Origin: Blastocatellia bacterium | GTDB lineage: Bacteria; Acidobacteriota; Blastocatellia; UBA7656 | NCBI GenBank assembly: GCA_023265195.1 | Contig: JAHFUG010000015.1 | Span: 1 to 32,645 of the forward strand | Reading direction: 5' to 3' | Length of the DNA: 32,645 nt | In this document: positions 1 to 32,645 of the stretch, piece by piece | Position numbering within the stretch: position 1 is the stretch's first letter | How the letters are laid out: every line of letters starts with the position of its first letter | Made by a program: the position numbers and the translations under genes | The notes under the pieces: generated by a model | What the model saw: only the letters and a program-made list of their open reading frames with translations | Told to the model about the DNA's origin: nothing | Database searches by the model: none

Positions 1-19
1 GGTCTGAAGTTCCTTACTT

Positions 20-48
20 ATCGGTGTTCATCGGTGTTCATCGGTGGC
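20..48. repeat. Short tandem repeat of a 10-bp unit
   Basis: The unit atcggtgttc occurs at 20-29 and 30-39, followed by a partial third copy (atcggtggc) at 40-48. It lies in the non-coding lead-in to dusB. No function can be assigned. Confidence 0.6.
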
Positions 49-103
49 TGACAGAAAACACAACATTCACCACACTGCAAGCCGCGTGTTAAACTTTGCC
101 GGT

Positions 104-1105
104 ATGTCTGAACTCCAGCGCATCAATATCGCCGGCGTGACGATAGAACCCAACCTCGTCCTCGCGCCGATGGCGGGCGTGACCGACTCGTCGTTTCGCC
201 GGCTTATCAAAGAACTGGGAGGCGTTGGCCTGATCGTAACCGAATTCATATCCGTGGAGGGCCTCACGCGAGGAAACCTCCGCACGCATCGAATGATGAA
301 GTTCCTCGCCGAAGAACGTCCTCTCTCGATACAAATATTCGGCTACGATCCCGTCCGGATGGCCGAGGCCGCCGAAATCATCCAGGAGTCAGGCGCGGAC
401 ATCGTTGACATAAACTGCGGTTGTCCCGCAAAGAAAGTGGTGAAAGGAGGCGGAGGCTCGTCGCTGCTGCGGGATTTGCCTCAGATGGAGAGGATTCTGA
501 AGGCGGTGGTTCAGGCGGTGTCGATCCCGGTGACGATGAAGATACGGATCGGGTGGGACGACGCGACCGTGAACGCCGTGGAAGTCGCTCGAGTCATCGA
601 AGGATGCGGCGGGAAAATGGTCGCCATCCACGGCCGAACGCGAGTTCAAGGTTATAGCGGACGCGCAAATTGGGATGTGATCGCAGCCGTGAAACGGGCC
701 GTATCAATTCCAGTGGTCGGCTGCGGAGACGTCACGACACCGTCCAGCGCGTTGGATCGTTTGCGCGAGACGGGCGTTGATGGAGTGATGATAGGCCGCG
801 GCGCCATATCGAATCCGTGGATTTTCAGGCAGACCTCGGAGCTAATGCGGTCCATCGAGCCCTACGCCCCCTCTCTCCTGGAGAAACAACGCGTCTTGCA
901 TCGTTACCACGATCTGCTACGCGGCGAGCTGCCCGAGCGCGCTCTTGCGGGCAAACTGAAACAAATGTGTGGCTACTTCACGCATGGCCTTCCAGGAGGC
1001 GCGCGCCTCCGCGAATCGGTTTTTCATTCACAGACGATCTCCGAGATATTCGGCCACATCGACCTGTACTTCTCGACGATGATGGCCAGAAGCGCGATTG
1101 CCTGA
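104..1105 (+). CDS. dusB: tRNA-dihydrouridine synthase (DusB-like)
   Basis: FMN-dependent enzyme that reduces uridine to 5,6-dihydrouridine in the tRNA D-loop, using NADPH, in the cytoplasm. The protein is 333 aa from the ATG at 104. The N-terminal TIM barrel begins with NLVLAPMAGVTDSSFRRL, which contacts FMN. The family signature DINCGCPAKK carries the catalytic cysteine (C107). Further barrel motifs are VTMKIRIGWDD, AIHGRTRVQGYSG (conserved His) and GVMIGRGAISNPW (phosphate binding). The C-terminal part is the helical tRNA-binding domain. The frame is open upstream to 44, but conserved sequence begins near ELQRINIAGVTI, so the ATG at 104 is preferred. No strong Shine-Dalgarno is visible. 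The paralogue assignment (B rather than A or C) rests on motif likeness. Confidence 0.9.
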   Translation: MSELQRINIAGVTIEPNLVLAPMAGVTDSSFRRLIKELGGVGLIVTEFISVEGLTRGNLRTHRMMKFLAEERPLSIQIFGYDPVRMAEAAEIIQESGADIVDINCGCPAKKVVKGGGGSSLLRDLPQMERILKAVVQAVSIPVTMKIRIGWDDATVNAVEVARVIEGCGGKMVAIHGRTRVQGYSGRANWDVIAAVKRAVSIPVVGCGDVTTPSSALDRLRETGVDGVMIGRGAISNPWIFRQTSELMRSIEPYAPSLLEKQRVLHRYHDLLRGELPERALAGKLKQMCGYFTHGLPGGARLRESVFHSQTISEIFGHIDLYFSTMMARSAIA

Positions 1106-1118
1106 TCTATGATCAGGC
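1100..1118 (+). terminator. Hairpin overlapping the dusB stop codon
   Basis: gcctgatc (1100-1107) and gatcaggc (1111-1118) form a perfect 8-bp stem with a 3-nt loop. It includes the TGA stop at 1103-1105. No immediate T-run follows, so it is at best a weak terminator or an mRNA-stabilising hairpin. Confidence 0.4.
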
Positions 1119-1175
1119 CTGGAGTTTGGCCGTTTTGGCTCCACTCTTGTGCGGCGCCCAGATGAACTAGATCAG

Positions 1176-1223
1176 CAAACATAAAAAAATCACAGGTCGG
1201 GAAGAGGGATTTATCCCTGCTCC
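1176..1223 (+). repeat. Dispersed 48-bp repeat, copy 1
   Basis: This segment matches 14182-14229 at about 43 of 48 positions, with 33 of 35 identical from 1189 on. It contains the near-palindrome agggatttatccct. Both copies read in frame as ITG(R/P)EEGFIPAP, but neither sits in a credible gene. It may be a remnant of a mobile or REP-like element. The rest of the gap 1106-1693 shows only an inverted repeat (1338-1408) and no gene. Confidence 0.6.
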
Positions 1224-1337
1224 TCTCACAAGCAGGTGCGCATCCGCCGGCGGAGGCGTCCGCGAGTTCTATATCACCTGGCAACCGTGACTGTTGAGCG
1301 GGATGGCCACCGAGCATCGCCAAGAAATTGAAATGAT

Positions 1338-1408
1338 GGGCAAGCTGCCCGCCTCTATGAGGACACATTAGCGATCTGTCATGCGTCCGAGGTCAGCACA
1401 GCTTGCCC
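1338..1408. repeat. Inverted repeat in the dusB-polA gap
   Basis: gggcaagctg (1338-1347) and cagcttgccc (1399-1408) are perfect 10-bp arms. Further cctc/gagg complementarity lies inside. No coding sense was found on either strand. It could be a decayed element or a structured RNA. Confidence 0.4.
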
Positions 1409-1693
1409 AACCCTCGCCTCGATCTGGTCTCAGGCACATCCGTTAACCAGCCGAAGTGGCGCATTGAGATACCGGCGCTGCAAGAGCCGTATGCGGCGCT
1501 GTTATGGAGAGAATCGTATGGGATAAACCTGGAGGAGGGCAGACTAGGGAAGCTAGGCCGCAAAGAAGTTCACAGATGAGTCAAGTGTTTTCGGGCCGGA
1601 ACTCGGCGGTATGAGGTCGCTCGCTACCAGCTAGTTCAATTACAGTAAGAGGAAGGAAGCAGGACTGGTTTTGGTGCTGTGATGCTCCCTTCC

Positions 1694-1723
1694 TTGACAC
1701 TCGGAAATCGTGGCCGATAGTAT
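1694..1723 (+). promoter_or_regulatory. Putative sigma-70 promoter of polA (leaderless type)
   Basis: TTGACA at 1694-1699, an 18-nt spacer and TAGTAT at 1718-1723. Transcription would start around 1730, at the ATG at 1731. This favours that ATG over the upstream GTG at 1710, which lies inside the promoter. Confidence 0.45.
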
Positions 1724-1730
1724 CCCCCGC

Positions 1731-4439
1731 ATGCCCCAAGCGAGGAAGAAGCTCTATCTGGTTGACGCAAAGTCACAGATCTACCGCGCTTATTACGCCG
1801 TCCGCCACCTCTCGACCTCGACCGGCATTCCAGTCAACGCGATCTTCGGCTTCACCAACATTCTCCGCAGGCTGATCACCTTGGAGAAGCCTGATTATCT
1901 TGGCGTAATCGATGACGCGCCCGAGCCGACTTTTCGGCACGAAGCGTTCGAGCGCTACAAGGCGACGCGGGCGAAGATGCCCGACGATCTGATCCCTCAG
2001 CTTCCTTACATCGATCAAGTTTGCAAAGTTCTCAGATGCCCGGTAATTGAAGCAGCCGGTTTCGAAGCCGACGACATAATCGGCGCTCTGGCGAAGCAGG
2101 CCGTGGAAGCCGGGTTGGACGTCGTTATCGTGACCAACGACAAGGACATGAGCCAGCTCGTCGACGATCACATCAAGATACTGCGCACGGACCGCAGCAA
2201 CGCTACAACGATCATGGACGCCGCCGCAGTCGAAGAGAAGTTCGGCGTCAGGCCCGATCAAATAGTCGATCTGCTCGGTCTGTGGGGTGACACTTCCGAC
2301 AACATACCCGGCGCGCCCGGAGTCGGCGAGAAGGGAGCAAAGCAGATAATTCAAGAGTTCGGTTCAATAGAAGAGGCGATCTCCCGAGCCGGCGAAATCA
2401 GCCGAAAGTCCTATCGCGAGAGCCTTCAGAACAACGCCGATCTGATTCGTCAATCGCGCGAGCTTGCGCGAATTCGCATCGATGTGCCGGTCGAGCTTGA
2501 CCTCAGCACTTTGGTTCTCGAGGAGCCCGATCGCGCCGCCGCCTATCGGCTATTCTCCGAACTCGAGTTCACTCAACTCAAAAAGGAATTCGAAGACGCC
2601 GCGAATTATGACACAGACGCGCCGGCGTCATCGCAAGCCCAGCCGGTCTCTACGAACGATTACTGCCGCGTAACCACCCGAGTGGAGTTGGAGCAGCTCA
2701 TCGAATCGCTGTGGGAGAGCGACAGCGCCGGCCTAGCGGTTGCCGAGAGCGCCGAAAGATTGGAAGGCATCGCGGTCTCTCAGCGCCCAGGATCCGCGGC
2801 GCTGATAGATATCACTGGATTCGATCAGTCGGCGGACCCGGTCGCGCTGATCAGGGAGTTCCTTGAGAACGGTCTCGTCGGGAAGTCGATTCACGATTGG
2901 AAGGGGATGCTCGCCGTGCTCGACCGCTATTGCGCGCGAGACCGCGCCCGTGCCGGAAGAAGCGACGGCCGGCTAGTCGACTTTAAAGCTTCGATTCGAA
3001 TTGAAGCCGTGCGAGACGACACGATGCTCGCTTCGTACCTTCTCGACCCGAACCGCTCCAGCTATCAACTGGCCGATATGGCGCGAGAGCATCTTCGCGT
3101 CGAGATGAGCGACGCATTAGAGGGCTTCGACGCACTTGGCTCTCGCACCGTTCAAGCCGCGGATCTGACCGCACGGCTGGCGCCGGTTCTCGATTCGCGT
3201 TTGAAAGAGGCCGGGCTGGAAAAGGTATACCGCGAGATCGAGCTGCCTCTGGTGGAGATTCTCTTCGAAATGGAACAGACCGGCGTGTTGATCGACGTTA
3301 TGAAGCTAAGAGAAGCCGGGCTTGAGATGGAGGAAGAGCTGGCGGGACTCACGGCCAAGATATATGAGCTCGCGGGAGAGAGCTTCAACATAAACTCGAC
3401 GGTTCAGTTGGGCGAGATATTCGAAAAGCTCAACTTCGGAGCCGGGCGCAAGACAAAGACGGGGCGCATCTCGACTTCGGCCGACGTGCTTGAAGAACTC
3501 GCCACCAAGTACGAACTGCCTCGGTTGATCATCGAGTATCGCGAGACCGCCAAGCTGAAAAACACTTACGTGGACGCGCTGCCTAAGCTGATCAATCCGC
3601 GAACGGGCCGGCTGCACACGACGCTCAATCAAGCGGTCGCGGCGACGGGCCGTCTCTCGTCCACCAATCCAAATCTTCAGAACATTCCGATACGATCCGA
3701 GATGGGCCGCCGAATTCGCGCGGCGTTCGTCGCCTCGCCCGGCCATCTCTTGATGTCGGCGGACTATTCGCAGATCGAGTTGAGAATCTTCGCCCACATA
3801 ACCGGCGATCCGGTGATGACGGAGGCTTTCAATAAGGGCGACGACATTCACGCTCGAACGGCTCGCGCGGTTTTCGGCGCTAAGACGAAGGAACAGGAAG
3901 CCGAGTTCCGGCGCGTGGCTAAGATCGTGAACTTTGCTATTGCGTATGACATCGGCCCGTTTGGATTGGCGCAGAGGACGGGGCTTTCGCGCGCGGAGGC
4001 GAAGGCCGCCATCGAAAATTACTACAAGACGTATACCGGCGTGCGGCGGTACATGGAAGAGACGCCGGAGCAGGTGCGAAAGACCGGCGTGGTTCGAACC
4101 ATCTTCGGCCGCACTCGGCCTATACCCGATATCAATAACCGCAATCACAACCTCCGCGCGCGCGCCGAACGCGAGGCCATCAACGCGCCTATTCAAGGGA
4201 CGGCGGCGGATTTGGTGAAGATCGCGATGATTCGGGTCCGCAACCGGCTGCGAACGGAAAAACTCGCCGCTCGGATGACGCTGCAGGTTCACGATGAATT
4301 GCTTCTCGAAACGCCTGAAGCCGAAGCAGCCCGCACAGCCGAAGTTGTTCGCGAAGAGATGGAAAACGTTCACAAGCTTGCCGTGCCTCTTCTAGTCGAC
4401 GTGCACGTTGGAAAGAATTGGATGGAAGCCAAGCCATGA
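1731..4439 (+). CDS. polA: DNA polymerase I
   Basis: Fills gaps and removes RNA primers during replication and repair. The protein is about 902 aa from the ATG at 1731; a GTG at 1710 would add 7 residues. Order of domains: N-terminal 5'-3' exonuclease (DAKSQIYRAYYAVR, GFEADDIIGALA, TNDKDMSQLV, GLWGDTSDNIPGAPGVGEKGA), a 3'-5' exonuclease-like domain, then the family A polymerase. Polymerase motif A is DYSQIELRIFAHITGD, motif B is RRVAKIVNFAIAYDIGPFGL and motif C is LQVHDELLLE. The proofreading domain looks inactive, because the usual FDTETD motif is replaced by LAVAES. In motif B the glycine after the conserved tyrosine is Asp, and NFG is NFA. The stop overlaps the start of the Sco gene (ATGA). 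Confidence 0.96.
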   Translation: MPQARKKLYLVDAKSQIYRAYYAVRHLSTSTGIPVNAIFGFTNILRRLITLEKPDYLGVIDDAPEPTFRHEAFERYKATRAKMPDDLIPQLPYIDQVCKVLRCPVIEAAGFEADDIIGALAKQAVEAGLDVVIVTNDKDMSQLVDDHIKILRTDRSNATTIMDAAAVEEKFGVRPDQIVDLLGLWGDTSDNIPGAPGVGEKGAKQIIQEFGSIEEAISRAGEISRKSYRESLQNNADLIRQSRELARIRIDVPVELDLSTLVLEEPDRAAAYRLFSELEFTQLKKEFEDAANYDTDAPASSQAQPVSTNDYCRVTTRVELEQLIESLWESDSAGLAVAESAERLEGIAVSQRPGSAALIDITGFDQSADPVALIREFLENGLVGKSIHDWKGMLAVLDRYCARDRARAGRSDGRLVDFKASIRIEAVRDDTMLASYLLDPNRSSYQLADMAREHLRVEMSDALEGFDALGSRTVQAADLTARLAPVLDSRLKEAGLEKVYREIELPLVEILFEMEQTGVLIDVMKLREAGLEMEEELAGLTAKIYELAGESFNINSTVQLGEIFEKLNFGAGRKTKTGRISTSADVLEELATKYELPRLIIEYRETAKLKNTYVDALPKLINPRTGRLHTTLNQAVAATGRLSSTNPNLQNIPIRSEMGRRIRAAFVASPGHLLMSADYSQIELRIFAHITGDPVMTEAFNKGDDIHARTARAVFGAKTKEQEAEFRRVAKIVNFAIAYDIGPFGLAQRTGLSRAEAKAAIENYYKTYTGVRRYMEETPEQVRKTGVVRTIFGRTRPIPDINNRNHNLRARAEREAINAPIQGTAADLVKIAMIRVRNRLRTEKLAARMTLQVHDELLLETPEAEAARTAEVVREEMENVHKLAVPLLVDVHVGKNWMEAKP

Positions 4440-5440
4440 GCCGCGCCGCGCTAAGATCGGCGCCGCCCCTGCACTGGTGGAAGATGTACGGTCGGCTCTC
4501 CGTGGCCGTCATACCAGACTCGATATACTCGAAAGATCGCGAGGCTCCAAGAGGAGCGGCCACGGAGGGCCGCCCGTACATTGCTTTTCTGCTATCGCTA
4601 TCCCTTGGTTGCGTTCTTGCTGCATGTAAATCGCCTGGCGCGGCAGGCGCAACCCGTTATGACTTGAAGGGCAAGGTCGTGTCCTTCGACAAAGCCGCTC
4701 GCCAAATCACGATCGCTCACGATGAGATACCCGGTTATATGGATGCGATGACGATGCCGTTCACGGTTAAGGATGACTGGGTGTACGGCGAACTAGCCGA
4801 TGGAGACCGCATTCAAGCGGCGTTGGTGGTTTCAGGAGGTAAGTCCTGGCTGGAAGAGGTCGTCGTGTCGCGATTGGAGAGCGCGGGCGGCGCGGAATCC
4901 GGCAAGACAGGTTTGCGGCTGCCGGAGCCCGGAGATTCGATCCCTAGTTTTTCGCTCATCAATCAAGACGGCAAGCCGATACACATCGCGGACTATCACG
5001 GACGAGCGCTGCTGATCACGTTCATTTACACTCGGTGTCCGCTGCCGGATTATTGTCCGCTGATGACCGCAAATTTCGCCGCGATCGATCGGGCCTTGAC
5101 GGGCAATCCTCGGCTCGCTGACGCGACTCATTTGATCAGCATAACGATCGATCCCGAGTACGATTCACCCGGAGTGCTTCGCGCATACGGCTCGAAGTAC
5201 GCCGGCGGGTTCGAACACTGGGAATTCGCAACGGGCTCGGCCGATGAAGTGAAGGCCGCTGCAAACTGGTGCGGGCTGAGTTACTGGCCGGAGAACGGCC
5301 AGATAATCCATGCGCTCAGCACCGTTTTGATTGGGCCGGACGGCAAGGTGATCAAGCTGTTCCGAGGTAACGATTGGAAGGTGGAGGATGTCCTGGCCGA
5401 AATAAGCAAAAGCATGTATTCGCGCGGCAGCGTTGGTTGA
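4436..5440 (+). CDS. Sco1/SenC-family lipoprotein with a CusF-like copper-binding domain
   Basis: Likely a periplasm-facing copper chaperone or thiol-disulfide protein serving cytochrome oxidase assembly. The protein is 334 aa from the ATG at 4436, which overlaps the polA stop. Residues 49-64 form a hydrophobic stretch ending in lipobox VLAAC (C64). A CusF-like segment follows (about 73-135, HDEIPGYMDAMTMPF). The Sco thioredoxin fold (about 155-330) has TRCPLPDYCPLM, with C201 and C207 in a CxxxxxC spacing instead of CxxxC, plus conserved H292. Residues 17-48 are encoded by an in-frame palindromic element (4485-4580). Without it the N-terminus would read as a normal lipoprotein signal. The real start could therefore be 4436, or the ATG at 4484 at the element boundary. 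The next gene encodes a separate CusF-like lipoprotein. Confidence 0.85.
   Translation: MSRAALRSAPPLHWWKMYGRLSVAVIPDSIYSKDREAPRGAATEGRPYIAFLLSLSLGCVLAACKSPGAAGATRYDLKGKVVSFDKAARQITIAHDEIPGYMDAMTMPFTVKDDWVYGELADGDRIQAALVVSGGKSWLEEVVVSRLESAGGAESGKTGLRLPEPGDSIPSFSLINQDGKPIHIADYHGRALLITFIYTRCPLPDYCPLMTANFAAIDRALTGNPRLADATHLISITIDPEYDSPGVLRAYGSKYAGGFEHWEFATGSADEVKAAANWCGLSYWPENGQIIHALSTVLIGPDGKVIKLFRGNDWKVEDVLAEISKSMYSRGSVG
4485..4580. repeat. 96-bp palindromic element inserted in the Sco gene
   Basis: Arms 4485-4508 and 4557-4580 (24 nt each) are reverse complements at 22 of 24 positions, with ends tgtac...gtaca and a 48-nt centre. The length is exactly 32 codons, so the Sco frame stays open. 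Read from either strand, the boundary encodes MYGR(L/P)SVA. This resembles the protein-coding palindromic elements known from Rickettsia in behaviour, though not by demonstrated homology. Confidence 0.75.
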
Positions 5441-5473
5441 GTGGATCGCGTTCGATGAAGGAGATCGGTGAAT

Positions 5474-5803
5474 ATGAGCAATTCGAATTGGAAAAATCGG
5501 GCCGCGCTGGCTCTAATGGCTGGTCTGATCTTTTGTATTGTGGGCTCTTCCTGCCGCCATAACAAACCGCCAGCGAACGCGGCGGTTCATCACGGAGTCG
5601 GGGTCATCGAGTCAATAGATAAAGAGAACTCGATGGTTCAGATCAATCACGAAGACATCCCGGGTTACATGCCCGCGATGAACATGCCTTTTCACGTGAA
5701 GAACAAGGCGCTGCTCGATTCGGTGCAGGCCGGCGATAAGGTCGAGTTCACGCTTAAGGACTCAGAAAAAGGAATGGTGGTAATCGAGATCAAGAAGAAG
5801 TAG
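5474..5803 (+). CDS. CusF-like copper-binding lipoprotein
   Basis: Small predicted periplasmic copper-binding protein of 109 aa. The N-terminus is positively charged (NWKNR), then hydrophobic, ending in lipobox IVGSSC, so it is probably lipid-anchored. The mature part has the CusF-type motif HEDIPGYMPAMNMPF, rich in His and Met as expected of Cu(I) ligands, followed by a beta-barrel-like stretch GDKVEFTLKDSEKGMVVIEI. The Shine-Dalgarno aaggag at 5458-5463 is spaced correctly for the ATG at 5474, better than for the GTG at 5468. The same domain is embedded in the Sco protein immediately upstream, so the two probably form one copper-handling unit. It ends 7 nt from the convergent threonine synthase gene. 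Confidence 0.85.
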   Translation: MSNSNWKNRAALALMAGLIFCIVGSSCRHNKPPANAAVHHGVGVIESIDKENSMVQINHEDIPGYMPAMNMPFHVKNKALLDSVQAGDKVEFTLKDSEKGMVVIEIKKK

Positions 5804-5810
5804 CCGGCAT

Positions 5811-7142
5811 TCATATCCCGAGCTTATTCCTTATGGCCTGCTTATCGGCGGCCGCGTGTACCGGGAGATTGCGGAAGCTCCCGGGGACGAGCCTCTCCCC
5901 AGCACCGTCGTCGAATTTCAGCGCTCCTTTATGGTAATCGACTGTGTAGTCAGGATCCTTCAACAGATTCCCCGTTAGAACACATACGACCGAATCATCA
6001 CGTCCGATCTTTCCCGAAGAAGTCAGCTTCTTGACGCCCGCGACCGTGGCGGCGGAGGCCGGTTCGCAACCGATTCCGTCTCGGCCTATCACCGCCTTTG
6101 CGTCGGCGATCTCATCTTCGGTGACCCGCTCGACAACGCCGTCAGTCAGCGCCAATGTTCTAAGCGCCTTCTTCCAGGAAACCGGGTTTCCGATTCGAAT
6201 CGCCGTAGCGAGCGTCGATGGATGCGGGTTGGAAATCAAGCGCGACCGATCCGATGAGTTGAATAGCGAAAAGAATGGCGACGCTCCTTCGGCTTGAATC
6301 ACGGCGAGCCGCGGGATGCGGCCGATGAATCCGAGATCGTGCAATTCCTTAAGCGCCTTTCCGAACGCCGAGGTGTTGCCGAGATTGCCGCCGGGAACGA
6401 TGATCCAGTCGGGCGCAAGCCATCCGAGCTGTTCCATCATCTCGATGATAATGGCCTTCTGACCCTCCAGCCTGAACGGGTTCATCGAGTTCAGCAGGTA
6501 CAGATCGGTCTCCAGCGCAAGCTCGCGGACTATTCGCATGGCGTCGTCGAAGCTTCCTTCGATTTCAATCACCGTTGCCCCGTAGTCGAGCGCCTGCGAC
6601 AGCTTGCCGGAAGCAACGTGACCGGCCGGAATGAACACGTAAGCGCGCATATTGGCGCGAGCCGCATAAGCAGCCATCGACGCCGATGTATTCCCCGTCG
6701 AAGCGCACGCGACCGCGGTTGCGCCCAGCACGTTGGCCTGACTCACGCCGGCGGTCATGCCGTTATCTTTGAAAGAGCCGGTCGGGTTCATTCCCTGATG
6801 CTTCAATCGAATCGAATCGAGCCCCGAATATTCCGCGGAGCGCGAGGCTTCGTAGATCGGAGTATTGCCCTCGCCCAGCGTGACGATCTTGGCGGAGTCT
6901 TCGATGAATGGCAGCAACTCGCGGTAACGCCAGACGCCGCTTCTGTCTTCGGCTCGACCCGACGTCCTACGGTTCAAGAATCTCTGTTTCACATCGGCGG
7001 CGGGCTCGGAACGCCAGTCGTAGTCCACGTCCAAGAGCTCCCCGCACTGGCGGCATAGATAGATGCGCTCCTCGATCGGATATCGAGCAGAGCAGGATTC
7101 ACTGGAGCATCCGAGGATTGCCAACGGCCGAGAGGTGTTCAT
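5811..7142 (-). CDS. thrC: Threonine synthase
   Basis: PLP-dependent enzyme converting O-phospho-L-homoserine to threonine. The protein is 443 aa from the ATG at 7142. The N-terminus has a cysteine-rich segment (CSSESCSARYP ... YLCRQCGELLD) resembling the zinc-ribbon start of this threonine synthase subfamily. The PLP lysine lies in GMNPTGSFKDNGMTAG (K125). Further fold type II motifs are ACASTGNTSASMAAYAAR and VPGGNLGNTSAFGKAL. The frame remains open to a TTG at 7205, but conserved sequence starts after 7142. No Shine-Dalgarno is seen at 7142. It lies 55 nt downstream of the PilZ gene on the same strand and may be co-transcribed. Confidence 0.93.
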   Translation of the reverse strand: MNTSRPLAILGCSSESCSARYPIEERIYLCRQCGELLDVDYDWRSEPAADVKQRFLNRRTSGRAEDRSGVWRYRELLPFIEDSAKIVTLGEGNTPIYEASRSAEYSGLDSIRLKHQGMNPTGSFKDNGMTAGVSQANVLGATAVACASTGNTSASMAAYAARANMRAYVFIPAGHVASGKLSQALDYGATVIEIEGSFDDAMRIVRELALETDLYLLNSMNPFRLEGQKAIIIEMMEQLGWLAPDWIIVPGGNLGNTSAFGKALKELHDLGFIGRIPRLAVIQAEGASPFFSLFNSSDRSRLISNPHPSTLATAIRIGNPVSWKKALRTLALTDGVVERVTEDEIADAKAVIGRDGIGCEPASAATVAGVKKLTSSGKIGRDDSVVCVLTGNLLKDPDYTVDYHKGALKFDDGAGERLVPGSFRNLPVHAAADKQAIRNKLGI

Positions 7143-7197
7143 GAATTTCAGGTTAAATCGGATCCGAGGTGGTAAACAAGAAGAATGGAACGTCTGT

Positions 7198-7671
7198 TCA
7201 TTCAACGGTGTGGCCGGCTACCAGCGCTTCCCAGGCTTCGCTTTGCTCGACCAGTTTTAGTCCGGCCTTGTGTTGCCCGCCGTCGCTCCAGACAACCTCG
7301 ACAATGGCGGTCAATTCTATCCCGTAGTCGGGAACGAAGACTTTAAGTACGGCGCCTTGGTCCATTTCGTGCGCGGTTCGCAGCCGCAGCCCCGACCTGC
7401 TTACCTCGTCGATCGTCATCTCCTCGGAGAATGGAACGAGGTGGGACGTGGCCCCCTCTACGCGCGCCTTTATGGAGACGGCCGCCCGCGGTTCTTTCCG
7501 CCGGTCCTCGTCCCGCTCATCCATCTCGTTGGCTTCGGCAAGCAGGTCGTCGTAGCACCCGGGACAGACCAGGCGATACCCAAGACCAGCCACCGAAGCC
7601 ATCTCGGGCATGTGAGCTATATCGAGAAGCTGGCTTGCTCTTTCACCACATCGGTCGCAGATGCCCGACAT
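7198..7671 (-). CDS. Zinc-ribbon PilZ-domain protein
   Basis: Predicted c-di-GMP-responsive cytoplasmic protein of 157 aa. The first ~45 residues hold two CxxC pairs (CDRCGE and CPGCYD), a likely zinc ribbon. A PilZ domain follows at about residues 57-150: the arginine motif is RRKEPR, and the second motif reads DEVSRSGLRL, giving ExSxxG in place of the usual (D/N)xSxxG. Whether it still binds c-di-GMP is therefore uncertain. It lies upstream of thrC on the same strand, with no obvious functional link. Other PilZ domains occur at 24486-25634, and the pilus operon lies at 14.9-21.1 kb. Confidence 0.75.
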   Translation of the reverse strand: MSGICDRCGERASQLLDIAHMPEMASVAGLGYRLVCPGCYDDLLAEANEMDERDEDRRKEPRAAVSIKARVEGATSHLVPFSEEMTIDEVSRSGLRLRTAHEMDQGAVLKVFVPDYGIELTAIVEVVWSDGGQHKAGLKLVEQSEAWEALVAGHTVE

Positions 7672-8024
7672 ATACCAGTAGCTCCTTGCGCAGACCCAAG
7701 GGCGAGTCTGGAGCGAATCCTTTATTCGTTAGACGTCTCTTTCGCGATCTGGCTCATTTCGATGCGCCCAGTATATTCAGAATCGTTATTCGACTCAATA
7801 GGAGTTTTGCGGCCGGTCTGGAGTTTGCCAGTCTGGGGTTTGAACGAATGCCTCTGGGAGAGATTGTTCCGGCAGCGCCCTTTTGTCTACCTCGCAGATT
7901 TCGCCCACATGGTTTGGACGGAGTGACCGCAACGGTAAAAGAAGACGTTCGGTGGACGCCGCGCCCGATCAAACAACTTTGCTCGGCGCAGCCAAGAACA
8001 CTATTTGGGTTTGGGAAACGGGCA
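7672..8024. other. Gap without a convincing gene
   Basis: About 350 nt between the divergent PilZ gene and the small plus-strand ORF. Long frames on the plus strand through here lack recognisable motifs and mostly lie antisense to the PilZ gene. I see no clear promoter, repeat or RNA gene. Confidence 0.4.
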
Positions 8025-8210
8025 ATGCCGCCCCGGATGCAAAACTACTTGGAACGTCTTTCCCGAGTGGCCGAACGCGAGGGCTTTCTCAAAGACTGGA
8101 ACCTTGCCGGCTCAATGACACCACTAGGCGATCTCGAAAGCGCCGACGCTGAGATCGCTCGGCTCTTCCGCAAGTCCGTCGAGTGCACTGCCCGCCAACT
8201 CGCCGAGTAG
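8025..8210 (+). CDS. Small hypothetical protein
   Basis: A 61-aa frame from the ATG at 8025 (alternative ATG at 8037). It reads as a charged, helical protein (LERLSRVAEREGF, SADAEIARLFRKSVE). Third codon positions from 8037 on are strongly G/C, as in neighbouring real genes, which supports coding. No domain is recognised, and the upstream extension of the same frame does not look coding. It converges on the minus-strand gene ending at 8228. It could be a small gene or the 3' remnant of a larger one. Confidence 0.35.
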   Translation: MPPRMQNYLERLSRVAEREGFLKDWNLAGSMTPLGDLESADAEIARLFRKSVECTARQLAE

Positions 8211-8227
8211 AACCGTGTCTGTTTACG

Positions 8228-8383
8228 TTACCGATCCATTAGTCTGGCCCCGTTCGGAATTTGCGGCCTGAGGTCCGCCTCGCGGTGAGCCGCTTTGTTC
8301 CGCACGACCGCATAGACCATCAAGCACAACGACGCGGAGACCATCACCCATAGCGCGACATCTTTTTTGTTCACTCGTCTCAT
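8228..8383 (-). CDS. Small single-pass membrane protein
   Basis: A 51-aa protein. A short basic N-terminus (MRRVNKKD) precedes one hydrophobic segment (VALWVMVSASLCLMVYAVV, about residues 9-27) and a polar tail. Its ATG overlaps the stop of the upstream 674-aa gene (ATGA), which points to translational coupling and a shared role. No family is recognised. Confidence 0.6.
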   Translation of the reverse strand: MRRVNKKDVALWVMVSASLCLMVYAVVRNKAAHREADLRPQIPNGARLMDR

Positions 8384-10404
8384 CGTTCGCCTGCGCTTCC
8401 CGGCCGCTTTGAACTGGGCGGCGGCTCCGCGGACTGGATGGTCGCCGGCTCCTTTGTAGGCTGCACAAGCAAGACACCCGCACACAGTTCATACTTGGCG
8501 CTAGCCATGAGTGACTTGCTAGCGAGCGTCGCCGCCGCCAATTGCCCCCCGTCAAAGTCGACCCTGGCCAGCTTTCTGAAAACGGAAAGATCATAGGGCT
8601 TGCGGTTGTACTCTTCCGGATCATCCACTACGGTGCGGCCGAGCGAGAATTTGTCGTCGAACTTCACCATCGTTGTGCTATGGTACTCCGAAACCCATGG
8701 GCTCGGAGGATGATTGTCATGTTTATTAAGCGACTTGACTGCATAATTGAGCGTTTCCACAGCCCTGGTCCAGTCGAAGTTTGCATAAATTGCCGCCACG
8801 TCCAACAGCAAATGAGACTGCATTGGGGAAGGATCAAGTCTGACAGATAGAGTTATGGCTTCCTGCAGGCTCTCATTAGCGTACTGACGGTCTTTCTTCG
8901 ATGCCGATGCTCCCAATCGAATGTATGACCTCGCCCTTAGTGGCGCCGATGAGATCTTTTCAATCAAACGCCCAACCTCCAGATAGCTCTCCGCCTTATC
9001 CACAGTGAGCCGAATCTGGTTAAAGCGCAACGAATCCTGCATCTCCACTTTTAGGTCGATTCCGGATATTTTAGAGATTGCGTCCGATGCCTTATCAAAT
9101 TTGCCCCAATCGATATAGTTGGAAGCAAGGGAAGCGTATGCCCGGTCGCGCTCCGCCGCGTCACCGGACTTTTCGGCAATTTCCTCAATCCTGGAGATCT
9201 CGTTCGTTTGGCTGTGTGGGGCGGATGGGATGTTCTCGGCTATGTGTTGCTGGGGAGGCGCCAGCGCCTGAATCGCCTTCACGACCCAGGATTGTACCCG
9301 CGGAGAAGTATCCGGGCGGAATGCCTCGAAAAGCGGCAGCTTGTCTTTAACCATCCTGATCGAGTCAACGGACTTCGCCACGCTTGTTGCGTCCTTGCCA
9401 AACACTAGCGCGGTAATCGCGTCGAGGAAGCCTTCTATAACTTCCTTTGTTTGGGCATCCTGCGATGCCTTCTGCATCACTTGTAACGAACCACCGGAGA
9501 ATGGAGATGTATCGGTGACCCGTGCCAAACCAAAGTTCAAGACACTTATCTCTTCTCCGGATGGCATCGACTGGACCTGCCGCTCGGCTTGTAGGTAAAG
9601 CAACCGGACAGTTGGATTCTGGTCACTCTTCATGCGCGTTAGGGCAATAATGAACGGGTTCACAACGCAATACTTCAGGGATTGCGATAGAAGCTTCGCG
9701 GCATCTTGTGCTCGACCGGCTTTCAGTTCGTCGAGGGCGCCGCGGGCAAGCAACTCAGCCGCGGCTACCCTCCTTGTGGACGGTCTGGTCCCCCATAGCT
9801 TGTCTTCGACGACGGGCGGCTCAGCCGCAACTGCTTTGGCCTCGTCTTGATCGTTGCTCGCCCGCATTCGCGCCAAGTCATCTTCGATTAGCTTTCTAGC
9901 AGACGGATCGCATTTGGTTGCGGACTCGGCCACCCGCACTATCAGCGTCTCCGGCATGATCCGTTCTCTGTCAGAATCCTTGCTGGTTTGCCGTTGGACT
10001 GCGTAGGCGAAGGCCTCGCGTAGGCTCTTTCTCACGACTTCCACCGCTCGCTCGCGCTGGCCGCTAGCGCAGACCAACGAGGCTAGGGCCGCTTTTAAGC
10101 ATGCGGATTCCAGCTTGTCGGGCAGGTCGTTTGACTCGAGTAGGGCGTCGGCGATGAACAGCACCCGCTCACGGAGCATTTTCTCCTTTTGAGCTTCCCC
10201 ACGTTCGATTTCCGCCTTTTCTTTCTCCTCGCGCTCCAGTTTTTCGCGCTCTAACTTTTCACGATTTGGGTTCCCGCCAGCTCCCTCTTGCTGGTGGATC
10301 CCCTCTGGCTTCGGCTGCTGGAAAGCCAGACCATATGACGTGCGCATTGGCAGGAGAAGCGCAAGCATAAGGGTGCAGAACAAGACACTCCATGCGCGAT
10401 CCAT
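8380..10404 (-). CDS. Exported protein of unknown function with helical repeats
   Basis: A 674-aa protein beginning with a signal peptide (WSVLFCTLMLALLLPMRTSYG). A Lys/Glu-rich, coiled-coil-like segment follows at about residues 48-80 (repeats of EKLERE). The remainder looks alpha-helical and TPR-like in composition, with helix-pair phrases such as ERDRAYASLASNYIDWGKFDKA and AESYLEVGRLIEKISSAPLRA, but no canonical TPR consensus is certain. The C-terminus is proline-rich. No enzymatic motif is seen. The downstream 51-aa membrane protein is translationally coupled. The promoter region abuts a long inverted-repeat element (10424-10626). Function is unknown. Confidence 0.75.
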   Translation of the reverse strand: MDRAWSVLFCTLMLALLLPMRTSYGLAFQQPKPEGIHQQEGAGGNPNREKLEREKLEREEKEKAEIERGEAQKEKMLRERVLFIADALLESNDLPDKLESACLKAALASLVCASGQRERAVEVVRKSLREAFAYAVQRQTSKDSDRERIMPETLIVRVAESATKCDPSARKLIEDDLARMRASNDQDEAKAVAAEPPVVEDKLWGTRPSTRRVAAAELLARGALDELKAGRAQDAAKLLSQSLKYCVVNPFIIALTRMKSDQNPTVRLLYLQAERQVQSMPSGEEISVLNFGLARVTDTSPFSGGSLQVMQKASQDAQTKEVIEGFLDAITALVFGKDATSVAKSVDSIRMVKDKLPLFEAFRPDTSPRVQSWVVKAIQALAPPQQHIAENIPSAPHSQTNEISRIEEIAEKSGDAAERDRAYASLASNYIDWGKFDKASDAISKISGIDLKVEMQDSLRFNQIRLTVDKAESYLEVGRLIEKISSAPLRARSYIRLGASASKKDRQYANESLQEAITLSVRLDPSPMQSHLLLDVAAIYANFDWTRAVETLNYAVKSLNKHDNHPPSPWVSEYHSTTMVKFDDKFSLGRTVVDDPEEYNRKPYDLSVFRKLARVDFDGGQLAAATLASKSLMASAKYELCAGVLLVQPTKEPATIQSAEPPPSSKRPGSAGER

Positions 10405-10423
10405 AGGTTCACCTCTAGTTTAG

Positions 10424-10626
10424 GGGGCGTAAAAAAAATAAGTTCCCTTTTTCGAGGAGGCTCACCGCAGAGTCGCAGAGGCCGCAGAGAGGGATGCAGA
10501 GGGGGCTTGCTCTCTGCGGCTCTCTCAGCGATCTCCGCGACTCTGCGGTGAAGTTCTCACTTCACCTGCGGTCCTCATCTCGTGCTGCCGCATAACTCAA
10601 AACGGGAAGTTATTTTTTTCGTCTCC
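10424..10626. repeat. Nested inverted-repeat (MITE-like) element of about 200 bp
   Basis: Three nested arm pairs share one centre: 10432-10447 with 10604-10619 (15 of 16 match), 10463-10476 with 10537-10550 (14 of 14, caccgcagagtcgc), and 10481-10491 with 10510-10520 (11 of 11). The A/T-rich ends and GC-rich interior suggest a non-autonomous mobile element. No coding capacity is seen. It sits 20 nt upstream of the start of the 674-aa gene. Confidence 0.7.
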
Positions 10627-10770
10627 TTAGTCGAGCTTGCTTGGGTAAAAGGGGGTGCTTAACCGAATTGGGGGGATTATGGTTATCCGCCGGAATCGTA
10701 TCGGGCGTGAGCGCCGCGTTCTCATTGACACCTCGATTCATCGAGGTCTCGAGTTTGGGCCATTCCATTC

Positions 10771-10972
10771 CCGCGCCCTCCGTTAGGAGGGCAATGTTTA
10801 TAGCAAGGATCGGCCGCAACATCCGCCCTCCGCTAGGAGGGCCATGTCCATCTGTGCTTCAAGCGAACAAAAAGGCTGACTCCATTTCAGAGAACACATG
10901 GCCCGCCCTCCTACGGCGGGCGGAGCGTCCCACCACACGTACTATAAACATGACCCTCCTACGGAGGGGCGG
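10771..10972. repeat. Four GC-rich palindromes arranged as a larger inverted repeat
   Basis: The module gccctccgNtaggagggc occurs at 10775-10792 and 10825-10842. Inverted versions lie at about 10901-10921 and 10953-10970. The outer flanks also match as reverse complements (10771-10802 against 10943-10972, including atgtttata/tataaacat). The whole 200 bp is thus a two-level inverted repeat. The rest of 10627-11130 shows no credible gene. Confidence 0.65.
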
Positions 10973-11130
10973 AAGAAGTGGCCAAACTCCAAAAGTCCTA
11001 TTCTATTGCCCGACACTCCTACAATATCGCAACCCAACCCTTTTGCGTTCTCAGAAAGCTTGTTACCTCTCGGCGGCCGCTAGTGTACTACGCACGGCCG
11101 TACCAAGGGAATTGAAATTTCAAGTCGAGG

Positions 11131-11182
11131 GCGGCATGCTTTTCCCGAGACGAAACGCGGCATGCTTTCCCCGAGACGAAAC
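11131..11182. repeat. 26-bp tandem duplication upstream of the selenoprotein promoter
   Basis: Two copies, 11131-11156 and 11157-11182, differ at one position. The unit begins gcggcatgctt and ends cgagacgaaac. The second copy ends 1 nt before the -35 hexamer, a position typical of activator binding sites. It could also be a chance duplication. Confidence 0.6.
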
Positions 11183-11183
11183 A

Positions 11184-11213
11184 TTGACAATCGCGAACGC
11201 CGCAAATTAGATT
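11184..11213 (+). promoter_or_regulatory. Putative promoter of the selenoprotein gene
   Basis: TTGACA at 11184-11189, an 18-nt spacer and TAGATT at 11208-11213. The start codon at 11223 lies 9 nt past the -10, so the transcript would be leaderless or nearly so. Confidence 0.45.
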
Positions 11214-11222
11214 CAGTGTGCA

Positions 11223-11768
11223 ATGAACAAGACATTGGCTTCATTGGCTCTGTTGCTGGCGGCGAGCGCGGTGGCTTTCCCTCAGGGCGCAAGGCAATAC
11301 CTCAAATTGGGCGACAAGGCTCCGGACTTCGCGCTGCCGAATGGCGACGGGAAGCTGGTCTCGCTGTCGGAACTACTGACGCGCACTCCGGTCATAGTGA
11401 TTTTCTACCGAGGCTTTTGGTGAGCGGCCTGCACCACGCAGCTCACCAGTTTGGCTGAGGATTACGAGAAGATTAAGCAGACGGGCGCGGAGTTGATAGC
11501 GATCAGCGTTGACGATCAAGCCCACGCGTGGTCGATGGGACAGACCACCGGCGCGAAGTTCAACATGCTGTCCGACACCGGCCACAAAGTCATAGATTCA
11601 TACGGAGTGCTCAACGCCGCCGAGCACGATGGCATCGCTCATCCTTCCATTTTCATCGTTGGCAAGGATGGCCTGATGAAGTATCTGTACGTAGGTAAGA
11701 ATGCGACCGACCGGCCGAGCGACGAAACCATAATCGAAGAAGTCAAGAAGCTGTCGTCAGCGAAATGA
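11223..11768 (+). CDS. Predicted selenoprotein: AhpC/TSA-like peroxiredoxin with in-frame TGA (Sec67)
   Basis: The reading frame is interrupted only by TGA at 11421-11423 and continues in the same frame to a TGA stop at 11766-11768, giving 181 aa if the first TGA is read as selenocysteine. Residues 1-20 are a signal peptide (LASLALLLAASAVAFPQG). The redoxin fold begins at LKLGDKAPDFALPNGDGK. The active-site region reads VIVIFYRGFW-U-AACTTQL, where relatives have FYRG(x)WCPxC, so the TGA occupies the catalytic Cys position with C70 as a UxxC partner. The remainder is typical (ELIAISVDDQAHAWSMGQ, HPSIFIVGKDGLMKYLYVG). C70 is the only cysteine. A SECIS-like hairpin lies at 11442-11459. Likely role: periplasmic thiol peroxidase or oxidoreductase. 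A nonsense mutation is the alternative, made unlikely by the exact placement. Confidence 0.82.
11442..11459 (+). promoter_or_regulatory. Candidate bacterial SECIS hairpin
   Basis: ctca (11442-11445) pairs with tgag (11456-11459), and cc (11446-11447) with gg (11453-11454), with one bulged c at 11455. The apical loop is aguuu. The loop starts 24 nt after the TGA at 11421-11423. Distance, a G among the first loop bases and loop Us fit the general bacterial SECIS pattern bound by SelB. The stem is short. Confidence 0.45.
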
Positions 11769-11790
11769 ATCCAACGCTTTTTAGCGAGTT

Positions 11791-11834
11791 TTAACTTGAA
11801 TGTTACAATTCGGTAACGCGCTCACGGCTACAAT
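11791..11834 (+). promoter_or_regulatory. Candidate Pho-box-like repeats and -10 upstream of the response regulator
   Basis: TTAAC (11791), GTTAC (11802) and GTAAC (11813) are spaced by exactly 11 bp, the pattern bound by PhoB/PhoP-type regulators. TACAAT (11829-11834) follows 11 nt later, and no -35 hexamer is evident, as in activator-dependent promoters. Autoregulation of the two-component pair is inferred. Confidence 0.4.
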
Positions 11835-11936
11835 TCATCGTCGGAATAGCGAGGCAATGGCGTTGGTCTCTCGGCAGATGAATGTGGACGGTTGAAAGCC
11901 TCGAGGTCCGGCCGGCGCTTTATCGAGCACTCGAAT

Positions 11937-12650
11937 ATGGCGACAGCGGAAAAGAATCGAACTCGGCCGATACTCGTAGTCGAGGACGATGAGGATATAG
12001 CCGACTCGCTACGATACAACCTCGAGCGCGAGGGCTACCGGGTTCGTGTTGCGTCGACCGGCGAGCAAGCGTTCAACTCCGTGCTGGCCTTCCCGCCGAG
12101 CTTGATACTGCTGGATCTGAATCTGCCTCAGATGAGCGGGTTCGAGCTATGCCGCAGGCTTCGGTCCGAACCGGGCGCATCGCGAGCGCCTATTCTCATG
12201 CTGACCGCGCGGGCTAATGAATCCGACAAGGTGCTTGGACTTGAACTTGGGGCTGACGACTACATAACCAAGCCGTTCAGCTTGAGAGAGCTTGTCGCCA
12301 GGGTCAAGGCGGCGTTGCGCCGCTCCGAGGGATTCGAGGCCGAGCAGCCTGCGTACGACGATGGAGTCCTATTCATCGATCCGGCCACCTTCAGCGTTCG
12401 CTGCGAGGGAAGAGAAGTGCGCCTCACTCGGAAGGAGTTTGCGCTGCTATACGAGTTGGCTCGCAGTGGGGAACGCGTGATGACCCGCGAATCCCTGCTC
12501 GACCGTGTGTGGGGGCTGGCTTATCACGGCGAGACTCGCACGCTTGACGTTCACGTAAGACGGCTGCGGCAGAAGCTCGGCAATCCGGCCATCATAGAGA
12601 CGTTGACCGGCATAGGCTATCGGCTCCGCGGCGCCCGCAAGCCAGACTAG
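11937..12650 (+). CDS. phoB: OmpR/PhoB-family response regulator
   Basis: DNA-binding response regulator of 237 aa from the ATG at 11937. The receiver domain (about 10-125) has the acidic pocket VVEDDED, phosphoacceptor D60 in LLDLNLPQMSGF, and the switch lysine in YITKPFSLRELVARVKA. The C-terminal winged helix (about 140-235) has VRLTRKEFALLYELA, ESLLDRVWG and RTLDVHVRRLRQKLG, typical of PhoB. The frame is open upstream to a TTG at 11892, but conserved sequence starts near RPILVVEDD. The kinase gene follows 48 nt downstream. The phoB name rests on family likeness, the partner kinase and the upstream repeats; no pst genes are in the window. Confidence 0.88.
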   Translation: MATAEKNRTRPILVVEDDEDIADSLRYNLEREGYRVRVASTGEQAFNSVLAFPPSLILLDLNLPQMSGFELCRRLRSEPGASRAPILMLTARANESDKVLGLELGADDYITKPFSLRELVARVKAALRRSEGFEAEQPAYDDGVLFIDPATFSVRCEGREVRLTRKEFALLYELARSGERVMTRESLLDRVWGLAYHGETRTLDVHVRRLRQKLGNPAIIETLTGIGYRLRGARKPD

Positions 12651-12698
12651 CCGTAGTCGCGACTTTTGCATTAACGAGCGGCAGCGCCTGCTGATTTG

Positions 12699-14075
12699 AT
12701 GAACTCCTTTTCCAAGACCGATGAATTGCTTCCCAGAACGTCACACACCAAAGGCCTCGTTCCAAGAGTCTGGCTGGCGACGTTTGCGGCGGTCGGCCTT
12801 TTCGCGGTCTTCGAGCTGGTCAAGACGATTCTGCGTCCTGACATCTCGATCATCAGCTCCCATGTAATAACCGTCATCGCCGCCGGCGTGCTCACGTTCT
12901 TCGTCTCTAGATATGCGCTGAGCCGCTACCAGATTGCGCTGGCCGAGGCCGATCGCCAGGCCAGGATAACGGAGGAGAGCAATCGGCTGTTGTCGGGAAT
13001 CCTGGCCGGCATGCGAGAGGGCGTTCTGATCGTGAATTCGGATCTCGATATCGTGCTCTACAACGATGCATGCGGACTCATCGTGAAGCTGCCGCCACGC
13101 GAGGGCGTTGCGGGGGCGGCGCCCTCAACTCCGCTTCACTTGACGAACGCGACGCGCGACCCCGACGTCAACAACGCCTTCCACCAGACCCTCAATCAAC
13201 GAATGACGGTGGGCGCCAGGTTCGAGACTATTGGTGGAGGCGGCCGGGTCTATAAGCTCAGCGTTGCTCCGCTTGGGCAGACCCTCGCGGTAGGAGTTTT
13301 TTTCGAGATAACCGAACTCGAGAGACTCGAGAAGGTTCGGCGAGAGTTTTTCGCCAACTTGTCTCACGAGCTTCGAACGCCACTCACCGTAATCATCGCT
13401 TCGGCGGAAACGCTGCTCGAGGGCGCCATCAACGACGAAGAGAACCGAATGCGATTCGTCGAGCGGCTGCACCGGCAGGCTCTCAGAATGAGCGAGTTGG
13501 TTCGAGATATATCGGATCTGTCGGCCATTGAGTCCGGCGAGATCGCGCTTTCAATCGAGCCGGTTCTGTTGTCGAAAGCTATTGCGGACGTCGCCTCGCT
13601 TTTGGAGCCTCGGGCGGCGGAGAGAAGCATCATCATAAGACGCGACGCGCCTGGCGGTCTCGCCGTTAACGCGGACCGCTCCCGGCTGGAGCAGATACTC
13701 TTCAACCTGATCGACAACGCCATGAAGTTCAATCGTGACGGCGGCTCGGTGACGGTGACGGCGCGAGTGGCTGGCGGCCAGGCCCGGATCGAAGTGGAGG
13801 ACACGGGCGTCGGGATATCGGCCAGCGACCTGCCCCGCATCTTCGAGCGGTTCTATAGAGTCGACAAGTCTCGTTCTCGTAAACCCGAAGGCGCCGGTCT
13901 CGGACTGGCGATCGTTAAGCACCTCGTCCACGCTCACGGCGGCGAGATAACGGCTACAAGCGAGATTGGAAGCGGGTCGCGGTTCGTGATGATCCTGCCG
14001 CTCGCTTCGAGCGCCAAGGAGAACCACGAAGTACACGAAGCGCGCGAAGAAACAAACGAGCACGCAGGCCAATAG
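12699..14075 (+). CDS. phoR: PhoR-like sensor histidine kinase
   Basis: Membrane sensor kinase of 458 aa, partner of the response regulator just upstream. Two N-terminal membrane segments (VWLATFAAVGLFAVFELV and SHVITVIAAGVLTFFVS) have almost no periplasmic loop, as in PhoR. A PAS-like domain follows (ILAGMREGVLIVNSDLDIVLYN, about residues 98-190). The HisKA H-box is FFANLSHELRTPLTVI with H223. The ATPase has N-box LFNLIDNAMKFNRDGG, G1 VEDTGVGIS, F-box IFERFYRVDKSRSR and G2 GAGLGLAIVKHLV. The ATG at 12699 is preferred over the TTG at 12696. The tail after the ATPase is highly charged (ENHEVHEAREETNEHAGQ). Confidence 0.9.
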   Translation: MNSFSKTDELLPRTSHTKGLVPRVWLATFAAVGLFAVFELVKTILRPDISIISSHVITVIAAGVLTFFVSRYALSRYQIALAEADRQARITEESNRLLSGILAGMREGVLIVNSDLDIVLYNDACGLIVKLPPREGVAGAAPSTPLHLTNATRDPDVNNAFHQTLNQRMTVGARFETIGGGGRVYKLSVAPLGQTLAVGVFFEITELERLEKVRREFFANLSHELRTPLTVIIASAETLLEGAINDEENRMRFVERLHRQALRMSELVRDISDLSAIESGEIALSIEPVLLSKAIADVASLLEPRAAERSIIIRRDAPGGLAVNADRSRLEQILFNLIDNAMKFNRDGGSVTVTARVAGGQARIEVEDTGVGISASDLPRIFERFYRVDKSRSRKPEGAGLGLAIVKHLVHAHGGEITATSEIGSGSRFVMILPLASSAKENHEVHEAREETNEHAGQ

Positions 14076-14181
14076 CCACGGCTAGACCAGAGACGGTAGG
14101 GGTTTGTTACTGTTAATAGCCATGTTAATAGCTCTGAGTTTTGGGTTGCGCTTTTGGCGGGAAGAAATTGGTTTGGTTCCA

Positions 14182-14229
14182 CAAACTTCAAAACATCACA
14201 GGTCCGGAAGAGGGATTTATCCCCGCTCC
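14182..14229 (+). repeat. Dispersed 48-bp repeat, copy 2
   Basis: Second copy of the segment at 1176-1223, in the same orientation, about 43 of 48 identical. It lies in the convergent gap between phoR and the Roadblock gene. Confidence 0.6.
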
Positions 14230-14263
14230 GTATTCTTTGTGGCTAGGTTCGGGACAGAACCAA

Positions 14264-14414
14264 GTTGTCATTGGTCAGTGGTTGGCCGGTCCGTGTGACG
14301 ATGGTTTTACACGTCAGTCGGATAGATTATCGAGGTGGGCTCGCTGAACAGTTTGTTTTTAGGTGAGGTAGTGGTTTTTTGAATTGCCGGCCCTAACCAC
14401 TGACCGATGACAAC
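14264..14414. repeat. Inverted repeat between phoR and the Roadblock gene
   Basis: Arms 14264-14289 and 14387-14414 are imperfect reverse complements sharing gttgtcat(c/t)ggtcagtggtt plus a GGCC-containing end, about 97 nt apart. The right arm ends at the stop codon of the minus-strand gene. It may be a mobile palindromic element or act as a bidirectional terminator. The gap 14076-14413 shows no gene. Confidence 0.55.
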
Positions 14415-14782
14415 TAGATTGCGAATTCTTCCTCCAGCGACAACTGCGCCTTGCGCAACTCGAATCGCGCGCGGCCAACGTTTCCGCGGGGGCTGATCGC
14501 AAGCAATAGAAAGTATTCCGGGGTTATGGGCCGAAGCAGATACGTCATCAGATCCGTGACCAAGACCATCTCTTTAAGCTCACCCAGGCACGTATCCGCG
14601 GCCACTCGCATACTTCTTCGCAGCAAGGTAGTGAACTCGGTTGCGACCAGGTCGATATCCAGGTCTCGGTCCGGCTGGGCGATCCGTCGTTCGATGGGAA
14701 TCCCATCAATGCCGAGTATGATCGCGGCGACGCCACCTTCCACGCGACTCAATATCCCGGTCAAGGTTTCTTCAAAACTCAA
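14414..14782 (-). CDS. Roadblock/LC7-domain protein (MglB-like)
   Basis: A 122-aa protein with the roadblock fold: MSFEETLTGILSRVEGGVAAIILGIDGIPIE at the start, then the long helix LVATEFTTLLRRSMRVAADTCLG, then EMVLVTDLMTYLLRPITPEYFLLLAISP. Such proteins pair with small GTPases; MglB is the GAP of the polarity GTPase MglA, which controls type IV pilus placement. It lies 125 nt downstream of pilQ on the same strand, probably as the last gene of the pilus operon. No MglA-like GTPase is in the window, so the partner is unknown. Confidence 0.75.
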   Translation of the reverse strand: MSFEETLTGILSRVEGGVAAIILGIDGIPIERRIAQPDRDLDIDLVATEFTTLLRRSMRVAADTCLGELKEMVLVTDLMTYLLRPITPEYFLLLAISPRGNVGRARFELRKAQLSLEEEFAI

Positions 14783-14906
14783 TCAGATTCCTCCAACGCA
14801 ATTCCCGCAACGCGAACGGTCTTAGAACGCCCGGTTCTTATCTAGATTTCCACCACGCTTGGAGGAGTGTCGCCGCGGCGCGCCTCCTCCACCGATTGGC
14901 GTTCGC

Positions 14907-17900
14907 TTACTGCTGGCCGCCCTTGCCGGCCGCCGCGACCGGTGGCTTTACCGCCGCGGGATCGGCGCTCTTTTGATCCGCGGCCTTTTGATCCGGCTGC
15001 GAGGCAGTCCGTTTGACGGCGACTGGATTCACCGTGAGCGTTTCAATCGCGCTGCGTTGCGGAGCCAAACCCGACGGCCCGTCGCCTCGCACGAGGCGAG
15101 GAGTGATGAAGAACAGTATCTCGTCCGCGTTTCGTTCAGTCTCGCGGCGCTTGAACAGATTGCCGAGGATCGGCAATTTGGATAAGCCCGGCGTGCGAGT
15201 CTGGAACTGCGACTCGCGGTCGACCGTTATTCCGCCCATGACCGTCGTTCCCCCGTCGGTTACCCGAACGGTGGATTCGGCCGACTGAGTGTCAATACCC
15301 GGTATGCCGCTGTTCAATTGCTGCGCGATCGCCGTATTGACAGAGTTGTTTTCGGCCACAACGTGCATCTGGACCTCGCCCGTCTCCTCGATAATCTGAG
15401 GAGTGATTTCGAGCCGCAGCGCCGCCGTCACGAAGGTTGTGGTGATCGTATTGTTTGAGACCGTCTGTACGGGTATCTGCACGCCGTTTACGATCTCGGC
15501 GGTTTGATTGTCTTGAGCCGTGATTCGGGGCGCCGCTATCGTCCGAATCTGGCCTTTCCGTTCGTGAGCCGACAGAGCGGAAGAAATTATGCTCGTGCCG
15601 AGCAAGCCCGTGGTCAAACTGAGCACCGAACCCGCGGTCGCCCGCAAAGCGTTCGTTGCGGTGGGACCGATCAGGTTTGGACCTAGCGGATTGCCGCTTC
15701 CGGCGCCGCCCGTGCCCCCGCCCGTGCCGCCGACGTTGTTGATGCCGCCGTTAGACAATCCAACGGAGGACGTTTCACCGAGTATGGTAGCGCCACTCTT
15801 GCTGTTAACCGCGGCCGCCGCCAACTCCACGCCGATGTCGCGCAAGAAGCTGCGATTGGCTATGACGATTCGGGCCTCGATCTCGACCTGTGGTTCCGGC
15901 AAATCGAGCTTCGCCAGAATATCCTCGATGGATCGAATGTTCTCCGGGAGGTCGGTTATTATCAAGCTGTTCGTCCTTGGATCTACTTCAGTCTTTCCAC
16001 GAGTGCTGAGCCTGCTGTTGACTATCTGGAGGATGCCCCGGTTGCCACCGCCGGTTCCCCCCCCGCCGCCTCCGCCTATGCTGGCGCCTCCTCCTCCGCT
16101 GCCGCCTCCTCCTCCGCTGCCGCCTCCCGATCTGCCGGAGCCGGTGGCGCTCAAGGAACCAAACGCACGGGCATATTTCAGGTGAAAGATTCGAGTCTCC
16201 AGCGGAATAGACTTAGCCTGCTCCTCTTTGAGATTTCGCTGCGCCTCCTGTTCTTCTCTGATCGCGGCCAGGGTCGCTATCCTGATGATTCGGCCGCCGC
16301 CGCCGCACACCGCGCCGAGGCGATTCGCCCGCATCACCTCTTCCATAACCAGGTTCCAGGGCATCTCGGTGACTCTAATGTCAACGGGAACCGCCGCCAC
16401 CGATTTATCCACTATGAAGTTGACGCCGTACTGCGCGGAAATGAAGCGCAGCATGTCTCGAATATCAACGCCGGCTCTCAGATCGAAGCTGGTAGGCCCG
16501 CCGACGAATCCGGGTTCACAGAACGCGCCTTCCTGCCGTCCGCGCGCACCCTGTTGCCGGCTCCCGGCGCTTGTTCCGGCCGGAGGCCCTCCAGCGATTA
16601 CTCGTTCGCCGGCGCGCTGAGGATCGGTTGCATTGCGATAGCCGGGCGGCGTGGAGATCACGGGAAGCGCGTTAACCTCCTGAGTGATTCTTTCCTTGGT
16701 TCCGCTTGAAAGTTGGGGCGGCTTCCCGGACGCCAGGGTAGATCCAGCCGGCGATGTCTTGGCGGCAACCGAAGATGAAGTTGGGGTAGTCGGCGGCGTG
16801 TTGTTAGCCAACGTCTTCGCCGCGGCGGGATCATCTTTGACTAGGCTCTTGACACTCGGGTCGGGCTTGATCGAGCTCGGCTTGTCAGCGGAAGTTTTCT
16901 TGGCGTTGGCCGCCGCATCCGAGGTCCCAATCACGCCGGTTGCGGCTGGAGCCGGGGCCGTTACTTTGGACCCGACACCCTCGGCGGTTGAGGCTCCCAC
17001 ATTAACCACGAGCGAAGCTCCGTCTCTCGTAACGCGGTAGGGAGCCTTCGCGCCGGAATCAAGAACTACTCGAACGACGGAAGGACTCGGCTGGCCGATG
17101 CGGACCCGCTCGACCGCCGCGTTGCCCAATTCGATATTTCTGTTGCCGATCGCGCTGCGCACGCCTACGACGTCGACGACGATTCGCTCGGGATTGGTCA
17201 GAGTGAAGTCCTTGAACTGAGCGCTGCCGTCGGTGTCGATGAAGACGCGAACGCCGCCGGCCGTTTGATCGGTTCTGACGTCGCGAACCATCGTAGCGGG
17301 TTTATCGGCGGCGGCTCGCGCCGTGGAATAATCAGCCTTCAGCGGCTTAGCGGTTGTATCGGCCGCGGCCGGCTTGGGATTCACCGCCGTTCCAACGGCC
17401 TTTGGCTGCACGAAAACGCCGGGCCTTTCGGCCTCGGCGGATTTATCGGCCAATGGTTCGACGGTTTGCTCCGGCGACAGCTCGATCACCAACGTATTTC
17501 CTCTCAGCGACGACCTGTCACGCATGGGACCTCGCACGGATATCTCGAGTCTGGTAACCGCGCGGCCCGATTCCGGCTTTGCGCCAGGTGACGAGGTCTT
17601 TTTTACTTTGATCGAATCAACGAGAGCGCTCTTTACCTGATACTCCGAGGCAAGGCTGGATCCGTCTCCGCCTGGCATGTCCACGACTATCAACTGCTCG
17701 GTCGGGCGGAACACGGTGTACAGAGGGGGGGCATTCGAATCAATCAGTATTCGCGTTAGCGGGCCGACCGTCTCGTGCCTGAGCGACACCAGCGTGAAGC
17801 TCTGGCTGGCTGGCCGCGCTTCTTCTGATGCGGAAGAGAATGTGGATGCAGCGCATGGCCCGGAAATGGCCGATAGGCTCAAGAACGCCGATAGCGCCAG

Positions 17901-17930
17901 CGATGTGTAATACCTGACTTTGATCTTCAT
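14907..17930 (-). CDS. pilQ: Type IV pilus secretin PilQ
   Basis: Outer-membrane channel for the type IV pilus, 1007 aa, longer than the usual 700-770. Order: signal peptide (YYTSLALSAFLSLSAISGPCAA), two AMIN domains (about 45-152 and 213-315) likely binding peptidoglycan, a long Ala/Pro/Thr-rich linker (316-470), the STN/N0 domain (480-565, FDLRAGVDIRDMLRFISAQYG), an N1 domain interrupted by a glycine/serine-rich stretch (about 597-630), a second glycine-rich loop (about 723-757) and the secretin barrel (about 790-960). The barrel has VNGVQIPVQTVSNNTITTTF and the signature GGITVDRESQ plus GLSKLPILGNLFKRR. The start at 17930 has gaggggc upstream. It is the last pil gene of pilM-N-O-P-Q. Confidence 0.95.
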   Translation of the reverse strand: MKIKVRYYTSLALSAFLSLSAISGPCAASTFSSASEEARPASQSFTLVSLRHETVGPLTRILIDSNAPPLYTVFRPTEQLIVVDMPGGDGSSLASEYQVKSALVDSIKVKKTSSPGAKPESGRAVTRLEISVRGPMRDRSSLRGNTLVIELSPEQTVEPLADKSAEAERPGVFVQPKAVGTAVNPKPAAADTTAKPLKADYSTARAAADKPATMVRDVRTDQTAGGVRVFIDTDGSAQFKDFTLTNPERIVVDVVGVRSAIGNRNIELGNAAVERVRIGQPSPSVVRVVLDSGAKAPYRVTRDGASLVVNVGASTAEGVGSKVTAPAPAATGVIGTSDAAANAKKTSADKPSSIKPDPSVKSLVKDDPAAAKTLANNTPPTTPTSSSVAAKTSPAGSTLASGKPPQLSSGTKERITQEVNALPVISTPPGYRNATDPQRAGERVIAGGPPAGTSAGSRQQGARGRQEGAFCEPGFVGGPTSFDLRAGVDIRDMLRFISAQYGVNFIVDKSVAAVPVDIRVTEMPWNLVMEEVMRANRLGAVCGGGGRIIRIATLAAIREEQEAQRNLKEEQAKSIPLETRIFHLKYARAFGSLSATGSGRSGGGSGGGGGSGGGGASIGGGGGGGTGGGNRGILQIVNSRLSTRGKTEVDPRTNSLIITDLPENIRSIEDILAKLDLPEPQVEIEARIVIANRSFLRDIGVELAAAAVNSKSGATILGETSSVGLSNGGINNVGGTGGGTGGAGSGNPLGPNLIGPTATNALRATAGSVLSLTTGLLGTSIISSALSAHERKGQIRTIAAPRITAQDNQTAEIVNGVQIPVQTVSNNTITTTFVTAALRLEITPQIIEETGEVQMHVVAENNSVNTAIAQQLNSGIPGIDTQSAESTVRVTDGGTTVMGGITVDRESQFQTRTPGLSKLPILGNLFKRRETERNADEILFFITPRLVRGDGPSGLAPQRSAIETLTVNPVAVKRTASQPDQKAADQKSADPAAVKPPVAAAGKGGQQ

Positions 17931-17972
17931 AGCCCCTCACACCTCACACCTGATTACAATTTCCTCTGGACT

Positions 17973-18010
17973 GGATTCCGCGGAGAGTGGACCAATCTCG
18001 TTCGGAATCC
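17973..18010. repeat. Stem-loop in the pilP-pilQ spacer
   Basis: ggattccg (17973-17980) and cggaatcc (18003-18010) form an 8-bp perfect stem around a 22-nt loop, in the only sizeable gap (88 nt) inside pilM-Q. It could be an mRNA processing or stability site that sets the amount of secretin. No T-run follows. Confidence 0.4.
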
Positions 18011-18018
18011 GCCGCTCA

Positions 18019-18672
18019 CTACCGCGCCGCCGGTTTTGCGGTTGCGGCCTTCGCAACGACCCTCTCTTGCTCGACCTGCTTGCCTCCGGTTTCAATAAAA
18101 GTCTTCTCGCGAAAGATGACCCTGGAGCCCGACGATTCCATCCCTTCGACCTCAATTCGCACGATCTCGCCGTTAAAACAGCGAAGACCGCGCCTCGCAT
18201 AGAAGGTAGTGCCCGTCGGACCTGCGCGAACAAACGCGCCCAATCCATGCTCATCGCTGAAGACTCCCAATACGTCAAGCTCGCTGACCAGGTATTGGCT
18301 CATGGGATCCGGGTCTGGTTTGCCCTCATCCGCGGCCCGCTGCGCGCGCTGTTGAAACTGAGCGCGGCGAACATCCAGCGGCGGGAACCCGAGCGTGACC
18401 GGCTTCTTTGGCTTCGTGTTTTTGACAACCAGTCTCTTGAACGGATCGCGGCCGACCGGACGGTATTGCTGGATGGTGTCGGCGGCAGGACCGACGTTCT
18501 CTTTCTTCAACGTAGTGACCGTATTAGACCCGCTGCCTGTCTGAGAAGCGGGCGCTTTGCCCTGATCGCCCTTCTGCTGGTCTTGAACCGCAAGAACCGA
18601 TCCCGGCAAGATGGTCATACCCGCCGCCAAGGCGATTGAAATGAGCGCGGGCGTTGGTTTTCTTGACATCAT
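18019..18672 (-). CDS. pilP: Type IV pilus assembly protein PilP
   Basis: Periplasmic protein of 217 aa that links the PilN-PilO inner-membrane complex to the PilQ secretin. A signal peptide is present (ALISIALAAGMTILPGSVLA), then a low-complexity linker, then the PilP beta-domain (YRPVGRDPFKRLVV ... YLVSELDVLGVFSDEHGLGAFVRAG ... GLRCFNGEIVRIE). Many PilP proteins are lipoproteins, but no lipobox cysteine exists here, so this one seems soluble in the periplasm or held by its signal anchor. It starts 11 nt after pilO. Identification rests on both domain likeness and operon position. Confidence 0.85.
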   Translation of the reverse strand: MMSRKPTPALISIALAAGMTILPGSVLAVQDQQKGDQGKAPASQTGSGSNTVTTLKKENVGPAADTIQQYRPVGRDPFKRLVVKNTKPKKPVTLGFPPLDVRRAQFQQRAQRAADEGKPDPDPMSQYLVSELDVLGVFSDEHGLGAFVRAGPTGTTFYARRGLRCFNGEIVRIEVEGMESSGSRVIFREKTFIETGGKQVEQERVVAKAATAKPAAR

Positions 18673-18683
18673 GTTGAAGCTCG

Positions 18684-19373
18684 CTATTTGTTGGCCGCGG
18701 CGGCCTGTTTGCCCGGTTGGGCGGCCGAGGGCGCTATTGGTTTCTTCGAGGCCATTCGCTCCAGGTTTTCCTGAGACATGAAAAAGATGGTTACCTTGAA
18801 CGACGCGTCTATGGAACGCCCAGCCTCTTGAGCCGAATCCTGCGCTTGCTTTATGTCAACGTCCCCAACGCTGACGATTCTCTTGTAGAAGCCGAGCTGG
18901 GAAAAGAACTGGCCCAGGCTGTCGTAGGACCCCGTGATATCGACCGAAATCGGTTGTCGAGTATAGATCTCGGCGGGCTCCGCCTTCTCTTCGGCGAACC
19001 GTTTCAAGTCAAGCCTCTGACTCCGCAGGAAATCCTTGATGCTGTCGTAGACTCGCGATATCTCTACCTGCTCCGGAAGGAAGTCGCGCAGTCTATCAAT
19101 CTCCTCGCGTCTTGACTGCAGGGCCTTCTCCACCTCGACGATGTTCTGCCTTATGATGCTTCCTTGAAGGTTCTTCACCTTCAGCGTTTCCGTTTGAGCC
19201 TTCAGCTTTTCCGTCTGGGCCCACTTCTCGCTGTAGAGCAGAACGTGCGCCGCGTAGATCAGCAACAACACCAGGATGAGCATTATGCCCATCTGGTAAA
19301 ACCACGGCATGCGGCTAAAGAAGTTGCCTGTTTCATCGCTCGGTTTTGAAATTGTCGTAGCTGAAGCTGCCAT
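18684..19373 (-). CDS. pilO: Type IV pilus inner-membrane protein PilO
   Basis: A 229-aa bitopic protein of the pilus alignment complex. A short cytoplasmic N-terminus precedes one membrane helix (YQMGIMLILVLLLIYAAHVL, about 26-45). A periplasmic coiled coil follows (about 50-100, EKWAQTEKLKAQTETLKVKN), then a ferredoxin-like domain (ISVDITGSYDSLGQFFSQLGFYKRIVSVGDVDI), characteristic of PilO. The tail is Ala/Pro/Gln-rich. It lies 12 nt after pilN and pairs with it as a heterodimer in known systems. Confidence 0.92.
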   Translation of the reverse strand: MAASATTISKPSDETGNFFSRMPWFYQMGIMLILVLLLIYAAHVLLYSEKWAQTEKLKAQTETLKVKNLQGSIIRQNIVEVEKALQSRREEIDRLRDFLPEQVEISRVYDSIKDFLRSQRLDLKRFAEEKAEPAEIYTRQPISVDITGSYDSLGQFFSQLGFYKRIVSVGDVDIKQAQDSAQEAGRSIDASFKVTIFFMSQENLERMASKKPIAPSAAQPGKQAAAANK

Positions 19374-19385
19374 CGCTGCTCTCCT

Positions 19386-20072
19386 TCATTTGCCCTGAGA
19401 GGCGCTTTGCTTGTCCGCGGGTTTGGAATCGTCCGCCGAGGCGTCCCGAGGTTTGTTGTAGTCGCAATCGATCTTGAAGTGGAACATGCGGGCCATGTCG
19501 TCGGGATTGTCAGCGGCCTTCTTGCCTTCCCTGGCCGCGGCGGCGGCGAGTTCTTCTTTTCCCTCGAGGAAGAAAGTGAGATTGGTGAACATTCCATTCG
19601 AGAACTCGAGCTTTTGCACGAAGCTCGCGACCGTTTGCTGGTCGGGCGCGTTTCCAACGATCGTCAACCGGTTGCCTTTCTGAGTAATGGCCTTGAGCTG
19701 GAAGTCCGTCGTGCCGCCTGGCACGCGCTCGTTGATGGCGGAGAGCATTCCCACGGGTCCCTTCTGCTCGGCGCGCAGTTGCTTGATGATTTTGATGCGG
19801 TCTTCGACCTGCTTTAACTCGGCCTCCAACTCGGTCTTTCGGTCGTTGTCAGCCTTCAGCTTGGTCTCGTCTTCTTTTTCCCTTTTGAGATCAGCGTCGG
19901 CTTTGGCGAACTGGTTATTCGTCCAGAGATGGTCGATGCCAACCGCGATGCCGAAGATGAGCAGGGCCGCGCCCAACATGAATATCAACTGCCCGCGTTT
20001 GGCGGACACCTTGATCTTCTGAATCGTGACCCGTTGTTCGGCGGTGCCTTCAAGCAGATTGACTTTGATCAT
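19386..20072 (-). CDS. pilN: Type IV pilus inner-membrane protein PilN
   Basis: A 228-aa bitopic protein. The N-terminal MIKVNLLEG matches the conserved INLL motif by which PilN docks into a groove of PilM. One membrane helix (LIFMLGAALLIFGIAVGIDHLW, about 29-50) is followed by a strongly charged coiled coil (about 55-100) and a periplasmic domain with VPGGTTDFQLKAITQKGNRLTIVG. Its start overlaps the pilM stop by 4 nt (ATGA), indicating translational coupling. Confidence 0.93.
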   Translation of the reverse strand: MIKVNLLEGTAEQRVTIQKIKVSAKRGQLIFMLGAALLIFGIAVGIDHLWTNNQFAKADADLKREKEDETKLKADNDRKTELEAELKQVEDRIKIIKQLRAEQKGPVGMLSAINERVPGGTTDFQLKAITQKGNRLTIVGNAPDQQTVASFVQKLEFSNGMFTNLTFFLEGKEELAAAAAREGKKAADNPDDMARMFHFKIDCDYNKPRDASADDSKPADKQSASQGK

Positions 20073-21139
20073 TTGGTCACCTCCGCGACCCTGACGCCCA
20101 GCCCTACCGCGACCGCCATATTCGGCGACAGTTCCCGCAGATATTCCTCGTCGAATCGCTTGTGGTCGAAACGAATGGAGCGGAAGGAGTCGAATCTTTC
20201 GACCGGCATCTGGAATTTTTCCGACAGGTATTCGGTCAGGTGTCCAACCTTGGACGATCCTCCGGCAATCAGCATCCGGTCTATCCCCGGCGAGTCGACC
20301 GCGGTGGAACGGAAGAAGTCCAGCGTTCGTTGAATCTCCAGCCCCAGCATCTCGGAGACCGACTGTATCGCCGGGCCAGCCTGCTCCATCGAAGCGTTGG
20401 CCTCGGCGGTGGAGCCGCGCTTCAGGCTTTCCGCCTGATCGAACGTCAGGTTGAGCTCCTTCTGAAGCAGGTCGGTGTACTGATTACCGCCCGCCGAAAT
20501 GTCTCTTGCGAAAATCGAGGTCGTGCCCCGGACGACGTTGATGGTCATGACCGACGCGCCGATGTCCAGCAAAGCCACTGTCTGGTTCGGCGACGGATTG
20601 TAGTTGACCTCATAAGCATTCTGGAGCGCGAACGCATCGACGTCGACCACGACGGGTTGCTTGCCCGCCTGCGAGATAACCTGGGTAAATTGAGCGATCT
20701 TGTCGCGCTTGCAAGCGACCAGAAGCACGTCCATGTGCTGACCCGATGGGTCGTGCCCGGTAATCTCGTGGTAAAGATTGACGTCGTTGATATCGAAAGG
20801 TATGTACTGCTCGGCTTCCCAATGTATCTGTTCGTCGAGTTCTTCTTCGGACATGCTTGGCAGCGTTATCTTTTTGACGATAACCGCGTGGCCCGACAGT
20901 GAAGTCGCTACCTGGGTCGTCTTGATGCCGTAATCGACCCAGATCCTGCCTATGCAGTCGCTCACGTAGTTCAGGTCAATTATGTGCCCGTCGACGATGA
21001 TGTCAGGCTGAAGATTCTGGTGTCCAATATGCAGGAGTTCGAATCCGCCGCGCACCTCTTTTAGCTCAACAACCTTGAGAGCGCTCGATCCTATGTCGAG
21101 CCCGACTACGCTCCGTTTCCCTTTACTCCACTTTCCCAT
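20069..21139 (-). CDS. pilM: Type IV pilus actin-like ATPase PilM
   Basis: Cytoplasmic actin-fold protein of 356 aa that binds the PilN N-terminus and links the alignment complex to the motor. Visible motifs: nucleotide-binding GLDIGSSALKVVEL (phosphate 1), VALLDIGASVMTINVV (phosphate 2), and MLIAGGSSKVGHLTEYL (adenosine). The membrane-complex region EEELDEQIHWEAEQYIPFD is typical of PilM. The start has a strong Shine-Dalgarno (gggagg) a few nt upstream. It is the first gene of the operon, with a long leader. Confidence 0.95.
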   Translation of the reverse strand: MGKWSKGKRSVVGLDIGSSALKVVELKEVRGGFELLHIGHQNLQPDIIVDGHIIDLNYVSDCIGRIWVDYGIKTTQVATSLSGHAVIVKKITLPSMSEEELDEQIHWEAEQYIPFDINDVNLYHEITGHDPSGQHMDVLLVACKRDKIAQFTQVISQAGKQPVVVDVDAFALQNAYEVNYNPSPNQTVALLDIGASVMTINVVRGTTSIFARDISAGGNQYTDLLQKELNLTFDQAESLKRGSTAEANASMEQAGPAIQSVSEMLGLEIQRTLDFFRSTAVDSPGIDRMLIAGGSSKVGHLTEYLSEKFQMPVERFDSFRSIRFDHKRFDEEYLRELSPNMAVAVGLGVRVAEVTK

Positions 21140-21614
21140 CGTGCGTCCTCCCCTGACCTATGTGAACGCCGGACGTGGCTAGCAGCCTCGATTCGAAATG
21201 CGCGCTCACGTTTTACGCGCCGGTGAAGGCTGTTATGCCGAGTAGACGGCTCGCCAGCGAATGACCGCGGCGCGCGTCACACCGGGTGCGGCTGAATCGC
21301 TAAGGGGCAGCAACAGGCGGGGACACGAACGATGTGAAAGCTTTTAGTTTCGAGAGGAGCAGTTCTTCAGGGGCCGTACGACGACAGATGCGAAGACTGG
21401 GCGTAGTTCGTATCGATCAGGATATCCCTCCGCCTTGATTGACCGGCCTATTGCGGCGCCCGAAAGCCCAGTGAGTGCCTGCCCTCCAAGCTGCTCCGGC
21501 GTCAAACCGATCATTCCTCGAGAAGGCGGTGTTGCGGCTCTGCCTCCGCGGAATGCCGTGATCTCAGTCTTCAACAAAATCAAAAAGCGAATGACACTTT
21601 TCTTGGCGACCTCA
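21140..21614. other. Long upstream region of the pil operon, no confident gene
   Basis: If the promoter at 21615-21643 drives pilM, the leader is about 460 nt. A minus-strand frame from a TTG at 21583 to 21344 (79 aa) has no Shine-Dalgarno and no known domain. I looked for c-di-GMP riboswitch core motifs on the minus strand and did not see them. Confidence 0.4.
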
Positions 21615-21643
21615 TTTCTATCACCCGCCTAGAGTGATGTCAA
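21615..21643 (-). promoter_or_regulatory. Putative sigma-70 promoter toward the pil operon
   Basis: On the minus strand, TTGACA (21643-21638), a 17-nt spacer and TAGAAA (21620-21615). The -35 is perfect and the -10 matches 4 of 6. It points toward pilM, about 470 nt away. Confidence 0.45.
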
Positions 21644-21768
21644 CACTATTTTTGACGGGAATGAACGCGGCCACGCATCTCTCAAACGCTTATTCAGAAG
21701 GAATTGAAACGGCGCTCGAGCCGTCAACGCCGGCGAAGCGCGATCACGGTCGACACCGTTCGAAAACG

Positions 21769-22500
21769 CTATTCCGTGCGTGCTAGCATCGATGAATCGA
21801 GCGATGTGAGGAGCGCCGCGAGCGCGCGATCCACGGCGGCCTGCTCCTTTGACTCCAAAGTTATCTTCACTTTGTATTCGCTACTTTGGAAGTTGGGATA
21901 AGACCCTATCTCGACCTCAGCGTGTTCGGCGGCGACGCGGCGCAGCGCAGGCGCCAGATCGAACTCGTCTTCGCGAGTAAAGACGGCGCGGGAAAAGAAG
22001 GGCTCTGCTCGAAACCTCTCCTTGATAGCTTCGAACTTGCTTCGGAAAAGCTCGGGAACTCCGGGCAAGATGAAAACATTCGAGGCGGCGAGTACAGGCC
22101 ACTTGAGGTTGGACCCGCCGGCAAGCTCGGCGTCTTCAGGCACGTCGGCCATTCGCAATCTGGCCTCATCGGCGTCTGGGCCGAAGTAACCCTTGATCAT
22201 CGCTTCAAGCTTCGAACTTCGCACCACATTGCGGCCCAGCGCGAGCGCCACGCCTTCGATGGTCACGTCGTCGTGAGTTGGCCCGACGCCGCCGGACGTA
22301 AAGACGTAATCGAATTTCTCGGAACACTCTCGGACCGAGGCGGCGATTTCGTCCAGCACGTCGGGAATGACCACGATGCGCCGTAACGAAACGCCCAGTT
22401 CGTACAATTCGCCGATCAGAAACCGGGCGTTCTGATCTTCCGATCTTCCGTTCAGAATCTCGTTTCCGATCACGACTATCGCTGCGGTTCTTTTAGGCAT
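21769..22500 (-). CDS. CinA-like molybdopterin-binding (MoCF) domain protein
   Basis: A 243-aa protein with the MoCF/CinA N-terminal fold: AAIVVIGNEILNGRSEDQNARFLIGELYELG at the start, then VFTSGGVGPTHDDVTIEGVALALG, the family's GGxGPTxDD signature, and ASNVFILPGVPELFRSKFEAI. Long CinA proteins have an additional C-terminal nicotinamide-nucleotide deamidase domain, absent here. Short forms are common and their substrates are not settled; COG1058-type proteins include ADP-ribose pyrophosphatases. It lies 30 nt downstream of the haem-motif/NTF2-like gene on the same strand. Confidence 0.85.
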   Translation of the reverse strand: MPKRTAAIVVIGNEILNGRSEDQNARFLIGELYELGVSLRRIVVIPDVLDEIAASVRECSEKFDYVFTSGGVGPTHDDVTIEGVALALGRNVVRSSKLEAMIKGYFGPDADEARLRMADVPEDAELAGGSNLKWPVLAASNVFILPGVPELFRSKFEAIKERFRAEPFFSRAVFTREDEFDLAPALRRVAAEHAEVEIGSYPNFQSSEYKVKITLESKEQAAVDRALAALLTSLDSSMLARTE

Positions 22501-22530
22501 ATTCAGCGGCTGCCGTTCCGATCTGTGGAG

Positions 22531-23214
22531 TCATTTCTTTTCAAGCTTGCTCCAATGAGAAGCGGCTACCTGCCATTGTCCGTTGCGTTTCACCCAGAAA
22601 TCGGTCTCGCGAAACTCCGTCGTGAATTGATTGCCGTCAGCCGCGCCCTTCACCCACCAGCGAGCGCTGACGACCGCGGCGTCTCCGTAAGCTCGAGCTT
22701 GGAAATCATCAACCTTGTAAGAGTCGAGGGTGAACTTGGAGAACTCCGCAACGTATTCGGCCTTGTTCGACACGCGTCCCGTCTCGTCGGTCGCGATGAA
22801 TTCGCTGGCCAGTATCCTGTCCAGCGCCGACCTGTCTTTGCCCTTGGCAAGCTCGATCCACTCCCGCTCCAGCTTCAGGAACTCGGCGGCGATTGGATCC
22901 CTCGCTTCCGCGGACTGATCTACGGAACCGCCGGCGCTGGCTTTGACTGTTTCGGATTTGCCGGGCTTGAATTCCGACAGCCATTCGACGTCAATGTTCT
23001 CGGCCTTGCGCTTTTCTTTTTCTTTCAGGAGCCAGGAGCCTCGCTCGTTCCAGGGCTCTCCCCCTTCCGGGTGAACGTGGCAGAACGTGCAGTCTTTCGC
23101 GCCGAACTTCCTCGCTTTCGCCAGGAAAGGCGGATAAGCGAACGCGTCGGCTTCAAATGCGAATGAGGTTGATGCAATGAACGCCGCGGCGATTACGACT
23201 TTGACCCTGTTCAC
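22531..23214 (-). CDS. Secreted protein with one haem-c motif and an NTF2-like (DUF4440) domain
   Basis: A 227-aa protein. The signal peptide is VKVVIAAAFIASTSFAFEADAFA. A single CxxCH motif (CTFCH, residues 42-46) in a short segment resembles a minimal cytochrome-like module (AKARKFGAKDCTFCHVHPEGG). After a linker, an NTF2/SnoaL-like domain spans about 105-227: LEREWIELAKGKDRSALDRIL, FIATDETGRVSNKAEYV and FRETDFWVKRNGQWQVAASHWSKL. The latter pattern is typical of DUF4440 proteins of unknown function. Haem attachment is predicted only from the motif. The start has ggagag upstream. Probably co-transcribed with the CinA-like gene. Confidence 0.75.
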   Translation of the reverse strand: MNRVKVVIAAAFIASTSFAFEADAFAYPPFLAKARKFGAKDCTFCHVHPEGGEPWNERGSWLLKEKEKRKAENIDVEWLSEFKPGKSETVKASAGGSVDQSAEARDPIAAEFLKLEREWIELAKGKDRSALDRILASEFIATDETGRVSNKAEYVAEFSKFTLDSYKVDDFQARAYGDAAVVSARWWVKGAADGNQFTTEFRETDFWVKRNGQWQVAASHWSKLEKK

Positions 23215-23250
23215 TTTCTCTCCAATCTCAACAACGACTAATTCGCGAGA

Positions 23251-23279
23251 ATACTACAAAGACGGCGCGGACCGGGCAA
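23251..23279 (-). promoter_or_regulatory. Possible promoter of the haem-motif/NTF2-like gene
   Basis: On the minus strand, TTGCCC (23279-23274), a 17-nt spacer and TAGTAT (23256-23251). Each hexamer matches 4 of 6 consensus positions, and the site lies about 37 nt upstream of the start at 23214. Confidence 0.3.
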
Positions 23280-23403
23280 GGATGTTAAGCCGGCCTCCAA
23301 TAGCGCGGACGAGTCTAACGAAAACGCGAAGCGACAAGCTTGGGGCTCGTTACATCTTCAAGTCCACGGGCTTCGAGCCGGTGTTTTCAGTTCCCCTCTT
23401 ATG

Positions 23404-24171
23404 TTATCGCGCGCAAGTCAGTGAGCGGCCCCCATCGATGCTCACCGTAGCGCCGGTGATCCAGCCGGCTCGTTCCGAGGCTAGAAATCCGATGAGATCG
23501 GCAACCTCGGCGGCGTTTCCAACTCGTCCCAGTGGATGAGTCGTCTTGCTGTGCTCGAGGAACGCCGCATACGCTTCGTCGCTCATGCCGCCAGACCGAT
23601 GCAGATTAGTGACTACGACGCCTGGGCTGACCGCATTGACTCGAATTCCCTTTGGGGCAAGCTCCAGCGCGGCGCAACGAGTAAGCTGATCGAGTCCCGC
23701 TTTGCTCACGCAGTAAGCAAGGACTCCCGGAAAAGAGCGATTGCCGGTCACGCTGGAGACGTTGACGATGTTGCCTCGCACTCGCTCGAGGTGCGGCGCG
23801 GCAAGCTTCATCAGATGAAAGACCGAGCGGAGGTTTATGTTCATCATCTGATCCCAGACGTCCATCGAAGTCGATTCTATGCTCCCGCTTTTTATCACTC
23901 CCGCGGCGTTGATTAGAACATCGACTCCACCCATAACCGACGCCGCTTGTTCCATGCAGGATTCGCATGCGCTTGGTTCGGCGAGATCGCCCGTAACCAC
24001 CCATGCTTTTCCGCCTCGGGCCTGCCCGGCCAGTGCGGTCAGGACGCCCTGATTTCTCCCCACTACCGTCACGCTGGCGCCTGAATCGAGGAAGAGCTCC
24101 GCTGCGGCCTTACCGATTCCGCTTGAAGCCCCTGTCACGATTACTCTCTTGTCCTTTAGTTCTTCGATCAT
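23404..24171 (-). CDS. Short-chain dehydrogenase/reductase (SDR)
   Basis: NAD(P)-dependent oxidoreductase of 255 aa from the ATG at 24171. The Rossmann nucleotide motif is TGASSGIG (residues 13-20). Further motifs are INAAGVIKSG (NAG motif), NIVNVSSVTG with the catalytic Ser, and YCVSK with Y153 and K157. C-terminal phrases (APKGIRVNAVSPGVVVTNLH, ASERAGWITGATVSIDGG) are classical SDR. Substrate cannot be told from sequence. The frame is open upstream to 24240, but conserved sequence begins at KDKRVIVTGA. It lies alone, with about 190 nt to the next gene downstream. Confidence 0.9.
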   Translation of the reverse strand: MIEELKDKRVIVTGASSGIGKAAAELFLDSGASVTVVGRNQGVLTALAGQARGGKAWVVTGDLAEPSACESCMEQAASVMGGVDVLINAAGVIKSGSIESTSMDVWDQMMNINLRSVFHLMKLAAPHLERVRGNIVNVSSVTGNRSFPGVLAYCVSKAGLDQLTRCAALELAPKGIRVNAVSPGVVVTNLHRSGGMSDEAYAAFLEHSKTTHPLGRVGNAAEVADLIGFLASERAGWITGATVSIDGGRSLTCAR

Positions 24172-24485
24172 AGTCACCCGGCTGTTTTGTCGAATTTTTC
24201 TCGAGCCTTTGAGTAGAAAACCGTCACGCGGCAATGTCAAGCTCGCAATCGCAATAGTAACGCCGCGCTTGGAGTGATGGCCTGGACGCCTGCGTCCCGC
24301 GAAAGATCAGCATCTGATCGCTATGTGTCTCGAAAAGGCAGGGCGGCAAAAAAGCGCTGTGCGAGGCGCCTGCGCAGGCTCCAATGAGTATTCTATTTGC
24401 GTTTCAGTTTCGAGAAACGGCCTAAGACCGGAAAGACTACGGCCTCCGCATTCCGCACTTGGGACACCAAGACCGGAGACCCTGG

Positions 24486-25634
24486 CTAATCAGTCCAATC
24501 GCGATCCATGAAGCGCACGCATAAGCGTTCGATTCCGTCGGTTCCGACATACCTGTTCCTGACTACGGCCATGCTCTCGAACTGGCGTTCGCGGTTAGTC
24601 ACCTTAACCCTCTCAATGTCCTGAGGGGCGGACTTCACCAGCAGCCTGGCGCCTTGCCTGCTCAGGTTTTCAGTCCGGGCGGTTTCCTTTCTTATAGTCT
24701 CTGACGAGTTATCGAGGTATTGGATGATCAATGTCTCGGTTCGTGGTTCTCTGTCGTCTCTTCTTCTATCGCTTCCCGTCCATTGCCGCGTGCGGAAAAC
24801 TGCCCACGGCTTTTCCAGATAACCCGCGGGCGGATGTTCCCCCAGGAACTCCAGACCGATTATCCTGGTGCCGTCCGACTGTGGCTCAACGCGCCGAACC
24901 AAAGCGAAAACGCTGTAGCCGGGATCCGAGTAGCCATGCGTTCGCAGCTTCAACGGCATGGGAACCATCAAGTGGACTATTGTTCCATGACGAACGCCGC
25001 GTCGTATCCGCACTCCAACTCCCAATCTGGCGACGTCCACCGTTTCGGCGACCTCGGTCCACTTTGCTCCGTCGGGGTCATACGAAGTTATTCGAGCGGG
25101 AATTCTTAGCTTGAAGCGCTCGCATCTGCGGCGCTCGTCTTTCTCGGACTCGGAAACGCCGTACGCCTTTGCGACTTCTGGACGCGACACGACGCTCTGC
25201 ACATCAGGCGCCTGCGCGCGAGATTGCTCGGGCTGCCCGGTCTTGCGTCCCTTCGGAAAAGCCGGTATTTCGATCGGAAGAGGCAAAGGCTTGTTCGCCT
25301 TTCTCGTAAGCGAGTTGTCGTAGTCCACCCTTTTCCCATAGTTCGACAGCGTCGCGAGCGCCTGAGCAATCCGTTCCATCGCTTTGCTGATTCTCTGCTG
25401 AACTTGGTCCGGAATGCCGGTCGCCACCCAACTAGCTGGCGGGGTAAGCTCACCGATCGCGGTTCTATACGCCGTTTTTACCTGATCTCCAGTCGCGGAT
25501 CGCGGCAGCCCAAGCACCTCGTAGTGAGTGTTGGAACGCTCGACGCGGTTCAACAGAGTCTCTAATCCCAAGTAGTAAGCACTGAGTTCCTCGGACGCGG
25601 CGCGGCTGGCGTCAACAGGACCCGATGTTCTCAT
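24486..25634 (-). CDS. J-domain-like protein with two PilZ domains
   Basis: A 382-aa cytoplasmic protein. Residues about 35-110 resemble a J domain (THYEVLGLPRSATGDQVKTAYRTAIGEL ... YGKRVDYDNSL), but the HPD tripeptide needed to stimulate DnaK is missing. Two PilZ-like domains follow. The first (about 165-280) has RRRCERFKLRIPARI and VDVARLGVGVRI. The second (about 290-380) has RRRDDREPR and the better (D/N)xSxxG match NLSRQG. This suggests a c-di-GMP-responsive adaptor. The ATG at 25634 has gggggat upstream; a GTG at 25664 is possible. A good promoter lies at 25710-25737. Possible links to motility or to the pilus operon are inference. Confidence 0.75.
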   Translation of the reverse strand: MRTSGPVDASRAASEELSAYYLGLETLLNRVERSNTHYEVLGLPRSATGDQVKTAYRTAIGELTPPASWVATGIPDQVQQRISKAMERIAQALATLSNYGKRVDYDNSLTRKANKPLPLPIEIPAFPKGRKTGQPEQSRAQAPDVQSVVSRPEVAKAYGVSESEKDERRRCERFKLRIPARITSYDPDGAKWTEVAETVDVARLGVGVRIRRGVRHGTIVHLMVPMPLKLRTHGYSDPGYSVFALVRRVEPQSDGTRIIGLEFLGEHPPAGYLEKPWAVFRTRQWTGSDRRRDDREPRTETLIIQYLDNSSETIRKETARTENLSRQGARLLVKSAPQDIERVKVTNRERQFESMAVVRNRYVGTDGIERLCVRFMDRDWTD

Positions 25635-25709
25635 AGTATCCCCCACACGACGACCTCCGCTCACTGTGTTTTTGGGGCCTGAACAAAGGGTACTGATAGA
25701 GATTAGCCT

Positions 25710-25737
25710 ATTATCGGCGTCTTTTAGCGTTTGTCAA
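25710..25737 (-). promoter_or_regulatory. Sigma-70-like promoter of the J/PilZ gene
   Basis: On the minus strand, TTGACA (25737-25732), a 16-nt spacer and GATAAT (25715-25710). The match is 6 of 6 and 5 of 6, about 75 nt upstream of the start at 25634. Confidence 0.55.
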
Positions 25738-25757
25738 CAGTGTTTGTAGGAAGCGTG

Positions 25758-25772
25758 CGGCTGACGCAGCCG
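25758..25772. repeat. Small hairpin in the divergent gap before the LysR gene
   Basis: cggctg (25758-25763) and cagccg (25767-25772) form a perfect 6-bp stem with loop acg. It lies in the divergent region upstream of the LysR gene and could be an operator or a REP-like remnant. TACAAT repeats at 25846-25856 offer a possible -10 for the LysR gene, without a good -35. Confidence 0.3.
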
Positions 25773-25905
25773 TGGCTAATCGCGACTCGCGCCACCCCTT
25801 CGGCCCAGGAATGTGGCTACAGAACTTACAAAACTGAAAAGGTTTTACAATACAATTCGCGGAATGCTATTTTCGTTTCGGCCCTCATGGCCGAACGGGT
25901 GGCGT

Positions 25906-26820
25906 ATGCGGCTAGATCTCAACTTGATAGAGGTATTCTGTTGTGTCTATGAAGAACAAAGCTTTTCAAGAGCAGCGCAGAGACTCCGGCTTTCTCAACC
26001 CACGGTAAGCGGCCACATAAAGAACCTTGAGACCTACATAGGAGCGCGGCTCTTCGACCGCCAGCCTCGCCTGATCACTCCTACGCGCGCCGGCGAAATC
26101 TTGTATAGGCACGGCCGGATTATTCTCGACGAGAAGGAGGCTGCGACGCGCGCCCTGCACAAACTGCTGAACAAGATAGAAGGCTCGTTGACCATCGCCG
26201 CAAGCACCATCCCTGGTGAATTCTTGCTGCCGGTTGTCATCGCTTCGTTTCACGCGAGATTTCCTTCAGTCAAAGTTGAGATCCGCATTTCGGACTCAGT
26301 CAAGGTCTGCGAGGAGGTTCTGAGCGGAAAGGCGGAGATAGGCTTTACCGGCGCCAAACCCGATGCTCTTGGCCTTGAAGTGAAGCCTTTCGCATCGGAC
26401 GATCTCGCGCTTGTCGCGCCGAACGATAACGAGTGGCGTGACGTTAAGGCGCTTTCGATTGACGCTCTCGCCCAAAAGCCTTTCATAGCACGCGAGCCCG
26501 GCTCCGGAACCAGACTCGCGTTCGAGAAACGAATCGGACGATCGTTGGATCAGTTCAACGTCGTCGGCTGCTTTGGCTCAACCAATGCCGTGAAAGAAGC
26601 GCTGAGAGCCGGACTCGGTGTTTCGGTCCTCTCGCTTCTTTCCGTCAACCGGGACATTCAGGCCGGCTGCCTGAAGGCCGTTGAAATAGAGGGCGTCGGG
26701 GTGATCCGGCGCGAATTTTTCTCTGTTCTCAATAAGAAACTTGCGCCGTCACCGGTCGTCGAAGCGTTCGTGGAATTCGCCTTGAATCCCGCCACGGATG
26801 GCGAAGCCGCCGTCGTCTGA
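25906..26820 (+). CDS. LysR-family transcriptional regulator
   Basis: A 304-aa DNA-binding regulator from the ATG at 25906, the usual LysR length. The N-terminal helix-turn-helix (about 3-62) reads LNLIEVFCCVYEEQSFSRAAQRLRLSQPTVSGHIKNLETYIGARLFDR. The effector domain begins at about 91 with GSLTIAASTIPGEFLLPVVIASFHARFP, and ends with GLGVSVLSLLSVNRDI. The region SQPTVSGHIKNLE and STIPGEFLLP recall the CysB-like and selenium-metabolism-associated LysR subgroups. This is a memory-based likeness, not a test. A sulfate-assimilation operon begins 1.6 kb downstream on the same strand, separated by the transglutaminase gene. Confidence 0.9.
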   Translation: MRLDLNLIEVFCCVYEEQSFSRAAQRLRLSQPTVSGHIKNLETYIGARLFDRQPRLITPTRAGEILYRHGRIILDEKEAATRALHKLLNKIEGSLTIAASTIPGEFLLPVVIASFHARFPSVKVEIRISDSVKVCEEVLSGKAEIGFTGAKPDALGLEVKPFASDDLALVAPNDNEWRDVKALSIDALAQKPFIAREPGSGTRLAFEKRIGRSLDQFNVVGCFGSTNAVKEALRAGLGVSVLSLLSVNRDIQAGCLKAVEIEGVGVIRREFFSVLNKKLAPSPVVEAFVEFALNPATDGEAAVV

Positions 26821-27038
26821 CTCTCGCACACAAGCTGCGTTTGATTTCGGAATCGCGATGCTGAATCGCGAACTCATAGGAAATAGTTATTGGTATTGCC
26901 CTGCTGACGGCTATTAGAATTCCGGCCAGTGCATTCGGAGTTTTTCGCCGTTACGTTTACTTTGTGAATAGCGGCTCTTACTGGAGCACTCTATCGGCTG
27001 AGCGATCGAATCTCACGACCGCATCAGGCGAGTCGCTT

Positions 27039-27045
27039 AAGGAGG
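27039..27045 (+). promoter_or_regulatory. Ribosome binding site fixing the transglutaminase start
   Basis: aaggagg lies 5 nt upstream of the ATG at 27051, a near-perfect Shine-Dalgarno in a window where such sites are rare. It rules against the longer frame from 26964. Confidence 0.75.
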
Positions 27046-27050
27046 ATCTC

Positions 27051-28097
27051 ATGAAGAACAGTGCCGTGAAGCGAATCATCGTCAGACTTATTATGACGCC
27101 CGTAGCGTTAATAGCGGCCGTTTCCGTAATCACTGGTAGAGTGAACAGTTCTGGCGGTGAGCCCGCCACGCGGGTCTTCGAGCTAACATACAAAGCCACC
27201 GTAAGAGACGCGCCCGCGGGCGCGAAACGGCTGAACCTGTGGCTGCCCTACCCCGTTTCAGACGCTAATCAAGAAATCGCGGACGTGCAGATCTCGAGTT
27301 CCGCGAAGGCCACGGTATACGCCGAACCTAAGTATGGCAATGCCGTCCTTTTCATAACCCTGGAAAACCCCGGAGGCTCGCAAATCGACGTTGAACTGAA
27401 AATCAAGGTTCGCCGAACGGAATACTTAAGAAAGGACTTCGCGAGATTCAACAGAAGCGCATCCAGCCCGCTCGATCCCGCGGTTGCGGAGTTCCTCAAG
27501 CCGGATAAATTAGTGCCCATTGAAGGAAAGATAAAAGACTGGGCGTTGCAAGTCACCAAGGGCAAGAAGACAGATTTGGAAAAGGCGCGGGCAATCTACG
27601 ACTACACGCTGGCGACCATGAAATATGACAAGAGCGGACAAGGATGGGGAAGAGGCGACATTTACTACGCCTGCGACGCGAAGCGGGGTAATTGTACGGA
27701 TTTTCATGCGGTCTTTATCGGATTCTGCAGGGCGCTAGGCATACCCGCGCGCTTTGCGATCGGGTTTCCGTTGCCGGATAAACGAGGCGAGGGTGAGATC
27801 GCCGGTTATCACTGCTGGGCCGAGTTTTATCTGCGAGGTTACGGCTGGATACCTGTTGACGCAAGCGAAGCTTCCAAGCATCCGGAAAAAGCGGACTACT
27901 TCTTTGGCGCTCACGACGAGAACCGTGTTCAGGTTTCCTGGGGACGCGACATCACGCTTCGACCTCGCCAACATTCGGGACCCTTGAACTATTTTGTCTA
28001 CCCGCTGGCCGAAGCCGACGGCAAATCGTTTGACGGAGTGAAGCGCGAAATCAGATTCAAGGATCTGTCGTCAGAAGATTTCGCAAAAGCATTCTAA
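27051..28097 (+). CDS. Exported transglutaminase-like protein
   Basis: A 348-aa protein of the transglutaminase-like superfamily (papain-like fold). An N-terminal signal or anchor (IIVRLIMTPVALIAAVSVITG) is followed by a beta-rich domain (TRVFELTYKATVRDAPAGAKRLNLWLPYPV) and the catalytic core. The triad is visible: C215 in KRGNCTDFHAVFIGFCRALGI, H254 in GYHCWAEFYLRGYGWIPV and D270 in PVDASEAS. Bacterial members act as peptidases or cross-linking enzymes on the cell surface; the substrate here is unknown. It lies alone between the LysR gene and a terminator at 28119-28174. Confidence 0.88.
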   Translation: MKNSAVKRIIVRLIMTPVALIAAVSVITGRVNSSGGEPATRVFELTYKATVRDAPAGAKRLNLWLPYPVSDANQEIADVQISSSAKATVYAEPKYGNAVLFITLENPGGSQIDVELKIKVRRTEYLRKDFARFNRSASSPLDPAVAEFLKPDKLVPIEGKIKDWALQVTKGKKTDLEKARAIYDYTLATMKYDKSGQGWGRGDIYYACDAKRGNCTDFHAVFIGFCRALGIPARFAIGFPLPDKRGEGEIAGYHCWAEFYLRGYGWIPVDASEASKHPEKADYFFGAHDENRVQVSWGRDITLRPRQHSGPLNYFVYPLAEADGKSFDGVKREIRFKDLSSEDFAKAF

Positions 28098-28118
28098 ACA
28101 TCGCTCGTTGCGTAAGAA

Positions 28119-28174
28119 GCTGTCGCGCCGCTGGATTTAATTATCCCAGCAAGAGGCCGCGACAGCCTGTTTTT
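28119..28174 (+). terminator. Intrinsic terminator after the transglutaminase gene
   Basis: gctgtcgcg (28119-28127) pairs with cgcgacagc (28158-28166); an inner gctgg/ccagc stem lies within. The T-run follows at 28170-28174. It lies 22 nt after the stop codon. Confidence 0.6.
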
Positions 28175-28212
28175 GAAATCCAAGTTGAGCGCTTGGGTTT
28201 TGAATAAAGTTC

Positions 28213-28242
28213 TTGACTCAAGTTTGGAGCGAGTGCTATAGT
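28213..28242 (+). promoter_or_regulatory. Promoter of the sulfate-assimilation operon
   Basis: TTGACT (28213-28218), an 18-nt spacer and TATAGT (28237-28242). Each hexamer is 5 of 6. The predicted start near 28249 leaves a leader of about 217 nt before the ATG at 28466. Confidence 0.65.
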
Positions 28243-28248
28243 CGCGGT

Positions 28249-28440
28249 TCGTTGATCGTCATCAATAGGGCTATGACCAAGAATAGAAAGCTCATGTATT
28301 GCATCTGTTGTAGCGCGCTTCAAGCGCGCGGTCGGCCCTTTGTGGACGCTTTCAGCAGGTCTAATACCTGAGTTAAAGCCTCAGGATACATAAAGCAAAC
28401 CCACTATCGGCTGACCGCGATGGTGGGTTTTTTGTTTTTC
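28249..28440 (+). ncRNA. Candidate attenuator or riboswitch leader
   Basis: The leader holds a GC hairpin (gcgcgctt/aagcgcgc, 28313-28329) and two mutually exclusive hairpins. These are caggt (28356-28360) with acctg (28366-28370), or cctgag (28367-28372) with ctcagg (28380-28385). A terminator-like hairpin follows. Segment 28327-28337 can also pair with 28409-28419 in the terminator loop (11 bp with one G-U). No known riboswitch class was recognised. The downstream genes suggest sensing of sulfur status, which is inference. Confidence 0.45.
28398..28439 (+). terminator. Intrinsic terminator just upstream of the SUMT gene
   Basis: aacccactatcg (28398-28409) pairs with cgatggtgggtt (28418-28429) in a 12-bp stem with one G-U and an 8-nt loop. 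A U-rich tract (ttttgttttt) follows at 28430-28439. It ends 26 nt before the start codon, a typical attenuator position. Confidence 0.75.
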
Positions 28441-28465
28441 TTGTGAGTAAGGGCAGGCGTACTCA

Positions 28466-29287
28466 ATGCACGATAGCTCGTCAAAAACCGGCAAGGTCTA
28501 CCTGATTGGCGCGGGACCGGGAGATCCCAAGCTCATAACTCTAAGAGCGGTCGAAGCATTGGGAGTCAGCGACGTTGTTTTATACGACTATCTGGTGAAC
28601 CCCGAGATTCTAGCGCACGCGAAGCCCCGCTCGGAGTTGGTCTACGCGGGAAAGCGCGCAAGCGAACCGGGCGTTTCTCAACAAGAAATCAATGAAATGC
28701 TCATCGCCCGAGCTCGTAGCGGGCAAATAGTCGCGCGGCTAAAAGGCGGCGATCCATTTGTTTTCGGCAGGGGCGGTGAAGAAGCGGAGGCGCTGGCCGC
28801 CGCGGGAATAGATTGGGAAGTCATCCCCGGAGTCTCGGCCGGTATTGCAGTGGCGGCGTACGCCGGCATACCTGTCACGCATCGCGGCCTCTCCTCTTCA
28901 GTCACGTTCATTTCAGGTCATGCCAAGGATGGAGCGAGTTTCGACTTGCCTAGAATTCCGAGCGACGGAACCCTGGTCGTTTTCATGTGCGCAGCTTCAA
29001 TTGTGAGTATTGCCTGTGCGCTCATTGAGAGAGGACGCGCGGCGTCAACGCCCGCTGCGATCATTCGTTGGGGTGCGTATGAAGATCAGGAAGTCTTTTC
29101 CGGCAGGCTCGGAGAGCTTGCCTCGCTGAATGAAGCGGAACCCAAGCTTCAGATAAAGCCGCCCGCCATCGCGATAATCGGAGAAGTAGTTTCATTGAGG
29201 TCAAAACTCCGATGGTTCGGGTCGCCAACACGAGAACACTCTTTTTTCGCTCTGGCCGATTCGGAGCTCTGCTTAACCGGCGCTTGA
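28466..29287 (+). CDS. cobA: Uroporphyrinogen-III C-methyltransferase (SUMT)
   Basis: SAM-dependent enzyme that methylates uroporphyrinogen III to precorrin-2, the sirohaem and B12 precursor. The protein is 273 aa. Motifs: VYLIGAGPGDPKLITLRAVEAL at the start, YDYLVNPEIL, ARLKGGDPFVFGRGGEEAEAL (SAM-binding loop), IPGVSAGIAVAAYAGIPVTHRG, and FMCAASI. No CysG-type dehydrogenase/ferrochelatase domain is fused. It is the first gene of the operon with APS reductase and a sirohaem reductase, so its product probably serves that reductase. The last ~20 residues are not conserved. The stop lies 14 nt before the next start. Confidence 0.93.
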   Translation: MHDSSSKTGKVYLIGAGPGDPKLITLRAVEALGVSDVVLYDYLVNPEILAHAKPRSELVYAGKRASEPGVSQQEINEMLIARARSGQIVARLKGGDPFVFGRGGEEAEALAAAGIDWEVIPGVSAGIAVAAYAGIPVTHRGLSSSVTFISGHAKDGASFDLPRIPSDGTLVVFMCAASIVSIACALIERGRAASTPAAIIRWGAYEDQEVFSGRLGELASLNEAEPKLQIKPPAIAIIGEVVSLRSKLRWFGSPTREHSFFALADSELCLTGA

Positions 29288-29301
29288 GGGATCAGATTCT
29301 T

Positions 29302-30066
29302 ATGGGACAGCCAGCAACTTTACGCGTTCGAGATCAGGGAATGGAGCAACTGGCCGAATTGGCCAATGTGGCGGCCAGATTGGAGTCATCGCGGCCCGAG
29401 GAGATTTTGGAATGGGCCTTCGATGAATTCGGAGCGGGAATCGCCATCGCAACGGGCTTCGGGGCGGAGGGTTTAGTGTTGATTGATATTGCGCTTGGAA
29501 TCAACGAGAAACCGGACATCTTCTTTCTCGACACCGAGTTCCTTTTCCCTGAAACGTACGAGTTGCGAGATCGGCTGGAGGACCGCTATGGCATTCGGAT
29601 ACGCGCCGTAACCGGAGAGCATTCTTCCGAAGCACAGGAACGCTTGTTCGGTCCGCAACTCTGGGAAGCGAATCCGGATCTCTGCTGCAGACTGCGAAAG
29701 CTCGAGCCAATGAAAGAGGCGCTGAGCGGGCTCGCCGCCTGGGTGACCGCAATTCGCCGGGATCAGAGTTACTCGCGGGCGTCGGCGCAGCCGGTTGAAT
29801 GGGACCACCAGTGGGGATTGGTGAAAGTCAATCCCTTGGTTAGATGGACCAGGGAGCGGATTTGGGACTACATAAAGCTCAAAAATCTGCCCTATAACCC
29901 GCTGCACGACCGCGGTTACCCCAGCATCGGATGCACCCATTGCACGTCCTCTGTAACTGGAAGCGAAGACGAACGGGCGGGCCGCTGGCGCGGCCATAAG
30001 AAGACTGAGTGCGGGCTGCATGGCGGCGCGGCGCCCTCGGTAGTTTCGATCGTCAGTACGAGTTGA
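29302..30066 (+). CDS. cysH: Adenylylsulfate (APS) reductase, 4Fe-4S type
   Basis: Reduces activated sulfate to sulfite in the cytoplasm. The protein is 254 aa from the ATG at 29302. The nucleotide-binding loop is IATGFGAEGLVLIDIAL, with FLDTEFLFPETYELRDRL following. Cysteine pairs C128-C129 (LCCRLRKLEPM) and C211/C214 (GCTHC) are the 4Fe-4S ligands that mark the APS-using form; PAPS-only enzymes lack them. The catalytic C237 lies in KKTECGLHGG. The frame is open upstream to 29212, overlapping the SUMT gene, but conserved sequence starts after 29302. Electrons would come from thioredoxin. Next gene: the sirohaem reductase. Confidence 0.93.
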   Translation: MGQPATLRVRDQGMEQLAELANVAARLESSRPEEILEWAFDEFGAGIAIATGFGAEGLVLIDIALGINEKPDIFFLDTEFLFPETYELRDRLEDRYGIRIRAVTGEHSSEAQERLFGPQLWEANPDLCCRLRKLEPMKEALSGLAAWVTAIRRDQSYSRASAQPVEWDHQWGLVKVNPLVRWTRERIWDYIKLKNLPYNPLHDRGYPSIGCTHCTSSVTGSEDERAGRWRGHKKTECGLHGGAAPSVVSIVSTS

Positions 30067-30239
30067 GGTCAATTGAAGATATGTCAGTCAAGACAAAGAA
30101 GTTTTGAGTTTCGTTGCACGGTTGCCGGCGCGTTATGGATGTGGTTGTGCTCGCCTCGCCATCTCGTTCTTACCGGCAGCCGTGCGACGATGATCATTCT
30201 CCGGGAATCGGCTTTTCGCAATTGGAAACGAGGCAGTCA

Positions 30240-31856
30240 GTGAACAGCATTGAAGAGATCAAGAGAGGCAGGGACGAATCGGACTTGCTTCCGGATATTT
30301 CCCGTTGCGCCGCGCCCGGCGCTCGGGTGATGACGCCCGAGGACGAAGCCTCGTTTCGGAGACATGGCGTCTACGTTCAGCGGCCTGCCGAGGACGGAAT
30401 GTTCATGGTCCGAATCAGAATCCCGGGAGGCGATCTACTGCCCAGGCAACTGAGGACGATAGCGGATCTGGCTCGCGAGCACGGCCGCGATCTCGCGGAC
30501 ATCACGGTTAGACAGAATATTCAGCTTCATTGGGTGAGGATCGAAAGCCTGCTCGACATATTGAATCGGCTTCGAGACGCCGGTCTTTCAACAACGGAAG
30601 CCTGCGGCGGCCGCGTTAGAAACATAATCAACTGTCCCGTGTCCGGCGTCGACGCCCATGAAATATACGATGCCGCGAGCTTGATACGTCAGGTCAACGA
30701 GTTCTTTGGCGGCAATAATGATTTCTCGAATCTGCCGAGAAAACTCAAGATAGCGATTACTGGGTGTTCGCTTCGCTGCGTTTATCCGGAGATAAACGAC
30801 ATAGGAATCTTCGCGGTCAGGACAGAGACCGGTCAGGCCGCGTTTAGAGCGCGAGTCGGGGGCGGACTGTCCACGACCCCGCGATTCTCCAAGGATCTGG
30901 GTGTTTTGGTAGAACCCGGCGAGGTTGTTGAATTGTGCGCAGCGATCGCGGCGGTGTTTCGTGACGAAGCCAACCGCGAAAGCCGGGAAAGATCGCGGCT
31001 CAAGTTCCTGGTTGAGAAGTGGCAAATACCCATTTTTCGCGATGAAGTCGAGACACGGCTCGGCCGCCCCTTGAAGCGCGCGCCACTAGCGGAGGCGGAA
31101 CCGGTCGACGTCAACGACCGCACGCACCTGGGCGTAAATCGCCAGGGCGTACTTGGACTTAGTTATGCCGGCCTTTCGATACTCGGCGGCCGGACCACCG
31201 GCCACGATCTAAGGCTCCTGGCCGACCTCGCCTCAGAGTACGGGAGCGGCCGGATACGAACCACTAACACTCAGAACATCATCCTGCTCGACGTTCCGGA
31301 CGCGAATCTCACGCATTTGAAACGCGAACTGGATCTGGCCGGCTTCGATTACGAACCAAGCTGGTCGCGAAGAGGCGTCATTGCTTGTTCAGGAATTCAG
31401 TTTTGCAAGCTGGCGCTCGCGGAGACAAAAGGACTGGCCGCGGAACTGAATTCGATTCTAGAAACGTCGGTGCATATGCCGGACACGGTGCGAATCAGCG
31501 TGACCGGATGCCCGAACTCATGCGGGCAGCACCACATCTGCGACGTTGGACTTGAAGGATCGACAACAACCATCAACGGAGTCAAGCGAGAAACCTTTCA
31601 GGTGTTGCTGGGCGGCGGCGCCGGCGCTTACGAAACCTTCGGGCGAAGGATTGGAGCGCGCATACCGTCCGAGGACCTCGCCGAGTCGCTGGTTCGTCTT
31701 TTCTCGAGATACAACAAGAACCACCGCGAAGCTGAAACGTTTCAAGAGTACTGTTTGCGTCAGAGCGAGGATGACCTCGCCCGTTTGTTGCGGGGCTATC
31801 CGGATGCAATACCCGCCAGAGATATTGTCCACGATGCGCTTCTAGCATCCGGCTAG
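30240..31856 (+). CDS. Sirohaem sulfite/nitrite reductase
   Basis: Six-electron reductase with a coupled sirohaem and 4Fe-4S cluster. The operon suggests sulfite to sulfide, though nitrite reduction cannot be excluded by sequence. The protein is 538 aa from the GTG at 30240, with gagg nearby; homologues begin close to VNSIEEIKRGRDESDLLPDI. The frame extends upstream to 30114 with no conserved sequence. Two half-repeats are visible: MFMVRIRIPGGDLLPRQLRTIADLA and LGLSYAGLSILGGRTTGHDLRLLADLA. The cluster ligands are C383 and C389 (CSGIQFC) and C424 and C428 (TGCPNSCGQHHICDVG). It ends the operon before the terminator at 31971-32004. Confidence 0.9.
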   Translation: MNSIEEIKRGRDESDLLPDISRCAAPGARVMTPEDEASFRRHGVYVQRPAEDGMFMVRIRIPGGDLLPRQLRTIADLAREHGRDLADITVRQNIQLHWVRIESLLDILNRLRDAGLSTTEACGGRVRNIINCPVSGVDAHEIYDAASLIRQVNEFFGGNNDFSNLPRKLKIAITGCSLRCVYPEINDIGIFAVRTETGQAAFRARVGGGLSTTPRFSKDLGVLVEPGEVVELCAAIAAVFRDEANRESRERSRLKFLVEKWQIPIFRDEVETRLGRPLKRAPLAEAEPVDVNDRTHLGVNRQGVLGLSYAGLSILGGRTTGHDLRLLADLASEYGSGRIRTTNTQNIILLDVPDANLTHLKRELDLAGFDYEPSWSRRGVIACSGIQFCKLALAETKGLAAELNSILETSVHMPDTVRISVTGCPNSCGQHHICDVGLEGSTTTINGVKRETFQVLLGGGAGAYETFGRRIGARIPSEDLAESLVRLFSRYNKNHREAETFQEYCLRQSEDDLARLLRGYPDAIPARDIVHDALLASG

Positions 31857-31970
31857 AGGAGAAGAGAGAGAAGAATATGTGACCGAGAACAGCCAAAATC
31901 CAGTTCGAGGAGTTGACGGCGCCATGTCCCACCATAGGTTGCCCAGCCGTGACATACTCCTTGCTACTCC

Positions 31971-32004
31971 GGGCGTGAGCAGGTCCCAAGCTCACGCCCT
32001 TTTT
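31971..32004 (+). terminator. Intrinsic terminator of the sulfate-assimilation operon
   Basis: gggcgtgag (31971-31979) pairs with ctcacgccc (31991-31999) around an 11-nt loop, followed by five Ts. It lies about 115 nt after the reductase stop. The reverse strand lacks a T-run, so it serves the plus strand. Confidence 0.85.
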
Positions 32005-32039
32005 GTACGTCGGCGCCGACTGGGCTCGAATTAGACAAG

Positions 32040-32645
32040 TCACCTCCTTGGAAGCGCTTCCACGCGCCGATTCACCTCGTCCCAATTCACGTTCTGCGTA
32101 AAAGCGTCAACATACTTCGCCGCGGCGGCGCCGTAATCCATGTGATACGCGTGCTCGTACATATCCAGCACCAGCAATGGATGACTCATCGGCGCATTGT
32201 GCATATGATCCCAAGCCCAGTAGTTGTGAGCCTCGCCGGTGTGCAGGTTGAACGCGAGAACCACCCAACCCGAGCCGCCGCCGAGCGCATTGGCGGTCCT
32301 CTTGAACTCGGCCTCCCACTGCTCGTAGCCGCCGAACCACTGCTTTATGAGATCGACGGCTTTCCCGCTTGCCTTGCCGTCGCCGCCGAGATTCGCGAAG
32401 TAATGCTCGTGCATAACAACCGAACCGGTCCTGACCAGCTCCTCCCGTTTCATATCGCCGTAGAGAAAAGCCGGAAGGTCCTTGTCCTTCATCGCGGCGT
32501 CCAGCCTTTGTTCTACGGCGTTCAACGCCTTCACTGCTCCGGCGTAGTTATTCTCCCAGTGCGACCGGATGAGCTTCTCCGACAGCCCTTTTAGTTTGGC
32601 TGGGTCGAACGGCAGCGGCTTCGGCTGATGTTGTCCCAGAAAAGC
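32040..32645 (-). CDS. Fe/Mn-family superoxide dismutase, 5' end beyond the window
   Basis: Converts superoxide to oxygen and hydrogen peroxide. 201 residues are visible, and the frame runs open to the window edge, so the N-terminus is missing. The metal ligands can be read: His in [14 protein letters not shown], His in [11 protein letters not shown], and Asp/His in [43 protein letters not shown] replaces the usual G(S)GWxWL stretch, and [16 protein letters not shown] closes the fold. Fe versus Mn cannot be decided. A signal peptide or N-terminal extension may precede [15 protein letters not shown]. It converges on the operon terminator. Confidence 0.93.

Follow-up and report, generated by a model that had tools for sequence, protein, structure and literature searches.

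GTAG-tagged REP dimers, the closest described relatives of the element reported here, carry an unpaired outer tetranucleotide on each REP, have stems of 6–9 bp and short loops, form doublets 20–100 bp apart and are mostly intergenic, with some lying in frame in genes (Di Nocera et al. 2013, PMC3733652). In-frame dimers encode 20–30 amino acids, N-terminal cases included, and intragenic GTAG-tagged dimers have been described in Opitutus terrae, Thauera and Thioalkalivibrio; the same study judged many N-terminal REPs to be extragenic, with translation starting downstream, and warned of misannotated starts (PMC3733652). In the outline given by Bertels and Rainey (2011, PMC3116915), REPINs consist of two inverted REPs that form one hairpin of ~100 bp and are dispersed through the genome. 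A further comparison is offered by the RPEs of Rickettsia (Ogata et al. 2000, 2002), reviewed with other coding palindromes in PMC10969869: they are ~150 bp long, with a peptide frame that is conserved, and in R. conorii almost half of the copies lie in genes.

An inverted repeat of this general appearance lies near the 5′ end of sco in a stretch of 32,645 nt of Blastocatellia DNA, the whole of which is called the window below (Table 1). The gene encodes a copper chaperone, and the genome is that of a soil acidobacterium. The arms of the repeat are 25 nt long, 92% complementary and separated by 48 nt; within the window, the arm sequence was found at these two places only, with up to three mismatches allowed and none expected. 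Folded as RNA, the palindrome has an energy of −61.7 kcal/mol, against a mean of −31.0 for shuffled sequences (z −8.5). The 96-bp palindrome of the initial annotation, with 24-nt arms matched at 22 of 24 positions, is the same structure without its outermost pair, and its length is, as was claimed, a multiple of three that leaves the sco frame open throughout. The motif MYGRxSVA had also been said to read outward from both ends; it is in fact read on opposite strands, from either outer end towards the centre, and the left arm alone encodes it in the sco frame, the right arm giving RGAATEGRPYI.

Table 1. Features at the 5′ end of sco (positions in the window). The arm profile gave no match above a score of 5 in the reversed control.
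Feature	Position	Strand	Basis and remarks
polA (DNA polymerase I), directly 5′ of sco, 4-nt overlap	1710..4439	+	ORF; next to sco in the two species of the genus
sco, lipoprotein with CusF-like and SCO1/SenC domains	4436..5440	+	ORF; Pfam PF02630 3.8e-21, PF11604 5.2e-14
Left REP arm, divergent copy	4484..4508	-	outer GTAC tag; MYGRLSVA in sco frame; profile score 21.8 (maximum 66.7)
Spacer separating the arms, 48 nt	4509..4556	.	repeat search
Right REP arm, near-consensus copy	4557..4581	+	outer GTAC tag; RGAATEGRPYI in sco frame; profile score 59.2
Hydrophobic region and lipobox of the signal (IAFLLSLSLGCVLAAC)	4581..4627	+	sequence; alignment

The suggestion that the palindrome belongs to a repeat family, and is not confined to this locus, holds well, as many copies of the arm are present in the genome and its relatives. 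In the genome that contains the window (7.55 Mb in 686 contigs), the arm core occurs at 76 places with at most one mismatch (2 in the reversed control), and a longer version of the arm gives 108 matches with at most two mismatches (0 in the reversed control). A position profile run over 331 kb of genome loci recovered 97 arms and none in the reversed control; these make up 34 doublets, in −/+ orientation with the tags outside, and 29 singles, that is, 63 elements, with 101 bp, measured from tag end to tag end, as the commonest doublet length. From the outside inward, the arm is GTAC-GGGCGGCC-CTCCGT-GGCCGCCC, comprising a tag, a G+C stem of 8 bp and a loop of 6 nt. The tag is GTAC in 55 of 75 arms and GTAG in 8 of 75, so that this genome departs from the canonical letter, while the arms of a relative in the same family (G006) are mostly CCCCTACA, i.e. 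GTAG. The repeats are thus short, G+C-rich, imperfect palindromes, repeated many times, with an unpaired GTAG-like tag and inverted doublets with tags outside. Judged by this sequence anatomy, two REPs joined head to head make up the element, which is REPIN-like and belongs to the GTAG superfamily, with a tag that is mostly GTAC in this genome.

It is the build of each arm, with tetranucleotide tag, 8-bp stem and 6-nt loop, that points to a REP doublet rather than to a relative of the Rickettsia RPEs, to which the initial annotation had likened it. RPEs share with it a palindromic structure and an in-frame position within unrelated protein genes, but only a few of the 63 elements lie in genes here, and no single reading frame is common to the arms. 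Kinship to RPEs is therefore unsupported, and a protein-invading family of the Rickettsia type, marked by a large share of copies in genes, was rejected on anatomy and on the low coding share. From the dimers of PMC3733652, which resemble it in tag position, stem, loop and largely intergenic distribution, the family differs in its mostly GTAC tag (GTAG in the relative), in having no RAYT found adjacent, in its Blastocatellia host and in a copy within a lipoprotein signal common to two species. Compared with REPINs, as outlined in PMC3116915, the two-REP hairpin and its dispersal are alike, and the difference is that the present family is known from sequence copies, with no cognate RAYT found. 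REPs lying in frame within genes have been known since 2013 (PMC3733652), and the sco element is therefore not new in kind but a well-supported further case of that phenomenon. It adds Blastocatellia to the short list of bacteria in which mobile palindromes have turned into protein sequence, with two genes whose orthologues lack the extra residues and with a leader copy common to two species. Two other ideas about the family were discarded: selection for triplet length, as the commonest length of 101 bp is no multiple of three, and a longer transposon bearing these ends, as the catalogued matches include no −/+ arm pair around a gene-sized insert.

Association with a RAYT (TnpA-REP) is a frequent, though not universal, trait of REPs. 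A search of ~1.5 kb around the Y1_Tnp matches, of which there are 18 in this genome and 17 across four relatives, found no RAYT flanked by this REP; the assembly is fragmented, and several transposase genes sit at contig ends. Several Y1_Tnp genes are flanked by other hairpins, and one doublet in G006 lies ~1.4 kb from a Y1_Tnp gene, a distance that chance can explain. Two loci, L065 (774-2225) and L066/L068 (contig C279, 945-2580), contain Y1_Tnp genes with two transposase-domain matches per frame and their own hairpin arrays on both sides (CCCCCAACGCAGTTGGGGG; CCACCCACGGCAGTGGGTGG), which is the RAYT-with-REP arrangement of other sequence families.

The start of sco is most likely ATG 4436, which overlaps the polA stop as ATGA, exactly as in the congener (locus L032), and for which an SD-like GGAAG is available; the element accordingly begins ~16 codons into the ORF. 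From the right arm to the lipobox Cys codon there is no in-frame ATG, GTG or TTG, either here or in that congener, Blastocatellia bacterium AA13 (G001), the only one in the comparison; only a rare start codon could therefore leave the right arm untranslated. On the simplest reading of the sequence, translation of sco probably includes the right arm at least. In AA13, the right arm lies at L032 1524-1546 in the same frame (RGAGATDGRPYI vs RGAATEGRPYI), no left arm is recognisable above background, and the sequence left of the arm cannot be aligned between the two species; the doublet as a unit in sco is consequently shown only here. The initial annotation suggested comparing Sco N-termini with and without the element, and outside the genus the aligned orthologues do have compact signals, starting just before the hydrophobic stretch. 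Within the genus no empty, REP-free site was found at sco, as the sole congener also carries the right arm. Deletion of the 96 bp leaves a plausible signal too.

We favour, with a probability of roughly 0.77, the reading that a REP doublet came to lie at the 5′ end of sco before the split of the genus's two known species, is translated as a long n-region and is tolerated because it is cleaved off. A putative RAYT would have mobilised the doublet; with translation from ATG 4436, the element would form a long n-region of the lipoprotein signal, and signal peptidase II would remove everything before the lipobox Cys, leaving mature Sco unchanged, so that the insertion would have been neutral. Such insertions could plausibly find a safe harbour in a leader that is cut away.

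The doublet may have been inserted into an old n-region or may have replaced it. A somewhat unlikely alternative to insertion, itself compatible with translation of the REP, is that the REP marks a rearrangement junction at which sco moved behind polA and lost its own start and n-region, the REP and unrelated sequence then supplying a new N-terminus. Direct polA-sco adjacency is seen only in this genus, and in G004 the order is polA, a second trpF-like gene and sco, the last starting with MRIKILAVF; moreover, the right arm abuts the hydrophobic region, and the sequence to the left is unalignable between the species. Against this, the trpF-like gene of G004 is a second, weaker paralogue, which allows the adjacency to be ancestral, and a plausible signal is also left when the 96 bp are removed. 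The intervening gene itself (L290, G004:C68:94934-95557) is divergent, and the usual trpF lies elsewhere.

Clearly less probable is that the REP lies in an untranslated 5′ leader, where any action would be as an mRNA hairpin, with translation of sco beginning 3′ of it at some non-standard codon, for instance the ATT that immediately follows the arm. This reading would place an SD-like GGAGG within the loop of the REP. It is favoured by the high stability of the hairpin, by the verdict of PMC3733652 that N-terminal REPs are mostly extragenic in several other genomes, and by the retention of arm sequence at an orthologous site that is intergenic. The absence of canonical starts between arm and lipobox in both species would, however, force the use of ATT or CTG, and a protein starting at ATT would have no basic n-region, whereas ATG 4436 offers an SD-like sequence and a polA overlap found in both species.

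Conservation between the two species bears on how old the copy in sco is. Three of the 11 REPs of AA13 occupy orthologous positions of REPs in this genome: one in sco, one between genes (C100) and one 5′ of a lipoprotein gene (C245). At all three the arm is well kept and the flanks are unalignable. The arms at the latter two sites are almost unchanged (L277 ~2190 vs G000 C100:3509; L278 ~2149 vs G000 C245:30391). Independent insertion at the same spot of sco in both species would fit the unalignable flanks and the different tag letters, GTAC here and GTAG in AA13, but we regard it as improbable: the arm is in the same frame and at nearly equal distance from the lipobox, and these features, together with the two other shared REP positions, make common descent simpler. 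Across sco, fourfold sites are only 39% identical between the species, and in the arm the codons of conserved residues are identical in 8 of 9 cases, against a gene average of 49% (P 0.017). Protein-level selection on the arm is not demonstrated by this, as the intergenic orthologous REP is equally well kept; the comparison points to DNA-level causes, such as homogenisation, hairpin selection or repeated insertion, rather than to selection on the peptide.

Codon-context scoring flags a handful of the 63 elements as intragenic; by this weak measure, the remaining elements do not appear to be intragenic. Codon usage alone separates coding from non-coding poorly. Some copies in genes stand out when orthologues are compared. 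A membrane protein (C327) contains MYGRPSVA within a stretch of 63 aa; AA13 lacks this stretch, its two aligned segments being contiguous, and in G002-G005 it is missing or considerably shorter. A SpoIID-like protein (C588) is longer than its AA13 and G005 counterparts by ~39 residues, which cover a doublet located in a linker. In a propeller protein (C405), GAATEGRPYI precedes the hydrophobic stretch of the signal, where the orthologues differ. The N-terminal cases in C630 and C245 may or may not be translated, given the TTG, GTG or ATG starts present further 3′. Several frames are open through the arms, which are read as RGAATEGRPYI, MYGRxSVA or others; the GTAC tag keeps the MYGRxSVA frame open, whereas GTAG places a TAG stop in it. 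Of the proposed protein-invading family, what stands is a set of genome-wide palindromes, in frame here and with at least two more members in genes that have shorter orthologues; specialisation for proteins does not, given that the majority of the 63 elements appear to lie outside genes. It is doubtful that signal peptides of this lineage (those of sco, of the C405 propeller protein and perhaps of C630) have repeatedly drawn n-regions and start codons from REP arms, and that the sco arm persists through selection on the leader peptide or on a hairpin in polA-sco mRNA. The fragmented assembly (686 contigs) might raise the thought that the palindrome at sco arose by chance or as an artefact, a notion of negligible weight, refuted by the fold z-score, the control counts with zero matches expected, the ~100 related arms and the same arm in an independently assembled congener.

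The window contains further repeats of other sequence. A second dispersed family (CAGGTCGGGAAGAGGGATTTATCCC) is represented at 1176-1223 and 14182-14229 and occurs at 209 places in the genome with at most two mismatches (reversed control 0), often as inverted pairs ~70 bp apart. A third, palindromic family (CACCGCAGAGNCGCAGAG, an inverted pair at 10462-10551) is found at 118 genome places with at most one mismatch (reversed control 0), and an inverted repeat at 14258-14420 has 26-nt arms that are 88% complementary and spaced by 111 nt.
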